Of a DNA stretch of 64,000 bases, positions 1-64,000 are shown piece after piece. Both the position numbers and the translations under genes were made by a program. The notes below the pieces were generated by a model. That model saw only the letters and a program-made list of their open reading frames with translations, was not told where the DNA came from and searched no databases. This stretch comes from an uncultured Glaciecola sp. (GTDB lineage Bacteria; Pseudomonadota; Gammaproteobacteria; Enterobacterales; Alteromonadaceae). Every line of letters starts with the position of its first letter. The first letter of the stretch is position 1. The DNA lies in NCBI GenBank assembly GCA_905479945.1, contig CAJQOP010000048.1:1-64000 (forward strand), read 5' to 3'.

Positions 1-167
1 AATCAGGTAGTTCAGGACCAATGTCGGCAAATGGCAAAAGCGCCACTTGACTGAAAAGCTCTGGCAGTCGGGTATGAGCGAGAAGCAGACATAGCACCCC
101 TCATAAATCAGTCATAATTTTTTAAGCGAAACATTGTACTTTCACAGTTTGTCACCCACCTTGAAGA
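1..167. other. Left edge, no assignable gene
   Basis: This stretch lies downstream of the hipA-like gene. On the minus strand an open frame runs off the left edge from about position 97, and a 26-codon ORF (12..92) follows a GAGGGG sequence. Neither can be tied to a family from so little sequence, so nothing is called. Confidence 0.3.
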
Positions 168-1505
168 TTATACGTCCTCCCCCAAGTACAAGCGATGAGC
201 TTTACCAACTTCGGCCACAAGTTCATCCATACCACCAAAGGCAACCAACCCAGATTGTTTCGCGTAATGCGACCAATTTGAAATCACTTTAACAACAGCG
301 TTCACCATCTTCTTAGCCTTCGCATTCCCAATATCAGCAAAACGCGCCACAGCTAATAGATCGTCTAACTGAATATCCCGTGTTTTGCCATTAATGGTCA
401 TTTGATGCTTACTAGTCCACCCAGCGCCATTGCTGTAAGTGATGTCGTAAGCTGGCGACAGTTGCCAAACACCAGACTGATCCATTAAAAACGAAATGTT
501 CTTTGTATGATCATCTTGGTTAACAGACACTACGTTGAGAACCATGCGTAGATAGAATTGCTCAATTTCTTTGGCCGATAAACCCAGCTGACGCATAACC
601 CCTATCGCCTGCTCATAGGAATAACCACCAGAAACATTAAAGTCATAATGAGCCATACCACACAGCGATTGCATATGAATCTTGTCACCACTATTAAGCC
701 TATCAAAGCGCTTAGTCATAAAGTGAGAGCGCCCGTTTTCTTCAAACAAACGACATTCATTCATTTCAACGCCAGCATCTAAGGCCATTAAGTAATACGC
801 GTATTCAAGCAAACCAAAGCCTTTCGGATCTGAAAGCAACTCTTTGTCTTTATTACCATCTACACCGTCAAACTTTAGCAAGTAGTAATCGAAACCTTCA
901 CCAGCTGGAGCCTGGCCAGTTTTAATAACATTGATTTCTTTATTCCACGCAATAACCGCTTTTGCTCGCGCACCACCAGCTGATGTACCAACCAAAATGA
1001 TTTGCTCAACGGTTTCGCGTCTCACATCCTGACTTTCATGATCAAACGTCGCGTCTAATTCTGTCTTTTCTTGAAGAGCCTTGTTGGCCAAGTCAACAAG
1101 ATCACTCAATTGAATCTCTGATACACGTTCTTTGATCTCGCCAACAGTCGGCCTAAACTCTAAACCACCCATACCACGAGAGCCGATATAACAAAGACGC
1201 TCTATCGGACTGAATGATTCTGGATCGCGAGAATTACGCTCTAACCACTGGTCAATCAATCGATTACCAAACTTGTCCGGCAAACTATCAGCCAACATTC
1301 CTGGTAACCCCTTAAAGGTTTCTACTGATAAATCACCAAACGAATAAGACTTACCGCTTAACGGCATCTTAATAGGCGATAACTCAATCCCCGAACGCTG
1401 AAAGTGCTTTGAATATTCAAAGAACCCCAAACTCCTTTGCCAAGTTACTGAACCAATCAATGTATCCCACAGGTATACATCAGCCTTTTCGATCACTTCT
1501 GCCAT
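168..1505 (-). CDS. hipA: HipA-like Ser/Thr kinase toxin
   Basis: Type II toxin-antitoxin kinase of the HipA family, 445 aa, close to the usual length. HipA kinases phosphorylate translation-related targets such as aminoacyl-tRNA synthetases and cause growth arrest; the target here is unknown. Seen in the protein: an N-terminal HipA subdomain (about 1-110), a glycine-rich ATP-loop segment GTSAGGARAK at about 173-182, the catalytic loop NQDDHTKN at about 329-336, and the metal-binding Asp in PAYDIT near residue 354. All kinase residues look intact, so it is probably active. It is the second gene of an operon: its ATG overlaps the TAA of the upstream hipB-like gene by one base (TAATG), which implies translational coupling. 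Regulation is expected through HipB binding at the upstream half-sites. Confidence 0.9.
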   Translation of the reverse strand: MAEVIEKADVYLWDTLIGSVTWQRSLGFFEYSKHFQRSGIELSPIKMPLSGKSYSFGDLSVETFKGLPGMLADSLPDKFGNRLIDQWLERNSRDPESFSPIERLCYIGSRGMGGLEFRPTVGEIKERVSEIQLSDLVDLANKALQEKTELDATFDHESQDVRRETVEQIILVGTSAGGARAKAVIAWNKEINVIKTGQAPAGEGFDYYLLKFDGVDGNKDKELLSDPKGFGLLEYAYYLMALDAGVEMNECRLFEENGRSHFMTKRFDRLNSGDKIHMQSLCGMAHYDFNVSGGYSYEQAIGVMRQLGLSAKEIEQFYLRMVLNVVSVNQDDHTKNISFLMDQSGVWQLSPAYDITYSNGAGWTSKHQMTINGKTRDIQLDDLLAVARFADIGNAKAKKMVNAVVKVISNWSHYAKQSGLVAFGGMDELVAEVGKAHRLYLGEDV

Positions 1506-1882
1506 TACTTGTCCTTGCCTCCATGTAATTGTTGAATCGTTTTATTCCACTCAAAACCCGTTGATTGCTTTTTTTCCCCCTTAGGTTTCGATACGCGCTT
1601 ACGCTTTTCATTTCTTGCTGTTAACAAAGACGCTGACTTAATTGGCGGCTCCGGCATAAAGTTATCTATCTCATGTAACTTGCCTAAGGCACGCATTACA
1701 GCCAACACCTTTGACATACCGACGCTTCGTTTACCGCCCTCCAAACTCTGAACAGTTGAAACATTTACGCCAGATTTGTCGGCCAACTCTTGTTGCTCTA
1801 ACCCTTCATTAAGACGCGCCTGCAAGAATCGGTTACCAATCATTTCCAAGATAGCTGCATTACTTTTTCTATCGAGTTCCAT
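1505..1882 (-). CDS. hipB: HipB-like XRE antitoxin/repressor
   Basis: Antitoxin and autorepressor of the hipBA pair, 125 aa. An XRE helix-turn-helix occupies about residues 18-70, with the pattern QQELADKSGVNVSTVQSLE followed by a GKRSVGMSKVLAVMRALG helix. The C-terminal third is strongly basic (RNEKRKRVSKPKGEKK), longer and more charged than a minimal HipB tail. The gene is first in the operon and overlaps hipA by one base. Immediately behind its start codon is TAATAGTG, one of four copies of the half-site found in the promoter region, so autoregulation is likely. The family is secure; the DNA target is inferred from the repeats. Confidence 0.88.
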   Translation of the reverse strand: MELDRKSNAAILEMIGNRFLQARLNEGLEQQELADKSGVNVSTVQSLEGGKRSVGMSKVLAVMRALGKLHEIDNFMPEPPIKSASLLTARNEKRKRVSKPKGEKKQSTGFEWNKTIQQLHGGKDK

Positions 1883-2021
1883 AATAGTGTTAATTTTCTA
1901 TATAATGTCTGATTATTGATATTATAGCGCATAAAAGCACTATTAATCAAACCCTTTAATAGTGTAAAAAAGAATTGTTATGTGGCTGAAACCGACAGTA
2001 GAATGCTTATTTTCACTATTA
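1882..2021 (-). promoter_or_regulatory. hipBA promoter and operator array
   Basis: On the minus strand TTGATT (1945-1950) and TATAAT (1921-1926) are separated by 18 bp and form a near-consensus sigma-70 promoter. Four copies of one half-site surround it: TAATAGTG at 1882-1889, CACTATTAA at 1938-1946, TTAATAGTG at 1956-1964 and CACTATTA at 2014-2021. The middle two form a perfect 9-bp inverted repeat with a 9-bp spacer that overlaps the -35 element. The outer copies lie 48 and 49 bp away, so the whole array is nearly symmetrical. Confidence 0.75.
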
Positions 2022-2387
2022 TGAATTTACACTTATAGGAACCTTAGCGCCTGCCTACGCATTAAGACACAGAACCTAACTTCCCTTGCTAGCCCATTTT
2101 TAAAGGCTTTGCATTTTCGATATAGAAATTCAGTGCAAGATGGGAATTTTGAGAACAACAATAGACCATCACAAAATCATATAATAGTAAGGGTTACTGA
2201 TGGGCCGAGTTTGGCACATTCTTTCCGTACAATTTTGAACGGCGTACGGCTGGTTTTGCCGTTTACTTGCCATTGCCAAACTGAACGCATTACCTCTTGT
2301 GAGCATTAAAAGTAATTCTTTTGTTACAACTTTCTTTCCACTATTTTGCTATTTTTCTAATTTGGAAAATCTTATCAATAAAAAACA
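2022..2387. other. Intergenic, no gene seen
   Basis: Between the hipBA control region and the next terminator. A 66-codon plus-strand ORF (2109..2309) is present, but it has no ribosome binding site, no recognisable domain and a composition unlike the neighbouring genes. Confidence 0.4.
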
Positions 2388-2409
2388 AAACCCGCTCAAA
2401 AGCGGGTTT
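2388..2409 (-). terminator. Rho-independent terminator
   Basis: AAACCCGCT and AGCGGGTTT form a 9-bp stem with a 4-nt loop. Read on the minus strand it is followed by a T-rich stretch (GGGTTTTGTTTTTT), as expected for the end of the unit that carries the 160-aa secreted protein. Confidence 0.8.
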
Positions 2410-2442
2410 ATCATAAACGGGTCAGCTCCAAACTTTAATTAC

Positions 2443-2637
2443 TCAGTTCCAAACATTAATTAGATCTGACATATATGACGTGTTGAGCGATTCTTTAACC
2501 ATAAGTGGGTCATCAAATAAAGGATGCAGCACCTGACCTTCTAATCGTTCCCTAACATCTTCAAAGGAAGGTGGACTTTTATCCAACATTTCAATGAGTC
2601 GTGACCGGCTTACCTTCAATTTTAACGCAAGAAGCAT
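2443..2637 (-). CDS. Small hypothetical ORF, doubtful
   Basis: A 64-codon ORF in a different frame from the upstream 160-aa gene, overlapping its 3' end by 47 bp and ending 34 bp before a good terminator. The residues look protein-like (for example SFEDVRERLEGQVLHPLF), but there is no Shine-Dalgarno sequence before its ATG and I recognise no family. It could be a frameshifted tail of the preceding gene, a coupled small cistron, or chance. Confidence 0.25.
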   Translation of the reverse strand: MLLALKLKVSRSRLIEMLDKSPPSFEDVRERLEGQVLHPLFDDPLMVKESLNTSYMSDLINVWN

Positions 2638-3073
2638 GTGTAACGTGCACTACAGATGAACCTGAAGAAGACGACGTAAGCCCGTTTTGTGAACTACCTG
2701 AAGTTGACCCATTCACACAGGGATATGGTACCGGAATTGGTGCTGCTATGCGTTCATTACTATTGGAGGTATTCAAGTTTGCATTAAGCTGCTTCTTCGT
2801 TTCACGCCAGTTCGGTTCTGGAAGAACCAAAGCCCCTGCATTAATTTTTTTACGTACTTCTGCGACCTGTGCTTTGGTAATTATATTATCGGACCCTGTT
2901 AGACCACCAATACAATGATAGTCTGGATTATTAGCAGCGAAAACCATACACACTTCCCAGCCCATTTCGCCATAACTGCCGGTGGTCCAGTTCACGAGTA
3001 ATGCGGCATTGGCAGGAATAGAGGTAATTGTTGCAGATAGCAAAGCTAGTCCTAATATTGTTTTCTTCATCAT
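2591..3073 (-). CDS. Hypothetical secreted protein
   Basis: 160 aa with a clear Sec signal peptide (KKTILGLALLSATITSIPANA, cleavage about residue 23), so it is likely periplasmic or extracellular. The mature part has several cysteines (in VCMVFA, YHCIGG, YPCVNG and ASCVKI), which suggests disulfides. A low-complexity Ser/Gly/Thr region lies near the C-terminus. I recognise no family. A minus-strand terminator lies about 180 bp downstream, beyond a doubtful 64-codon ORF. It reads towards hipBA but is separated from it by that terminator. Confidence 0.6.
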   Translation of the reverse strand: MMKKTILGLALLSATITSIPANAALLVNWTTGSYGEMGWEVCMVFAANNPDYHCIGGLTGSDNIITKAQVAEVRKKINAGALVLPEPNWRETKKQLNANLNTSNSNERIAAPIPVPYPCVNGSTSGSSQNGLTSSSSGSSVVHVTHASCVKIEGKPVTTH

Positions 3074-3357
3074 TTCTCTCTTTGTGCTTAAATCCGAGCC
3101 CGAGTGGCACGTTTGTATTTTTTCTTGTATCTGAAAATTAAACTAAAAAACATACATAAGCAACAAGGACCATGGGGTAAGACTAGTTAGGCGACGAAGT
3201 TTTTTATCCACTAATTATCATTTTAAAGGCGGATATTACTATTTGATTAGGTGTATTGACGGTCAGCAACGAGCGGATAGCGGATAGTCGACAGTGTTAC
3301 CGTGACGATTTACTTGCCGGCAATTGCGGCCGTTGAAAAAATAAAGTAACTAAACGC
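3074..3357. other. Intergenic, 7-bp repeat only
   Basis: This gap lies between the secreted-protein gene and the terminator of the bufferin operon. It holds a short duplication of CGGATAG near 3274-3287 but no ORF or structure that I can support. Confidence 0.35.
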
Positions 3358-3382
3358 AAAAACGCGCCATTGAGGCGCGTTT
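3358..3382 (-). terminator. Terminator of the bufferin operon
   Basis: AAACGCGCC and GGCGCGTTT form a strong stem with a 5-nt loop. Read on the minus strand the second arm continues into a run of five T. It lies about 20 bp past the DoxX stop codon and closes the buf operon. Confidence 0.85.
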
Positions 3383-3402
3383 GAAAGTAAAAGTAGTAGC
3401 GC

Positions 3403-3834
3403 TTATTTAATTTTCATTAAATTATCAAGAGAGAGCTTGCCAGCGCCCCATACTGCAACTAATACCATTAAAGCTCCCCACAAAATATGCTCGTTCAATG
3501 CAGCTGCTGGCATATCTTCGAAACTAACCACAGCAATATAGTTAACGATGAAAAGACCAATTGCAGCTTTTCTGCCCAACAAACCTATTACCAGCAAAAT
3601 CGGCAGTACTATTTCTCCAAAGGTAGCCAGGTAAGCCGCAACTTCGAAATTCAGCACCGGAACAGCATATTCATATTCAAACAATAATAAGGTTGATTCC
3701 CAATCACGCAGCTTAGTCAAACCCGCTTTAAAAAATACCCACGCCACATAGAACCGAGCAGCAAGCAGAAGTAGAGGTTGAAGAAGGTCTAGTTTGCCTA
3801 AAATAGCGTTATAAAAATTTATTAGCTTAGTCAT
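3403..3834 (-). CDS. DoxX-family membrane protein (BufD-like)
   Basis: 143 aa, the usual DoxX size, with four predicted membrane helices and the family pattern ARFYVAWVFFKAGLTKLRDW at the N-terminus followed by FGEIVLPILLVIGLLGRKAA. DoxX proteins are inner-membrane proteins linked to redox or quinone-side reactions. This one is the last gene of a bufA-bufB-bufC-doxX operon, an order known from bufferin systems, where a DoxX protein is a frequent fourth member. It starts about 50 bp after the bufC stop and ends just before a terminator. The family is secure; the role in bufferin maturation or metal handling is inferred from context. Confidence 0.85.
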   Translation of the reverse strand: MTKLINFYNAILGKLDLLQPLLLLAARFYVAWVFFKAGLTKLRDWESTLLLFEYEYAVPVLNFEVAAYLATFGEIVLPILLVIGLLGRKAAIGLFIVNYIAVVSFEDMPAAALNEHILWGALMVLVAVWGAGKLSLDNLMKIK

Positions 3835-3883
3835 ATGTATCTCTCTTTTGTTGATTGTGTGCAGGCTTTTTTTAGGTACTTTT

Positions 3884-4681
3884 TTAAACTACTGCAAAAA
3901 TTAATTTATTTGATATCGCTTTCGTTAACCATTCACTTAAGTCAATATTTTGCGAACTTATCGTCTCAATGACCGTGTTTACAGACGCTTTTTCACTTAG
4001 CTTTTGAATTACTAATGCTTCAGCTTCTGATACAAATTCAAATTGTGCTTTGTACTCTGCACGCCACAAAACAAGAGACCGAGGAGATTCAGTATTTATT
4101 GCATTATTTATTGATTTTGTGATGATTTTTAATAATTCTTGCCGAGCTCCTGCTCCCTCAGCGGTCTGAAGATGAGGATCATGTATTAATTGGTACAAAT
4201 CGACAATAGGAAACCAAGAGTCAAGCACTTGCAAGCCCGGAGCTGAATCAAAGATAAGTGTCGACGTGTCACCTGTTTCCATTAATGCAAATGACGCAGC
4301 TTCGAAGGCTTTGTCTTTTTCACGTTGACTGCAATGAATAGCCCAATCCAATTCAGCTACTTCACTCAAAAATGGAAATGCTTCTAATTCTTCTTGGTCT
4401 TCAATAAACTCAGGGAGAGACTGTCCGTACTCAGCCCAATCAAAACTGACTTTAGACTCATGCTGCAGCAGCTTTCTGGATAGCACTCGAAAAGTGTCTA
4501 TGCCGATAAATCCTTCAACCGTAGGGTAAGTGATGGATAGCGCTCTTATGCCGTTTTCTATGAAGTTGTTTGAATAAATATTAAGCGCTGTTCGAGTTGC
4601 CTGATCATGCGTTTCTTCAGGCGCAACTTTGCCAAATATAGACTTAACTAGTTGCGCTTGATATCGCTGGTTATAGTTCAC
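3884..4681 (-). CDS. bufC: DUF2063 protein, bufferin partner BufC/HvfC
   Basis: 265 aa. The N-terminal domain matches DUF2063 (HvfC/BufC), with ALNIYSNNFIENGIRALSITYPTVEGFIG near residues 32-60 and DWAEYGQSLPEFIE near 80-95. In characterised RiPP systems this family partners an MNIO enzyme (DUF692) and helps present the precursor peptide. The gene overlaps the preceding bufB by four bases (start GTG within GTGA), a sign of translational coupling. The N-terminal domain is sometimes annotated as putative DNA-binding, but operon context argues for a maturation partner. A cytosolic protein is expected because no signal peptide is seen. Confidence 0.85.
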   Translation of the reverse strand: MNYNQRYQAQLVKSIFGKVAPEETHDQATRTALNIYSNNFIENGIRALSITYPTVEGFIGIDTFRVLSRKLLQHESKVSFDWAEYGQSLPEFIEDQEELEAFPFLSEVAELDWAIHCSQREKDKAFEAASFALMETGDTSTLIFDSAPGLQVLDSWFPIVDLYQLIHDPHLQTAEGAGARQELLKIITKSINNAINTESPRSLVLWRAEYKAQFEFVSEAEALVIQKLSEKASVNTVIETISSQNIDLSEWLTKAISNKLIFAVV

Positions 4682-5628
4682 AATTTTGCGTTCAATGATA
4701 TGCGGCGAGCCTTATCGGCTTCAGCCAGTAAAACAGACCATTCTGGAATTTGTGTATCCCACTCAACCAGTGTGGGTGTATTGGGAAATTTGTGTAATGC
4801 AAATTGATATAAATCCCAACACTGATCAGACACGGGTGCACCATGATCATCGATAATAAAGCTGGGCTGACCTAAGGATGAATTATCACTTTGATCTGTA
4901 TAACCCGCTAAGTGAATTTCACCTACTGCGCTAGCTGGCAACGTGCTTATGCGCTGTTTTACCGCTTCAAATGAAATGGCCCCAAGCGGAATGGTCCCAG
5001 GCGGATCATAAACGCTTTTATTCAACTCATTAATAATCAAATTATTCAAATCGAGCAATAGTCCACATCCCGATTGTTTGCACATGGCAACTAAAAACTC
5101 AAACTCAGTCATTTGATCCTGGTTTTCCGCCGCCAGTTGACTGGGCGATATATAAGCTGACAGATTTTCAATTAATAGCGGACGCTGAATACTGTCTTGC
5201 ACATGTTGAATATGCGCAACAATATTGTTCAATGAATCCAAATTATAAGGAATTGGTAATAAGTCGCCGCTGTGAAGGATATTTCCATCCACTTCTGCGC
5301 GATTGAAACAAAGATGCTCTGAAACTAAAATGGGTTGTGTACTTTTTACTAGCTCGGTAAATTGTTGCAGAACATTCTTAGGTGTTGCCAAGACAGAGCC
5401 CAATCCCAGTGAAGTGCCGTGCACACTTAATGGATAAGCTTCTGCAATCTCGTGAATGAGAGAGCGACTTGCGCCACCAGAAGCAAAGAAATTTTCGGCG
5501 TGAACTTCGACAAAATCAACATTTTGTTTTGCACCACCTAATACTTCTGCATAGTGGGAATGACGAAGCCCAACACCTATTAAGGTATTGGGCTTCGTAT
5601 TGGCTGTGTTATTTAGTGAATGGTTCAC
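4678..5628 (-). CDS. bufB: MNIO-family (DUF692) peptide-modifying enzyme BufB
   Basis: Multinuclear non-haem iron oxidase of the DUF692/MbnB family, 316 aa. These TIM-barrel enzymes oxidise cysteines of precursor peptides; in bufferins they make 5-thiooxazoles. Conserved metal-ligand segments are visible: LRHSHY (about 21-26), VEVHAENFF (40-48), VHGTSLGLGS (69-78), SEHLCF (103-108), IENLSAY (153-159), LLDLNNL (191-197), EIHLAGY (237-243) and LVEWD near the C-terminus. The start is a GTG two bases after the bufA stop codon, and the end overlaps bufC by four bases, so bufA-B-C form a tightly coupled operon. The substrate is almost certainly the adjacent BufA peptide. Confidence 0.9.
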   Translation of the reverse strand: MNHSLNNTANTKPNTLIGVGLRHSHYAEVLGGAKQNVDFVEVHAENFFASGGASRSLIHEIAEAYPLSVHGTSLGLGSVLATPKNVLQQFTELVKSTQPILVSEHLCFNRAEVDGNILHSGDLLPIPYNLDSLNNIVAHIQHVQDSIQRPLLIENLSAYISPSQLAAENQDQMTEFEFLVAMCKQSGCGLLLDLNNLIINELNKSVYDPPGTIPLGAISFEAVKQRISTLPASAVGEIHLAGYTDQSDNSSLGQPSFIIDDHGAPVSDQCWDLYQFALHKFPNTPTLVEWDTQIPEWSVLLAEADKARRISLNAKL

Positions 5629-5630
5629 TA

Positions 5631-5930
5631 CTAGCCGTTTTTCTTAGCCTTCATAGCTTTAAACATTTTCTTTGCTTCTTTACGATCAAAACCACCAAGA
5701 TCTGAGCATGTACCACCTGGTACTAAACGCCATTCACCGATATCATTATCAACCGTCGATTGACCAGCACAGCTATGTGTACCTGCTAAGTTTGCGCAGT
5801 CATTTGCGCCAGCTGCTGAAATGCCATAGCACTTCTCTTTTTTCTTCTTATCTCCAGCTTCTGCTGTATCGATAACACCGGTAGTCATAATTGTTGCGAG
5901 TGCTGCGGCAATTGCTAAGTTAGTTTTCAT
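5631..5930 (-). CDS. bufA: Bufferin precursor peptide BufA (DUF2282)
   Basis: 99 aa from the ATG at 5930, which has AAGGA eight bases upstream; the longer 126-aa ORF start lacks such a site and would put residues before the signal peptide. It has a Sec signal peptide (MKTNLAIAAALATIMTTGVI, cleavage near AEA-G) and four cysteines in the DUF2282/bufferin-1 pattern: KCYGISAAGANDC, THSCAG and GGTCSDLGG (C34, C44, C54, C75). A Lys-rich segment and a basic C-terminal tail flank the core. Known bufferins are RiPPs exported after their Cys residues are converted by BufB/BufC, and they bind copper in the periplasm. The family and operon fit closely; which cysteines are modified here is not shown. Confidence 0.9.
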   Translation of the reverse strand: MKTNLAIAAALATIMTTGVIDTAEAGDKKKKEKCYGISAAGANDCANLAGTHSCAGQSTVDNDIGEWRLVPGGTCSDLGGFDRKEAKKMFKAMKAKKNG

Positions 5931-6080
5931 AAATGAATCCTTATTGTTTAAAAAATTGTCTGCATATGCAGGATAAATAGTTAAACCGTGAAATGGAACT
6001 AAAAATTTCAATCGGCTGTGCTTTTTTTCATTAATACTTGTTGACCATGTAGACTGAATCTCGTTAAGAGATTGAAAAAA

Positions 6081-6581
6081 TTATAAATCTGACGCTGCTT
6101 TGTCGGCAATTTGTATCCAAATATCATTCGCTGTGACAATCAATTCTTCTTTCTCGCCAACCCATCTACTTTGTACTTTTTTATTCAAATTCAAATAAAG
6201 TTTGTCATCCACTACCGCCCAAGCTTCAGGGTCAATATCAAATTTATATTCTTTTGAAACACCATACGCACAATAACCACCATACTGTGGCGCATATTTA
6301 TCAGGGTTACCTTTGAATAACGACTCATTTTCAGAAGAACTGAAGTAGTACGTTGCACCTAAATGCTCAGCATTGAATTGCGAACTGCCTTTAACAGGTT
6401 TTGCTTCAGTGAAATAAGCAACTGGGTCGAATCCTTTGATAGCCAGACGACTCTCATCAACATTGACCGCATTAATTGACGACGCTACTTGCGTTGGAAT
6501 AAGACCACAAGAGGTCACTGTAAAAGCAATGACTAAAGCCGCTGCGGTAAGTAATTTCGAACCTGAAAGTTTGCCGAACAT
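6081..6581 (-). CDS. YHS-domain lipoprotein
   Basis: 166 aa. The lipobox VTSC near residue 25 and the hydrophobic N-terminus mark a lipoprotein. The mature part is a YHS domain: GFDPVAYFTEAKPVKGS at about 49-65 and YAPQYGGYCAYGVS at about 96-109. YHS domains are small, metal-associated folds often found with copper and heavy-metal proteins. The gene lies about 150 bp upstream of bufA on the same strand with no clear terminator between them, so it may be read with the bufferin operon or share its metal response. The role is inferred from domain and context only. Confidence 0.8.
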   Translation of the reverse strand: MFGKLSGSKLLTAAALVIAFTVTSCGLIPTQVASSINAVNVDESRLAIKGFDPVAYFTEAKPVKGSSQFNAEHLGATYYFSSSENESLFKGNPDKYAPQYGGYCAYGVSKEYKFDIDPEAWAVVDDKLYLNLNKKVQSRWVGEKEELIVTANDIWIQIADKAASDL

Positions 6582-6815
6582 TGTTAGCTCCTAATTTATA
6601 TATTTCGTTTAATTAAAGCACGTCACCATGCTTATTTTGTATATGGGGTTTGCATAACCAGTGATATTAACTAGCGCTATGTTAGTTTTGGCTCAGAAGT
6701 TAGCAAACTCGAATATAAGACCCATGGAGTTTTCAATTACTTTCAAAAATTTTTCAAAAAATATAAATAAATTGTTGTTATTCAGTACAAAGAAACATAA
6801 AACACTCGGCAGCCC
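6582..6815. other. Intergenic upstream of the YHS/buf unit
   Basis: About 230 bp, AT-rich, between the YHS lipoprotein start and the stop of the alkyltransferase-like gene. It should hold the YHS/buf promoter. I see only an 8-bp palindrome TAGCGCTA near 6672 and no convincing metal-responsive operator. Confidence 0.3.
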
Positions 6816-7163
6816 TTAATATTTAAGCCCAAAAAGTAATTCTCCCAAATCGGGATGCCATTGAAATTCTGATAGCTTTACACGATTGTTTAGCACAACA
6901 ACGTCGTCTTCTTGTAATAACCCTGTTTGCAGCAAGGCTTGTTCGCTGCCTTTAGGGAAGGCTAACTGGCCGCTTGAGCGCAGCACTTTATGCCAAGCCA
7001 CTTTGCGACCTTTTGGCACATGCCCTAAGCTTTTCCCTACCAACCTCGCTCGCCCCGGCAGGCCCGCTAAGTCAGCAATTTGGCCATAACTAGCCACTTT
7101 ACCTTTAGGAATAAGGTCGACTGTAGCCCAAATTTTTTTGTAAGCAACAAGTGTTTGACTCAA
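6816..7163 (-). CDS. Alkyltransferase-like protein (ATL)
   Basis: 115 aa, with the C-terminal domain of O6-alkylguanine-DNA alkyltransferases: IPKGKVASYGQIADLAG (about 18-34), the helix-turn-helix Arg region PGRARLVGKSL, and VAWHKVL at 55-61. In true alkyltransferases this last motif is PCHRV with the acceptor Cys; here Trp57 stands at that position, as in ATL proteins, so it should bind damaged bases without repairing them and hand them to nucleotide excision repair. The start codon lies in a 4-base overlap (ATGA) with the kynureninase stop, so it is co-translated with kynU although the functions seem unrelated. Confidence 0.88.
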   Translation of the reverse strand: MSQTLVAYKKIWATVDLIPKGKVASYGQIADLAGLPGRARLVGKSLGHVPKGRKVAWHKVLRSSGQLAFPKGSEQALLQTGLLQEDDVVVLNNRVKLSEFQWHPDLGELLFGLKY

Positions 7164-8461
7164 GTGACCGCCTGTTTTCGGTTAAACTCAGCTTGTTTGT
7201 ATTTTTCAGACAGCATAATTGCGCTTAGCTTTTCAACGCTAACAAAAAGCTGATGAAAACTCAAAAACGTCGGCGAAAAGCCAAAGCGAATAATGTCGGG
7301 GGCTCGAAAGTCGGCAACCACTCCCTCAGAAATCAGAGCCTGACACAAGGCATATGCGGCGGGATGCTTGTAAGCAAGTTGAGAACCGCGATTTTCTGAG
7401 CTTAGTGGTGATGCCAGTGTTAGGCCACAAAGCACATCGGTTTGTGCGACTAAGCGCTGAAAAAAACAAGTCATAGCAACTGATTTTTCGCGCACTTGTT
7501 CCATATTCACTTGCTCAAAAACATCTAGTGCGGCATTTAAGACCGACATTGAAATAACACTTGGCGTGCCGCTCAAAAACTTTTTAATCCCTGCATCAGC
7601 TTTATATCCGGGTTCAAACGTAAATGGGTTCGCATGCCCCATCCAACCCGTAAGCGGCTGCTTTAATGATGTAATATGTTTATTTGCAGCATAAATAAAT
7701 GCCGGTGCACCTGGCCCACCGTTCAAATACTTATAGCCACAGCCAACTGCAAAGTCTACTTGGCATTCATCAAGTTCAACATGCACAGCACCCGCACTAT
7801 GAGCAAGATCCCAGATCACTAACACACCTTGCTTATGGGCCAACTGCGTTAGTTTTTGCATATCGTGTATTTCGCCTGAACGAAAATTAACATGGGTAAG
7901 CATAAGTACAGATATCTCATGACCTTGCTGCTCTAGTACTGACTCTATTTGGTCTGCACTGCAGGTTAGTAGGCTGCACTTATGTGAACCAAACATTTGT
8001 TCTAGCCCCTCAACCATGTACAAATCAGTTGGGAAATTATCCTGCTGCGACAGCACTTTATGGCGAGTAGGCCCATTCATTTGCAGCGCACTAGCTAAAA
8101 CCTTAAACAGATTGACGGAAATAGAGTCACAGCAAATAACTTGTCCATGTTTTGCGCCAATTAGTGGGGCTATCTTATTGCCAACCGTGATGGGGAGATC
8201 TATCCACGCATGTTTGTTCCAACTTGTTATAAGATCTTGGCCCCATTGTCTTTCAACAACATCAATAGCCATCTTTTTTGCAGAAATCGGAAGAGGTCCT
8301 AAGGAGTTCCCATCGAGATAGACAACGCCTTGAGGAATATCAAATAAGGCTATTGCATGCGCTATCGGGTCTTCTTTGTCTAATTCAATAGCATGACCTT
8401 CTTGTAATTTTGGGTCATTTGACAATGTATAATGAGATTGAGTGCTATCTTTTATCAGCAT
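7160..8461 (-). CDS. kynU: Kynureninase
   Basis: PLP enzyme that cleaves L-kynurenine to anthranilate and alanine (EC 3.7.1.3), 433 aa, normal length. Family motifs are visible: VVYLDGNSLGPLP near 46-58, the NFPTDLY segment near 142-148, the PLP-phosphate region HVNFRSGEIHD near 190-200, WDLAHSAGA near 217-225, and the Schiff-base lysine K244 in CGYKYLNGGPG. Cytosolic. Directly upstream on the same strand lies a formamidase-like hydrolase, so these two cover the formylkynurenine to anthranilate steps; tryptophan dioxygenase is not in the window. Confidence 0.93.
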   Translation of the reverse strand: MLIKDSTQSHYTLSNDPKLQEGHAIELDKEDPIAHAIALFDIPQGVVYLDGNSLGPLPISAKKMAIDVVERQWGQDLITSWNKHAWIDLPITVGNKIAPLIGAKHGQVICCDSISVNLFKVLASALQMNGPTRHKVLSQQDNFPTDLYMVEGLEQMFGSHKCSLLTCSADQIESVLEQQGHEISVLMLTHVNFRSGEIHDMQKLTQLAHKQGVLVIWDLAHSAGAVHVELDECQVDFAVGCGYKYLNGGPGAPAFIYAANKHITSLKQPLTGWMGHANPFTFEPGYKADAGIKKFLSGTPSVISMSVLNAALDVFEQVNMEQVREKSVAMTCFFQRLVAQTDVLCGLTLASPLSSENRGSQLAYKHPAAYALCQALISEGVVADFRAPDIIRFGFSPTFLSFHQLFVSVEKLSAIMLSEKYKQAEFNRKQAVT

Positions 8462-8568
8462 TAATTTTCCACTTTTTGATTAGGCGACGAGTTAAGATAT
8501 TTACTATCGTTTTCGTTATAAGGTTTAGGTTCATTTAAATATTAAATTTTTCAGCTACTGCCAAAGCC

Positions 8569-8640
8569 TTGATAAGAACTGAGTTAATAGCTCGGTTAAT
8601 AGCTGGACTAGGAGCTGGGTTAAGAGCTGGGATAAGAACT
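8569..8640. repeat. Six tandem 12-bp units
   Basis: Six degenerate 12-bp units, including GAGTTAATAGCT, CGGTTAATAGCT, GGACTAGGAGCT, GGGTTAAGAGCT and GGGATAAGAACT. The array includes the last codons and stop of the adjacent minus-strand hydrolase gene. Because the unit is a multiple of three and contains TAA or TAG, copies of the stop codon recur in the same frame beyond the gene end. Confidence 0.85.
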
Positions 8641-9648
8641 TAAGCTAAGAAGCAGTTGTTGAAACGCATCACTTCCAGGATGGATCCAATCAAAGTGTCC
8701 AGCCTTGTCCAATTTTACTGTTATTGCATTTTGATGACTTGCTTGCTCTGGTGCAACAATCTCATCAGCATTTCCTTGAAATAATTCGAATTGGTTCAAC
8801 AGTTCGCTTGTTGCAGCAAAGTTTTGCGGATTAGCTAAATAATAAGCAATAGGTTGTTGTGCAGGCATTCCCCGCATAAAGCTGGGCGTGGCCGACTCAC
8901 AAGTATTGTCACCGCGAGCATAATCGTCAATATCCATGATTGCCGCAAGGCCAATGATATTTGCTTTCTTTATCGCAGGCGGCAACACATCATCAAGCTG
9001 AATAGCAAGCATCGCCGCCAGATGTCCACCGGCGCTGTGACCCAGAATGTTAATTTTCGAAAGATCGACCCCAAACTCACTCAGCCTGCTTATATGTTTT
9101 AGACCTAGCACTACATCGTCTAGCGCGACAGGCCACTCTCCGCCATTTCCTGCGCGGCGGTATTCGATTGACCAAACATGAAAACCCGCTTGCGCCAATC
9201 CAGTCGAAAAAGCATAAGAATGCGACATATCAAACTCATTTAGCCAGCATCCTCCATGGATGAAAGCGACAACACCGTTCACCTTTTTATCTGGGTGATT
9301 TGCTGGCCAGTAAGCAGCATATTGATCCTGATGTTCGTGCGCATATGGGAATATTGAAGGAGGCGCTTGATAAGGAAGCTCAGCTACTAACTTGTAAGGG
9401 GTATTGTGTGGCGCTGCAGGAAAGACAATTTGTGTTAAAGCTTCTGAATGCTTACCTTGTATCTGCATTTCTAACTTTGTAGCATGAGTATCTTCAGCAT
9501 AAGCGCTGACTGAAAAAACGAAGGCTAAAACCGCAGATAATTTGAAGATGCAAACCGATTGATTACCAATACACCACAATTTAACGATAACTCCTTGCAC
9601 AGGGAATCGACAAAAACTCACCCAGTGTAAATTAGCTAAGTGCCGCAT
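8620..9648 (-). CDS. Exported alpha/beta hydrolase, formamidase-like
   Basis: 342 aa. An alpha/beta hydrolase of the HSL/arylformamidase type: oxyanion motif HGGCW (about 131-135), nucleophile elbow GHSAGG with Ser205, an Asp in the NADEIV segment near 294, and His in KAGHFDW near 318. A hydrophobic segment ending in SAYAED (about 36-52) looks like a signal peptide, so the product may be periplasmic, unusual for a kynurenine formamidase. Position beside kynU suggests hydrolysis of N-formylkynurenine, but another ester or amide substrate is possible. The listed start has GAGGA eight bases upstream; a TTG at 9579, 11 bases after AAGGAG, would remove 23 residues in front of the signal peptide and is a serious alternative. 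Confidence 0.75.
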   Translation of the reverse strand: MRHLANLHWVSFCRFPVQGVIVKLWCIGNQSVCIFKLSAVLAFVFSVSAYAEDTHATKLEMQIQGKHSEALTQIVFPAAPHNTPYKLVAELPYQAPPSIFPYAHEHQDQYAAYWPANHPDKKVNGVVAFIHGGCWLNEFDMSHSYAFSTGLAQAGFHVWSIEYRRAGNGGEWPVALDDVVLGLKHISRLSEFGVDLSKINILGHSAGGHLAAMLAIQLDDVLPPAIKKANIIGLAAIMDIDDYARGDNTCESATPSFMRGMPAQQPIAYYLANPQNFAATSELLNQFELFQGNADEIVAPEQASHQNAITVKLDKAGHFDWIHPGSDAFQQLLLSLSSYPSS

Positions 9649-9850
9649 TAAGAAAGTCCTCTTTTATTTTTGTTGTTATTTTTTAAGATTAATCTTTGCT
9701 GAACTAATGCATGAGCAGTTGTTTAACTAGATTTTTTACCGCCATTCCAGTCCAATTACAAACGTCTTGGTAAATTTAGCACGCTTCTTTGCCATAGCAG
9801 ATGAAATTTTTGCTTGCTTTGCACTTTTAACTTAACATCATTACAAATGT

Positions 9851-9904
9851 TACGCATTAATCAACAGCTATGCATTAGTCAGGCGCTATGCATTAATCAA
9901 AAAG
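9851..9904. repeat. Three tandem 18-bp units
   Basis: Units TACGCATTAATCAACAGC, TATGCATTAGTCAGGCGC and TATGCATTAATCAAAAAG lie head to tail in the 5' region of the DUF2339 gene, ending just before its first possible start codon. They may be part of its promoter or leader or simply repeat expansion. Confidence 0.75.
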
Positions 9905-9931
9905 TCTGAGCACTTGGCTAAAGGATCAACA

Positions 9932-12835
9932 TTGGAAGAGCAACTCAAGCAACTTAGAGAAGAGTTAGAAACAGTGCGTGATCAATTCACGCTAAAAACG
10001 ATGCTACTGGCCAGAAAGATAGACGCCTTAGAGCGTGAATTGGTAGCAGCAAAGTTTAAACCTCCCCAACTGAACGCTGAAGAAGCTAACAACATTGCAG
10101 TTGAATCCGTCGCTGCTGAAGTTGCCGACATGCATATTGATGAACCTAGTCAGCACAGTAAGCAAAAACCATTGTCTGCCCCCCCAGAACAAAAAAAGCC
10201 ATACAAAATTAACGTTATTGATGTGCTTTTTGCACAACTGATGTCACTTATTTTTGAGTGGTTCAGCCCAGTAACTAAAATATACGAAAGCTACAAAGCA
10301 CGCGGCATGTTAGGTATTTTCTTTTTAACCATTGCTGGCGCAGGTTTAGTCTTAGCAGGCTTTGGCTACTTAATGCAGTTACTAATTGATGAAATGGGAG
10401 CCGGAAGCAAATCTTTACTTATGTCAGCAACCGCCATTGCCGTAATTGGTGGTGGTATATTACTGAAGGTAAAGACCAAGTTCGGCGAATTTGCCAGTGC
10501 CATTGTCGCCTTAGGCCTACTACTTTGTTTTAGCACTATTTATTTTGTAGGTAGCGTTTACCAACTCATTCCAGGGCTTGCTGTGCTAGCTTTGTACGCC
10601 ATTAGTGCAATGACCTGTCATTATCTTGCTCTTTGGTTAGATACAAAAGTAATTGCCGTATTGGGCATCGTTGGCATCACGGTCATGCCTTTATTAACAG
10701 GCTCAACGATTATAGAACCTGCATACTATGTGCTGGCGCTGTTGTTTGTAAGTGCCAGTAGTCTGTATTTGGCCTATAAACATATTGGTCATTGGCTTGC
10801 CGACTTAACCTTTGCATTCGCATTTATTGCCTTAGGGTGGGTAAGCTCCGCTAATTCTATATTTATTTCACCGTGGATGATTAACGCATTTTACTTGCTG
10901 TTCACAGGCTATTTATGTTTTAGTTTATTCCATCACAAACCACAAACTAAACGCTTTTTAATCCTGCTGGCTGCAGTTGTTGGCGGCAGTTTACTGTTGC
11001 TGCTGCAGGGCACGAATTACTCAGTATCTGAGCTAAACGTCCAATTAATGATAAATGCGATTGTAGGCTTAGCCACCGCACTGTTGTTCTATAAGGTAAA
11101 GCACGAGCATTTAAGTGTTTTAGTGCTTATTACCGCAACATGGATTGTTTTAAGTATTGTTGGCATTCTAGCAGCTACTTATTGGGGCATCGCTTGGGCG
11201 GTAGAAGCATTATTACTAATATTTATGAGTCGTTACTACAAACTCCCTAGCTTAATCCATCAAGGCCAGGGGCTTGCGGCAATTGCTATTGTTTACTGCT
11301 TGTTTGCCGTCATTCCCTACTTCCCACTGCCCGCACTCGTAAATACCGATGGTTGGGTCATTGTGATTATGATTGCCTTAATTGTGTCGGTTTGGCAGCG
11401 TTTAATTAAACCTTCGATAACATCAAAATCTGATGGCGTCACGTATAGCCCATATGTGCAGCGGCAAGTTTACCCTATTCTAGTATTTTTAGAATCAGCT
11501 TGGCTTAGTGTTGTTTTATTGGCTTGCGCCTATATTTGGTTTGGTGAATGGGCAGGCTTAAGCGCTATTTTCATTCAACTTGCTTTGCTTTTCAGAGCCA
11601 AAACGGTGAACTCATCACAATCCAATAAAACCAGCCTTGAAGTGCTCGCGGTTATTCTTATTCTTTTTCCAATTGCCTATGTTTACATTGGCAGCGATGC
11701 CGTCAACTCTTTACGCTTTTCTCAGTTGCCGATATTCGCAAAAGCCTCTTTGATCGCGGCTTTCGTACAATTATGGCTTTGGTCTGCATTTTATCGAAGG
11801 TTCAACCCTGAGAGCAGACTAAGAAATATCGCTGAAACTACCCGAATCTTATTCTATTTATTGTTACCCATTTGTTGGCTTAATTCGGCCTATAGACGCT
11901 TAGATGAAGATGTAATCATGGTTTTATGGCTGTCACCAATCATTGCCATACTTTTGGCTCACTTTACTAAAGCCAAAGCACTTTTAATTGAAAGCAAAAT
12001 ATTGTTTGCAGCACTCAGCTTAGTCTCACTTGGCTTAATGCTCGACAACAGCATAATATCCTCAATGATAGGCTTGGCAGGTTATGCCCTTGTTGTTTGC
12101 CTCGCATACTTCTTAAACAAAACCGAACAAAGTAACAAGGTATTCACATTCGTTTTAAACTGGGCCATTAATGCATTTGGATTCATGATTGCTATTATTT
12201 GCGCTACGCAATTCGACAGCTTAACCTTGCTAACTATCATAATTAGCCTTTACTCCCTGATCGTAATTAGCTTAAACCAACGTTACTCCATATGTGACGA
12301 TAACAAGCGTTTCCACCTGAGCTATTTAGCACTTGTCTCGATTTTTTCATGGGCATTAATGTTCATCTTTACCGCATTTGGTTACGGTAATGCGATTGCA
12401 TATGCTATCGCTCCAATAATGATATTGTTAGTGGTGTTCTTGCTCAAGAAACGCAATATGCTGCCGCTCAACGCCAAGTTTTCAGTAAATACCGTTCCGG
12501 TTGAACTCTATATGCATAGCTATTTGTTGATTACCTATGTGCTGGGTTGCCTTGCTTTGAACGAATTTGCTTTTGACTTAGCAATAGCGCCACTACTGGC
12601 TATTCACGGTACTATTATTTTGTTTGTGAAAAACAGAACCAAAGGCACCGTTCGTTATAGCTTTGCATTGATCCTACTAGGTATTGCCAAACTAGCACTG
12701 ATAGACACGGCAAATGCCGTGCTGTGGCAAAAAGTAATGCTATTTATTGGTATAGGCGTGTTTATTCTGCTTGCAAGCTTTTGGTATCAAAAGCTTGTAT
12801 CGAAGGACGCTGAAGCACTAGTGGCTGAGGGGTAA
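9932..12835 (+). CDS. DUF2339 giant membrane protein
   Basis: About 967 aa. The N-terminus is a soluble coiled coil (EEQLKQLREELETVRDQF), then from about residue 130 the protein is almost entirely hydrophobic with two dozen or more predicted membrane helices. This is the architecture of DUF2339 predicted membrane proteins, whose function is unknown. I choose the TTG at 9932 because AAAGGA precedes it by six bases; the ORF-track TTG at 9914 has no good ribosome binding site. It stands alone on the plus strand, divergent from the hydrolase gene, behind three 18-bp tandem repeats. Confidence 0.82.
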   Translation: MEEQLKQLREELETVRDQFTLKTMLLARKIDALERELVAAKFKPPQLNAEEANNIAVESVAAEVADMHIDEPSQHSKQKPLSAPPEQKKPYKINVIDVLFAQLMSLIFEWFSPVTKIYESYKARGMLGIFFLTIAGAGLVLAGFGYLMQLLIDEMGAGSKSLLMSATAIAVIGGGILLKVKTKFGEFASAIVALGLLLCFSTIYFVGSVYQLIPGLAVLALYAISAMTCHYLALWLDTKVIAVLGIVGITVMPLLTGSTIIEPAYYVLALLFVSASSLYLAYKHIGHWLADLTFAFAFIALGWVSSANSIFISPWMINAFYLLFTGYLCFSLFHHKPQTKRFLILLAAVVGGSLLLLLQGTNYSVSELNVQLMINAIVGLATALLFYKVKHEHLSVLVLITATWIVLSIVGILAATYWGIAWAVEALLLIFMSRYYKLPSLIHQGQGLAAIAIVYCLFAVIPYFPLPALVNTDGWVIVIMIALIVSVWQRLIKPSITSKSDGVTYSPYVQRQVYPILVFLESAWLSVVLLACAYIWFGEWAGLSAIFIQLALLFRAKTVNSSQSNKTSLEVLAVILILFPIAYVYIGSDAVNSLRFSQLPIFAKASLIAAFVQLWLWSAFYRRFNPESRLRNIAETTRILFYLLLPICWLNSAYRRLDEDVIMVLWLSPIIAILLAHFTKAKALLIESKILFAALSLVSLGLMLDNSIISSMIGLAGYALVVCLAYFLNKTEQSNKVFTFVLNWAINAFGFMIAIICATQFDSLTLLTIIISLYSLIVISLNQRYSICDDNKRFHLSYLALVSIFSWALMFIFTAFGYGNAIAYAIAPIMILLVVFLLKKRNMLPLNAKFSVNTVPVELYMHSYLLITYVLGCLALNEFAFDLAIAPLLAIHGTIILFVKNRTKGTVRYSFALILLGIAKLALIDTANAVLWQKVMLFIGIGVFILLASFWYQKLVSKDAEALVAEG

Positions 12836-12887
12836 GAGGCATTGCGTATTTTTAATTCCACCTACATATCTAGTTAATAATATGTCG

Positions 12888-13463
12888 TTATTTCAAAGTA
12901 TCGACTATCTGAGATAATCGTTGTTCAACCGAACCTGTAAGCATGGTGTAGTGAATGCCTCGTTTATTCAGTTCGTTGGTAATGAACACTTGAAATTCGG
13001 TATGTTTAACGTCACCAGAGCGCTCCCACGTATCTTCAAATGGAATATCATCATCGCATAAGAATACGTGCTGATATCGTTGCTGGCTTTTATCTGCTAA
13101 CTCACATAGCTCAGCTAAGGCAGACTCATGGTAATCCAAAGCAAAATGCCACGTAGTTAAGGCATTGGTATCAACAAATAAGTACTTATTTGCATTCAAT
13201 ATTGTGCGGTCTTCAATGGCAATGTGCTCTTGCGCAATGAATAGCAACTGTTCAGGCGTTAAACGTCGGTCTGTTTGGTTTTGCTCCCAATAAGTTCGAC
13301 CAAATTCATCAACATGAACTGTATTAAAGTGCTTTGCTGCGGCTTTACAAATAGTGGATTTACCTGTTGAAGGCGCACCCATAAAAACTACCTTTTGAAT
13401 AGTTTCACTTGGTAAGAGTGCCGGCTTGATTGTTTGCAAGTGCGCAGGATCTGGGTTATTCAT
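12888..13463 (-). CDS. NadR-like ribosylnicotinamide kinase/AAA ATPase
   Basis: 191 aa. P-loop NTPase of the NadR kinase-domain type, with Walker A GAPSTGKST near 29-37, VDEFGRTYWE near 51-60, and FVDTNALTTWHFALDY near 96-111 that resembles the lid and substrate region of ribosylnicotinamide kinases. It lacks the nucleotidylyltransferase and HTH domains of full NadR. The gene follows pnuC by 74 bp on the same strand, so the pair would import nicotinamide riboside and trap it by phosphorylation to NMN. Cytosolic. The family is likely; kinase specificity is inferred from the partnership. Confidence 0.82.
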   Translation of the reverse strand: MNNPDPAHLQTIKPALLPSETIQKVVFMGAPSTGKSTICKAAAKHFNTVHVDEFGRTYWEQNQTDRRLTPEQLLFIAQEHIAIEDRTILNANKYLFVDTNALTTWHFALDYHESALAELCELADKSQQRYQHVFLCDDDIPFEDTWERSGDVKHTEFQVFITNELNKRGIHYTMLTGSVEQRLSQIVDTLK

Positions 13464-13537
13464 TTGGCTGGTTTCATTTAAGTGCTTTAAGGTAACTTTT
13501 AATTATGTTCAAAATTGAATCGCTATCAAAGAAAACG

Positions 13538-14146
13538 CTAGGACGTAGCGCTTTGTATTTTATACTGTTTTGACCAAGAATAAAGGCCAATTAATGCCAT
13601 AATTAAAAAACAGCCATAAAGGATCGTAGTTGGATACAAGCCTTTTTGGAAATAGACAAAAATAGCGACGATATCGACCACAATCCAAAACAGCCAATTA
13701 ATGATGTATCTGCGAGTCATTAACACAAACGCAACCAAGCTGGCGCAGGTAGTAAATGCATCGGCGTAAGCAAAACTTGCATCGGTATATCGCTGCATTA
13801 TCGCGCCTAAAGTAAGCGCACTTAGCATGGCAATAGCGATCCAAACACTCAATGATTTATATGGCATATAGAGTACTTGAACTGTTAACGGTGCAGATAA
13901 GTTTTTAGACCAATTCCACCAGCCGTAAATTTGCAAGGCCATATAGACAATATGCAACCCAGCGTCAGAATACAGTTTTGCGGTATAAAAGACATAAACG
14001 TAAAGTGTGACTTGTACAAAGCCAAAAGCAAAATTCCAAATATTGCCTTTGATAAGCAAAAACACACAGATAAAGCCAGACAAAGCTGCGCTTATTTCAA
14101 GGGTGTTAGTGCCTAAGAAACCATTAATAAATTCAGAAAATGTCAT
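13538..14146 (-). CDS. pnuC: Nicotinamide riboside transporter PnuC
   Basis: 202 aa with seven predicted membrane helices. The PnuC signature is clear: IKGNIWNFAFGFVQVTLYVY near 33-52 and LQIYGWWNWSKN near 71-82, which carries the substrate-contacting tryptophans. PnuC is a facilitator that relies on intracellular phosphorylation, supplied here by the downstream NadR-like kinase. It starts 19 bp after the histidine phosphatase stop codon, suggesting one operon of phosphatase, pnuC and kinase. Confidence 0.92.
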   Translation of the reverse strand: MTFSEFINGFLGTNTLEISAALSGFICVFLLIKGNIWNFAFGFVQVTLYVYVFYTAKLYSDAGLHIVYMALQIYGWWNWSKNLSAPLTVQVLYMPYKSLSVWIAIAMLSALTLGAIMQRYTDASFAYADAFTTCASLVAFVLMTRRYIINWLFWIVVDIVAIFVYFQKGLYPTTILYGCFLIMALIGLYSWSKQYKIQSATS

Positions 14147-14165
14147 ACGTCAATAATACCTAGGG

Positions 14166-14813
14166 TTACTCTATTAGAACGCGCTGATACTTAGGTTTTT
14201 CTATCCCATCGACAGGCATGAATTCAAGCATAAACAAGTCTCCATAGTCATCCTCGCCTAATACCGTTTCAGGACCACCAAGCAGCTTCAACAGCTCTGG
14301 CGTTGTATTGCTATGGCCAACAACCAACGTGTTGCCCAAGTTTGTGGCGGGCATTTTTAATAGCGTGCTTGCAAATTCGCCTAGTTTACGCGGGTTATAC
14401 TCGCTTATCACAATGCCAAAATGCGCGGCAGTGGGTTTAGCTGTTTGCATTGTGCGCTGATAATTAGTAGAAAATACAGCTGTAATATTCTTATCTGCTA
14501 AATAACTCGCTAATGCTAACGCACGCTTTTGGCCTTCGTCGGTTAAATTAGGGTCTTTTTTATGACCAGCTGACGCCTTGTCAATTTGTGAGTGATGAGA
14601 ACTAATTTCTTTTTCGAAATGCCGTGTTAAAAAAATAGTCTTAGCTTGATTGTTACTTTTATCCTCAATGCTTAAAAGTGCTACATCGTTGGCATTCTCT
14701 ATTTCGTGAGCCTCAGCATTGGTCACATTAGCATAAAGAAAAACAACAGAAATAACGCATAAAAGGCGATACAGAAAAAATTTATCAATCAGATTTTGCA
14801 TAATTTTGCTCAT
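14166..14813 (-). CDS. Exported histidine phosphatase family protein
   Basis: 215 aa. A hydrophobic N-terminus (residues about 12-33, ending TNAEA) indicates export or a membrane anchor. The histidine phosphatase superfamily signature is present: LTRHFEKE near 61-68 with the phospho-acceptor His, the arginine in FSTNYQRTMQT, and the second catalytic His in VVGHSNTTPELL. It resembles SixA/phosphoglycerate-mutase-like phosphatases. As the first gene before pnuC and the NadR-like kinase, a periplasmic phosphatase could dephosphorylate NMN or similar nucleotides to give the riboside that PnuC imports; this is inference from gene order. Confidence 0.8.
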   Translation of the reverse strand: MSKIMQNLIDKFFLYRLLCVISVVFLYANVTNAEAHEIENANDVALLSIEDKSNNQAKTIFLTRHFEKEISSHHSQIDKASAGHKKDPNLTDEGQKRALALASYLADKNITAVFSTNYQRTMQTAKPTAAHFGIVISEYNPRKLGEFASTLLKMPATNLGNTLVVGHSNTTPELLKLLGGPETVLGEDDYGDLFMLEFMPVDGIEKPKYQRVLIE

Positions 14814-14862
14814 TCAAATGTTAAAAACACTTACGAAGCTTAAGTCTACTAGCTTTAAAACA

Positions 14863-14895
14863 AAAAGACGCATTTAACAGGTAAATGCGTCTTTT
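14863..14895. terminator. Strong hairpin terminator
   Basis: A 14-bp perfect stem (AAAAGACGCATTTA and TAAATGCGTCTTTT) with a 5-nt loop lies 60 bp after the DUF2780 gene stop (minus strand) and upstream of the phosphatase gene. A/T tracts on both arms would allow function in either direction. Confidence 0.88.
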
Positions 14896-14958
14896 GATCA
14901 AGTCATGTCTTGTTGTTGTCGATACACCATGAGTATAGCGCACCGCAACAAAACTAAT

Positions 14959-15507
14959 TTAGATAAAACTACCAAGACTATCAGTAAATAATTTCTTAGC
15001 TTCTTGACCTAGAGGTGTGTCCAGATAAACTTGTGCCTGAGTTACAAAGCCAGTGATCATTTCTGGTGACAAACCCAAAGCTTCAAATTGCTGTTTAACT
15101 GCGTTTAAGCTTTTCAACTCATCGCTGTATTCAGAAGCTTTGCTCAGTAGAGCTGATATGCCGCCTTCCCCACTAAGGTCTTTTACTTCTGGAACAGCAC
15201 TGAGCACTTGGTCAATACCAGGGAGTGAAGATGATAACGCAGCAAACTTGTCGCTACTTACATTGCCTTTCACATAATTCATCAATGAACCCAAGCCACC
15301 TTCGGCTTGCTCTGAAGTCACACCTAGGTTTTCAGTTAAGGCTCCGATCATGCCAGTCATACTAGGAGCTGCTTCTGCTACTGCTACTTCAGCGCTTTCG
15401 CCAAAACCTAACATACCCTTTAATGAATCAAACCAACCGCCCTCTGCTTGTGATGCAGCTGAAAAGGTCAGTGTTGATATAAGTATCAAAGATGCAAATT
15501 TCTTCAT
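14959..15507 (-). CDS. DUF2780 (VcgC/VcgE) secreted protein
   Basis: 182 aa with a Sec signal peptide (KKFASLILISTLTFSAASQAEGG). The mature protein is mostly helical, with Gly/Ser-rich turns and repeated LSSSLPGIDQVLSAVPEVKDL and GGISALLSKASEY segments, which I recognise as the DUF2780/VcgC family of marine gammaproteobacteria. No function is established. It appears monocistronic, closed by the hairpin at 14863-14895. Confidence 0.72.
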   Translation of the reverse strand: MKKFASLILISTLTFSAASQAEGGWFDSLKGMLGFGESAEVAVAEAAPSMTGMIGALTENLGVTSEQAEGGLGSLMNYVKGNVSSDKFAALSSSLPGIDQVLSAVPEVKDLSGEGGISALLSKASEYSDELKSLNAVKQQFEALGLSPEMITGFVTQAQVYLDTPLGQEAKKLFTDSLGSFI

Positions 15508-15711
15508 GGTGATTCCTTTATAATTATTTATTTTGTAGCAATCAAACGAGATCGCTTACTTCCTTTCTGAGCATATTATAAGGCAAATATTTGACTGACG
15601 GTATGCTTAATTATCATAGGGCTAAATAATTAGTAGTATTTACGACCCTCGATAATCAATTTGTCTTTTATGTTAGGAGTGAACTCGGCATACTATCCAT
15701 TCTGAATTAAC

Positions 15712-17445
15712 GTGAAGCTTTACGAAGGAATCATTATCAAAGTACCAAAAACTTTTTTATCTATGCAGCCTAGAGTCAAGCCAATAGTCATTTTTTTCTT
15801 GTTCTCGCTTCACTCCTTTAGCTTGCAGGCTCAAACTGACAACGAGATGGAATCAAAGGTCACATCATCACAGTCGTCTCCAAAGCTGCACCAGGCAGTA
15901 GAGCTTTCAAATGACTCACACAAAGACAAGCAAGTAGGCTTTTCAAGACTTCCTCGCATCGAAACTAAGCTTTGCGCTTTTGTTGAAAAATACAACAAAT
16001 ACCAAGCTGAATGCGGCACGCTTTATGTCCAAGAAAATCCAGACGTCGTCAATACGCCTGAAGCGCCTGCGCGAGCAACAAGCATCCCTATTATGATATT
16101 TCAACCACAAGGTGAGGTAAGCAGCGCCCCATTAGTGATTACCGGAGGTGGTGGTCCTGGCAGCGCGGTTTATATAATGGATGGGTTCGACGGTAATCCT
16201 GATTTATTTTACAACGGTGTTGAAGCCAGCACACTGCAGAATGGTCGCCAGCTCATTGTCATGGAAATGCGCGGTTCAGGTGAGTCATTAGCCAACTTAG
16301 ACTGTCCAGCGATCACCAACCTTGAGATAGACTTCCTCACTACATATCCTTACAAATGGGACGAGCAAAGAGTAATTGAGGTACTCACTGAATGCGCCAA
16401 AACTAAAAGATTGCTGGGCGTCGATGCCAACTTTTACAACACTGACTTCGCTATTCGAGACATTGATGCATTGCGCGTCCTACTAGGTATTGAAAAATGG
16501 CATTTATTAGGTATTTCTCATGGTACTAGAATTTCATTACAATACGCTAAAACATATCCTGAGCACACAGCATCGCTGGTATTAGACAGTATTTATCCTT
16601 TTGAAGTAGATGCTTACACAGATATGCCTTTCTATGCCGAACAAATATTTACACAGCCATTTAAGTTATGTGACGCTAATCCTAGCTGTCGCTTAAGTAA
16701 TGGTAATGCCTCCATTTCGTTGTTTGAAACATTTATGCAGCAACTAAAAACAAAACCAGTCGAGCTAAAGGTGGAATACTTTGATGAAAATTGGGGGACT
16801 GGGCCTAAAAACATCAAAGTATCACCTGAACTAATTGCTTACGCTTTGTATAGCAACAGTTATGAAGTTGAAGCTATTTTAGCATTCCCAAATATTGTTA
16901 AGGATGCACTCAACAAAGACTACAAAAAGTTAATAAAATTCATTAGTGAAACTATTGATCTGCAAAATTACACTTGGTTCTCAGAAGGAGCTTATGCCAG
17001 CTATGCTTGTTATGAAGAGATCCCCTTTTCAGATTTTTCACTAGCGACCGCTAATGCTAAAAAATATAAGACTGCATATTGGAGCGAAGAAAGCCTGATT
17101 AATCTTGATCAGCAGATTTGTAAGATTTGGAATATCAAAGCTGCAACAAATCAAATAAAAAAATATGACCACAGCATTCTGTCTATGCCTGTGTTAATTC
17201 TATCAGGCGACCTCGACCCGTTTACGCCTGTAAAATGGGCTGTTGATTTTCACCAAAAGCTACCTTTCAAAAATCAAACTCAACATTTAAGAATATGGCC
17301 GCTAAAAGCACACAATTTGGTGTATGACGACGCTTGCGTTGAGTCGGTCCTTACCTCGTTTTTGAATGAGCCTCGAAATACCATCGAGAACGATTGTGCT
17401 TTAAAAGATGTGGCAGAAGTGAATAAAAAGATTCAGCAAATGTAA
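15712..17445 (+). CDS. Secreted S33 alpha/beta hydrolase (TAP-like)
   Basis: Up to 577 aa. A tripeptidyl/prolyl aminopeptidase-type hydrolase: oxyanion region TGGGGPGSAVY near 144-154, VMEMRGSGES near 184-193, nucleophile elbow GISHGTR near 271-277, the acid in LSGDLDPFTPV near 501-511, and the His in KAHNLV near 533. The signal peptide begins at Met18 (QPRVKPIVIFFLFSLHSFSL), so residues 1-17 from the GTG at 15712 may not be translated; the ATG at 15763 fits the signal peptide better, but neither has a clear ribosome binding site. Likely a periplasmic or secreted peptidase. No operon partners. Confidence 0.8.
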   Translation: MKLYEGIIIKVPKTFLSMQPRVKPIVIFFLFSLHSFSLQAQTDNEMESKVTSSQSSPKLHQAVELSNDSHKDKQVGFSRLPRIETKLCAFVEKYNKYQAECGTLYVQENPDVVNTPEAPARATSIPIMIFQPQGEVSSAPLVITGGGGPGSAVYIMDGFDGNPDLFYNGVEASTLQNGRQLIVMEMRGSGESLANLDCPAITNLEIDFLTTYPYKWDEQRVIEVLTECAKTKRLLGVDANFYNTDFAIRDIDALRVLLGIEKWHLLGISHGTRISLQYAKTYPEHTASLVLDSIYPFEVDAYTDMPFYAEQIFTQPFKLCDANPSCRLSNGNASISLFETFMQQLKTKPVELKVEYFDENWGTGPKNIKVSPELIAYALYSNSYEVEAILAFPNIVKDALNKDYKKLIKFISETIDLQNYTWFSEGAYASYACYEEIPFSDFSLATANAKKYKTAYWSEESLINLDQQICKIWNIKAATNQIKKYDHSILSMPVLILSGDLDPFTPVKWAVDFHQKLPFKNQTQHLRIWPLKAHNLVYDDACVESVLTSFLNEPRNTIENDCALKDVAEVNKKIQQM

Positions 17446-17626
17446 TTTTTAAAACGATATAAAGATAGATTGCTCAATCGATTTATTTACGGTGTAAATA
17501 AAATATTTTACACGCTATTCCTGTCGCTAATATAGTACACTTTGCGCATTAGGCTTTTGAAACTACGTTTTTTAGTAAAAATTTTTTACTAAGCTCATCT
17601 AATTTGCATTTATAAAAGGACTCCAA
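17446..17626. promoter_or_regulatory. AT-rich upstream region with an inverted repeat
   Basis: GTGTAAA (17492-17498) and TTTACAC (17507-17513) form a 7-bp inverted repeat with an 8-bp spacer upstream of the membrane protein gene. It is a possible operator; no regulator is known. Confidence 0.35.
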
Positions 17627-19549
17627 ATGGCATATGATTTCGGCTCACAAACCCTAGGGATTAAAAATCCATTTAAAAAGGAAGGTTTGTTTAAAGCAGT
17701 AGCTGGCGTAGCAGTCGCGCTTCTCGGTATATACACACTCATACAAGTGGCGGAGACGCTTAAAACAGACAAAATCGTAGGCTGGTCATACGCTATCATT
17801 GGGTTTTACTTATTGATCAGTGGTGCAAGGCACACAGGCGTTGGTTTCTTTCAGTTATTTCGTTATTTTGTGGGCCGCTCAGTGCCTACATCCTTAGCCT
17901 ACAACCAGTCGAAGTCCGAGCAAGACGTTGCTAAATTAGAACTTAGCGCGTTGCTTTACGATGATAAAATACTGCATTCTATGATGATGGGCCGCAAGAA
18001 CAATACCTTCATTGAGCCCGTTGGTTTCTTAGGTCGATTTGTTCATAGTATCTTTCCTAAGTTAACCTTTTTACCTTATCCATTGAGAAAAATGGCGCAA
18101 GAAATTGCAGGTATGACGATCAACTATCTAACCGGTATATTGTCTTTTCTTATCGTATTTTTTGTCGTCACAAGTGGGCTTGCGGGTGAAACAGCCGAAC
18201 TATTTGCCATGCCAATAATGGGGACTTTACTATTACTATATTTGGTAATTTCATGGTCATCCGCGGCTAGAGCCATTCAACGAAATAGTGAAACTGTGCT
18301 AAAAAGCAGCGGTGGAGCTTCCTTTGGTGGCATCATTGCCTTATCTATTCTAGTGCCTATTATTGCGGGCGTTTATTTAGATGAGTTGGTAGTAGTAACG
18401 GATCAAACAAAGCAAATATTCGCAGAAGCGTCAGGCGTTTTCAGTGCTTGGGCAAATTTAGGCCTACTCACTATTTCTACTATTGTTGTGCTCGCAGCTG
18501 TTTTACCTCTATTATTTGCGCGGATGGCTAAAGCCGCACCACAAACAGAAGTAAGTGAGTACCGCGAAAATATGCAAGAGTCAGTGCATCCAAACGAGAT
18601 TTTTATCAACATAGAGAATATCGTTTTGGCTAACCGCCGATATAAAGAAATGCCAAACCGCATATACAGAGAGTTCGACCCTAAACTTATCGAACAATCT
18701 GATGGTAAAGGCAGCTTTAATGGTGAATTGCTAATTGAAACACAACCAGCGTTGGCTGAAGAAGAAAATAGTACAGACCAAGATGCAAAGAAAACTATAT
18801 TGACGCTGGTTAGTCAAGTGACATTTTTCGTCAGTGCTCTCACCTTTTATTTTTTTGGCCAAAATGTAATTGAAAGTATTGCTGCTTTTGAAACTTGGAA
18901 AAATGTAGGCAATGATGCAAATTTCACATTGCTATTACAAACAACTAGCGCTGCATTATTTACCTTTTTTGCATGGTTAACCTTTAAAAGTGCAGCTAAG
19001 ATACTAGATGCAGCTTCGCACTTATTTTGGGGTGAAATGCACTTTACTTCGTTGTTGATGTACTTGAAAACCGAAGGTACTTACACTGAATCAAAGCTAT
19101 CAACCGGTATGTCGATTCATGACAGTACTCGCTCTGAAAATACAGTAGTGCGATCCAGTATTACTCCTTGGGTAATTACCTCACGAATTAAAACGTCTAT
19201 TTTTGCCACAAGCGGAGCCAAAAACTTGGAACAACCGCGTTTTATTATGTCAATGGCGAAAAATGAACAGGAAATGAGTGGGATTGTTGATGAAATTAAA
19301 AACTTCTTAAAAGAAAGAGAAGCTATTGCCGCCATTACTAATGAACGTGATCTATCCAATGCAAGTCAAATACACCAGATCAATCAACAGTCACGAGCCT
19401 TTGACCCAAATTCGAATATTGATGGAAAGCTTGGCTTAAAGGAAGATGAAGAAGCAGCGGGTTATCTTCGCAACGAAGAAGCTGCTCAGGACTCATTAGA
19501 AAGTAAACCTGATACTGCAAATCAGCCGCAGGATGATTCAAAAAACTAA
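17627..19549 (+). CDS. Unrecognised multi-spanning membrane protein
   Basis: 640 aa. I do not recognise the family. Predicted helices lie near residues 25-45, 50-70, 165-205, 225-255, 270-300, 390-410 and 430-460. A Lys/Arg-rich loop and a large soluble C-terminal part (about 480-640) follow, the latter rich in Asp/Glu/Gln (NEEAAQDSLESKPDTANQ). There is no signal peptide apart from the first helix. A good ribosome binding site region (AAAAGGACTCCAA) precedes the ATG, and a terminator lies just after the stop, so it is a single-gene unit. The long cytosolic tail and helix pairs suggest a scaffold or secretion-related protein, but nothing in the sequence proves it. Confidence 0.7.
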   Translation: MAYDFGSQTLGIKNPFKKEGLFKAVAGVAVALLGIYTLIQVAETLKTDKIVGWSYAIIGFYLLISGARHTGVGFFQLFRYFVGRSVPTSLAYNQSKSEQDVAKLELSALLYDDKILHSMMMGRKNNTFIEPVGFLGRFVHSIFPKLTFLPYPLRKMAQEIAGMTINYLTGILSFLIVFFVVTSGLAGETAELFAMPIMGTLLLLYLVISWSSAARAIQRNSETVLKSSGGASFGGIIALSILVPIIAGVYLDELVVVTDQTKQIFAEASGVFSAWANLGLLTISTIVVLAAVLPLLFARMAKAAPQTEVSEYRENMQESVHPNEIFINIENIVLANRRYKEMPNRIYREFDPKLIEQSDGKGSFNGELLIETQPALAEEENSTDQDAKKTILTLVSQVTFFVSALTFYFFGQNVIESIAAFETWKNVGNDANFTLLLQTTSAALFTFFAWLTFKSAAKILDAASHLFWGEMHFTSLLMYLKTEGTYTESKLSTGMSIHDSTRSENTVVRSSITPWVITSRIKTSIFATSGAKNLEQPRFIMSMAKNEQEMSGIVDEIKNFLKEREAIAAITNERDLSNASQIHQINQQSRAFDPNSNIDGKLGLKEDEEAAGYLRNEEAAQDSLESKPDTANQPQDDSKN

Positions 19550-19575
19550 ATTGAAGGTTGCTCTTCGAATACTCA

Positions 19576-19600
19576 GGGCTGTTTAACACAGCCCTTTTTT
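19576..19600 (+). terminator. Rho-independent terminator
   Basis: GGGCTGT and ACAGCCC form a 7-bp stem with a 5-nt loop, followed by TTTTTT, 27 bp after the stop codon of the membrane protein gene. Confidence 0.92.
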
Positions 19601-19601
19601 A

Positions 19602-19951
19602 TTGACAGATCTTGTTGAAATTGATGCATATGTAGTGCACGAAAATTTTGACCAAGGTAGTGACAATAGTTTCAATATAAACCGCTCAGCGATCAAACAG
19701 CCAATGGGTGGTTCGTATATTTGCGCTCAGCTTAAAAAAGCTAATACTGCGTATTAATAGTTCGCCTAAAAATCGAGTATCGCCTAATTCATAAATACTG
19801 AACTCAATAGTGGATGAGCCCCCTTCTATAGAAGACTTATGCAAGCCTCAAGGTATATTGAATACTGTCTGATTTCTTTACACATGTAGAATAAATCAAA
19901 TATAAAAAATCACAAGCCATTGATATAAATGCATTTTAAATTTAGGAATCA
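19602..19951. other. Intergenic, possible short gene remnant
   Basis: The gap before the lectin gene contains a 51-codon open frame from a TTG at 19602 to a TAA at 19757, with protein-like composition (FDQGSDNSFNINRSAIKQ) but no ribosome binding site or recognised family. The rest shows nothing I can support. Confidence 0.25.
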
Positions 19952-19994
19952 ATATTGCTTGAATAGATTTAAATCAAATATATTCAAGCAATAT
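19952..19994 (+). promoter_or_regulatory. 14-bp perfect inverted repeat in the lectin leader
   Basis: ATATTGCTTGAATA (19952-19965) and TATTCAAGCAATAT (19981-19994) are exact reverse complements separated by 15 nt. The spacer itself holds GATTTAAATC, a further palindrome. It ends about nine bases before the AAGGAA ribosome binding site, so it may be an operator or an mRNA stem-loop that controls translation or stability. Confidence 0.75.
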
Positions 19995-20016
19995 AACAAT
20001 AAAAAGGAAACACATA

Positions 20017-20829
20017 ATGAAGAAAATTTTAGCTATTGTGACTTTACTAACAACAAGCGCATTTAGTAGTGCTGCAGTTGTAGAGTTTGGCGACTTCAGT
20101 GATGTAAGCAACTTACAATTGAACGGAAGTGCGACGACAACAGGTAACGATTTAACACTCACAAACGGCCTGAGTCAAAGTGGTAGTGCGTTTCTACAAA
20201 ATAGCGTAATGCTTAACCCCCAGTCCTCATTTAGCGCTTTTTTTGAGTTTAGAATCTCAAATCCAAGTGGTGTCAGCGATCCTGATGGCCAAGGTGCTGA
20301 CGGCTTGGTTTTTGTTGTGCAAACATTAAATAATACTGCAGGCGGCAGTGGCGGTGGCATCGGCTATCAAGGCATCATGAACAGTGTTGGTGTAGAATTT
20401 GATACTTGGAACAATGGTGGTATCGATGGAAGCAATGGTAACCACGTAGGTATAAACTTAGGTGGAGACATCAACTCTGCGGTTAGATTTAACGAGCCGA
20501 CACGCTTTAATAACGGCGGCGTTTGGTCTGTTTGGATTGACTACAATGGCGTAACTGATTTGATGAGCGTGAGATATACTATGGGTGGAAGCCGTCCATT
20601 ATTGTCTCAACTTGATCTAACCGTTGATTTGACAGCGCAACTTGGACAGCAAAATGCCTTCTTTGGTTTTACCTCAGGTACTGGCGCAGCTGGCGGTAAA
20701 CATGACATCTTAAATGCTAGGTTTTCTAACGACTTTACACCATTTGATGTTAGCGAATCAGGTACGGTTGGTATTATGTTAATGGGCCTTGCATTTTTGG
20801 GTTTCAGAAAATACAAAGCGCAAAAATAA
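20017..20829 (+). CDS. L-type lectin-like protein, PEP-CTERM-like tail
   Basis: 270 aa. A signal peptide (KKILAIVTLLTTSAFSSAAV) is followed by a legume-lectin-like beta-sandwich: DGQGADGLVFVVQ near 88-100, VGVEFDTWNNG near 123-133, NHVGINLGG near 141-149 and GGVWSVWIDYNG near 165-176, which hold the Asp/Asn ligands typical of these calcium-dependent folds. The C-terminus has the sorting layout of PEP-CTERM proteins (short motif, hydrophobic helix, then FRKYKAQK), but the motif reads VSESGT where VSEPGT is usual, so the Pro is lost. It is probably a cell-surface or exopolysaccharide-associated carbohydrate-binding protein. The ribosome binding site AAGGAA and a downstream terminator frame a single-gene unit. 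Confidence 0.82.
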   Translation: MKKILAIVTLLTTSAFSSAAVVEFGDFSDVSNLQLNGSATTTGNDLTLTNGLSQSGSAFLQNSVMLNPQSSFSAFFEFRISNPSGVSDPDGQGADGLVFVVQTLNNTAGGSGGGIGYQGIMNSVGVEFDTWNNGGIDGSNGNHVGINLGGDINSAVRFNEPTRFNNGGVWSVWIDYNGVTDLMSVRYTMGGSRPLLSQLDLTVDLTAQLGQQNAFFGFTSGTGAAGGKHDILNARFSNDFTPFDVSESGTVGIMLMGLAFLGFRKYKAQK

Positions 20830-20861
20830 TCATTTAGCTTATATAAGTTAAAAATAATATG

Positions 20862-20891
20862 AAAAAGGCGAGCCATAAAGCTCGCCTTTTT
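20862..20891. terminator. Bidirectional terminator
   Basis: AAAAAGGCGAGC and GCTCGCCTTTTT form a 12-bp stem with a 6-nt loop between the convergent lectin (plus) and MFS-acyltransferase (minus) genes. A and T tracts on either side let it act on both. Confidence 0.92.
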
Positions 20892-20946
20892 ATTTATTAA
20901 CAAATCATGCAGAACGTATCAAATTAATGAGGCCTCTAGGTAGCCC

Positions 20947-22929
20947 TCAATCAACTTCCGGAGAATGAACACGTTTTAATCCTGCCACCCGCTCGCGTAA
21001 ATCATCCGCTGTCACATCTTTTGCCATGACCGGTTCACCCACCGACACCGATACTAAGGACCAACGCAAGCGTGGCAAACGCCACTTGGTTTTACGACTA
21101 AACATGCTGCCCCACAGCCCACCTAAATGCAGCGGAATAACTGGAACCGGAGAGCGTTCAATAATTTTCTCAATGCCACGACGAAATGTATCAATCGAAC
21201 CATCATCAGTAAGCTTCCCCTCAGGGAAAATACCAACTAACTCCCCTCTTTCCAATGCTTGGGCAACATCGTCAAAGGCCTTTTTAAAAGCCTTTGGATT
21301 CGCTTTCTCACCATCAATAGGAATAGCTTTAGCCATTTTAAACAGCCAATTCAAAGCCAGTGAATTGTAGATAGGTGCAAATACCACGAACCTTATTGGC
21401 CTTGGTGATGCTGCCAGAATAAACATCCAATCGACAAAGCTAACATGATTTCCAATAACAACGGCTGCGCCTTCTTCCGGTATATTACTCTCGCCATTGG
21501 TGCGCACCCGATACATACATATTGCTAGAATATAAATAACAAATCGAAGAAAAAACTCAGGTACTTTAGTATAAATATAGATTGAAATAAGTAAGTTAAG
21601 TCCAGCTAATAACAGCATTAGCTGAGGAATGCTCCACTCAAACACCGACAAGGTAACAATACTTAATGTTGCGCTGCCGACCATAAACAAGGCATTCAAT
21701 ACGTTGTTTGCAGCAATAACCCTAGAGCGACTCTTTTCATTGGTGCGCTGCTGAATCAAAGCATACAAAGGAACTGTATAAAACCCTGCTGCTATGCCAA
21801 TTCCCGCCATCCATACTAGGTGCCAAACCATGTCGCCAGTATTCATTACCTGACTGATCGTAAGTAACGCTTCACTTGGTACCTTATAGGCAGTAATTGC
21901 AGGTTCTTGACTCAATAAGTATAGGAAGATTGTAATGAGAATAGCGCCAAAGGGCACAATCCCTAGCTCAATTCTAGACCGCGAAAGCTTTTCACATAAA
22001 AGTGAGCCGATTGCGATACTTAGGGAAAACACGACAAGTGCACTAGTGACAACAAGCTCATCGCCGCCCATCACGTGTTTTACATAATTGGGTAAGGCAG
22101 TCAAAATAATAGCGCCGATCAACCAAAACCAGCTGATACCAATAACCGATTTACGTACCGATTCAGTTTGTGAATTAAGTGCGGCGAAAACGCTTTTTGT
22201 TGAAGAGACGATATTAAACGTGAACTTTAAGCTAGGGTCATTTGCTTCACTAATTGGGATAAATCGGCTACACACATAACCAATTGCCGCCAAACATAAT
22301 ATGGCAATGCTGATATACGTTGGCCCTGCTTCTTGAGTAATATAGTAAGTGCCAAAAACTGTGCCTAATAAAATGGCAACAAAAGTGCCAGATTCGACTA
22401 GTCCATTAGCTTTAGTGAGTTCGTTGCGAGCCACGTGTTGCGGTAAAATACTGTACTTCAATGGACCAAAAAACGTGCTTTGTAGTCCCATCAAAAAAAC
22501 AGTAACTAGCATTAACCAAGTTAACTCGGTCATAATAGATATTGCGCCAACAACCATAATCGGCATTTCACAAAGCTTAACAATACGAATGAGTTTGGAC
22601 TTTTCAGTTTTTTCAGCAAGTTGCCCTGCCATTCCTGAAAACAAGAAAAAAGGGAGAATAAACAGACCTGCGGCCAAATTGGAATAGAGTGCGCCGTCGG
22701 CAACAGAAGCGGCTTGGAAAATTAGCAGTAGCAAAACAGATTGTTTATAAACATTGTCGTTTAGTGCAGAAAAGAACTGCGTGACAAAAAGTGGTAGAAA
22801 TCGTTTACTGCTTAGTAAGCCGCCAGTGTACTTATTTGCGGCGGGTTGTTTGTTCGCTGAAGGCTCTTCACCAGCTGAAGGCTCTTTGTTCGCTAAAGGC
22901 TCTTTACTTGATGTCATATTCTCTTGCAT
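20947..22929 (-). CDS. LplT-like MFS transporter fused to PlsC acyltransferase
   Basis: 660 aa. Residues about 40-435 form a 12-helix major facilitator domain of the lysophospholipid transporter (LplT) type. Residues about 450-640 are a glycerophospholipid acyltransferase with NHVSFVD (HX4D motif) and FPEGKLT. The arrangement suggests uptake or flipping of lysophospholipid and its re-acylation at the inner membrane. Related proteins often carry a third acyl-ACP/CoA synthetase (Aas) domain; none is present here, and the reading frame ends cleanly. The N-terminal leader consists of an 18-bp tandem repeat that encodes units like EPSANK. It faces the lectin gene across a shared terminator. Confidence 0.87.
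   Translation of the reverse strand: MQENMTSSKEPLANKEPSAGEEPSANKQPAANKYTGGLLSSKRFLPLFVTQFFSALNDNVYKQSVLLLLIFQAASVADGALYSNLAAGLFILPFFLFSGMAGQLAEKTEKSKLIRIVKLCEMPIMVVGAISIMTELTWLMLVTVFLMGLQSTFFGPLKYSILPQHVARNELTKANGLVESGTFVAILLGTVFGTYYITQEAGPTYISIAILCLAAIGYVCSRFIPISEANDPSLKFTFNIVSSTKSVFAALNSQTESVRKSVIGISWFWLIGAIILTALPNYVKHVMGGDELVVTSALVVFSLSIAIGSLLCEKLSRSRIELGIVPFGAILITIFLYLLSQEPAITAYKVPSEALLTISQVMNTGDMVWHLVWMAGIGIAAGFYTVPLYALIQQRTNEKSRSRVIAANNVLNALFMVGSATLSIVTLSVFEWSIPQLMLLLAGLNLLISIYIYTKVPEFFLRFVIYILAICMYRVRTNGESNIPEEGAAVVIGNHVSFVDWMFILAASPRPIRFVVFAPIYNSLALNWLFKMAKAIPIDGEKANPKAFKKAFDDVAQALERGELVGIFPEGKLTDDGSIDTFRRGIEKIIERSPVPVIPLHLGGLWGSMFSRKTKWRLPRLRWSLVSVSVGEPVMAKDVTADDLRERVAGLKRVHSPEVD
22841..22912. 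repeat. Four 18-bp units in a coding leader
   Basis: Units GAAGGCTCTTCACCAGCT, GAAGGCTCTTTGTTCGCT and AAAGGCTCTTTACTTGAT, plus a more diverged fourth copy, encode the N-terminal repeat of the MFS-acyltransferase (EPSAGE/EPSANK-like). The unit keeps the reading frame. Confidence 0.75.
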
Positions 22930-22991
22930 AGTATTCCGTGCTAAATGAATATCAAGAACCTAGGTTACACGCTTCATTACTGAATTACGAT

Positions 22992-23537
22992 CTAACTTTT
23001 TACCAAAGCTTTAACCGCGTTTAAGGCATCAACTGAAAATCCACGGTCATAGAAATACAAAATTTTACCATCGGAATCTAACAGCATTACCCGCGCGTTA
23101 TTGGGGTTTTGATTGCCCGTGAAACGTTGAACTTTATCGCCATCTTCATAAACGGTTACCACGCCTTTCCAAAGCTCTTTTGGAATACCCTTGCGCATGC
23201 CGCCATCAATCACGGTTTTAAACATTCTAGGTAGCATGCCTTTGATGGTAGGAATTTCATAAACACCAACCTTTGTCTGTGTCATATCAAGCCCAATTAA
23301 CCATCGGTCAATATCAAATTGCGAGTCCTGTACATAGCCAAATAGTAATAGGGTTTGTTCGCCTGCAAAGTCTTTTGGCATGATAACCATTTCACCTTCA
23401 AGGCTTTGCCCCCGGGCTTCAGGCATTGTCCCACCTAATGTCACTTGGCTTTGATACTCGTAGCTGGCACAGCCCGATAGAACAGCAAAGACAGCTAGCA
23501 TTAAACATAGGCCTGATAGGCGTTTTATTGATAACAT
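22992..23537 (-). CDS. Lipoprotein with a possible thioredoxin-like fold
   Basis: 181 aa with an N-terminal lipobox VLSGC near residue 23. The mature part (QTLLLFGYVQDSQFDIDRW, then a VTVYEDGDKVQRFTGN strand, then RVMLLDSDGKILYFYDRGF) has the strand-helix pattern of thioredoxin-fold proteins such as YtfJ- or ATP10-like families, but it has no CXXC. I cannot name the family with confidence. It lies 62 bp upstream of the MFS-acyltransferase on the same strand and may share its promoter. Confidence 0.6.
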   Translation of the reverse strand: MLSIKRLSGLCLMLAVFAVLSGCASYEYQSQVTLGGTMPEARGQSLEGEMVIMPKDFAGEQTLLLFGYVQDSQFDIDRWLIGLDMTQTKVGVYEIPTIKGMLPRMFKTVIDGGMRKGIPKELWKGVVTVYEDGDKVQRFTGNQNPNNARVMLLDSDGKILYFYDRGFSVDALNAVKALVKS

Positions 23538-23733
23538 TTTTACTTCCTTATTAACTAAATTATTTATATGGCTGAGTGTGTCCTGAACATTAGTATAACG
23601 ACTTAGCGCTCAGGTATATGCACTATTTAGTATATAAATTTGCGAAAAATTTATTCATCTATGTATTTCAATTTGATCCAATTTTGACTACCTTAGCGTT
23701 AATGTCAGTCAAAAAAACAGGTATAACAATAAA

Positions 23734-24666
23734 ATGGCAAAAGGCACACATCATTACGAAGACGATCCTAGAAATCAAACCATCTTAATTAGTATCAATG
23801 GTGAACTATTTCCGCGTAGCGAGGCAAAAATATCAGTATTCGATAGCGGTTTCATCTTGGGAGATGGTGTGTGGGAAGGTATTCGACTGCACCAGGGCTA
23901 TTTAGCTTTCATTGAGCAACATATGCGCCGCTTATACGATGGAGCAAAAGCATTAGACATGGATATTGGTATCACCAAAGAAGCATTGGTGAAGCGAATT
24001 TATGACACATGTGCGGCAAACGATATGCACGATGGCGTGCATATTCGTTTAATGGTTACTCGGGGAATAAAGGCCACACCTTATCAAGATCCAAGAGTGA
24101 CTATATCGCCTGCAACTATTGTTATTATTGCTGAATATAAAAAAGCACTTGGCCTCGCACAAGGAGATGGCGTGAGGCTTTTTACCTCCCATGTTCGCCG
24201 CGGCTACCCTGATGTGCAAGATCCTAAACTGAATACGCATTCAAAACTCAACTGTATTTTTGCATGTATTCAAGCGGCAAAAGCCCAAGTTGATGAAGCA
24301 CTAATGTTAGATCCGCATGGCTTTGTGGCAACCTGTAATTCAACCCATTTTTTTATTGTTAGAGACGGTGAAGTTTGGACCTCAAGCGGTGACTTTTGTT
24401 TAGACGGTATTACCAGAAGAAATGTGATTAATGTATGCAAAAATAATGGCATACCTGTTTTTGAACGAAACTTTACCTTGGCTGATGTATATGCCGCTGA
24501 CGAAGCCTTTATTACAGGCACATTTGCAGGCTTAACCCCGGTATCAGAGGTAGATGGCCGCGCTATTGGTGAAATAAGTGACAATGCTAGTCAGTCATTG
24601 ACCAAAAAACTTGAAAGAATGTATGTCGCGTTAATCGAGCAGGACCATACAAAGCAAAGTTGTTAG
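23734..24666 (+). CDS. Class IV aminotransferase, BCAT/DAAT-like
   Basis: 310 aa fold-type IV PLP enzyme. Seen: FDSGFILGDGVWEGIR near 36-51, the PLP lysine K171 in THSKLN, and GDFCLDGITRRNVI near 214-230. The usual segment that supplies the Glu contacting the pyridine nitrogen (GxVxE...N) reads GFVATCNSTHFF, with Thr200 where Glu is expected; this is unusual and may shift the reaction away from ordinary transamination. It is followed nine bases later by a sulfotransferase-like gene, and the pair forms an operon. Substrate unknown; D-amino acid or branched-chain transaminase annotation would be too specific. Confidence 0.8.
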   Translation: MAKGTHHYEDDPRNQTILISINGELFPRSEAKISVFDSGFILGDGVWEGIRLHQGYLAFIEQHMRRLYDGAKALDMDIGITKEALVKRIYDTCAANDMHDGVHIRLMVTRGIKATPYQDPRVTISPATIVIIAEYKKALGLAQGDGVRLFTSHVRRGYPDVQDPKLNTHSKLNCIFACIQAAKAQVDEALMLDPHGFVATCNSTHFFIVRDGEVWTSSGDFCLDGITRRNVINVCKNNGIPVFERNFTLADVYAADEAFITGTFAGLTPVSEVDGRAIGEISDNASQSLTKKLERMYVALIEQDHTKQSC

Positions 24667-24675
24667 GAGAAAATT

Positions 24676-25449
24676 ATGACAACAAAAATTGCGATGTGGT
24701 CTGGTCCAAGAAATATATCAACAGCTATGATGCGCAGTTGGGAAAACCGTCCTGACTGTGAGGTCGTTGACGAACCTTTTTACGCCTACTTCCTTGATCA
24801 AACAAAACATGCTCACCCTATGTTTGATGATGTTATTGCTTCGCAGGACATAAGCTACGATAAGGTAGCTAAAGATATGAGTAGTGGCCCTTGTGATGGC
24901 CCTCGTGATAGCTCTTTCAATGGCTCTTTCAATGCACCTTTGCAGTATCAAAAGCATATGACGCAGCACATGCTTGCAGGTTGTGACTTAAGTTGGACCA
25001 AGGGTTTGCAGCACTGCATGTTAATTCGCGACCCTGCTTATGTTGTAAATTCCTACACTAATAGTCGTGGTGAATGCTCTGCCGAGGATATTGGTATTCA
25101 GCGTCAATTTGAGTTATATGAAGCAATCAGTAAATTGACTGGGCAAGATATTCCGGTGGTCGATTCAGTATCCGTATTAAACGACCCGCAAAGAATAATA
25201 CCTGCAATGTGCGAAGCACTGGTCGTGGAATGCGGCAATGAAACTCTCAATGCAATGCTAAATTGGCCAACTGGCAGAAGAGATAGCGATGGAGTTTGGG
25301 CAAGCCATTGGTATCACAGTGTCGAAAAGTCGACAGGGTTTGGAACATCAAAAGCTACTGAATTGAACTTGAATGCGTCACAAAAAGCCGTGGTTGATGA
25401 AGTCATGCCTTTTTATGAAAAAATGAAAGCTAAGGCCTTGAGAGCCTAA
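24676..25449 (+). CDS. Sulfotransferase-like P-loop protein
   Basis: 257 aa. The N-terminus MTTKIAMWSGPRNISTAMMR contains a P-loop-like SGPRNIST element typical of PAPS-binding sulfotransferase-fold proteins, followed by VVDEPFYAYFL. A second family segment is HCMLIRDPAYVVNSY near 115-130. AGGAG lies six bases before the ATG, and the gap to the aminotransferase is nine bases. Two-domain proteins with a sulfotransferase-like domain joined to a class IV aminotransferase are known in plants (BCAT-like proteins), which supports a joint function here. Residues about 71-86 are a four-unit 12-bp repeat (GPCD/GPRD/SSFN/GSFN) in a loop. Real sulfotransferase activity is unproven. Confidence 0.75.
   Translation: MTTKIAMWSGPRNISTAMMRSWENRPDCEVVDEPFYAYFLDQTKHAHPMFDDVIASQDISYDKVAKDMSSGPCDGPRDSSFNGSFNAPLQYQKHMTQHMLAGCDLSWTKGLQHCMLIRDPAYVVNSYTNSRGECSAEDIGIQRQFELYEAISKLTGQDIPVVDSVSVLNDPQRIIPAMCEALVVECGNETLNAMLNWPTGRRDSDGVWASHWYHSVEKSTGFGTSKATELNLNASQKAVVDEVMPFYEKMKAKALRA
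24886..24933. repeat. Four 12-bp units inside the sulfotransferase-like gene
   Basis: GGCCCTTGTGAT, GGCCCTCGTGAT, AGCTCTTTCAAT and GGCTCTTTCAAT lie in frame and encode a probable loop insertion. Confidence 0.75.
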
Positions 25450-25545
25450 ATCATGCTGTATTAAGGCTCCCCAAAGCAAATATTTACGCAAAGTCATCAG
25501 CATATGATTTGCCGAAACATGTTAAATAGCCTTAAAAAAATCGTT

Positions 25546-27672
25546 CTATTGTGCTGTTTTAGCGAGTTTTGTAAGTGTATTAAAAACGTCTTTATCAGCC
25601 AGCAGCGCGATTTTCTCTCTATTACTCATCCACTCTAGCGCTTCATCCTGATGATGCGCGTCATTTATTTTGTATGCTAAGCTCATTTTATCAACCGGTG
25701 GTTCACCGCGAGCTTGTATCGATACTTTATCCGCGGCATTAAAGTGCACATCACGTAGTTTTTGACTAGAAATGAGTGCTTTGATATCAATCGTTTTAAG
25801 TTGCTTAGAGAGCTTTTGAGAAAATTTGTCTCTATCTTTTATCATTAGGATATCAGTCACTTCTTCGGGAATATTTAAGATACCGAGATATCTTAGTATC
25901 TTAGCTAAACTTCTACTGCCACTTAAGGCTGATAACGGAATTGAGAACATGAGCCCTACTAAGGTGGGAGAAAGCCAAATTAGCAGCATAGGCGAGTAAC
26001 GAGACAGCACTGCTGCCATCACTAATCCAATGACAGTATGCCAGAAATGTCGTCGACACAAAGCCAACCATGGTGTTCCAGTGTATTGACGTTGTTGGGT
26101 ATTCCAACCTGAATCGCGCCCTCTAAAAATGTCAATGATGTGCTTGACGTGTATCAACATGAAAATTGGCGCATACAGAACGGAGAAGAATGTTTCTACT
26201 AACATTCCCAGCGTCATTCTAATAATACCGAGCGGTTTTCTTAATGGAGAATGAAAAAAGGCTCGGATTAAACCAAGCACCTTTGGAACGATTAGAATTA
26301 CCATAGTAAAAATAAATAAACTCACCATTCGTTCAGAGTCAAACACCGGCCAGTTTGGGAACAAGGTCAGTTCAGTAGTAAAATATTCAACGTCAACGTA
26401 GTGGATTTGAATAGCCATTGCAATGCCGATCAATATTAATGCAAACCAAAATGGCGATGCCATATAGCCCATAACACCTGTTAGCATATGAAACCTGTTT
26501 GGCCATCGTAAACCTCTCGCTTTTAATACTGCCAAGTGCTGAATATTTCCCTGTGCCCAGCGCCGATCACGCACCGCAACATCTGACAGGCTCGGAGGGC
26601 TTTCTTCCCAAGACCCTTTTAGCGCTGGCAACATTTTGACCGACCACCCTGCTCTGCGCATCAATGCGGCTTCAACAAAGTCGTGAGATAATATGTCGCC
26701 AGAAAATGGCTTTACGCCGCCAAGTGTTGGTAAGCCAGCGGACTCGGCAAAGGCGCTTACTCTTATAATTGCGTTGTGGCCCCAATAGTTGCCGTCATTG
26801 CTTTGCCACGCTGTTATTCCTCTTGCAACAATAGGTCCATATATCGTGCCCGCGAACTGTTGCAAGCGAGCAAAAAGCGTATCGCCTCTGTATAAACAAG
26901 GTAAGGTTTGAATAATTCCGCTGTTTTCGTCACTGGCCATTTCCTGCATCAAAGTGAGTAAGGTGCTTGCAGACAACAAGCTATCAGCATCGAGCAAAAT
27001 CATGTAGTCATAACGCCCGCCCCAACGACAGACAAATTCGTGCACATTGCCTGCTTTTTTCGCAGTATTGTTAAAACGACGGCGATACCATACTTTGATA
27101 TCTGGCGATAAAGCTTCTTTTAATTTTTGAAACGCTGCGGTTTCTTTGACCCAAAGCTCGGGCTTATTGGAATCTGAAATAATGAATATGTCAAATTGTC
27201 CATTTAATCCTTTTTCAGTGAGCTCTTTACCCATGGCATAAAGCGCCCCAAATGCTTCGCTGGTATCTTCATTATAAACTGGCATCAACAGCACTGTTTT
27301 CTTTGTAGATATGTCCATAGCAGAAACGTCGCGAGATTTACCCGAAAAAATAAAACCAGCGACAGCTGCGCAAGCAGCCAAAGCAATCCACACAAACGTG
27401 ATACAAAACAATCCAACCATTATCCATTGCAATACGGTGGTGTCAGCTTGAGATATTGTCAGTATCATTTGATTGGTTGCGTAAGTCGTCAATGCAATTG
27501 CGCCACCAAACGTAATAAGCCTGGCTATAAATGGGATCCAGCCTTGCCAAAAATGCTTCACCTTCGGTTTCAATGAGAAATCCTGAGCTGGCATATCTAA
27601 AGTCATTTCGCTTGGCGTAGCTTTATTCATTGTGCTTATCGCGTCCATCTGTAAAGCCATGTCTCGCCCCAC
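25546..27672 (-). CDS. opgH: Glucans biosynthesis glucosyltransferase OpgH
   Basis: Up to 708 aa. Inner-membrane GT2-family enzyme that polymerises the beta-glucan backbone of osmoregulated periplasmic glucans from UDP-glucose. Seen: two N-terminal helices (about 35-110), a cytosolic catalytic domain with LLDADSLLS and ILSHDFVEAALMRRAGW, the RDRRWAQGN (QxxRW-type) motif, then several C-terminal helices. It overlaps opgG by 37 bp. The listed start is a GTG at 27672; ATG codons at 27660, 27648 and 27630 follow, and the last lies just after the opgG stop codon, so the true start is uncertain by up to 14 residues. The operon order opgG-opgH is the usual one. Confidence 0.94.
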   Translation of the reverse strand: MGRDMALQMDAISTMNKATPSEMTLDMPAQDFSLKPKVKHFWQGWIPFIARLITFGGAIALTTYATNQMILTISQADTTVLQWIMVGLFCITFVWIALAACAAVAGFIFSGKSRDVSAMDISTKKTVLLMPVYNEDTSEAFGALYAMGKELTEKGLNGQFDIFIISDSNKPELWVKETAAFQKLKEALSPDIKVWYRRRFNNTAKKAGNVHEFVCRWGGRYDYMILLDADSLLSASTLLTLMQEMASDENSGIIQTLPCLYRGDTLFARLQQFAGTIYGPIVARGITAWQSNDGNYWGHNAIIRVSAFAESAGLPTLGGVKPFSGDILSHDFVEAALMRRAGWSVKMLPALKGSWEESPPSLSDVAVRDRRWAQGNIQHLAVLKARGLRWPNRFHMLTGVMGYMASPFWFALILIGIAMAIQIHYVDVEYFTTELTLFPNWPVFDSERMVSLFIFTMVILIVPKVLGLIRAFFHSPLRKPLGIIRMTLGMLVETFFSVLYAPIFMLIHVKHIIDIFRGRDSGWNTQQRQYTGTPWLALCRRHFWHTVIGLVMAAVLSRYSPMLLIWLSPTLVGLMFSIPLSALSGSRSLAKILRYLGILNIPEEVTDILMIKDRDKFSQKLSKQLKTIDIKALISSQKLRDVHFNAADKVSIQARGEPPVDKMSLAYKINDAHHQDEALEWMSNREKIALLADKDVFNTLTKLAKTAQ

Positions 27673-29201
27673 TTAGTGTCATTTGCTGAGAGAGCAACAC
27701 GAAGCTCAGCGTAATCCTCTTCTGCGGCTTGGAATTTCACAACGACTCTCAGATTTCCAGTCTCGGGGACCACTTTATGTATAGTGCCGGTAATACGTCC
27801 CGTGGAACTGGTCGCACTTACTTTTAAATTCGAGGGGATCTCATCCAAAGCAAAATCAATGACAAAATCTCGCTCTGTTGCCGAACCTAATGTGCGTCCC
27901 GATGACGATGATAAAATACGCCCACTGCTCTCTTCATTGGCAAGCGATGCGCCAAACGACAGTTCATAGGCAAACTTATATTCTTCTCCGGCCTTTAAAG
28001 GCTTATCTGGCTGCCAAAAAGCGACAATATTGTCATGAATTTCTTGCTTGGTTGGTATTTCGAGTAATTCGACATGTCCGGGGCCCCAATCACCTATCGG
28101 AGTTACCCAAGCAGATGGACGCTCATGATAATGCGCTTCAATATCTTCAAAGTTTGCAAACTTACGCGCTCGTTGTAATAAACCAAAACCTTTGATCGCT
28201 GAATCTTTGAATACCGACACTTCAAGACGCTCTGGGTTGGCTAAGGGACGCCATACTCTCTCGCCATTGCCTCTCAACATTAGCAAACCATCAGAATCAT
28301 GAACTGAAGGCCTGAAATCATCAAAACGATTACGATTTAAGGAATTAAACAAGAACATTGAAGTCAGCGGCGCAATGCCAAAAGATGGAATGTTGATGCG
28401 AGGATAAAGCGTACTTTCTACTTTAATATTGGTGTTTTTGCCAGGCCAAGCGATAAAAGTAAAAGCGCCCGAAACCGACTTACTCTGCATAATTGCGTGC
28501 ACAACTAATTTTTCTGATGTTTCACTAGGCCGCTCTATCCAAAATTCAGTGAATACAGGAAATTCCTCGCCTGAAGGTTTTCCTGTATTTATGGCTAAGC
28601 CACGTGCCGATAGTCCATACCAGTTGGTTTGTCCAACAGCTCTGAAGTAAGTGCCACCTTGAAAGACCAAAAATTCATCCCACTTTTGCGCATTATTAAT
28701 AGGTGTGGTGACGCTAAAACCAGAGTACCCTTGAGCGTCAGTTTGTTTAACTTTTTCTTGTTCTTTGTCGTAAGAGAAAATTTCAGTGGTATACAAAATT
28801 CGCCTCGACACGCCAGCAACTACTAAGTTGAGTTTGACCGGCGTTTTAAATAGAAATCCAGGATGCAGAGGGTTGACTCTAAAGTTACGAGACTCTTTTG
28901 ACCAAATAGTCGCGCTTCTTCTAAATTGTATTTTTTTATAATCGTCGTAACTCATTTGGCTTAAGGGATTGTCAGCGGGAATTACAGGTAATTGGTATTC
29001 ACTTGCAGCTAACTCCTTCGCTTTGTCATTCAACCAGGCTCGGCTGAAACGATGAGTCGGACGTTCCTTCTCCTCTATATTGACCGTTTCAGTGGTTTGT
29101 TGATCTTGTCCTATTTGAACTTGCGGTTTTTGAGCGGAGCCCAAGGAAGAGAAAAATATGAGCAGTGGTATTGCACTCAAAAGAGGTAGTTTTTTCAGCA
29201 A
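27636..29201 (-). CDS. opgG: Glucans biosynthesis protein OpgG
   Basis: 521 aa, the usual MdoG/OpgG size. A signal peptide (LKKLPLLSAIPLLIFFSSLGSAQ) sends it to the periplasm, where it takes part in glucan backbone release and branching. Family segments include PLSQMSYDDYKKIQFR near 62-77, GYSGFSVTTPIN near 138-149 and the WVTPIGDWGPGHVELLEIPT region near 362-382. First gene of the opgGH operon, transcribed from the roughly 500-bp gap to the right. Such genes are often osmotically regulated, but I see no defined operator. Confidence 0.94.
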   Translation of the reverse strand: MLKKLPLLSAIPLLIFFSSLGSAQKPQVQIGQDQQTTETVNIEEKERPTHRFSRAWLNDKAKELAASEYQLPVIPADNPLSQMSYDDYKKIQFRRSATIWSKESRNFRVNPLHPGFLFKTPVKLNLVVAGVSRRILYTTEIFSYDKEQEKVKQTDAQGYSGFSVTTPINNAQKWDEFLVFQGGTYFRAVGQTNWYGLSARGLAINTGKPSGEEFPVFTEFWIERPSETSEKLVVHAIMQSKSVSGAFTFIAWPGKNTNIKVESTLYPRINIPSFGIAPLTSMFLFNSLNRNRFDDFRPSVHDSDGLLMLRGNGERVWRPLANPERLEVSVFKDSAIKGFGLLQRARKFANFEDIEAHYHERPSAWVTPIGDWGPGHVELLEIPTKQEIHDNIVAFWQPDKPLKAGEEYKFAYELSFGASLANEESSGRILSSSSGRTLGSATERDFVIDFALDEIPSNLKVSATSSTGRITGTIHKVVPETGNLRVVVKFQAAEEDYAELRVALSANDTKWGETWLYRWTR

Positions 29202-29717
29202 AATGGCGATCCTTATAAAATGATGTCAATTAACATTATCGTTAAACGTCACTCGAACATTGCTTCGTCGCAATTTATGTTCGTAATACAAAGACTTCTT
29301 GCATTGAAATAGCTTATCTCAAAAATGCTATAACGAATGAAGCGCACTTCTAAGTAGAAAGTTCTATTTACAATTATTTAACATATTGAAAAGCATAATA
29401 AATTAATGAAAAGTCTAACTTTCGAATTTGATGACTTCAAGGTTTAGGCGTGGTTAAAAGCATAGACATTGAGTAAATCTTCCATTTAAATTTAGAAAAC
29501 TAGGGGTTTGTTGCAAAACGAGGGTTTTAGTTGCTGTTTGGCTACACTGTTTTACAGCAAAATTGTAGATTATTTAGAAGAGCGTTGCGATTGCAGCCCG
29601 CCTAGAGTTTTCGCTAACTATAGTAATCTCTGCCAGTTCGCGAACAATCGATTTTCTTCATTTCATCAAGTTGGGTATAAAAAATTAAGCAAGAGTGGAA
29701 GGTAGTGCCTTAAGAAA
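29202..29717. other. 516-bp AT-rich gap, no gene supported
   Basis: Upstream region of opgG. A 65-codon plus-strand ORF (29508..29705) is present, but it has no ribosome binding site or family resemblance and is treated as chance. The promoter of opgGH must lie here; no specific site is clear. Confidence 0.4.
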
Positions 29718-30056
29718 TTAATTAACATCAGCTTTGATCTTAGCCTTTTGGCGTTCAAAAGCTACCCAGAGTAAAAACTCTTGATAGAGCACATCATTTG
29801 TAGTTTTGCTATCTTGCCATTTCTTAAATTGCTCGGATGTACAAACAACGTCTTCTTTCACTAACTTTTCTTTAGTCGTGCCTTTAAAAAGTGTCGTTAG
29901 ACTGATCTGGCCACTTTCGTCTGAAAATATACCTTCTCCATCGTTCATCTCCTCCTGCGCTTGCGCAGTTGTGACGAATGATAGAAATATAAAACTCATG
30001 AGTTTCAAACATCTAATACTGTTGGAATGCGCAGTTGAAAACATCTTTGGAGTCAT
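29718..30056 (-). CDS. Small hypothetical secreted protein
   Basis: 112 aa. An N-terminal hydrophobic segment (LKLMSFIFLSFVTTAQAQEE) is a probable signal peptide with a 16-residue leader in front, so an internal Met (MSFIF, residue 20) is an alternative start. The mature part is short and charged (TTKEKLVKEDVVCTSEQFKKW) with one Cys. No family recognised. It lies downstream of the porin gene on the same strand but behind a hairpin. Confidence 0.5.
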   Translation of the reverse strand: MTPKMFSTAHSNSIRCLKLMSFIFLSFVTTAQAQEEMNDGEGIFSDESGQISLTTLFKGTTKEKLVKEDVVCTSEQFKKWQDSKTTNDVLYQEFLLWVAFERQKAKIKADVN

Positions 30057-30100
30057 ATTGTTAAACCCTATTATCTAGTTAATTGTGTTTCGCCGCAGAT

Positions 30101-30130
30101 AGAGTGAGCGAAAACTAATTCGCTCACTCT
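30101..30130 (-). terminator. 12-bp perfect hairpin after the porin gene
   Basis: AGAGTGAGCGAA and TTCGCTCACTCT with a 6-nt loop lie just past the porin stop codon. There is no long T-run, so it may be an attenuating hairpin or 3'-end stabiliser rather than a classical terminator. Confidence 0.65.
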
Positions 30131-30138
30131 TCAATTAT

Positions 30139-31170
30139 TTAAAGTTTGACCATCCCACCAATAGCCAATGAGTTAAACGAATCTTGACCTTCAGTGTCGC
30201 CTTGAGTCGCTTGGATCCAAAATCTCACTCCTTTGGTTGGTGCGTAGTGATATGCCACAGTTGTTCGGTCATGGTCAGCACCCGCAATACCGTCCGCAGA
30301 ATTGCTTCCATATTGGCCTAAGCTAACACTCGCAGCGTGCTTGCCTTGTGTGTAACCTAGCTTCCAATTTAAGAAATCTCGTTCACTATTATTAACTAAG
30401 TCAGACTCACCGTAGGTTGCGGTAAAATTAACACCCGATCCGTGCTTATATCCCGCTAAAATGCCTCTTCCACTTTCAGCTCCAAAAAATCCTGGTGTGC
30501 CATTGCCGTCAATGTTAGCTTGCGGATCTGTATCATTATCTGCATCTCCAAAATCACTTACCCAAGCATTCGCTCGCCAACCATTCTTGGCATATTTAAC
30601 AGCAAACTCTCTACTACTGTCCTCGCCTTGCTGAGCGTAGAATTTTATGCCTCCCATGAAACTTGGCGACTCATAAGCTATGCGTTCACTAAAGATGGAT
30701 TGTGTTTGTACAAAAGGTGTTTGGCTTTGTCCCGCAGGGCCTCTTCTCGTTGAACCAAAACGTTGGCTCATACCGAGAGGATCTGACCACCATGTTCCTG
30801 ACTGATCAACATCCGAAGCAATCCAAGTTATCGACGCACCAGTTCCTAATTTTACCTTTCCATATTTGCCTGACACCCAAATTTCTTGGATTCTGTTTCG
30901 TGCATTCGAGTCTGACTGTAGAAGGTTTGAAACACCCTCGTCTAAGCCAATTTCTACTTGAGCGCCAAAAGTAAGGCCATCGTAATCAACTGAACCTTTA
31001 ATGCCGATAGTCGATTCTGCAAATTCGTGTCTACCAAAATATAAATCATCCGAGGTGTCATCGCTGACTACATTGTAGATCACGCGACCGTATGCAGTGA
31101 TATCTGCAATTGCATATGTTGGCATAATAAACGGTGTTACTAAAACAGCTGCTGTGAGTAATTTTTTCAT
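30139..31170 (-). CDS. Outer-membrane porin
   Basis: 343 aa. A signal peptide (KKLLTAAVLVTPFIMPTYA) precedes ADITAYGRVIYNV, the typical first strand of general porins (DVTLYGR-like). Alternating hydrophobic strands continue to a C-terminal strand that ends in MVKL. The predicted 16-stranded barrel with acidic loops suits small solutes. It is the last gene of the dctP-dctQ-dctM-porin set on the minus strand, 31 bp after dctM, so it likely delivers the TRAP substrate across the outer membrane. The substrate is not indicated by sequence. Confidence 0.88.
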   Translation of the reverse strand: MKKLLTAAVLVTPFIMPTYAIADITAYGRVIYNVVSDDTSDDLYFGRHEFAESTIGIKGSVDYDGLTFGAQVEIGLDEGVSNLLQSDSNARNRIQEIWVSGKYGKVKLGTGASITWIASDVDQSGTWWSDPLGMSQRFGSTRRGPAGQSQTPFVQTQSIFSERIAYESPSFMGGIKFYAQQGEDSSREFAVKYAKNGWRANAWVSDFGDADNDTDPQANIDGNGTPGFFGAESGRGILAGYKHGSGVNFTATYGESDLVNNSERDFLNWKLGYTQGKHAASVSLGQYGSNSADGIAGADHDRTTVAYHYAPTKGVRFWIQATQGDTEGQDSFNSLAIGGMVKL

Positions 31171-31201
31171 TATTTTTTCCCTTTTATATATTGTTGTGTT
31201 T

Positions 31202-32482
31202 TTATTTTATTATTAGGTAGTTTGGCATCAGCAGAACTAAGGCCAACACCACTATTTGTATTAAAATGAATGGAATGACACCTTTGTAAATAGTCGTTGT
31301 TTTAAGCGATTTTGGCGCTACGCCTTTTAGATAAAACAGACTAAAGCCGAAGGGCGGTGTCAAAAATGAGGTTTGTAAATTGAGTGATATTAATATTGCA
31401 AACCAAACCAGATCGATATTTAAGGCCATGGCAACTGGCGTTAAAATAGGCACAATCAAGAATGCGATTTCGATAAAATCGATAAAAAACCCAAGAATTA
31501 AAATGGCCAACATAGCGAGTAGAATGAACGTCCATTTTTCGCCTGGTAATTCCATGAAGAACTCTTCGACTAAGTACTCACTCCCCGAATAGCTAAACAC
31601 CATTGAGAATGCCGTTGCACCTATCAGCACGGCAAATATCATTGCGGTGACTTTAACTGTCTCTTTAGACACTATGTGGGTAGTTAGAAAAGACAACTTT
31701 CCGTAACATGCGGCTAAGACTAACGAGCCGATAGCTCCAATCGCAGAAGATTCTGTTGGTGTTGCGATACCGCTGAAGATAGAGCCCAGTACCACTATAA
31801 CTAAGGTTAAAGGTGGCACAATGTCTTTCATTGCCTGCACCAATAGTTCTCGCCTACTCTCTGTGACGACTAAAGGTGGACAAAACTCTGGTTTAATTTT
31901 GCCTAAAACTAAAATATAGATGGTGTAAGCGGCTATTAGTAAACAACCAGGTATGATGGCCGCTTTGAATAGATCCCCTACTGGAACACCCATTACGTCC
32001 CCTAAAATAATCAAAATAATGGATGGCGGAATAATCTGGCCCAAGGTTCCCGACGCACAAATCACTCCAGCGGCTGTTGGCTCGTGATAGTTGTTTTTCA
32101 ACATGACGGGCAATGATATAACTCCCATAGCGACGACGCTTGCACCAACAACGCCGGTAGATGCGGCCAATAAAGCACCTACTATTATGGTTGAAATGGC
32201 AACGCCACCTGAAAGTCCTCCAAATAGCTTTGCTGATGATTCTAATAACCGTTCTGCTAATCCTGTTTTTTGTAACACGATCCCCATAAAGATAAACATA
32301 GGAATGGCCATTAAGGTCGTGTTTTCCATTATGTTCATAATGCGATAAGGCATAAATGCAAATAAATCGGTTCCTAACACGATGACGCCCACGATCACTG
32401 ATATTCCCGCAAAAGTGAACGCAACCGAATAACCTAAAAATAAGCACAGCAAGGCAATTAAAAACAGAATAATACCGGTCAT
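31202..32482 (-). CDS. dctM: TRAP transporter large subunit DctM
   Basis: 426 aa, a 12-helix inner-membrane carrier of the DctM family. Seen: ENTTLMAIPMFIFMG near 53-67, the Gly/Ala-rich helix GALLAASTGVVGASVVAMG near 102-120, SGTLGQIIPPSIILI near 144-158, and GIATPTESSAIGAIGSLV near 238-255. It moves solute with a sodium gradient. Its start overlaps the dctQ stop codon by four bases. Part of the unit dctP-dctQ-dctM-porin. Confidence 0.95.
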   Translation of the reverse strand: MTGIILFLIALLCLFLGYSVAFTFAGISVIVGVIVLGTDLFAFMPYRIMNIMENTTLMAIPMFIFMGIVLQKTGLAERLLESSAKLFGGLSGGVAISTIIVGALLAASTGVVGASVVAMGVISLPVMLKNNYHEPTAAGVICASGTLGQIIPPSIILIILGDVMGVPVGDLFKAAIIPGCLLIAAYTIYILVLGKIKPEFCPPLVVTESRRELLVQAMKDIVPPLTLVIVVLGSIFSGIATPTESSAIGAIGSLVLAACYGKLSFLTTHIVSKETVKVTAMIFAVLIGATAFSMVFSYSGSEYLVEEFFMELPGEKWTFILLAMLAILILGFFIDFIEIAFLIVPILTPVAMALNIDLVWFAILISLNLQTSFLTPPFGFSLFYLKGVAPKSLKTTTIYKGVIPFILIQIVVLALVLLMPNYLIIK

Positions 32483-32997
32483 TTTCTATTCTCCGCTGAT
32501 TTTACAACTGTGATAATTTGAATGTTTTTGAGTGTCACGTACAAAATACTAAGTAAGAGGAATATGCTTGATACCGGAATAACTGAGCGGACAATCCATC
32601 TATAAGGTAGGCCACCAGGATCAGCACTGCCCTCTCCCATGCTATAAGCATCCATTGTATAGCCCCAACTAAAATACAAAATGAGCAAAGTAAAAGGCAA
32701 AGCGAACAGTACTGAACCGCCAATGTTAATAAGAGCTTTATAGCGTTCGCTCATTTTTTCATAGAAAATATCAACTCGTACGTGACCGTCTTCTTTTAGC
32801 GTATAACCCACTCCCAACATGAACATTGCTGCAAATAAATGCCACTCTAGTTCTTGCATTGCTATGCTGACGTCATTAAATAGATACCGCATTACCACGT
32901 CATAGAAGACATTTAGAATCATCAAAATCATTAGTAGACTGCACAAGTTGCCAAGTCCATTCAGGATTTTTTCAAGAAGGTGAATTACAACTTTCAT
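32479..32997 (-). CDS. dctQ: TRAP transporter small subunit DctQ
   Basis: 172 aa with four predicted membrane helices and the DctQ pattern MRYLFNDVSIAMQELEWHLFA near 37-57, then EDGHVRVDIFYEKMSERYK near 69-87. It overlaps dctM by four bases and follows dctP by about 80 bp. Confidence 0.93.
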   Translation of the reverse strand: MKVVIHLLEKILNGLGNLCSLLMILMILNVFYDVVMRYLFNDVSIAMQELEWHLFAAMFMLGVGYTLKEDGHVRVDIFYEKMSERYKALINIGGSVLFALPFTLLILYFSWGYTMDAYSMGEGSADPGGLPYRWIVRSVIPVSSIFLLLSILYVTLKNIQIITVVKSAENRK

Positions 32998-33079
32998 TAT
33001 TTAACTCTTAGCAACGGCACACAGACTTCGTGTGCCTTAATTGAATAAATAGATTAAATTTTTGCAGGGTCAGTCAATG

Positions 33080-34165
33080 CTATTTAGCATCAAAATTGTC
33101 AAGATAAGCCCTATCAGAGAAATTAGTCCAAGCTCTTATTTGGTCTTGATAGGTATAAATTGATTCTAGTATTTCCTTAGTTTTTGGGTCTTTATCAGCA
33201 GCTTCTTTTAGTAGTTCAGCTGTAGCAATTCTGATTTTGGCCATGACAGGTTTTGGAAAGGAGCGAATTTTCACGTTAGGGTATTCATCTTGCAACAAGG
33301 CTAAATTAACCCCACTTTCATGCATCGATTGAGCATACATATCGTAAGCTGCAGCTTTCATAGCGATGGTAAGAATTTGTTGAAGATCAGGCGGCAATGA
33401 ATCATAGGCTTTTTGATTTACCATGAATTGCAATTCAGTTGCTGGCTCATGCCAACCGGTGTAATAAAATGGCGCAATTTTGTGAAATCCCATACGCAAA
33501 TCTAATGAGGGACCAACCCACTCTAATGCATCTATGGTATTGCGTTCTAGTGCCGTATAAAGCTCACCTGAAGGAATATTGGTAGGCTTCGCACCTAACT
33601 TTGCAAGTACCTCTCCAGCAAAACCGGGGATGCGCATTTTTAAGCCTTTAAAGTCTTCAATTGAATTAATTTCTTTACGAAACCAACCTCCCATCTGATT
33701 ACCGGTATTACCGCCTGGAAATGACATTATGCCGTATTGGTCATACGTCTTTTTCATCAACTCCATGCCGCCGCCATAATAAAACCAAGCATATTGCTCT
33801 GGTGCTGTCATCCCAAATGGAAGGGTAGTAAAAAATAAAGTATTAAAGTCTTTTCCTTTCCAATAGTAAGATGCAGAGTGCCCCATTTGATATTGACCAC
33901 TTTTGACAAAGTCAAAGATACCGAGAGCTGATTTATGTTTATTAGCTGAATCGATTCTAATGGTTAGTCGACCGTTAGACATTTCGTCTACCATTTTGGC
34001 CATGTTTTTCGATGCATCACCAAAAATTGGAAAGTTTGGTCCCCATGTTTCAGCCAGTCGCCATTTATATTTTTTCTGGTCGTCCGCAATAGCAGGTTGT
34101 ACTGCAACAGACGCTAGAATTAATACGCCAGTGCACAATCGATATATTTTGTTAGCCAAGTTCAT
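33080..34165 (-). CDS. dctP: TRAP substrate-binding protein DctP (TakP-like)
   Basis: 361 aa periplasmic receptor with a signal peptide (LCTGVLILASVAVQPAIADD). The fold matches the larger TakP/mannitol-chloroaromatic type group: WRLAETWGPNFPIFGDASKN near 35-54, the GLKMRIPGFAGEVLAKLGA region near 173-191 with the Arg that usually anchors a carboxylate, and IDALEWVGPSLDLRMGFH near 210-227. A 2-oxoacid or related organic acid is the most likely ligand class by family, not proved here. First gene of the TRAP/porin operon and divergent from a Cache-type two-component system that may sense the same compound. Confidence 0.9.
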   Translation of the reverse strand: MNLANKIYRLCTGVLILASVAVQPAIADDQKKYKWRLAETWGPNFPIFGDASKNMAKMVDEMSNGRLTIRIDSANKHKSALGIFDFVKSGQYQMGHSASYYWKGKDFNTLFFTTLPFGMTAPEQYAWFYYGGGMELMKKTYDQYGIMSFPGGNTGNQMGGWFRKEINSIEDFKGLKMRIPGFAGEVLAKLGAKPTNIPSGELYTALERNTIDALEWVGPSLDLRMGFHKIAPFYYTGWHEPATELQFMVNQKAYDSLPPDLQQILTIAMKAAAYDMYAQSMHESGVNLALLQDEYPNVKIRSFPKPVMAKIRIATAELLKEAADKDPKTKEILESIYTYQDQIRAWTNFSDRAYLDNFDAK

Positions 34166-34255
34166 ACTTAATGCCTCATTTTCTGCAAATGCAGTGATTA
34201 AAAATCTATGCTTTTTTTGTTAACTAGATGTTAAACACCTGAGGGAAATAAACTA

Positions 34256-34294
34256 TTCGGACGAATACCGAAGCGACCTAGGTAGAACCACCTA
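34256..34294. promoter_or_regulatory. Inverted repeats between the TRAP operon and its kinase
   Basis: TTCGG (34256-34260) and CCGAA (34268-34272), then TAGGT (34279-34283) and ACCTA (34290-34294), form two short inverted repeats in the 206-bp divergent gap. They are candidate sites for the adjacent NarL/FixJ-type regulator. Each is short, so the call is tentative. Confidence 0.4.
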
Positions 34295-34371
34295 CGTGTT
34301 AATAGATTGTGAATAAGGCGCTAACCTGAAATACTGTTCACTGCGAGAATATGAGATAGAGGTAGGTAAAC

Positions 34372-35769
34372 GTGAACTTTAGAATGCGACTTATGTTAAT
34401 AGCCGTTTTGCAGGTCGTATTAACATCTTTGATTACCTATTACTTTGTAACAAAAGAGTATCGCGATTTATCGAGTGAAAGTTTAATTACATTAGAGAAA
34501 TTCTTAATTGACCAAAAAAAGCAGGAGCTTAAAAATTACACGTCATTGGCAAAGTCGTCTGTTGATCATCTATATTTAGATTCATTACCTGAGAATACAG
34601 TTGTAAAAAACTTAGTTGCGCGAGTTTTTGATGGCCTTTTATACAACGGAGAAGATGGTTATTTTTTTGTTTATGATGGCAAAGGTACTAATATTGTGCA
34701 CCCAAAAGAGCCCTTCAGAATTGGCAATAATTACTGGGATCTTGAAAATGAATCTGGTGAGAAAATCATTCAAATATTATTGAGTAATGCAAAAAATGGT
34801 GGCGATTATTTCCGTTATCCTTGGTTGAAACCTTCTCTGAAAGAGCCATCTGACAAACTTGGGTATTCCATTTATTTGGAAAAGTGGGATTGGATGATTG
34901 GCACAGGTGTATACCTAGATGATGTTTATACCCAGCTTAGTCAACTTCAAAGTGAAATGGATCGCCATACAAGCAAAACCAAACAAATAATATTGATTGT
35001 TGCGATTTCATCTATTTTCATGATTTTTTTGTTTGGCTTAATTGTTAATTTGAATCAAAAGAAGAAAACTGATTTAAAAATAAATGAACTTGGACAACGG
35101 ATAATCACCTTGCAAGAAGACGAACGCAGACATTTTTCTCGTGAACTTCATGACGGGATTGTTCAGATACTTATATCCATCAAATATTCGCTAGAGGCTA
35201 CTGCCCGATATATAGAGAAAGCTAATATGGATAAGCCTGAGCAATTAACTAAAGCGGAAAATAACTTAAGCACCGCGATCCAAGAAATACGTCGTATTTC
35301 ACATCATTTACACCCTCGTATACTTGATGAATTGGGTTTATCAGCAGCGCTTGAAGCGCTTGCCAATGAGTTCACCGAGCGCAGTGCAGTCATAGTAAAG
35401 ATTGTGAAGCCTGCAGCTAGGAAGTTGCTACCAGACAATATAAACACAAGCCTTTATCGAGTAGTACAAGAGGCATTAACAAATATCGAAAAGCACGCCA
35501 AAGCAACTCAGGTTGCTATTACTTTTGAGTTTCAGAACAACTGGCTCACCCTGAGCATTTCCGACAACGGCTGCGGATTTGATCAAGAGAAGCAAGAAGC
35601 GAAGCCTCTGCATGGAATAGGGTTGAGAAACTTAGCCGAGAGAATTGAATATCATAGCGGCAGATTTACCGTCGTATCGAATCCTAGCGGCACTAGTATT
35701 GAAGTCATGATCCCTAAATCTAGCTTCGTCAATCATTTCAATCAAACAAGTTTTGAGGCCCAAAAATGA
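34372..35769 (+). CDS. Cache-domain sensor histidine kinase
   Basis: 465 aa. An N-terminal helix (about 5-25), a periplasmic single-Cache domain (about 30-195, with EDGYFFVYDGKGTNIVHP and WDWMIGTGVYLDDV), a second helix (about 205-227), then a NarX/DegS-type HisKA_3 dimerisation domain with phospho-acceptor H260 in FSRELHDGIVQ, and a HATPase domain (VQEALTNIEKHAKA, DNGCGFD, GIGLRNLAERI). Cache domains bind small organic acids. The start is a GTG at 34372 behind a GAGG sequence; an ATG four codons later is possible. It overlaps the response regulator by four bases and is divergent from the TRAP operon. Confidence 0.9.
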   Translation: MNFRMRLMLIAVLQVVLTSLITYYFVTKEYRDLSSESLITLEKFLIDQKKQELKNYTSLAKSSVDHLYLDSLPENTVVKNLVARVFDGLLYNGEDGYFFVYDGKGTNIVHPKEPFRIGNNYWDLENESGEKIIQILLSNAKNGGDYFRYPWLKPSLKEPSDKLGYSIYLEKWDWMIGTGVYLDDVYTQLSQLQSEMDRHTSKTKQIILIVAISSIFMIFLFGLIVNLNQKKKTDLKINELGQRIITLQEDERRHFSRELHDGIVQILISIKYSLEATARYIEKANMDKPEQLTKAENNLSTAIQEIRRISHHLHPRILDELGLSAALEALANEFTERSAVIVKIVKPAARKLLPDNINTSLYRVVQEALTNIEKHAKATQVAITFEFQNNWLTLSISDNGCGFDQEKQEAKPLHGIGLRNLAERIEYHSGRFTVVSNPSGTSIEVMIPKSSFVNHFNQTSFEAQK

Positions 35770-36410
35770 CAATTGATGCAAATCAAAAGATCACCGTCTT
35801 ATTAGTCGACGATCATCCCATGGTACAAGATGGCCTAACGGCATGCCTATCATATTACGATGATATTGAAATAGTTGATGTATGCACAAATGGAAAAGAT
35901 GCATTGGACAAAGCCTTGAGCCTAAGACCCGATGTCATTTTGATGGATGTGAGCATGCCAACTATGAACGGCATAGATGCTACTGAAATTATTACCGACA
36001 AAATCCCAGGCACTAAAATACTGATCTTTAGCATGCATGAGAGTTCCGAATTCGTGACTAGTTCTATTCAGGCGGGTGCCGCTGGCTATATATCAAAAGA
36101 CACAACATCAGAAGAAGTATACTTCGCTATTAAAGCTATTGCAGAAGGTAAAACACATTTTAGTAGTTCAGTAGCAAGGGCGTTAATAGATAATCCAATA
36201 AGACCTGAAAATGAGAAACTTACTACTAGGGAGCAGGTAATTTTAACTTGGATTGCAAAAGGCTTATCCAGTAAAGAAGTAGCACGAAAGCTCAATATTA
36301 GTTACCGAACTGTTGAAGCTCATAGGCGCAATATCAGAACAAAACTAAATATTGAATCTTTTGCTGAACTAGTGCGCTATGCGGTCAATCATGGCTTGGT
36401 CGATTCTTAG
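35766..36410 (+). CDS. NarL/FixJ-family response regulator
   Basis: 214 aa. A receiver domain with the acidic pair DDH at 15-17, phosphorylated D61 in ILMDVSMP, and the Lys in GYISKDT, followed by a LuxR HTH (about 145-210; LTTREQVILTWIAKGLSSKE and RTVEAHRRNIRTKL). It overlaps the kinase gene by four bases (ATGA). Likely activator of the divergent TRAP/porin operon; no binding site is proved. Confidence 0.92.
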   Translation: MTIDANQKITVLLVDDHPMVQDGLTACLSYYDDIEIVDVCTNGKDALDKALSLRPDVILMDVSMPTMNGIDATEIITDKIPGTKILIFSMHESSEFVTSSIQAGAAGYISKDTTSEEVYFAIKAIAEGKTHFSSSVARALIDNPIRPENEKLTTREQVILTWIAKGLSSKEVARKLNISYRTVEAHRRNIRTKLNIESFAELVRYAVNHGLVDS

Positions 36411-36455
36411 TTTGAGTAATCCATGAATGACTAAAAAATATAAATACTCAAATAG

Positions 36456-38321
36456 TTAACACGATGCTTTTGAACGCAAAATTTGTTCGAACGGAGCGGG
36501 TTTACTAAAGTAAAAACCTTGGATGGTATCGCAGTTAAGACTTCCTAAAATACTAGCTTGAGCTAAGGTTTCTACTCCTTCAGCAACGACCTCTAGCCCC
36601 AGGCTAGCGCCCAATGCAATAACAGCTTTGGCAATTGCTAAACTTTCCTCGTTGATGTCTATTTCATTAATAAGTATTTTATCCATTTTTAACTGACTAA
36701 CTTTAAAACGCTTAAGGTAACTTAATGATGAATGCCCCATTCCAAAGTCATCAATAGACAACTGAACGCCGGAGGCTCTTATTTGTTTTAATAAATCAGA
36801 TGAGTAACTCCCTTCTTTGACTAACACTGTTTCAGTAATTTCAAAAAAGATACTGTTATTTGGCATACTGCTTTTATCAACATAATTTAGTAACTTTTCT
36901 ATGTGATTATTTTCAAGTTGAGCGCCCGAAATATTAATTGATATATTAAACGAATCTGCTGATTTACTTAATAACTCTTCGGCATAAGCCAATGCTGTCT
37001 TAACTACCCATTCTCCAATGGGGATTATCAAGCCTGTTTTTTCAGCGACAGGTATAAAATCCATAGGGCTAACAAACATGTTTTCAGCATTTTTCCAACG
37101 AATTAAGGCTTCATATCCGGTTTCAATATGTGTCTTAGCATCTACTTTAGCTTGAAAATATAATTCGAATTCTTCATTTTCGATTGCAGAGCGCAAATCA
37201 CTTTCAATCTTGAATTCCTCTTTTGCTTTACTGCTAAACTGAGGCGCGAAATAACATATTTTCATATCATGTGTTTTTGCACGATACATAGCAGTTTCAG
37301 CATTTTTTAATAACGTTTCTGAACTTTCGCCGTCAGCAGGATAAGCTGCAATACCGATGCTGCAGTCCAACAAAATATTATAAGTCTCATGCTTAATGGG
37401 CATAGATAAAGCATCAATTGCGTTTTGCGCTAAGGCCGCAGTGTCATCAATTGTTTTTGCAATAATAACAAATTGATCTCCCCCCACCCTGGCCAACAAA
37501 TTGGCTTTCAGAATACTGACTTGTAAACGTTTACCAACTGATTTTAGTATTTGATCACCGAAACTGTGGCCAAATGTATCATTTAGTGTTTTAAACCTGT
37601 CTAAGTCGATGAAAACCAAACTAAATGAATTACCTTGCTGATTAGACTGTTCTATAGTTTGCTCAAGTTGGATAAAAAGGCTGCTGCGATTAGCCAATCC
37701 AGTTAATGGGTCTTGATAGGCCATTATTTCCAATTGTTCTTGCTGTTTTGAACGTTCTAAGATTATACCTATGATATAGCTTGATATAGCCAATAGTTCT
37801 TTTTGAAAGGAGCTCGGCTCTCTGCATTCAGAGGACGACAAGGCAAAGCTTCCTATAGAGTCTCCATCAACATTTCGCACAGGATTGGACCAGCAAGCGT
37901 TAAGCTCAAAATGTTCGAATACGTTACGAATATCTAAGCATCGACTATCAGTATGGACATTATATACAAATGTTGCCTCGTTTCGATATACGGCATAGCC
38001 GCAGCTTCCCGCAGTAGGTCCGGGTTCCACGTGGTTCAGCAGGGCTTGGTCTTCTTGTGATACTGATGGTGCAGAAATAACATCCATGTATTCTTGATTT
38101 TTTATCATCATAACTGTGGCTATTGACTTCGGCACTAAGTCTTCAGCCATTAGGCATAGTTCAGCTAAGATTTCTTGTTGCGGGCGGTTAGAAACTACCA
38201 TTTGTAATATGGAGTGTTGAATATTAAGTAAGGCTTGCTGCTCTTCCATCGTTAGCTGAATACTAGTGACTGGTTTAGCGTGTTTCGCTATAAATGGCAA
38301 CCTTTGTATCATTATGTCCAA
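36456..38321 (-). CDS. GAF-GGDEF(degenerate)-EAL c-di-GMP protein
   Basis: 621 aa. GAF domain (about 30-190), GGDEF-type domain (about 200-355) whose signature reads GGDQF at 280-284, and an EAL domain (about 370-615) with intact YEALIRW (E404), DDFGMGHSSLSYL, the Lys in KMDKILI and VVAEGVET. The Glu-to-Gln change in the GGDEF signature suggests loss of cyclase activity or a GTP-sensing role, while the EAL part looks able to hydrolyse c-di-GMP. No membrane helices, so cytosolic. Monocistronic on the minus strand, downstream of the convergent response regulator. Confidence 0.9.
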   Translation of the reverse strand: MDIMIQRLPFIAKHAKPVTSIQLTMEEQQALLNIQHSILQMVVSNRPQQEILAELCLMAEDLVPKSIATVMMIKNQEYMDVISAPSVSQEDQALLNHVEPGPTAGSCGYAVYRNEATFVYNVHTDSRCLDIRNVFEHFELNACWSNPVRNVDGDSIGSFALSSSECREPSSFQKELLAISSYIIGIILERSKQQEQLEIMAYQDPLTGLANRSSLFIQLEQTIEQSNQQGNSFSLVFIDLDRFKTLNDTFGHSFGDQILKSVGKRLQVSILKANLLARVGGDQFVIIAKTIDDTAALAQNAIDALSMPIKHETYNILLDCSIGIAAYPADGESSETLLKNAETAMYRAKTHDMKICYFAPQFSSKAKEEFKIESDLRSAIENEEFELYFQAKVDAKTHIETGYEALIRWKNAENMFVSPMDFIPVAEKTGLIIPIGEWVVKTALAYAEELLSKSADSFNISINISGAQLENNHIEKLLNYVDKSSMPNNSIFFEITETVLVKEGSYSSDLLKQIRASGVQLSIDDFGMGHSSLSYLKRFKVSQLKMDKILINEIDINEESLAIAKAVIALGASLGLEVVAEGVETLAQASILGSLNCDTIQGFYFSKPAPFEQILRSKASC

Positions 38322-38597
38322 GCCTCATAAAATCATTAGTTTTGAAAAGCTAGATAGTAAAAGCCCTCTATCGTCACTAAAACTTGTACTTTAGTTTAAC
38401 TTAGCATGCGCAGGATATAAAAAACAACTGATAGGTATTAATAAAGCCACAGTGAAATGCTGCTAACACAATAGTAAAAGGACAAATTATCTGCTCTGGA
38501 AGATCAGCTTAGCGAATTCAAAGCCAATTTGAAATAATTAGCATTATTACAATCGCTTGCGTAAGCTACAACAATAAACACATTAACAAGTCGAACC
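38322..38597. other. Divergent intergenic region, nothing distinct
   Basis: About 275 bp between the divergent c-di-GMP gene and the AraC-type gene. It must contain both promoters. I see no strong repeat or structure. Confidence 0.3.
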
Positions 38598-39791
38598 ATG
38601 GGCGATACTTCTAACTTAATACTCAGTTGGCGAACGGTCATGATGGCGATGGTTTGTTTGCCTATTATTATCTGTTTTGTGATTCTTTGTCGCAAAAAAG
38701 TCGAAAAGAAGTCAAGCTATGCACTCGCAGCACTTTTGCTAGCATGTGTACTTTCTGTCATGCCCCAAATCATTGGCTTTGCTGAGTTTTACCAAGTTTG
38801 GCCAGGACTCACTTTCTTTCCATTTGCCACTGAATTATGGTTAGGCCCTCTGCTATACATCCATGCACATTTATTACTGAAGAGTGAACCCTTAGCTTGG
38901 CGAATATGGACGCTTATTCCGGGTGTCGCTCAAACACTCTACTATAGCGCCGCATTTCTGCTATTAGGCGACTTTCAGAATAAGTGGGAATTTAGTCGAA
39001 ACTTCCACTCAATTTATGTATCGCCGTTTGAAGGCATATTGGCAATAGTTTTTATTTCAATTGCGCTTTACAAAATATGGCGAATGTATTTTCGTTACGA
39101 GACTTTCATTTTTAATACCGAATCAATCGCTATTGAATTTCAGCCCGTGTGGTTAAAACGAATAATTGTTGTTGTGCTCATTGCCGCCGGGCTACTTGCG
39201 TCTATTGAGATAGTTAGCCTATTTGTTGACTTGAGTTATACCGCTGCTTTCCCTATTCAAGTTCTCATAATGATGAGTATCGCGTGGTTAAGTATTGAGG
39301 CCGTGTGGCGACTTAATCAAGCATTCCCAAAATTACCAATACAAGAAATATATCCTACTATTGAGTGCATGAGCGAGCTCAAAGAAGGATTAAAAAGTGT
39401 AAATCCCTCCAACGACATTGAGGATATTGAGATTTCAGGCGCTTTTTCTAGCGATGACGTTCGCCAGCAGGCACTAAAAATAAACAACTCAGTAACAAAG
39501 GAAGAATGGTTTTTAGAGCCGCGTTTTTCGCTAAAAGAATTAGCCAAGCGCATGGCTAGCAATGAGGCTTATATTTCCAAAGCAATCAATCAAGGGCTAG
39601 ATACGTCCTTTAATAATTATATAAATGGTCTTCGCGTAAAGTGCGCCCAAGATCTCATGCAAACAACAACGCTGCCATTGCTAACAATAGCCTTAGAAAG
39701 TGGATTTAATTCAAAAGCGACATTCAACCGTGTATTTAAAGATTTCACTGAAAGTACGCCAAGCCAATATAAAAAAGGTCTCAAATCTTAA
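38598..39791 (+). CDS. Membrane-bound AraC-family regulator
   Basis: 397 aa. The N-terminal half has about seven predicted membrane helices (for example MMAMVCLPIIICFVILC and IIVVVLIAAGLLASIEIVSL). The C-terminal 110 residues hold a double AraC helix-turn-helix: FSLKELAKRMASNEAYISKA and LPLLTIALESGFNSKATFNR followed by FTESTPSQYKK. Such proteins are thought to sense membrane or periplasmic signals and activate nearby genes, here possibly the S41 peptidase gene downstream (about 110 bp away). There is no strong ribosome binding site before the ATG at 38598, so an internal Met is possible. Confidence 0.85.
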   Translation: MGDTSNLILSWRTVMMAMVCLPIIICFVILCRKKVEKKSSYALAALLLACVLSVMPQIIGFAEFYQVWPGLTFFPFATELWLGPLLYIHAHLLLKSEPLAWRIWTLIPGVAQTLYYSAAFLLLGDFQNKWEFSRNFHSIYVSPFEGILAIVFISIALYKIWRMYFRYETFIFNTESIAIEFQPVWLKRIIVVVLIAAGLLASIEIVSLFVDLSYTAAFPIQVLIMMSIAWLSIEAVWRLNQAFPKLPIQEIYPTIECMSELKEGLKSVNPSNDIEDIEISGAFSSDDVRQQALKINNSVTKEEWFLEPRFSLKELAKRMASNEAYISKAINQGLDTSFNNYINGLRVKCAQDLMQTTTLPLLTIALESGFNSKATFNRVFKDFTESTPSQYKKGLKS

Positions 39792-39903
39792 AAAATATGC
39801 CTCAACTTATCTTTTGGGGCGCTTTCACTTTTCATATATCCAATAATAAGCTCAACAAAACAAAGCTTTAAAAGCTAATAATTTGAATTATTTGGATATC
39901 CTT

Positions 39904-41550
39904 ATGAATGCCTCTATAAATGCCTCTATAAATACTTCTATAAGTGCTTTCTGTCACAACAAGCACATCAGTAATACCGTCGATGAAAATAGCGATGATC
40001 ACTCCGGTACAAAGGTGACTCTATTTTTCCTTAAGCTTAAAAAACTCGGGCATTTAATGACGTGTCTCGGTTTTCTGCTCCTGCTTACTTCGAGCGTTAG
40101 AATGGCTTTTGCCAACAACGATACTATTTTAAAAAGTAATGCTGCGGGGGAAAACATGTTGAGTGTAGAGGATATAAAATCCGATGTTGGCTTGCTCAAA
40201 AAAGCGTATAAAAGAATCCATCCGGGCTATACCCGATATACCAGTGAAGAAAAAATGACAAAAGCTTGGGACGACATAACTCAGCAAGCAGCAAACCAGA
40301 ACGGCATGCAAACTAAGCGTTTTTATATAGCTATTCAAAGTGTATTAAGCCTAATTAGATGTGATCACACTAAAGCGAATCTGCCAAAGGTCATGAAGCA
40401 ATACCGTGATATAAACCCAGTATACTTGCCTTTTCGTTGGACTTGGATCGATGGCAGAGCATTTGTTACTGTTAGCGACAATCAAGGGCTGTTGAATATC
40501 CACGATGAAATACTGAGTATTGATGGTGAGCCAATCCAAACCATGGTTGAAAAAGTGCTGCCGCTTATTCCATATGACGGCTACACAGCATGGTCTCGCA
40601 ACTCGGGTATTGCCGAGTCCCTAGAATTTAAGGGCGGTGCCTTTGATCACTTTGGCTCCTTGATGTGGGAAACTAAACCAGAAGTAATTATAAATATAAA
40701 AACAAAACAAGGCGATATTACTGCCCACACTATGCAGCGTCTGAACTATAAAGAATATACAGCGCTTGCAGGTAAAAACCCTTCGTTTGAAAATTTCAAA
40801 GACGCCATTACATTTGAGCGCATCGGAGAAAGGGTAGCTTATCTAAAAGTAGATACCTTCGTTAACTATCGTAATCCAGTCGATCCGGCAGACATGTATG
40901 ATCCTATTTTTAAGACGATTCAGCAAGAAAACCGTAATGTGCTGATCCTTGATTTACGCAACAATGGTGGCGGTTCGTCTGATGCTAGCCAAGGTTTACT
41001 TGCAAACCTCATTGCAAAGAAAATGAAGTACAAGCTTGATATGTATGTCAATACATTGGAATTTCAGGATATTCGTCCTCACTTGTGGACTTGGGATGAT
41101 CGAGCATTGGATCCAAGCTGGATTGGTTTTAGTAAAAATGACAACAACACATATTCACTGCGTTCTTGGTTCACCGATGAACTCGATGTCGTAAAACCAG
41201 CTAAATATGCATTTAATGGCAAAATTATCGCGCTAACAAGCAACAATAATTCATCTGGAAGCACAAACCTACTTTCCGTTATTCACTCAACTGGACGAGT
41301 TAAACTTATTGGAGAGAAAACAGGTGGCAGTGCTGAAGGGGCGACGGCAGGTGTGCTATTTACGTTGACCTTACCTAAGTCAAAAATTACTACACGCATT
41401 CCATTTTTTCGTTTTAAAAATAACGTAAAATCATTTACACAAGGTATGGGCTTGTTACCTGACGTTGAAGCTGCAATGACTGCAGAAGCACTATTGAATG
41501 GGCAAGACCCAGCTTTGTTTGAAGCTTTGAAATATGCCAACGATAATTAG
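39904..41550 (+). CDS. S41-family (tail-specific-type) peptidase
   Basis: About 548 aa from the ATG at 39904, which has GGAT upstream; the ORF-track TTG at 39883 is less likely, and a third choice, ATG 40057, starts directly at a signal-type helix (TCLGFLLLLTSSVRMAFA). The S41 fold is clear: an N-terminal helical domain, a PDZ-like part (about 180-260), and a catalytic part with LILDLRNNGGGSSDAS and the nucleophile region NNNSSGSTNLL followed by GEKTGGSAEGATAG, which supplies the catalytic Lys. Exported or membrane-anchored. The first codons are a 12-bp tandem repeat (NASI units). Lies downstream of the AraC-type regulator. Confidence 0.82.
   Translation: MNASINASINTSISAFCHNKHISNTVDENSDDHSGTKVTLFFLKLKKLGHLMTCLGFLLLLTSSVRMAFANNDTILKSNAAGENMLSVEDIKSDVGLLKKAYKRIHPGYTRYTSEEKMTKAWDDITQQAANQNGMQTKRFYIAIQSVLSLIRCDHTKANLPKVMKQYRDINPVYLPFRWTWIDGRAFVTVSDNQGLLNIHDEILSIDGEPIQTMVEKVLPLIPYDGYTAWSRNSGIAESLEFKGGAFDHFGSLMWETKPEVIINIKTKQGDITAHTMQRLNYKEYTALAGKNPSFENFKDAITFERIGERVAYLKVDTFVNYRNPVDPADMYDPIFKTIQQENRNVLILDLRNNGGGSSDASQGLLANLIAKKMKYKLDMYVNTLEFQDIRPHLWTWDDRALDPSWIGFSKNDNNTYSLRSWFTDELDVVKPAKYAFNGKIIALTSNNNSSGSTNLLSVIHSTGRVKLIGEKTGGSAEGATAGVLFTLTLPKSKITTRIPFFRFKNNVKSFTQGMGLLPDVEAAMTAEALLNGQDPALFEALKYANDN
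39907..39942. repeat. Three 12-bp units at the 5' end of the S41 gene
   Basis: AATGCCTCTATA occurs twice exactly and once as AATACTTCTATA, with a partial fourth unit, encoding NAS-I repeats at the N-terminus. It suggests that the annotated leader before the signal-type helix is not essential. Confidence 0.75.
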
Positions 41551-41640
41551 CATTTGAGTGTCGAAATAACAGCCGGCTATTGCAGCATGACTTATTGGAT
41601 TGGGCCATTCTGGTAGCGTCGGCTCGTTCGAAATATAAAT

Positions 41641-41670
41641 ATGTTTTATTATGTTTTGTTATGTTTAGCT
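41641..41670. repeat. Three 10-bp units
   Basis: ATGTTTTATT, ATGTTTTGTT and ATGTTTAGCT lie in the gap between the convergent S41 and DUF2059 genes. No function is apparent, and the region has no obvious terminator. Confidence 0.6.
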
Positions 41671-41693
41671 ATCCAAAATATTGAATTAACCAA

Positions 41694-42998
41694 TTATTTC
41701 AATATTAAAACTGTTTGTAATATCGCAATACTACGAATCGATACAGCTTGAATTTTATCCATATCAATAGGTACCGCTACGACCTGATAAGATACCTTAT
41801 CATTTTGTATAAGGTAGTCAACGTGACCAGCCGGCTCACCGTTAATGTTCCATCCGGTCACTCTAAATTGTACTTCCAAGCCCTGAGAGTTTGAATAACT
41901 GCCCTTATGAATTTTTAATATCTTTTTATTGTCTACAATAGACTTATAGTATTTTTCAATAGCTCTCCATTTTTTCTCAAAACTCTTGAATCTGGGCACC
42001 TCTGCCGCTTCAATGTAAAAATCGAGCGTTTCACCAGTCCATCCAACCAATAGCTTAGCGCTTCCTTCTTCGATGGCTTGAAATGTAAGGTCTTCTCCTT
42101 CCGGAAAGGAGATTGAAAGATGAGACGCGAGATTGGCTCCTTGCTCGGTAAAAAGCTCGCCTATACCTGCTGTAACTCTCGCTGTGTATGTATTAATAGC
42201 ACTTTCAAACCCACTTATGAATGCATCTTGATACAACTGCATATTAGGCTCTTGGATTGCCTTATGATATTGCTCAATTTCCGCCTTATTAAACTGCTTC
42301 AGAGCGTTTAATAAGAACAGTGTGCTTTGTTCCTCCACTGCACTATTCAATTGTTTAGTAAGCTCGGGCGTCATCATGTTTGGATTACTAACAATTTCAG
42401 CAAAGGGACGATTAAGTTTTTTCACCACACTTTGTACTACAAGCATTATATTTTTTTGAGTACTAAAAATAAGGCGATTTGTATCTGCGCTTGCTAGGAT
42501 ATGTTGAACTGAAGCGTTGCGGTTAGTATCCTGCAGGAGCTGCTCTGCATTTTGCTGCATTTGTTTCAACGCTTCTTCGGAAGCGCCTGCCTGCAAAGCC
42601 AAAACAATCCTCTTACCTAATTCAGATTCGAACCAAACAAGTAAATCCGCAGCTTGTTCTTCAGATAGGGTTTCTTTTAGGACACGTCTAAATTCATCAC
42701 TAATTAGGTCCGCACTATTTATTTTTTCAACTTCATAAAATATTGCTTCAAGTTGATTATCAGTGGCATAAATACTCTCAGGGTCAACAGCTGCAAGTTG
42801 TGTAATTAGGTTTGTTGAAAACCCTTTTGTTTGAAACTCAAACCCAGACGCCTCAACCAATTTATCCATAGTTGTTTGTGTTAGCTCTGCGGCAGACGTT
42901 TTAGCCACTAAGGAAACAAATACAATACTCGTAATAACAAGCAATTTACTTAACACTTTCAAATTAAATCCTTTTATTAGTTTTGTCGGAATGTTCAT
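41694..42998 (-). CDS. Secreted DUF2059-containing protein
   Basis: 434 aa. An N-terminal hydrophobic segment (VLSKLLVITSIVFVSLVAKTSAAE) indicates export. Residues about 45-320 are helical, and LSEEQAADLLVWFESELGKRI near 113-133 resembles the DUF2059 core. The C-terminal 110 residues are a separate beta-rich domain (SYSNSQGLEVQFRVTGW) of unknown type. I assign DUF2059 with moderate trust; function unknown. Monocistronic. Confidence 0.6.
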   Translation of the reverse strand: MNIPTKLIKGFNLKVLSKLLVITSIVFVSLVAKTSAAELTQTTMDKLVEASGFEFQTKGFSTNLITQLAAVDPESIYATDNQLEAIFYEVEKINSADLISDEFRRVLKETLSEEQAADLLVWFESELGKRIVLALQAGASEEALKQMQQNAEQLLQDTNRNASVQHILASADTNRLIFSTQKNIMLVVQSVVKKLNRPFAEIVSNPNMMTPELTKQLNSAVEEQSTLFLLNALKQFNKAEIEQYHKAIQEPNMQLYQDAFISGFESAINTYTARVTAGIGELFTEQGANLASHLSISFPEGEDLTFQAIEEGSAKLLVGWTGETLDFYIEAAEVPRFKSFEKKWRAIEKYYKSIVDNKKILKIHKGSYSNSQGLEVQFRVTGWNINGEPAGHVDYLIQNDKVSYQVVAVPIDMDKIQAVSIRSIAILQTVLILK

Positions 42999-43063
42999 TG
43001 CTGAAAAACAACTTATGCCAGCTTGCAGTAATTGCTTAAATCAACCTGCTTTCTAATCGCCGG

Positions 43064-43972
43064 TCAATGTCCCTTATGAAATATTTGGTTTTCTAGGGTG
43101 TGACCATTAACTAGTTGCCGGTATTGCCATCCTTGTTGATGACAGCATTTTAAGAGCTCGATATCGAAGGCGTCAGCTGATTTAACATATTCAATTACAT
43201 ATTCCTTAGACTGGCTCATATAGACGCGTTGAACCATTGGCAACTGTTGAAGATACTGCTCAACGCTGGGGTATTCTTGCGCCAACTGCAAGGTAATAAA
43301 GTGTTTTGCATCGCCCACTTGTGTTCGCGCGTTATGCTCGCTCAAAATACCTTTATCCAAGTGCAGTACTTGACCACACAAACGTTCTAGCTCACTTAAG
43401 TCATGAGAACTTAAAATGAAAGTTGTTTGCTCGCTCAATGAACTCACCAACTCCCTGACTTCGCGGGCATGAATGGGATCAAGTCCCGCTGTGGCTTCAT
43501 CAAGCATGACTATTTCCGGTTCGCCAATTAGCGCTTGTGCAATCGTTACTCTCTTGCGCATACCATGAGATAAATCTTTTGGTCGCTGATTCGCTACATC
43601 GCTTAAGCCGACAAGTTCAAGTACTCGTTCACTTTCTTGCTTGGCTTTTGTTTTAGTCAAACCTTGTAGTTGAGCATAAAAAGTCAGCTGATGGATAATG
43701 CTGAATCTCGGGTCCAACTGAGCATCTTGTGGAAGCGCAGTTAATTTACCAAATAGATCTGAACTGCCCGCAGGACTATCCAAAATTCGTAATTGGCCGG
43801 CACTAGGAAAGATGTATCCGCACAAAAGGCTGAATAAGGTGGTTTTGCCCGCTCCATTGGGGCCAACAAGCGCTACAGGGGCCCCTGTTTGTATTTCAAA
43901 GCTAACATTATTGAGCGCCACCTTAGACCCGTATTGCTTAGTTAAACCAGATGCACTTATCACTGTGCTCAT
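43064..43972 (-). CDS. ABC transporter ATP-binding protein
   Basis: 302 aa from the ATG at 43972 (AAGGAG six bases upstream); the 357-aa ORF start is a read-back into the permease. Walker A GPNGAGKTT, signature LSHGMRKR, Walker B IVMLDEATAGLD and the H-loop ILSSHD are all present. It overlaps the permease stop by four bases (ATGA). It resembles ATPases of NosF/CcmA-type ABC-2 systems. Likely an exporter or a membrane-protein assembly transporter; the substrate is not shown. Confidence 0.92.
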   Translation of the reverse strand: MSTVISASGLTKQYGSKVALNNVSFEIQTGAPVALVGPNGAGKTTLFSLLCGYIFPSAGQLRILDSPAGSSDLFGKLTALPQDAQLDPRFSIIHQLTFYAQLQGLTKTKAKQESERVLELVGLSDVANQRPKDLSHGMRKRVTIAQALIGEPEIVMLDEATAGLDPIHAREVRELVSSLSEQTTFILSSHDLSELERLCGQVLHLDKGILSEHNARTQVGDAKHFITLQLAQEYPSVEQYLQQLPMVQRVYMSQSKEYVIEYVKSADAFDIELLKCCHQQGWQYRQLVNGHTLENQIFHKGH

Positions 43973-44805
43973 ATTGAACTCCTTGCAAATACACGTTCTG
44001 CCAAAATTAGTAATACCAAAGCTTGCACCAGAGGAAAGCCAATACTGAGCAACACACCTGCATTTTGTCCTGCCATTTGGTCTAATTGATAGCCGGGAAA
44101 TATAACACTCAACGAATCCAAAGCGGGGATCTGCCAAGATAATAAACCTAGAATAATATTCCCTCCTGCAAAAAACAGAATAGCAAAGACAATAGCTAAT
44201 CTAGCTGAACTGGCAAAGGTGTTTAGAAAGCTCATTAAGGCAATAAAAGGCATTACCGTAACAACAAGGTAAGCGAATAATAGTGAAATACGTGATAATG
44301 CTGATGCAAAAAGCGTCGGATCACGGTACGACAGCATCGCCAGCGTCGCGAACAAAGTAAGCAACAAAAGCACAGCTAAAATGAGTACTTGGCCAAGGAA
44401 GCGCCCGAATATGATTTCGGCTCGTGTGGCTCTCAGCGTCAAAAATCGCAAAGTTCCCCGTTGCTTGTCACCCACGGTTTGATCACTGCATAAGAACAAG
44501 CAAAAACAGGGAAAACTGTAGAGAGCTATTAGCCAATAAACGGCCAACTCAGCTTCCGGCCACGTTAACAATTGACTCAAACCTGCGGCACCGAATATCG
44601 ATTCAACAAAGTCGGCTACGTTACGAGAGTCAAGTAAAGATACCGCTTGCCCCACTGGATAACGTAAAATTAAAAACCAACAAATCGCAAATGCTACTAC
44701 AGCAAGTAAACCACGCTTCGTCAAAAATAGTCTTACCAACTCAAATCGTGCAATATTTGCTAGCCGTTTGGGGTGCAATGGCGTAACTCCTAATTTTGAA
44801 TCCAA
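43969..44805 (-). CDS. ABC-2 type permease
   Basis: 278 aa with six predicted helices. The first helix follows ANIARFELVRLFLTKRGLLA, and the segment SDQTVGDKQRGTLRFLTLRATRAEIIFGRFLGQ is the cytosolic coupling region typical of NosY-like permeases. It is the first gene of a two-gene operon with the ATPase. No substrate-binding lipoprotein is next to it, which favours export. Confidence 0.88.
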   Translation of the reverse strand: MDSKLGVTPLHPKRLANIARFELVRLFLTKRGLLAVVAFAICWFLILRYPVGQAVSLLDSRNVADFVESIFGAAGLSQLLTWPEAELAVYWLIALYSFPCFCLFLCSDQTVGDKQRGTLRFLTLRATRAEIIFGRFLGQVLILAVLLLLTLFATLAMLSYRDPTLFASALSRISLLFAYLVVTVMPFIALMSFLNTFASSARLAIVFAILFFAGGNIILGLLSWQIPALDSLSVIFPGYQLDQMAGQNAGVLLSIGFPLVQALVLLILAERVFARSSI

Positions 44806-44860
44806 AATAATGGCATTACACTAAGCGTAAACTAATGGAATTACCACAAAAAAACGGTCA

Positions 44861-45523
44861 TTAATCCGACTTTAAACCTCTACAGTTTGGCTGCTTCAGC
44901 ATGATTACTCCCAACCAGGAAAACCACACTATCTGACCTAAGCCAAAAATCTCTGTCAACACGTCGGCGGGATAAACGGTGAGAATACCTGCACCGCCGA
45001 TAAATAAACCTAGATAGTTGAGTATTTTAGGAAACTCATTTGACCTCAAGGCTGCAATACTTAATAAAGTTAGCCATAGTCCGCCAACAACTTCATTGCC
45101 ACCGCCCAAACCTTCAACTACAGCAATAATAGCCAACCATACCGTCATCGCTTGCTCAGGATCCGTAACTGAAAGTTCGACAACAGCGCCCAATCCTATG
45201 TTTGCAATCATTCCACTGGCAATGATAAGGCCGACCCAAACTATGCCAAATACTGTAGCAAGCTGCGTCACAGCTGATGCATTACCTTTAAGACGATTAT
45301 GAAGCGCCAACACCAATACAGCCAATAAAACGCCAAATATGACATAGATAATCATGTTAACAATAGACAAAATGGTTTGATTGTCAGCTAAAAAGGCGAA
45401 TTTTTGTATCGTGGCTGCGTCCGAAGGGAAGTCCCAAATTACACCAAAAAATACAAACGCCGAAATGTAAATAAGAGCTTCACAAAGTGCTGCAACACCC
45501 CCTATTTTTTGTAGGTTATTCAC
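44861..45523 (-). CDS. DUF4386 membrane protein
   Basis: 220 aa, about six predicted helices, with the layout of DUF4386 proteins: IGGVAALCEALIYISAFVFF at the start, NIGLGAVVELSVTDPEQAMTV in the middle, and LNYLGLFIGGAGILTVYP near the C-terminus. Function unknown. It is read in the same direction as the ABC pair and lies about 55 bp upstream of the permease gene, so it might be cotranscribed. Confidence 0.72.
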   Translation of the reverse strand: MNNLQKIGGVAALCEALIYISAFVFFGVIWDFPSDAATIQKFAFLADNQTILSIVNMIIYVIFGVLLAVLVLALHNRLKGNASAVTQLATVFGIVWVGLIIASGMIANIGLGAVVELSVTDPEQAMTVWLAIIAVVEGLGGGNEVVGGLWLTLLSIAALRSNEFPKILNYLGLFIGGAGILTVYPADVLTEIFGLGQIVWFSWLGVIMLKQPNCRGLKSD

Positions 45524-45741
45524 TGCTTATTTCCTATCATTTGCAAACGACTAACGCTACCACGGAAATGTATTGCTATTGGTATTAATATGTAACAAAA
45601 CTGCTTTCGATAAGATTAATTGCTTGAAAAAACGAGATACAAAATAGATCTCAAATCGAATACTAGGTTCGCCACTATTCATAACATTATGTAATGCTTC
45701 TCTGGTATAATGCTGAAATATAAAAGCGTGATATAACGCCA

Positions 45742-45757
45742 ACATTTTGCAAAATGT
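45742..45757 (+). promoter_or_regulatory. 16-bp perfect palindrome upstream of ygiQ
   Basis: ACATTTTGCAAAATGT is its own reverse complement and lies 25 bp before the ygiQ ATG. Its position close to the start suits an operator or a 5'-UTR hairpin. No matching regulator is identified. Confidence 0.55.
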
Positions 45758-45782
45758 CCATTTTAAGAAAATAGAGAAACTA

Positions 45783-48113
45783 ATGCCAACGATTCAGCCA
45801 GCCTCCAGAAAAACCGAAACGCCAAGAATGAAGGCTGACCGAGGACTATTTTCCTTTCCGAAATACTGGGCGGAATGTTTTGATCCAGCGCCTTTTTTGC
45901 CAATGTCGCGCCAAGAGATGAACCAGCTAGGTTGGGATAGTTGCGATATCATTATTGTTACAGGTGACGCTTATATCGATCACCCCAGCTTTGGCATGGC
46001 TGTTATTGGACGCACACTTGAAGCACAAGGCTTTCGTGTAGGTATTATTTCTCAACCTGATTGGCATTCCAAAGACGACTTTATGCAATTAGGCGAGCCC
46101 AATTTATTTTTTGGCGTTACCTCCGGCAACATGGACTCCATGATTAATCGTTACACTGCTGAGCGAAAACTTCGCCATGATGATGCTTACACAGCGAATA
46201 ACGAAGGTGGTAAACGTCCCGACCGTGCAGTGACGGTTTACACCCAACGATGCAAAGAAGCCTATAAAAAACCTGTGGTTATTGGTGGTATTGAAGCGAG
46301 TTTGCGCCGCATAGCACATTATGATTATTGGTCGGATAAAGTGCGCCGCTCAGTTTTGTTTGATTCAAAAGCCGACATGCTGATGTTTGGCAACGCCGAA
46401 CGCCCTCTACTAGAGATGGCGCATAGGTTTGCTGCCGGCGAAACAATCGATCAAATGCAAGATATTCGAGGTACAGCAGTTATTCGCAGAGAGCCCCTTC
46501 CGGGCTGGCAAGGCGTTAATTCCACACATGTTGATAGCATCGGTAAAATTGAACCCATTATCAGTCCTTATGAAATGATTGAAGATAAATGTGCAATTCA
46601 ATCCGAGGAAGAAAAACAAGCAGCTATTGATGCTGAAAAAGCTAAGCCTATTGTCATCCAGCCGTTCACATCAAAAACCAAACGCCGTAAGCCTTGGGAA
46701 AAAACTTACGTTTTGCTGCCTCCTTACGATGTTGTAAGAGCTGAGAAGACTCACTATGCCCATACATCACGTATATTGCATCAAGAAACAAATCCTGGCT
46801 GTGCTCGTGCCTTAGCGCAACGCCATGGCGACCGAATCATTTGGATCAATCCACCTGCTTTTCCACTAGAAACTGAAGAAATGGATGCCATATTCGACTT
46901 GCCCTACGCTCGCGTTCCGCACCCTAGTTATGGCAAGGCCAAAATTCCTGCTTATGACATGATAAAAACCTCAGTAAATATTATGCGAGGCTGTTTTGGT
47001 GGCTGTACTTTCTGTTCAATAACCGAGCATGAAGGTCGGATCATTCAAAGTCGTTCAGAGGAATCGATTCTTCGAGAAATTGAAGAAATTCGCGACAAAG
47101 TACCCGGTTTTACCGGCGTTATTTCAGACCTTGGCGGCCCAACTGCAAACATGTATAAATTGCGCTGTAAGAGTCCTAAAGCAGAACAAACTTGCAGGCG
47201 TTTATCCTGTGTTTGGCCTGACGTCTGCGGGCACTTAGATACCGATCAAACTCCGACGGTTGAGCTTTACAAGAAAGCGCGGAAAGTTGAAGGCGTTAAG
47301 AAAGTATTAATTGCCTCCGGCGTTAGATATGACTTAGCCATTCTAGATCCCAATTATGTAAGAGAACTAGTGACGCATCATGTGGGTGGCTATTTAAAAA
47401 TAGCACCAGAGCATACTGAAAAAGGTCCTTTGGACAAAATGATGAAGCCAGGCATGGGAACCTATGATCGCTTCAAAGAGATGTTCGACAAATACACCAA
47501 AGAGGCCGGCAAAGAGCAGTTTTTAATTCCGTACTTCATTTCTGCTCACCCAGGAACAAAAGACGAAGACATGTTGAATTTAGCGCTTTGGTTAAAAGAA
47601 CGCGACTTCAAGCTTGATCAAGTTCAAAACTTCTATCCCTCGCCTATGGCGAATGCCACCACCATGTATCACACATACAAAAACCCGATACATAAAGTAA
47701 ATCATAAAAGTGAAATAGTTGAGGTTCCAAAAGGCGAGATCCATCGTCGTTTGCATCGCGCTATGTTGCGCTATCATGATCCAGCTAACTGGCCACTATT
47801 ACGCAAAACTCTCGTAGAAATGGGGAAAGGTCACCTTATCGGTAATGGCCCTAAATGTTTAGTTCCGTTCGAGGGCCGCAATGAATTAAAAGGTAGCGAG
47901 CAACGCGATTTTGCAAAGCGTTCATCTAACAAGGCGTTTGCCAAAGGGAAACAAGCACAAACACCTAAGCATCAAAAAGGGCTTACTCGCTTTAGTGACA
48001 ATCAGCCGCATAATGATACTGCCAGAGCAGAAAGAGCTAGAGCAGAAAGAGCTAGAGCAGAAAACGCTAGCGCTAAGAGCAGCAAGCGTAAACCGAAGTC
48101 TAAGCAGCATTAA
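45783..48113 (+). CDS. ygiQ: YgiQ-family radical SAM protein
   Basis: 776 aa from the ATG at 45783 (GAGAAA upstream); the ORF-track TTG at 45747 lies within a palindrome and is unlikely. Radical SAM cluster motif [13 protein letters not shown] (CX3CX2C) near residue 400. The family N-terminus ([20 protein letters not shown]) and the iron-sulfur-rich middle ([20 protein letters not shown]) match YgiQ. The reaction is unknown. The C-terminus ends in a Lys/Arg/Ala-rich tail that contains a 15-bp repeat ([10 protein letters not shown]) and looks disordered. The dgkA gene follows 49 bp later on the same strand. Confidence 0.93.
48021..48065. repeat. Three 15-bp units in the ygiQ tail
   Basis: GCCAGAGCAGAAAGA, GCTAGAGCAGAAAGA and GCTAGAGCAGAAAAC, in frame, encode [15 protein letters not shown]. 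Confidence 0.8.
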
Positions 48114-48162
48114 TTAATGGCGCTTTTTACGCTATTCAATATATGCATGCGATGTAGCTATT

Positions 48163-48552
48163 ATGACGAATGAAAAATCCAACATAGGCAAAAACCCACC
48201 TGGTATAAAGCGTTTGCCGCGCGCCATTTTATGCTCATTAAAAGGCTACAAAGCGGTATGGAAGTATGAATCGGGGTTTAGGCAATACGCAGTAATATCT
48301 TTGCTTTTAAGCTCATTTAGTTTTTACATAGCGCAATCGTTAACGCATTGGTTTTTACTGATCATGTGTTTGGTTTTTTTACTATTTGCTGAAATAGTAA
48401 ACTCAGCAATAGAGGCTGTAGCAGACGCCACCATGCCTGAATATAACGAATTGATTGGCAGAGCCAAAGACTTAGGCTCTGCTGGGGTTTTCACTGCCGT
48501 ACTGCTGGCAGTTGTAGTTTGGGCTGTGTCAATTTATCAGTATTTCAGTTAA
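48163..48552 (+). CDS. dgkA: Diacylglycerol kinase
   Basis: 129 aa with three predicted helices and the DgkA core EIVNSAIEAVADATMPEYNE near 77-96 followed by RAKDLGSAGVF. It phosphorylates diacylglycerol made during periplasmic glucan and other headgroup-transfer reactions, recycling it to phosphatidate at the inner membrane; opgGH elsewhere in the window would create that need. Follows ygiQ by 49 bp. Confidence 0.93.
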   Translation: MTNEKSNIGKNPPGIKRLPRAILCSLKGYKAVWKYESGFRQYAVISLLLSSFSFYIAQSLTHWFLLIMCLVFLLFAEIVNSAIEAVADATMPEYNELIGRAKDLGSAGVFTAVLLAVVVWAVSIYQYFS

Positions 48553-48562
48553 TAAATTGAAA

Positions 48563-48604
48563 GCAACATTACGCAAGCAACATTAAGCAAGCAACATTAC
48601 GCGC
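48563..48604. repeat. Three 14-bp units after dgkA
   Basis: GCAACATTACGCAA, GCAACATTAAGCAA and GCAACATTACGCGC lie just past the dgkA stop codon. Confidence 0.75.
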
Positions 48605-48727
48605 GCATTTTTTGGTTTCTGATTGCCATCGAGCGCTTCACCTGTGGCACTGATCATCTCATGGCCTATTTTAACTTGAGCTTGTAGCTTTGCATGACTT
48701 AACTAAATAAAAAAGTAAATGTATGGT

Positions 48728-49165
48728 CTAACTTTCGTGCATGCGCACTGCGAGCACATCTTGTTTGACGCCGTGTAGCACCGCATTTGCAGTTGATCCA
48801 AGAAGAATTTTAATGCCGCTTCTGCCATGAGTGCCAATTACAATAAGATCAGCTTCATTTTCATTTGCTATTTGCTTTATTTCATCAGGAATATCACCGG
48901 TTTTAACATGAACATTTTTATTGTTAATGCCAAATTTGTCTGCAATTTCCTCTAATCGTTTTGTGGCAATACCTACGGCTTCAAAATCACTTATTGAATT
49001 GTATTCAGCTCCGTATAAAAATGGTTGGATATAGATTACAGGCATGGATACATAAACTAAACTGAGGTCGTCAGGTGATTGACATACCGATAGCGCCCGC
49101 TTGATCACGTTCTCATGCTCGGCATTAAAATCTATTGCGACTATAATTTTTTTGTAATAGCTCAT
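48728..49165 (-). CDS. Universal stress protein (UspA family), ATP-type
   Basis: 145 aa, single Usp domain. The ATP-binding loop is intact (GTHGRSGIKILLGST, the G-x2-G-x9-G-S/T pattern), and the N-terminal KKIIVAIDFNAEHENVIKRA is typical. Usp proteins respond to starvation, oxygen limitation and other stresses. A TTGAC-CTAA-GTCAA box lies about 70 bp upstream, which suggests control by the nearby FixK-like regulator. A second, ATP-site-degenerate usp gene lies on the other side of glgC. Confidence 0.93.
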   Translation of the reverse strand: MSYYKKIIVAIDFNAEHENVIKRALSVCQSPDDLSLVYVSMPVIYIQPFLYGAEYNSISDFEAVGIATKRLEEIADKFGINNKNVHVKTGDIPDEIKQIANENEADLIVIGTHGRSGIKILLGSTANAVLHGVKQDVLAVRMHES

Positions 49166-49236
49166 GATTCACACTCCGTCATTACTTGCTTTAATTTTTT
49201 CGTGTAGTTACTTTAACAAATCAACATTTCAAGATT

Positions 49237-49250
49237 TTGACCTAAGTCAA
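49237..49250 (-). promoter_or_regulatory. FNR/FixK-type box upstream of usp
   Basis: TTGACCTAAGTCAA, a full 14-bp TTGAY-N4-RTCAA palindrome, centred about 78 bp upstream of the usp start codon. Confidence 0.75.
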
Positions 49251-49278
49251 AGATAGCTTAAGCCACGACTTTAAAAGA

Positions 49279-50682
49279 CTACTGAAGTAAAGAGCCCTTT
49301 ACTTTAATCTGGGGCGAATCACCGCTCTCTCGCACACCAATAGTGAAATTTTCATGCAGTACTCCTGCTTGAAACATAGTCGCGCGGTTGGCAGGCTGAA
49401 TTGAGACATACTTAGCGCTTTTTGCGGGCAGGACATCAAGCATTTTTTGCGTCACTACTACAATGCCATCGTTGCTAACTCGAAAACCTCGTTTAAGGTC
49501 TTCTCTTAGATCTACTCCTATTTTGAAGTTATCCGGAATGCAACAATCATGGTCGATGATCGCACGTTGGATAAGTGCATTATTTCCAATTGTTACGTTT
49601 GGCAATAAAATCGATTCGGTAATATACGCGTTGTTTTTGATTTTTGTATTTTCGAAAACCAAAGAGCTCCTTATTTGGCAAGGATAAATCTCACAGCCTG
49701 TTGATAACAATGAGTTTATAGTGTTGCCATTTGCATTGTATTCATCATTAACAAATTTTACCGGGGGTAAGCAACTTGGTGCGCTCCAAATTGGCCATTC
49801 AGAATCATTAAGACTTATTGGAGGTTTATTACCCAATAGCGCGACATTTGCTTTCCAATAAGCATCTATTGTTCCGACATCTCGCCAATACGGCGCATCG
49901 TTTGAATCTAGTGAACAAAAACGAAAGGCATACAACTTGTTATCTGAGATCAGTTTTGGAATGATGTCCTTGCCGAAATCATGTTCCGACTTGAGGTCTA
50001 AAGCGTCTTGTTGCAGGAGTCTAATTAGAATATCAGTATTGAACACATAATTTCCCATAGATGCTAAAACGTGGCTAGGCTTATCAATTAGGCCTTTGGG
50101 ACTAGTTGGTTTTTCTTCAAATGATATTATTTGGTCATCGCTGTTAACATTGACTACACCAAATTGCCCAGCAGCTTTATGAATTGGCACTTCAATGCAG
50201 GATACCGTCAAGTCGGCTCCACTTTGAACATGTTGCTCGAGAATATTACGATAGTCCATTTTGTAAATATGATCGCCAGAAAGAATCAAAACATATTTAG
50301 GCATCGCGGACTTTATGAACTCAATATTCTGGAATAAAGAATCAGCCGTTCCTCTATACCAATCTTTCTTAGAATGTTGGGAGGCAGGCATTATCTCGAG
50401 AAACTCGCCAAAATGTTGATTAAACTTCGCCCATCCAGTTACAAGGTGGTGAATCAAACTTTGTGCCTTATATTGCGTCAACACGCCAATTTTTTTGAAT
50501 CCAGAGTTTACGCAATTAGAGAGCGGAAAATCGATAATTCGGTAGCCACCACCAAATTCAAGAACGGGTTTTGCACGTGACTCTGTTAGCTCGTGCAAGC
50601 GACTCCCCTGACCTCCTGCTAAAAGCATAACTAGCGTGTCATTTGTGAGCCGATTTAGGTTTGTACTATTTGAAGATGTCAT
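49279..50682 (-). CDS. glgC: Glucose-1-phosphate adenylyltransferase
   Basis: 467 aa from the ATG at 50682, which has GAGGGG upstream; the longer ORF start is unlikely. It makes ADP-glucose for glycogen. Seen: MLLAGGQGSRLHELTESRAK near 18-38, FPLSNCVNSG, SGDHIYKMDYRNIL near 143-156 and SFEEKP near 190, plus a C-terminal left-handed helix part. No glgA or glgB is next to it. It sits between two usp genes in an FNR-box-rich region, so oxygen or stress control is likely. Confidence 0.94.
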   Translation of the reverse strand: MTSSNSTNLNRLTNDTLVMLLAGGQGSRLHELTESRAKPVLEFGGGYRIIDFPLSNCVNSGFKKIGVLTQYKAQSLIHHLVTGWAKFNQHFGEFLEIMPASQHSKKDWYRGTADSLFQNIEFIKSAMPKYVLILSGDHIYKMDYRNILEQHVQSGADLTVSCIEVPIHKAAGQFGVVNVNSDDQIISFEEKPTSPKGLIDKPSHVLASMGNYVFNTDILIRLLQQDALDLKSEHDFGKDIIPKLISDNKLYAFRFCSLDSNDAPYWRDVGTIDAYWKANVALLGNKPPISLNDSEWPIWSAPSCLPPVKFVNDEYNANGNTINSLLSTGCEIYPCQIRSSLVFENTKIKNNAYITESILLPNVTIGNNALIQRAIIDHDCCIPDNFKIGVDLREDLKRGFRVSNDGIVVVTQKMLDVLPAKSAKYVSIQPANRATMFQAGVLHENFTIGVRESGDSPQIKVKGSLLQ

Positions 50683-50846
50683 AGTGGACCCCTCTGATGT
50701 ATTTAAATAACAACTCAGACTCTGCAACAAAAAATAGATTTTTTAGCCTGTGATAAACACGTATTCGATAAATTGAATTTGCTGCTGAAAGTAGCTAATT
50801 TAAATTTGCTAGACTTACTATTAGACATGACTGACAGAATTAAAAC

Positions 50847-50860
50847 TTGATCGAGGTCAA
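50847..50860 (-). promoter_or_regulatory. FNR/FixK-type box upstream of glgC
   Basis: TTGATCGAGGTCAA, centred about 170 bp upstream of the glgC start codon and just past the stop codon of the second usp gene. Confidence 0.72.
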
Positions 50861-50871
50861 CTAAGGCAAGA

Positions 50872-51312
50872 CTAGCAAGCAGCGCCATCTAAACAAATTC
50901 TAACCGCTAGTACATCTTGCTTTGCATTGTTAAGCACCGAACTAGCAGTCGCTCCTAAAAGAGCACTAAACCCTTTGCGCTTTTGTGTACCAATAATGAT
51001 CAGGTCAGCAGCAATATCAATCGCTAAACGATGGATTTCTTCTGCTATATTCCCAATGGGCAAGTAAAATTGGCCTAGCGGAAGCGCCATATCCGAAGCA
51101 ATTTCGCCTAGCCTTCTTTTGGCTTGACCTTGTATTTCAGCAACATAGTCGCTGCCAACACAGCTAATATAAGGCTGAAAGTAAATTTTGGGTAAGGTCA
51201 CAAAGACCAAGTGGATTTGACTTGGATTTGCAGCAATACGCAATGCCCTTTGAAGCAGAAGGTCGTATTCGGAATAAACATCTATAGCAATAAGAATGCG
51301 TTGATAATTCAT
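50872..51312 (-). CDS. Universal stress protein with degenerate ATP site
   Basis: 146 aa from the ATG at 51312 (GGAG nine bases upstream; the ORF-track start is a TTG five codons earlier). Usp fold with QRILIAIDVYSEYDLLLQRA. The nucleotide loop reads GTQKRKGFSALLGAT, where the second Gly of the G-x2-G pattern is Lys, so ATP binding is doubtful. Paired with the ATP-type usp gene across glgC; a TTGACGAATATCAA box lies about 139 bp upstream. Confidence 0.9.
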   Translation of the reverse strand: MNYQRILIAIDVYSEYDLLLQRALRIAANPSQIHLVFVTLPKIYFQPYISCVGSDYVAEIQGQAKRRLGEIASDMALPLGQFYLPIGNIAEEIHRLAIDIAADLIIIGTQKRKGFSALLGATASSVLNNAKQDVLAVRICLDGAAC

Positions 51313-51444
51313 AATCTCTCGCTCCAAAAGGATTACACTGGATACTTAGACTTATTTAATTACTTTATTAAACCCTGAAGAGTCACTACTCACACTGTTT
51401 CACACTCTATGATTCTTAGTTAATCAAGATATTCCGAATCCGTT

Positions 51445-51458
51445 TTGACGAATATCAA
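51445..51458 (-). promoter_or_regulatory. FNR/FixK-type box upstream of the second usp gene
   Basis: TTGACGAATATCAA lies in the gap between the fixK-like gene and the second usp gene, matching TTGAY-N4-RTCAA on both arms. Confidence 0.72.
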
Positions 51459-51507
51459 GTTTCTGTGACTTTTAGTAGAATTCACAGGAAATCTATAAAC
51501 AAATCTC

Positions 51508-52269
51508 TTAATGACAGACGGCTTCTTTTTTAGGGCTTTTCTCAATTCTCGACACATGCGAACTGAGGCCATTTGGTGCACATCTATTTAAGGTTTCAAA
51601 GTTTAGAATGGTCAAAGAGCGGTGTTTTACATCAACAATTCCCCGTTGCTGGAAATTGGATAATATTCGGCTAACTGTTTCTATAGCCATACCTAAATAG
51701 TTAGCAATCTCGGTGCGCGACATTGATAGTAAAAGATCTTTTGCGGATAAACCTCGTTCTGCAAACTGCATTGATAAATCAAGAATAAACCTCGCCAACC
51801 TTTGCTCACTTGAACACATACTTAAATACATCATCATTGACATGTCGCATACCATGGCGTGACTAATTGATTGTAATAAACAATCGCGGAAATCATCGCT
51901 GGTTTTAACTAATCCATTTATATCTGATTTTTTTAAGAAATAAACGCTACTTGTTTCTAAAAAATGTAGATTTTGAGCGTGTGAATGCGCATCAAATCCG
52001 TCGATCCCCAATAAGTCGCCGGGATAAAAGAACTTAGTTATATGCTCTTCTCCCCCAATTGTAGTAATAAATGACTTTGCTGAACCAGAACGTAATATAA
52101 AAATGCCTTCAAACGTATCTCCGACTGAATAGAGAGCTTGTTTTTTATGAAAAATACGATGAGAAGTGCGTGCTTGATATGAGTTCGTCTCTGGGATATT
52201 GTTTACACATAGATCTAGAAATTTTCTTGATGAGCTATGATTATTAAGTGGTAATGATATTGATTTCAT
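51508..52269 (-). CDS. fixK: FixK-like Crp/Fnr regulator
   Basis: 253 aa from the ATG at 52269 (AAGGAG upstream). A cyclic-nucleotide-binding-like domain (about 35-150; FEGIFILRSGSAKSF, FFYPGDLLGIDGF) and a C-terminal HTH whose recognition helix reads AIETVSRILSNF, with the E-x2-SR pattern of regulators that read TTGAT half-sites. The N-terminal cysteine cluster of FNR is absent (only one Cys, in DLCVNN), so it should not carry a 4Fe-4S cluster, as in FixK. It is divergent from fixLJ-like genes, the arrangement expected for FixLJ-K control. The target boxes appear upstream of four neighbouring units. Confidence 0.88.
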   Translation of the reverse strand: MKSISLPLNNHSSSRKFLDLCVNNIPETNSYQARTSHRIFHKKQALYSVGDTFEGIFILRSGSAKSFITTIGGEEHITKFFYPGDLLGIDGFDAHSHAQNLHFLETSSVYFLKKSDINGLVKTSDDFRDCLLQSISHAMVCDMSMMMYLSMCSSEQRLARFILDLSMQFAERGLSAKDLLLSMSRTEIANYLGMAIETVSRILSNFQQRGIVDVKHRSLTILNFETLNRCAPNGLSSHVSRIEKSPKKEAVCH

Positions 52270-52443
52270 ATATGCAAGCTCCTTAATAGTGCCGATTATG
52301 GTTCGATACATTGTAAAAGTATCTATCACCTGTGATTACAACATAGAGTAAATTTTAGCTTTTAAGGTAAGCTGCCTCAATCAGAGCAATCACGTAAATC
52401 ATTGCGGAAAATACCTATAAAGCAGATGAATTAGGATGTTTAA
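52270..52443. promoter_or_regulatory. Divergent fixK / fixLJ promoter region
   Basis: A 174-bp gap between fixK (minus) and fixL (plus). It must hold the FixJ-dependent promoter of fixK if the rhizobial logic applies. I see no TTGAT-N4-ATCAA box here and cannot define a FixJ site by eye. Confidence 0.5.
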
Positions 52444-53637
52444 ATGGATAAAAACACTACCGAAACATCAACTCAGCCAATGTCCAGCAAGGATATTAGC
52501 GATGAGGCTATAAGAGATGCTAACGCAAGATTGATCTCGATTTTGAATGCAGCCGTTGATGCTTTAGTTATTATTGATCAACACGGTAAAATCGAACTTG
52601 TAAACGCAGCGACAGAAATGATGTTTTTATATACCCGTGAGGAATTAATTGGTCAAAATGTTAATTTACTAATGCCTTCGCACTTTAAGGATAAGCATAA
52701 CCAATACATTTCATCTTACATAGCGAGCAGAAAACCAAAGGTTATTGGTAAAGGCAGAATGCTGCAAGCAACGAAATCCGATGGTTCAGAATTTCCGGTA
52801 TTTATTAGTGTTGGTGAAGTCCAAGCGTCTAGCCACACGCAGTTTGTTGGGATTATTCGTGACATATCACTAGAAGAAAAAAGTCGAATAGAAATACAAG
52901 AGATTAGAGACAAATTAGCCCACGTAAGCGGCTTAAACTCTATGGGTGAATTAGCTGCAGGGATTGCGCATGAAATAAACCAACCACTTTCTGCTATTTC
53001 AAGTTATGCGCAAGCTTCCAAGCGCATGATACTCTCACCTGAGTCTGACAATAAAGAGTTGGTCATAAGCGCCCTCGATAAAATTTGTAACCAAGCCATT
53101 CGTGCTAACGAGGTGATTAACCACCTAAGATCATTGGTTAAAAAGCGTGTGGCACAGCGTCAGAACGTACTATTAAATACTCTAATTAATGAAACCGTCA
53201 GTTTGGCGAAAGTAGATACCCGTATTTTGGACCATGACATAATTCTTGATTTAACCAGCAGCAAGCCACCGGAGTTGAATGTTGATCCTATACAAATTCA
53301 ACAGGTGCTTTTGAATTTTATCCGTAATGCAATTGACGCAATGGAAGATTCTAAAGGTATGCCTCTGACAATTAGAAGCCATTGGTTATCTGATGAGGTA
53401 GTCGAGGTCTCGGTTATCGATAGCGGACATGGAATGGATGCTAACATGAGTGACAACGTTTTTACGCCATTCTTCACGACAAAAGAAACTGGCATGGGAA
53501 TGGGCTTAGCGATAAGTCAAACTATCATACATGCCCATGGGGGGCGTATTTACTGCAAGCCGAACGTGCCAAAAGGCTCTATATTTTCATTTAGCTTAAG
53601 TATCGCCGCATCCTCACAAAAAAACAGTGAGCAATAA
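52444..53637 (+). CDS. fixL: FixL-like haem-PAS histidine kinase
   Basis: 397 aa, soluble. A PAS domain (about 30-145) holds H85 in FKDKHNQYISSY and R105 in IGKGRML. These align with haem-ligand His200 and oxygen-contacting Arg220 of Bradyrhizobium FixL, with the same 20-residue spacing; the Arg206 position is Ser here. Then a HisKA domain with H176 in GIAHEINQPL, and a HATPase domain (NFIRNAIDAM, DSGHGMD, GMGMGLAISQ). It should autophosphorylate when oxygen is low and pass phosphate to FixJ. It has no N-terminal membrane helices, as in Bradyrhizobium FixL. It overlaps the ORF-track fixJ start by a few bases. Confidence 0.9.
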   Translation: MDKNTTETSTQPMSSKDISDEAIRDANARLISILNAAVDALVIIDQHGKIELVNAATEMMFLYTREELIGQNVNLLMPSHFKDKHNQYISSYIASRKPKVIGKGRMLQATKSDGSEFPVFISVGEVQASSHTQFVGIIRDISLEEKSRIEIQEIRDKLAHVSGLNSMGELAAGIAHEINQPLSAISSYAQASKRMILSPESDNKELVISALDKICNQAIRANEVINHLRSLVKKRVAQRQNVLLNTLINETVSLAKVDTRILDHDIILDLTSSKPPELNVDPIQIQQVLLNFIRNAIDAMEDSKGMPLTIRSHWLSDEVVEVSVIDSGHGMDANMSDNVFTPFFTTKETGMGMGLAISQTIIHAHGGRIYCKPNVPKGSIFSFSLSIAASSQKNSEQ

Positions 53638-53638
53638 C

Positions 53639-54289
53639 ATGGAAGACAAAAGCATGGAGACCTTAAATGTTAGTCCTGTAGTGTATGTAGTGGACGACGA
53701 CGAAGCTGTTTTAGATTCAGTCGGTTTGTTGCTATCGAGCATAGGAATAGTCAATTCATGTTACATAAGTGCGCAAGCTTTTTTACAGGCTTATTCGAAA
53801 GAGGATTTTAATCGACATCATGGATGTATTTTGCTGGATATTCGGATGCCTCATATTAGTGGAATAGAATGTCAGCACCGGCTTGACGAAATGGATTGCC
53901 AACTGCCAATTATCTTTGTGACTGGTCACGCTGATGTGCCAACTGCAGTAGAAACCATGAAAAATGGTGCCTTTGACTTTATGCAAAAACCTTATAGAGA
54001 GCAGGTGCTAATAGAGTCCATTCAAAAAGCATTATTGCTTAATAAAAGAAACCAAGAGCGGCTCGCTCAAATAAATATGACCAAAGCTAAGTTGGCTAAA
54101 CTAACAACTCGAGAATCTCAAATATTACAATTAATTTTAAGAGGCAAGGCAAATAAAGTGATTGCTATAGAGCTAAGCCTCAGTCAAAGAACTATAGAAA
54201 TCCACAGAGCGCATGTGATGGAAAAAATGGAAGCTAAATCATTAGCTGAACTGATTAAAGTTGTAGTTGATACTCAGCCTTCTAATTAA
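53639..54289 (+). CDS. fixJ: FixJ-like response regulator
   Basis: 216 aa from the ATG at 53639, one base after the fixL stop codon. A GTG at 53627 and an ATG at 53654, the last with GGAAG eight bases upstream, are alternative starts. Receiver domain: VVDDDEAV, phospho-acceptor Asp in CILLDIRMPHISG, Thr in VTGHADV, Lys in MQKPY. A LuxR HTH lies at the C-terminus (LTTRESQILQLILRGKANK, then QRTIEIHRAHVMEKM). Partner of the FixL-like kinase and likely activator of the divergent fixK gene. Confidence 0.92.
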   Translation: MEDKSMETLNVSPVVYVVDDDEAVLDSVGLLLSSIGIVNSCYISAQAFLQAYSKEDFNRHHGCILLDIRMPHISGIECQHRLDEMDCQLPIIFVTGHADVPTAVETMKNGAFDFMQKPYREQVLIESIQKALLLNKRNQERLAQINMTKAKLAKLTTRESQILQLILRGKANKVIAIELSLSQRTIEIHRAHVMEKMEAKSLAELIKVVVDTQPSN

Positions 54290-54349
54290 TCCCCAATATT
54301 TATTTGCTAATAAGTCATTAACTTCTATCGATAAGCATTCAAACCTATT

Positions 54350-54363
54350 TTGATCTGCATCAA
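54350..54363 (+). promoter_or_regulatory. FNR/FixK-type box upstream of the cytochrome gene
   Basis: TTGATCTGCATCAA, an exact TTGAT-N4-ATCAA box. A possible -10 element (TAATAT, 54390-54395) lies about 36 bp after the box centre, the spacing of an FNR class II promoter, upstream of the cytochrome c ATG at 54455. Confidence 0.82.
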
Positions 54364-54454
54364 AGACCTGAGGCCTAAAAGTATTACTCTAATATTAGTT
54401 CGGTATCAGCCATAATTTTATCTGGCAATTAACAAGATATAAGAGGAAATGCAA

Positions 54455-54913
54455 ATGAACAAATATTATAGTTTTTTAATGATAGTTGTAATCATCTCAC
54501 TTAGCGCTTGTGATGCTGGTCGAGATTCGCCAAGAGGGTTTAGTTTGCCTAAAGGAGATGAAGTCAAAGGAAAGCAAGTTTTCATAAAGCATCAGTGTCT
54601 TTCTTGTCATCTAATAGCAGATGTCGAAGACAATGAAATTACTCGTGAATTAGAAGAGCCTATTCAGCTAGGACGAAAAACCGCAAAAGTAATTACCTAT
54701 GCCGAATTGGTTACTAGCATCATTAATCCTTCACATAAAATATCAAGAGGCTATTTGGTCAACTCAGTTGATGAGTCTGGAAATTCAATAATGCGAAATT
54801 ATAACGATGTTATGACCGTGGCTGAGCTAGTCGACCTTGTCACTTATTTGCAGCCTCATTTCAAAGTCACACCAGTTGAGTATTCTCCTTATCGGAACTA
54901 TTACGTGCATTAA
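54455..54913 (+). CDS. Cytochrome c lipoprotein
   Basis: 152 aa from the ATG at 54455, seven bases after AGAGGA. Lipobox LSAC near residue 19, haem motif CLSCH near 48, and a possible axial Met in DVMTVAELVDLVTYL near the C-terminus. Class I type monohaem cytochrome anchored to a membrane as a lipoprotein, facing the periplasm. The exact FNR-type box upstream points to low-oxygen induction. The role in electron transport is not defined by sequence. Confidence 0.88.
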   Translation: MNKYYSFLMIVVIISLSACDAGRDSPRGFSLPKGDEVKGKQVFIKHQCLSCHLIADVEDNEITRELEEPIQLGRKTAKVITYAELVTSIINPSHKISRGYLVNSVDESGNSIMRNYNDVMTVAELVDLVTYLQPHFKVTPVEYSPYRNYYVH

Positions 54914-55051
54914 TATGGTCGATGGCCGTGACAACATAATTTTGCAACAAAACGAAAGAATGGCACAGACCAATAAACAAAAAACCTAATTACCTAAAAT
55001 GGATATAGAGCCTAGTATGAATACAAAACCTAAAAACCAAGGATAATTAAT

Positions 55052-55303
55052 ATGCAATTGGAAAAACACACCTTAATAAACGATTTCCCGGATCATCAAC
55101 ATACAATTCGCCATCTAAAAATGCACGATACGCATTTTGCGAGGTTGTTTAATAACTATCATGAAGTTGAAAGCGAAGTACATCAGATTGAGGAAAACAA
55201 CTCTCCAGTTAAAGATGACTATTTGGAGTCACTCAAGAAACAACGTGTTCATCTAAAGGATGAGCTATTTAGTATGATTCAAAAAACTGAGAACGCACTT
55301 TAG
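55052..55303 (+). CDS. YdcH-family (DUF465) protein
   Basis: 83 aa. The family core is visible in HTIRHLKMHDTHFARLFNNY and LKKQRVHLKDELFSMI, a short helical hairpin. DUF465/YdcH proteins have no firm function. Lies 138 bp after the cytochrome gene and 37 bp before the next cytochrome-type gene in the same direction. Confidence 0.85.
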   Translation: MQLEKHTLINDFPDHQHTIRHLKMHDTHFARLFNNYHEVESEVHQIEENNSPVKDDYLESLKKQRVHLKDELFSMIQKTENAL

Positions 55304-55340
55304 CCCTCAACTTTAATATCTTATAAAAGGAGCAGCACGC

Positions 55341-55817
55341 ATGAAGAAATTAATAATTTCTTTATCGAAAATAATGTTAATTGTGGCTCCTTGTATTTTA
55401 CTCATCGCTGGTTGCAGCAGTCAATTTGCCGCTTCGATGCGCAAAGTAACTTATCCACCGGATTTTGACTATGTTGAGCAAGCTAAGCTTAGATCGGATA
55501 TGGGAAGACTAGCACAGCAAATGCGCCTTTTAGACCAAGCTCTCATTAAACAATACGATCAAGATGACCATCCAACAGTTGACGCTGAAAGCCAACGTCA
55601 GAAAGTCCTATCCGCATTGCAGAGTATGGGAACCATAGCCTCTAAATTAAAAGCGGGAGATGCCGGCGCGAACCATCCGTTTATGCAAGATTATATGCAG
55701 GACTTTGTAGCCAAAATTGACAAAGCGCGTGTGGCTGCATCTTTTGAGCAACCTCGCTATTACTTTGCAGGTAAGATTTCTGGGGGCTGCACAAGTTGCC
55801 ACAAAGTAAATAGGTAA
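55341..55817 (+). CDS. Cytochrome c'-like lipoprotein
   Basis: 158 aa. Lipobox LIAGC near residue 25. The mature part is helical (LRSDMGRLAQQMRLLDQALI; QRQKVLSALQSMGTIASKLK) and ends with GGCTSCHKVNR, a haem motif CTSCH at the extreme C-terminus, the layout of cytochrome c'-type four-helix bundles. Such proteins can bind gases or act in redox defence. AAGGAG precedes the ATG. Part of the plus-strand run after fixLJ. Confidence 0.82.
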   Translation: MKKLIISLSKIMLIVAPCILLIAGCSSQFAASMRKVTYPPDFDYVEQAKLRSDMGRLAQQMRLLDQALIKQYDQDDHPTVDAESQRQKVLSALQSMGTIASKLKAGDAGANHPFMQDYMQDFVAKIDKARVAASFEQPRYYFAGKISGGCTSCHKVNR

Positions 55818-55953
55818 AGCCCTAAAGTTTTTATTTTTGATAGTAAAGTAGCGAACCTTAACGATTCACTATCGGTTTAAGGTCACTTAGTGATTGCGTC
55901 TATAATTATCCAATGGTAAAAGATGTTACTCAGCATAACTAAGCTAGCCATCT

Positions 55954-56721
55954 ATGAAAAAAGAACTTAATAACGAACTAGCATTCAGGTATAGCCGGCA
56001 AATACTGTTGTCAGGATTTGACCTCGAAAAACAAGAAATTCTTATGAACAGCAAGATACTTGTTATTGGTGCGGGAGGGCTTGGATGTGCTGCATCACAA
56101 TATATAGTTGCTGCTGGTATTGGTCAGATAACCATTGTAGATGACGACGTAGTAGAAGTAAGTAATTTGCAGCGTCAGGTGCTGCATTTTGAAGAAAGTA
56201 TTGGCTGCAAAAAGGTCGATTCTGCTAAAAACACCTTAACAAAAATAAATCCGCATGTTGATATCACCACAATAGATAAAAGACTTAGTCACAAAGAGCT
56301 TGAGTCGGCGGTGACAGCGCACGATCTAGTATTAGACTGCACTGATAATTTAGAAACAAGAAATACACTAAATGACATTTGTTATGCGATGAAAAAACCC
56401 CTGGTTTCTGGTGCAGCGATAAGAATGGAAGGACAAATTTTTTGTGTAATTCCTAGTATGAAAACAGCTTGTTACCGATGTCTTAGTCATTATTTTGGTG
56501 AACAAAATTTAAGCTGTGTTGAAGCTGGCGTGATGTCACCCGTGGTAGGCATTGTTGGAGCGTCCCAAGCCAATGAAGCCATCAAAATTTTGACTAGCTT
56601 TGGTCAAATACCTATTAATAAACTGCAAGTATTTGATGCAATAGCATCGAATTGGGAAAGCTTTTTAGTCAAGCCTTTAGAGGATTGCGTAACTTGTGCC
56701 GCTGTGCAAGTAAATGAGTAA
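55954..56721 (+). CDS. MoeB/ThiF-family adenylyltransferase
   Basis: 255 aa, the usual HesA/MoeB/ThiF size. ATP loop VIGAGGLGCAASQY near 34-47, the Asp in VDDDVVEVSNLQRQ near 58-71, the catalytic Cys in LSCVEAGVMSP, and two Zn-binding Cys pairs (CYRCLS and CVTCAA). It adenylates the C-terminal Gly of a sulfur-carrier protein for molybdopterin or thiamine biosynthesis; which one cannot be told from sequence. Lies after the cytochromes with no clear terminator between. Confidence 0.9.
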   Translation: MKKELNNELAFRYSRQILLSGFDLEKQEILMNSKILVIGAGGLGCAASQYIVAAGIGQITIVDDDVVEVSNLQRQVLHFEESIGCKKVDSAKNTLTKINPHVDITTIDKRLSHKELESAVTAHDLVLDCTDNLETRNTLNDICYAMKKPLVSGAAIRMEGQIFCVIPSMKTACYRCLSHYFGEQNLSCVEAGVMSPVVGIVGASQANEAIKILTSFGQIPINKLQVFDAIASNWESFLVKPLEDCVTCAAVQVNE

Positions 56722-56742
56722 AGGTTTGAGTGCGTGCATGTA

Positions 56743-56790
56743 TGAGTATGTGAGTATGTGAGTATCTGACCATCTGACTATCTGACTATC
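56743..56790. repeat. Six 8-bp units after the MoeB gene
   Basis: TGAGTATG twice, TGAGTATC, TGACCATC and TGACTATC twice lie head to tail just past the stop codon. Short tandem repeat of unknown role. Confidence 0.8.
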
Positions 56791-56879
56791 TGATAACACT
56801 AAATTGTCTCGCACCTTTACCAAAATTTATAAGCAGTAGTAAAAGTGCGAAACAGGCATAACGATATTACAATTAACGA

Positions 56880-57668
56880 TTAACCTCTATTGAATAAGTC
56901 TTTCAACTTATCCTTGGCTTTATCCTTTAATTTATCTTTTTCTTCGTTTACCTTTTCCATCGCTTTTTTCTTCGCCTCTTCAGCTAGACGTTTCTTCGCC
57001 TCTGCTTTAGCTTGCGCAATTATGTTGTCGAGCATCTTGTTGAAGATAGCAACTCCAACTTGATCTGCCGGCAAGCCGTTTGGTTTGCCAATTGAGCCGG
57101 CGTTAAAAGTAGGAAGTTCAACTTCATAAACTTTTTGCTCTATTTGCAGGTCACCTGTATCCAGCTTTTCAAAATTAAGCATCAAACGAACTTTACTCAC
57201 AGAGACATTCTCCACAATCACTAATGGATTAGCGCCACCGGTCTGCTCTGGCTCTTGCTCATCACTTTTAGGAAGGTTCTTCATGAGATTATTTTTCAGC
57301 GCTAATAGATTGCCATCTCCTGACGCATCAACTTCATAAAGAATTTCAGGGGCATTGACGCTAACAGTTTGTACTGTATAAGGTTCACTTGTTACGTTGC
57401 CTAAGTCGAGTGTTATAGATTCGAGGCTAAATGCATTTGCCTTGCTAAAACCTTCTGGATTTTCAATATTCAAATCGTTGATAGTTAAACGACCATCTGC
57501 CAACGCTAATTCAACACTAAGCACTGACACAGGGCTCCCAATGTATTTACTGCCCTGTTGCTCTATTTGTTGTTTAATGAAGTCACCCGCACCACTAAGC
57601 ATGTACCAAGCGCCGCCCGCAATGAGCACAGCAAACAAAACAATTATAATTAAGCCTTTTTTCATCAC
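56880..57668 (-). CDS. AsmA/DUF748-like membrane-anchored protein
   Basis: 262 aa. An N-terminal helix (KKGLIIIVLFAVLIAGGAWY) anchors the protein. The rest is a short AsmA-like periplasmic segment: INDLNIENPEGFSKANAFSL, ITLDLGNVTSEPYTVQTVSV, then a beta region. The C-terminal 55 residues are a Lys/Glu/Ala-rich helix (AKKRLAEEAKKKAMEKVNEE) not usual for the family core. Related proteins help move phospholipids between membranes, but such a role for this short form is inference. DUF3185 lies 70 bp upstream in the same direction. Confidence 0.72.
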   Translation of the reverse strand: MMKKGLIIIVLFAVLIAGGAWYMLSGAGDFIKQQIEQQGSKYIGSPVSVLSVELALADGRLTINDLNIENPEGFSKANAFSLESITLDLGNVTSEPYTVQTVSVNAPEILYEVDASGDGNLLALKNNLMKNLPKSDEQEPEQTGGANPLVIVENVSVSKVRLMLNFEKLDTGDLQIEQKVYEVELPTFNAGSIGKPNGLPADQVGVAIFNKMLDNIIAQAKAEAKKRLAEEAKKKAMEKVNEEKDKLKDKAKDKLKDLFNRG

Positions 57669-57739
57669 TTTCTCCTTTTACTTTTAAATTTTCCTATAAT
57701 TTCAGGATAAGTTTGAAATTATGGGTTTGTTTAGAAAGA

Positions 57740-57931
57740 CTATTTAAGCTTGAACGCACCAAATACTATGAGAATGGCGCCGCCAATTAATCCCAGCCAT
57801 GCTTCTATTGGTGTGTCACCGCTAAACGCGCGTTCAAACGCTGCTCCAGCACTATCATATACATCGTATCCCCAAACACACAATGCGATCCCTATGATAA
57901 TTAGAATGACCCCGAGCAATTTACTATTCAT
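57740..57931 (-). CDS. DUF3185 small membrane protein
   Basis: 63 aa with two predicted helices (LLGVILIIIGIALCVWGYDVY and AWLGLIGGAILIVFGAFKLK) and the intervening SFERAF-like loop of the DUF3185 family. Function unknown. Same strand as the AsmA-like gene, 70 bp apart. Confidence 0.8.
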   Translation of the reverse strand: MNSKLLGVILIIIGIALCVWGYDVYDSAGAAFERAFSGDTPIEAWLGLIGGAILIVFGAFKLK

Positions 57932-58104
57932 ATGTATTCCTTTCGTATTTTAAGTAATGTTAGCAGTATTAAATGCTTGTTGCACAAAGCAATGGTGCTC
58001 ACTTGAGTTTAAAGCTTGCTTGACTGCTCCCTACAAGAAATAGCTTTAAGCTAAGTTGAAGTGTCAGCTTTCTTTACAAGGCCTAAACCGCAGCGCCTGA
58101 AAAT

Positions 58105-58155
58105 TTGATTTATCCCATATAAATCAAGATGATAAAAACATGGCCTGATTTATGC
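58105..58155 (+). promoter_or_regulatory. Inverted repeat and possible sigma-54 promoter
   Basis: TTGATTTA (58105-58112) and TAAATCAA (58120-58127) are exact reverse complements with a 7-bp spacer. Just downstream, TGGCCTGATTTATGCTT holds GG at 58142-58143 and GC at 58154-58155, the 10-bp spacing of a -24/-12 promoter, although the rest matches the consensus weakly. Sigma-54 promoters are known for PEP-CTERM genes, which makes the site plausible for the gene starting at 58223. Confidence 0.45.
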
Positions 58156-58222
58156 TTAGTTGAAAACTGAATATGTGGAATTTAAAAATCACATGAAATT
58201 TCAATTTACGAGAGAAAAGCAA

Positions 58223-58984
58223 ATGACAATTAAAAAATTAGCCGCGGTTTTATTGGGAAGTATAGTTGCTATCTCTTCAGCGCAAGCAGCACTTATAAGT
58301 TCAAACATCGCCTACGGCGCAGCAAATGCAGCAGCAGCAGAAACTGCTTTTTTAGATGGCTCTTTGAGTTACGAAACAGAAGATTTCAGTAGTTTTGGTA
58401 TTGATATGACTTCAGTTTTAACCGGTACTCAGCAAGAAATGTATATCAGAAGCCAGCCTTCATTCTCTACCATCGCTGGAACTTTTACGGTTTTAGAAAA
58501 TGCTAGGAATGATAGCGGGGAAGTAAATCCAGATAATTTGATGATCGAAAGCATCGCAACTGGTGAGTTTGGTCGTGACATTTCAAAGGCCGCTAACGAT
58601 TTTTGGTTAGACAGCAATGACACACGCCAGGTAACTTGGGATTTAGCCGGAGTAAACGGTAGTTATGATAGCTTAGGTTTTTACCTTATTGATGCAAACG
58701 ACAATGGCGCTCGTTTAGTACTTCGTTATAGCGGTGGCACAAGTGAAGACATCGCACTAAATTACAGCTTGCCAAACGGTAACGTAGCTTACATTAGCGT
58801 TTTTGCAGACACGTCAATATCAACAGCGTCCATTGTTTTTGATAATAACGGCGACACAGATCGCAATACTAACGATGGCTGGGCAATTGACAACGTTACA
58901 GTTGCTAAAGTTCCAGAGCCAACTGCTATTGCAATATTTGCTCTTGGTCTACTAGGATTAGTTGCCGCTCGCAAGCGTCTATAA
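58223..58984 (+). CDS. PEP-CTERM sorting-domain protein
   Basis: 253 aa from the ATG at 58223 (GAGAG upstream; the ORF-track TTG lies in front of the signal peptide). Signal peptide MTIKKLAAVLLGSIVAISSA. The body is a beta-rich, Asn/Asp/Ser-rich domain (DTRQVTWDLAGVNGSYDSLG, DNNGARLVLRYSG). The C-terminus is a canonical PEP-CTERM tail: VPEPTAIAIFALGLLGL followed by VAARKRL. Such proteins are processed by an exosortase and tied to exopolysaccharide; the exosortase is not in the window. Ends with a strong terminator. Confidence 0.88.
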   Translation: MTIKKLAAVLLGSIVAISSAQAALISSNIAYGAANAAAAETAFLDGSLSYETEDFSSFGIDMTSVLTGTQQEMYIRSQPSFSTIAGTFTVLENARNDSGEVNPDNLMIESIATGEFGRDISKAANDFWLDSNDTRQVTWDLAGVNGSYDSLGFYLIDANDNGARLVLRYSGGTSEDIALNYSLPNGNVAYISVFADTSISTASIVFDNNGDTDRNTNDGWAIDNVTVAKVPEPTAIAIFALGLLGLVAARKRL

Positions 58985-59010
58985 TTAATTCTAAATAGTT
59001 AAGAAATAAA

Positions 59011-59035
59011 AAAACCGGTTTTTACCGGTTTTTTT
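59011..59035 (+). terminator. Rho-independent terminator
   Basis: AAAACCGGT and ACCGGTTTT with a 4-nt loop, followed by further T, 26 bp after the PEP-CTERM stop codon. Confidence 0.92.
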
Positions 59036-59249
59036 ATGTCCGCTTATTGCTAAATGTAAGGTCTTATCTTTGTACTTTCCCTGAAAAGTACTGCTTACCG
59101 CCTGTTCTAGCATCGTTTCCACAAAAGTGTGATAGTAAAAATTTGTAATAAATTTTTACATCTTACTTTTTAAACTTAACAACCTTTCTTGATTTATGTA
59201 CGACTATAAGTATGCGACTAATCGCAATAACTTAATTCTCGGAGTCATA

Positions 59250-59627
59250 ATGAATATTTCTAAAGTAAAAGTACTACTCGTAGCCTTAGCACTTACCACT
59301 GCAAACTTAGCAAGTGCAGGCGATAGCCTAACATACGTAGCAAGTGACAATTCAATTGAAAGCAAGCTTTGTGTAGCCGCTGCAACGGCCTCAAAAACCC
59401 GCGTGAATACTATAGTCAAACAAGTATCATCGACTAAACTTACGCGTAAAAATTACACGCTAGTTGCCAATGAACTTAGCTGTAACGGGATTAACATTGC
59501 TGACTTCGCAGCGCAGGCAGGCAACATTGCAGTTGCTAACAAGTTAAAGTCATATCGTACTAAGAATGTAGAAATTCGTGATATAGCGTCTACCTTTACT
59601 GGCAGTGTAAGCGTTAGCGGCGAGTAG
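59250..59627 (+). CDS. DUF3718 secreted protein
   Basis: 125 aa from the ATG at 59250, five bases after GGAG. Signal peptide (NISKVKVLLVALALTTANLA, cleavage near ASA-GD). The mature part has a conserved-looking Cys pair (SKLCVAAATASKTRVN and NELSCNGINIADFAAQ) typical of DUF3718 proteins of marine gammaproteobacteria. Function unknown. Followed by a nested hairpin region. Confidence 0.75.
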   Translation: MNISKVKVLLVALALTTANLASAGDSLTYVASDNSIESKLCVAAATASKTRVNTIVKQVSSTKLTRKNYTLVANELSCNGINIADFAAQAGNIAVANKLKSYRTKNVEIRDIASTFTGSVSVSGE

Positions 59628-59638
59628 TTGAACTTAAT

Positions 59639-59717
59639 AGGTGCTTTGATTCCCTGCTAGCAGTTTAGCTTGTAATCAAAGCCTTAGCCGGCGCTTTGGT
59701 CTTTGTATTTAGCACCT
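59639..59717 (+). ncRNA. Nested hairpins after the DUF3718 gene, possible structured RNA
   Basis: Outer arms AGGTGCT (59639-59645) and AGCACCT (59711-59717) enclose GCTTTGATT (59643-59651) with AATCAAAGC (59674-59682) and CTGCTAGCAG (59654-59663). The outer and middle arms share a few bases, so they may be alternative folds. No long T-run. It could be a 3'-end structure or a small RNA; no transcript evidence. Confidence 0.3.
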
Positions 59718-59823
59718 AAGTATTTTCTTGATGCCCGACAAATCGCTACCCTAACTTCAGTAGCAGCACGTAATTTGCTTAATTTAAATTGATGCCATTA
59801 CTGAGCAACTTTGACTGCACTTC

Positions 59824-61659
59824 CTATTTTGAAGATGAAAAAATAGGCTCGACGTTTTTGATCCATTCCAATGGCCATTCTAGAGTAGCAAAATGTTCCA
59901 GCTTTGACCTTGATTGTGCCGATTTTCCTGTCAGGATATCGATTTTTGCTTCCACTAAAATCAATCCAGGAATGACATAATTCACTGTCTGAAATTTTTC
60001 CATCTGTAGGGTCAGTGATTGCATCATTTTTTGATAGCCAAGCTGATTGTTTGCCTGCTGATAACAGTCAGCCATATTGGCTAGATGTGATATCCCCCAG
60101 GCTGCTACGTTAAATTTTCCGTGTAATTCAAAATCGTCTAGTAGAACCGACTCATATAATGGCATGGACGCAGAGCAATCACCTGCAAAATAATAATTCA
60201 GTGCCAAAACCAAAATGACTGACTTGTTTTTCGGCCATTTTTTAGCAGTAGACTCAAGCTCTAACAACCATTCTTCATGGGTTTCCTTTTGCATATTAAT
60301 CAGCGTTTTCAACTGTAGCTCCAAGTAACCACCGCCTCCATAAGTGGCAATTTGATTTTGCAGACTGTCAGCCTTTTCAACGTTTCCTTGCCAAAGCGCA
60401 TCCGTGGATTCAGCGGTTATCCAATAGATATTGTTATCGGCTAATTGTTTCTTTGCTGCCAGCATATGCTTTTGGACTTTTTGTGGCTGGTTGATAAAAC
60501 GATAAAAGTTGGCGATCCCCAAATGACACGCAGGATAGTCAGGAAGCAGCGCCACACAATGCTCAAATTGTTTTAATGCGTCATTGAGCTGACCCGTAAT
60601 AAATAACGAGTCTGCAACGGCAAAGTTAGTAATGGCAGACATTGGATTTCTGGCCAGGGCAATTTGAAAATGATCCAATGCTTGTTCATGTTTGTCTTGC
60701 AGCCATAACAAATAACCATAATTGTGATGGGCTAGATGTAAAGCTGGATCCAAATTGAGAGCCGTAATGAAAGCTTCTTCCGCTTCGGGAAACGCCCTAT
60801 AGTTTAAATGCAGCAGTCCTTGTGCAGTGTGTGCTAGTGCCAAAAAGGGGTCGACCTCCAATGCCCGATCTATAGCAGCTTGGGCAATGTCGCGCGCCTG
60901 GGCTGATGGGATAACTCGATACTGAAATAGCACCATGGTATTTAGTGCAATAGAGACATGTGCAAGTGCATAATCCGGTTGTAACTCAACTGCAGTTTCA
61001 AATTCTTGTATGGCCTTTTTACTATATTCAACGGTGGCTTTGGCTGCCATGGCATTTCCACGTAAATAATGCATGTAAGCATCGCCATGCTGCGGATGTA
61101 TTCGAAGTTTTCCAGCAGGAATTTGCGCGTAGTCTGGTAACAAAGAATCTACAATTGATAGACTAATATCCTGTTGTAATTTAAAAACCTCATTTTCGGT
61201 AAAATCAAATACTTTGGACCACAAATGTGTACCCGTTGTTGCCTTGATTAACTGAATGGTAACTCTTAACTGGTCTCCTGACTTCCTGATAGAGCCTTCC
61301 AAAACAAATTGGCTATTGAGTTTATTAGCAATGGTTTTGACATCCAGGCCTTTATCTCTGAATGCAAAAGAGGATGTTCGCGAAACAACAGCTAACTCAG
61401 GGATCGCAGTCAATTGATGGATGATTTCTTCTGACAAGCCATCAGCAAAGTAACTTAAATTCGGTTCTGAATCGTAAACATCAAAGGGCAAAACAGCAAT
61501 CGAAGGCTGCATAACAATTTCTGCTGAAGGAGTACTCTTTTCCTCACTCGGTTTGTTAACCCAATAAGCCATCATTGAAATAACAACAATGAAACTGATA
61601 CACACAATAGCGATAGCTTGCCATTTCAAGTTCTTGGTTCTAGTACGGAGTTCTTGCAA
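59824..61659 (-). CDS. Membrane TolB-like/TPR part of the broken regulator
   Basis: 611-codon open frame from a TTG directly after the TAA. It has a membrane helix (about 13-33, WQAIAIVCISFIVVISMMAY), a TolB/FlgO-like region with IAVLPFDVYDSEPNLSYFAD (about 54-175), and about eight TPR units (190-520; ALAHTAQGLLHLNYRAFPEA, LHLAHHNYGYLLWLQDKHEQ). The long intact frame shows that this part has decayed little. No ribosome binding site is clear at the TTG, so independent translation is doubtful. Confidence 0.6.
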   Translation of the reverse strand: MQELRTRTKNLKWQAIAIVCISFIVVISMMAYWVNKPSEEKSTPSAEIVMQPSIAVLPFDVYDSEPNLSYFADGLSEEIIHQLTAIPELAVVSRTSSFAFRDKGLDVKTIANKLNSQFVLEGSIRKSGDQLRVTIQLIKATTGTHLWSKVFDFTENEVFKLQQDISLSIVDSLLPDYAQIPAGKLRIHPQHGDAYMHYLRGNAMAAKATVEYSKKAIQEFETAVELQPDYALAHVSIALNTMVLFQYRVIPSAQARDIAQAAIDRALEVDPFLALAHTAQGLLHLNYRAFPEAEEAFITALNLDPALHLAHHNYGYLLWLQDKHEQALDHFQIALARNPMSAITNFAVADSLFITGQLNDALKQFEHCVALLPDYPACHLGIANFYRFINQPQKVQKHMLAAKKQLADNNIYWITAESTDALWQGNVEKADSLQNQIATYGGGGYLELQLKTLINMQKETHEEWLLELESTAKKWPKNKSVILVLALNYYFAGDCSASMPLYESVLLDDFELHGKFNVAAWGISHLANMADCYQQANNQLGYQKMMQSLTLQMEKFQTVNYVIPGLILVEAKIDILTGKSAQSRSKLEHFATLEWPLEWIKNVEPIFSSSK

Positions 61660-61902
61660 TTACTGTACTTGTTGACCCAGTCGATATCCTTTTTTGGGTA
61701 CAGTGAGCAGATATTTGGGTTCCTGCGGGTTGTCCTCCAAAACTTTGCGCAAATTGGCAATTAAATTATAGAGGACATGATCAGCAATGATCTGATTTTT
61801 CCAGACTGCACTAAAAATGTCATCACGCGAGACCAATTGGCCATCAGCCTTAGCCAAAACTAATAATACATCCATTGCTTTGGGTTCAAGCTTTGGGTTC
61901 AA
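61660..61902 (-). pseudogene. Winged-helix fragment of the broken regulator
   Basis: An 80-codon frame that starts inside the 13-bp duplication. It carries most of a winged-helix DNA-binding domain (VSRDDIFSAVWKNQIIADHV, LIANLRKVLEDNPQEPKYL, then VPKKGYRLG) and stops at the TAA. It lacks the first strands of the domain, which lie upstream in another frame. Confidence 0.75.
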
Positions 61903-61904
61903 GC
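61879..61904. repeat. 13-bp tandem duplication that shifts the frame
   Basis: TTTGGGTTCAAGC occurs twice head to tail, without mismatch (61879-61891 and 61892-61904). Thirteen is not a multiple of three, and its position explains the frame break in the winged-helix gene. Confidence 0.92.
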
Positions 61905-62059
61905 TTTATCTTCTGTTTACCGTCAGATACATAACAATCATCCGGAAAACACTGCCATTTACCCATGTAGAAGTCATCTGCCATTGGAATCCTTTTCAAT
62001 TGTCGCAATGCACCTAAACATCACTATAGCATTTGTAAATTGGCTTTCCATTTGTTTAT

Positions 62060-62087
62060 CCATAGCTTTCCCATAGTTTTTCCATAG
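62060..62087. promoter_or_regulatory. Three CCATAG direct repeats, 11-bp spacing
   Basis: CCATAG begins at 62060, 62071 and 62082, exactly one helical turn apart, in the gap between the broken winged-helix gene and the PKD lipoprotein gene. OmpR/PhoP-type winged helices bind such in-phase direct repeats, so it is a candidate site for the adjacent regulator or a paralogue. Confidence 0.5.
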
Positions 62088-62161
62088 AACATTTGAACCA
62101 TAAAAGACTAAGGTCAAATCTGAAAAAAATTAATGGCTGCATATAACAAGGAGAAACAATC

Positions 62162-64000
62162 ATGCGACTTTTAAAAGGATGTTTTAACCCATCAGCTCAG
62201 CTCAACAATCTAGTTTTGATTACGAGACTTAGTCTATCAATCTTCATTTTACTCTTGGCATCGGGCTGCAGTTGGCTAGATGGTAAAGACAAGAGCGAGC
62301 CACCTGCGGTAATTGCAGAAATAGCGCCTCAAGCACAGTTTAGTGTGGCTGTTCAATCTGGAAAAGCCCCACTGGTCGTTGTATTTACGGATACATCTCA
62401 AGCTGGCTCATCTTCGATTACTTCTTGGCAATGGGATTTTGGCGATGGTGGAACCAGCGCATTACAAAACCCCCAATACACTTTTGAAATACACGGTACT
62501 TACACAGTTACGTTAACTGTAAGCTCGGCGGATGGAACTGACACCTCAAGCCTAGCAGAAGCTGTTGTAGTAGCTCCGGCAGATACAACAACAAAAATCA
62601 CGGTAGTTGGAGTAAGGGGATTTCCAATAACGGATGTTACTGCTAGTTCCAGTACTTTTGAAATTATTGATCAAAATAATAACGAGCTTGATCAGTTTGA
62701 AATTATTCTGACATCGAACTCCGAATCAGGTGTCATTCGAATAAGCAAGGAGGGATACATAGATGGACTCCTTCACTTACAAAACAGTGAACTAGACCAA
62801 ACCAAAGTATTAACACTGCTAGATAGATTGCCCCCAATCAAAGTAGACGCGTTAATGGGTGGTGAATATATTGGAATAGATGGCGCTACAGTAGTGCTTC
62901 CCGAAGAAGCATTTGTTAATGCCAATGGTGAAAGTGTTACTGGCACTATAGATTTGTATATCACGCCCGTTGATATTTCTGACGAGTTAAAAATTAAAGC
63001 ATTCCCTGGAAGTTTTTACGGTATGCCCGATGAAAGCACCATTCCCGCCGGTGAAGATTTGCAACAACAGTTGTTTTCCTTTGGTGTTGCAGCATTTTCA
63101 TTCTACCAAAATGACGAAAAGTTACAGTTAAAAGACGGTCTTAACGCTGAGCTGAAATTACCGATTTACGCGTCGAAGGATATTTACGATGAGGATTTAG
63201 TCATTGGCGGTGTTATTCCAATGTGGATTTTAGATGAAGAAACCGGTGTTTGGGTGCAAGAAGGCCAAGGAACAATAATAGCTAATCCGCTAGTTGCCTC
63301 AGGGTTTTCGCTAAAATCCTCAACCACTCATTTCACTTGGTTTAATACAGATATATGGGCTTACTCTCCCAGTGGTGCAGGCGGTTCCGGTTCATCCGTA
63401 GGCCCTGGCAGTTGTCGACTAACAATCACTATAATTGGCGCAGTAGAAGATGAATATTTGAGCTTTTCATTAACCAATGGTTTCGTTTCGACAGCTAGAT
63501 CTACTTTGACACAAAACATACTTTGGGATAGTTTTCCGATTGAGACTAGCATTCCCGTTGGAGCGCTTATCTCTGCTGTCGTAACACAAGGAGAGAAAAC
63601 CAAACAGCAGAACCTGTTGTGTTTTGAGGCTAATGCTTCGGTAGAAATCATATTGGAAGAAGCCGCTCCTGAATTTGTTACTTGGAACTTAGAAGCGCTG
63701 CCTGTTTTTAATAGGGAAACCCCAAATGACCCTTACACAATAATTTCAAATGACATTATTATTGGCGGTCACTTCATCAATACCAGCCAGGTTGAAGTTG
63801 AGTCTTCGCTTGTAGTCAACAGCCCATTTAGCTTGCTTAACCGACGATATAAAAGAGGAGTTGTTTTTTTAGAGACGGATCCTAGTCCTACGATCATCAG
63901 AGCTGTTTTATCGAATGATTTTGGACAAGATGAAAGAGTTACTCCAATTGAATATATTGCCGAACACTCACCTTTACTCGCGTATTTTTATGTTGTGCCA
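62162..64000 (+). CDS. PKD-domain lipoprotein, partial at right edge
   Basis: Open for 613 codons from the ATG at 62162 (AAGGAG eight bases upstream) to the window end, so the C-terminus is missing. It is absent from the ORF track because it has no stop in the window. Lipobox LASGC near residue 37. A PKD domain follows (about 55-140) with the typical SWQWDFGDGGTSALQNPQYT and GTYTVTLTVSS. Beyond it are beta-rich segments and a GAGGSGSSVGPG linker. A surface or periplasmic lipoprotein, perhaps for carbohydrate or protein binding. Confidence 0.82.
   Translation, partial: MRLLKGCFNPSAQLNNLVLITRLSLSIFILLLASGCSWLDGKDKSEPPAVIAEIAPQAQFSVAVQSGKAPLVVVFTDTSQAGSSSITSWQWDFGDGGTSALQNPQYTFEIHGTYTVTLTVSSADGTDTSSLAEAVVVAPADTTTKITVVGVRGFPITDVTASSSTFEIIDQNNNELDQFEIILTSNSESGVIRISKEGYIDGLLHLQNSELDQTKVLTLLDRLPPIKVDALMGGEYIGIDGATVVLPEEAFVNANGESVTGTIDLYITPVDISDELKIKAFPGSFYGMPDESTIPAGEDLQQQLFSFGVAAFSFYQNDEKLQLKDGLNAELKLPIYASKDIYDEDLVIGGVIPMWILDEETGVWVQEGQGTIIANPLVASGFSLKSSTTHFTWFNTDIWAYSPSGAGGSGSSVGPGSCRLTITIIGAVEDEYLSFSLTNGFVSTARSTLTQNILWDSFPIETSIPVGALISAVVTQGEKTKQQNLLCFEANASVEIILEEAAPEFVTWNLEALPVFNRETPNDPYTIISNDIIIGGHFINTSQVEVESSLVVNSPFSLLNRRYKRGVVFLETDPSPTIIRAVLSNDFGQDERVTPIEYIAEHSPLLAYFYVVP

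Follow-up and report, generated by a model that had tools for sequence, protein, structure and literature searches.

The CadC protein of E. coli has a cytoplasmic winged helix of the OmpR type, one membrane helix and a periplasmic sensor part. In the HilA/EilA family the winged helix is followed by a TolB/TPR-like region; HilA itself is cytoplasmic. ToxR is a membrane-anchored winged helix. CadC sites are AT-rich, with TTAxxxxT arranged head-to-head (PMC5430869), and the ToxR tox-box is a direct repeat, TNAAA-N5-TNAAA (PMC8517210).

The locus described here lies in a window of 64,000 nucleotides (the whole stretch of DNA that was analysed) from an uncultured Glaciecola sp., the genome of which (G000) is a 132-contig assembly of 4.03 Mb with 90.5% completeness. 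The window copy is a broken member of the ToxR/CadC-like membrane-anchored one-component regulators. The unbroken protein would consist of a cytoplasmic winged helix of the OmpR/CadC type, a single membrane helix and, in place of the CadC sensor part, a TPR sensor part. Among solved structures, the window winged helix is closest to CadC (PDB 5ju7, E 8e-16), which is also the best NCBIfam model over it; the equivalog cut-off of 400 bits is far above the scores of the window piece (67) and of an intact orthologue (112). As in the HilA/EilA family, a TolB/TPR-like region follows the winged helix, and NF009037 matches residues 149–465 of the intact orthologue (score 102/589 bits); in contrast to HilA, the regulators here have a membrane helix. 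We regard the locus as probably a very young pseudogene of such a regulator, with a duplication and a stop codon acquired in this lineage, the predicted operator and the partner gene intact, and the duplication forming part of a genome-wide excess.

Two lesions in the regulator gene

The pieces of the gene in the window are as follows.

61889–61984, minus strand: 5' piece of the regulator, 32 codons from the ATG; its translation aligns with residues 1–32 of the intact orthologues
61877–61902, plus-strand coordinates: exact 13-bp tandem duplication, GCTTTGGGTTCAA twice, followed to 61907 by part of a third copy (GCTTT)
61660–61902, minus strand: remaining winged-helix (Trans_reg_C) stretch in the shifted frame, ending in a TAA at 61660–61662 (PF00486, 4e-18)
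59824–61659, minus strand: 611-codon frame with the membrane helix, a TolB/HilA-like segment and the TPR sensor part (from Pfam TPRs and orthologue identity)

The start codon is the ATG at 61984–61982, with AAAAGGATTCC upstream. The 5' piece reads MADDFYMGKWQCFPDDCYVSDGKQKIKLEPKA and then meets a TGA (61888–61886) within the tandem repeat; this stop arises from the frame shift caused by the duplication. After the shift, the frame stays open from 61902 to 61663 through what remains of the winged helix, up to the TAA, and a TTG directly after the TAA opens the 611-codon frame (61659–59824). Pfam places Trans_reg_C on the first part of the regulator and the TPRs on the second. In intact form the winged helix is joined to the periplasmic sensor by the single membrane helix; in the window copy the TAA comes between the two. 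The sequence-only reading had described a regulator gene at 59824–61984 that is broken twice, and both lesions are present in the sequence; the end at 61984 is right, and 59824 belongs to the stop codon of the 611-codon frame. Its statement that the remainder carries no further lesion also holds, as the scan of the 611 codons found the frame uninterrupted. The two lesions are about 230 bp apart and differ in kind, one being a duplication of 13 bp and the other a stop in frame; neither is a homopolymer indel. Perfect tandem repeats with a unit longer than 10 bp are absent from six Markov copies of the window (6 × 64 kb, 384 kb in total), so the 13-bp repeat is not a product of chance.

Orthologues and age of the loss

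Orthologues with single intact frames are found in G021 (68% identity), in an uncultured Paraglaciecola MAG (G375, 67%), which for this gene is the closest of the named relatives in the collections, in G127 (56%) and in G007, a member of the same genus (50%). More distant intact single frames occur in G212, G016, G177, G176 and G352. The orthologues of 714–733 aa that are 67–68% identical are stop-free and carry one copy of the 13-mer; for the 611-codon frame the identities are 68% to G021 and 67% to the Paraglaciecola MAG, and these two nearest orthologues are 64% identical to each other. By inspection, the intact orthologues hold the winged helix, membrane helix and sensor part in one frame. 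A second copy of the 13-mer is absent from every orthologue whose DNA was inspected, and neither a frame interruption nor either of the window lesions was found in any of them. The comparison with close relatives proposed by the sequence-only reading thus places the TAA and the duplication in no relative, and since the intact orthologues have a single 13-mer and no stop, the decay is lineage-specific. Readthrough or recoding at the TAA was considered and set aside; this stop occurs in no relative, and the idea finds no support. In the Paraglaciecola orthologue (L053), AAAGCTTGAACCCAAAGC occurs once and a 5-bp direct repeat, AAAGC...AAAGC, 13 bp apart, is there already; the slippage-competent repeat therefore predates the duplication. 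A search of viral contigs gave no other copies of the regulator. Other proteins of G000 lack a closely similar winged helix, the best matches being 39% and 36%.

The window protein has diverged no faster than its intact relatives. At sites invariant in the other four close copies it carries 6 changes; the corresponding figures for the nearest two intact orthologues are 17 and 10. A first branch model with a single omega gave 0.13 for the window branch versus 0.064, which is not significant (2 delta lnL 3.3), and the difference was removed by a site-class model. When the codon model was given three site classes and, for the window branch, a final neutral segment, the optimum was a neutral segment of 0, and about 0.011 substitutions per site cost 1.9 lnL; the identical test on two intact copies brackets the window result. 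Synonymous sites are saturated between species, and this figure, which comes from the model only, is a bound and not a date. Under the model, neutral change since the loss would amount to at most about 1% per site. A random substitution in the gene produces a stop in about 5% of cases, and a single TAA is therefore expected within such a short neutral time. The codon model rejects long-standing decay. The suggestion that the decay is recent is borne out by the orthologues, all of which are intact with one copy of the 13-mer, and by the upper bound near 0.011 per site; a loss that is recent on the evolutionary scale is well supported by this comparison of coding sequences. The gene has two lesions only, both absent from orthologues, and in Salmonella 346 of 378 pseudogenes carry one lesion, recent loss being typical of bacterial pseudogenes (PMC2916853). 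By itself, the regulator is an ordinary young pseudogene.

The absence of relaxed evolution would also be expected if both pieces were still made and useful, that is, if the gene had been split by re-initiation into two proteins that still cooperate, one with the winged helix and one with the membrane helix and TPRs. Both frames are open and conserved, an ATG stands about 10 nt after the TGA, and the TTG directly follows the TAA. However, the re-initiated winged helix would be without its first ~32 residues (the N-terminal strands), no clear ribosome binding site precedes the TTG, and a split form was found in none of the relatives. We give this arrangement very little credence. For the young pseudogene that we prefer, the course of events would include slippage at the pre-existing 5-bp direct repeat, duplicating 13 bp and shifting the frame after codon 32. 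The stop codon would have arisen in the linker before the membrane helix, and the lesions may have come in either order; either alone would part DNA binding from membrane sensing.

Predicted operator and partner genes

Two features lie on the upstream side of the regulator.

62060–62087, minus strand: predicted operator CTATGGAAAAACTATGGGAAAGCTATGG, three CTATGG repeats with an 11-bp period; the pattern is found upstream of orthologues
62162–64000, plus strand: divergent partner gene for a 700-aa PKD-domain lipoprotein, intact; on the contig it continues beyond the window, to 64261

The pattern CTATGG-N5-CTATGG-N5-CTATG(G), a triple 11-bp direct repeat, is located between the regulator and the lipoprotein gene. 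The repeats also occur upstream of four intact orthologues, exact in G021, G127 and G007 and with single-base changes in the Paraglaciecola MAG, at 90–103 bp from the start in all four. The position (−90 to −103) is kept in five loci, the divergent neighbours of which differ. Among 399 genomes of the family, the exact pattern occurs only in G000, G021, G127 and, twice, in G007, with one mismatch in the MAG. Single-mismatch matches elsewhere in the family were set aside, their frequency being about that of a reversed-pattern control. The second G007 site (G007:C5:252870) has no adjoining regulator and precedes a paralogue of the divergent partner of the G007 regulator; for this reason we read the repeats as the operator of the regulator, acting on the partner. 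The partner gene at that site (L105:6998-9034; G007:C5 252997-255033), a second DUF11-type gene with a CTATGG operator, has an in-frame stop near 7430. In the recognition helix, the five copies with the operator have one and the same stretch, ADHVLYNLIANLRK, from which the four other aligned copies, all without the operator, deviate. Operator and recognition helix could both track phylogeny rather than form a binding pair. The conservation of these operator-like repeats agrees with binding and regulation of a neighbouring promoter but is no proof of it. The triple CTATGG repeat is the predicted operator of the regulator, and in the window it is still intact. Like the ToxR tox-box, it consists of direct repeats about one helical turn apart and would be bound by a membrane-anchored winged helix; it differs from the tox-box in motif (CTATGG), period (11) and copy number (three). 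It also differs from the head-to-head CadC sites in being an 11-bp direct repeat.

The partners differ among relatives. The divergent pair of regulator and PKD lipoprotein is also present in G176. In G021, G127 and G007 the partners are a DUF11 protein (Pfam), with a C-terminus that by inspection is possibly dockerin-like, and a small protein that is probably of the PEP-CTERM kind; the partner in the Paraglaciecola MAG is a PEP-CTERM protein. The pairing of one operator with several kinds of surface protein suggests that partners have been exchanged under a switch that stayed the same. A literature search for a link between such a regulator and PEP-CTERM or dockerin proteins found nothing on point.

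Some further genes were seen at or near these loci. On the 3' side of the regulator, the window encodes a PEP-CTERM protein (58160–58984) and a DUF3718 secreted protein (59196–59627); a homologue of the DUF3718 gene, at 71% identity, occurs in G008 without the regulator. A homologue of the PKD lipoprotein in G020 (L074:5621-7816; G020:C56) contains an in-frame TAG, and a regulator homologue was not found in that genome. To the right of the lipoprotein gene (G000:C48 67000-81258; L059 5500-19759) lie RHS-type fragments, apparent IS21-type transposase genes and recombinase-like genes, which suggests that this region is mobile or variable.

In the intact relatives, the protein probably binds the three 11-bp-spaced CTATGG repeats and controls the divergent surface-protein gene; activation would match CadC. 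As the operator and partner gene remain intact, the partner in the window has probably been uncoupled from its signal, with the predicted operator left unoccupied. What gives the regulator its value is the timing: at no more than about 1% neutral divergence since the loss, a predicted operator and an intact partner are still in place beside it. The conservation of the operator and the excess of duplications across the genome merit further work.

Tandem duplications across the genome

In 936 kb of G000 there are 52 perfect tandem duplications whose unit is 10 bp or longer (10–28 bp); a sample of 1,115 kb from twelve congeners and G021 has 12, giving a rate ratio of 5.2 (p 8e-9). The G000 census is a sample, 0.94 of 4.03 Mb, made up of the window and loci L059, L107-L112, L128-L147 and L168-L187. 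An earlier, smaller comparison with three congeners had given a 12-fold excess. Units of 7–9 bp are not enriched in G000. The unit lengths peak at 12, 15, 16 and 18 bp, with the 16-bp unit in eight intergenic cases. The repeats extend beyond two copies by a median of 5 bp (a mean of 0.7 is expected for plain copying), and 71% extend by at least 3 bp; this suggests either slippage between short direct repeats or additional partial copies.

The duplications in genes respect the reading frame. Sorting by spanning ORF, as done first, disfavoured frame-breaking cases, and the flanks were then inspected individually; on this basis the unit is a multiple of three in 23 of about 25 duplications in genes and in 7 of 27 outside (Fisher p 1e-6), three arrays in a single gene (L131) not being independent. 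The two exceptions in genes are the 13-bp copy in the regulator, which is the clear one, and L174:1431, a possible case that may lie at a gene boundary. One in-frame duplication that was checked falls in a variable protein tail, and the congeners are without the repeat. The respect for the frame within genes speaks for the G000 duplications being real and having been exposed to selection. This bears on the possibility that assembly or sequencing error produced one lesion or both and that the gene is intact in the organism. Many pseudogenes in draft genomes are artefacts, and assembly error can create them (PMC11017572); G000 is a draft of 132 contigs with 90.5% completeness, and its regulator gene shows no relaxed evolution. 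However, an error would have had to produce two different lesions within ~230 bp, neither a homopolymer indel, and noise would not give short duplications that respect the frame elsewhere in the assembly. We regard an artefact as unlikely.

The sequence-only reading had also offered the duplication as a reversible switch. In such a switch, slippage in copy number would toggle the DNA-binding part. The repeat is exact, its unit is not divisible by three, it lies at codon 32 and its partial third copy would allow slipping back; the remainder of the gene is preserved. This idea is not supported and was dropped as the leading one. The TAA at 61660–61662 lies outside the repeat and would stay in place after loss of a copy, leaving a soluble winged-helix piece of ~110 residues with neither membrane nor sensor part, which makes a switch unlikely. 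The site has only two full copies here and a single copy in all orthologues inspected (repeats in none of the relatives), and similar duplications are scattered across the genome at many unrelated sequences. Phase variation is accordingly a most improbable account of the repeat. The 13-bp copy does not look like a dedicated switch but like one of the products of slippage throughout the genome.

We tentatively propose, at somewhat less than even confidence, that the lineage has or had a duplication-biased process, slippage between 3–14-bp direct repeats giving 10–19-bp head-to-tail copies, at several times the level of its congeners. The duplication in the regulator would be one of about 200 events, the rest having been filtered by frame, and the cause would be neither topA R168C nor a lost Pol I 5' nuclease. 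No arginine or active-site substitution was found in TopA of G000, where the stretch QQARRFLDR is intact; two changes, I561V and P767T, fall at otherwise invariant columns. In the N-terminal two thirds of PolA no obvious defect was found, the 5' nuclease region being conserved with a linker insertion only. That insertion in the G000 polA gene (L191) is lineage-specific, about 27 residues long, and contains a PVSLS repeat. Second type IA topoisomerase (topB-like) genes with one in-frame stop each were seen in two other genomes (G008:C5:117096, L243; G010:C6:155198, L245).

The closest known system for this excess is the E. coli topA R168C mutator, which gains many head-to-tail duplications of 2–19 bp (PMC6954433). 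G000 resembles it in having gained many head-to-tail duplications. The topA R168C duplications are independent of existing repeats, whereas most of those in G000 seem to have direct end repeats or a further partial copy. The duplication-biased mutator described so far is this laboratory topA mutant (PMC6954433); if the frame-filtered excess in G000 were confirmed in strains or reads, it would represent a natural one.
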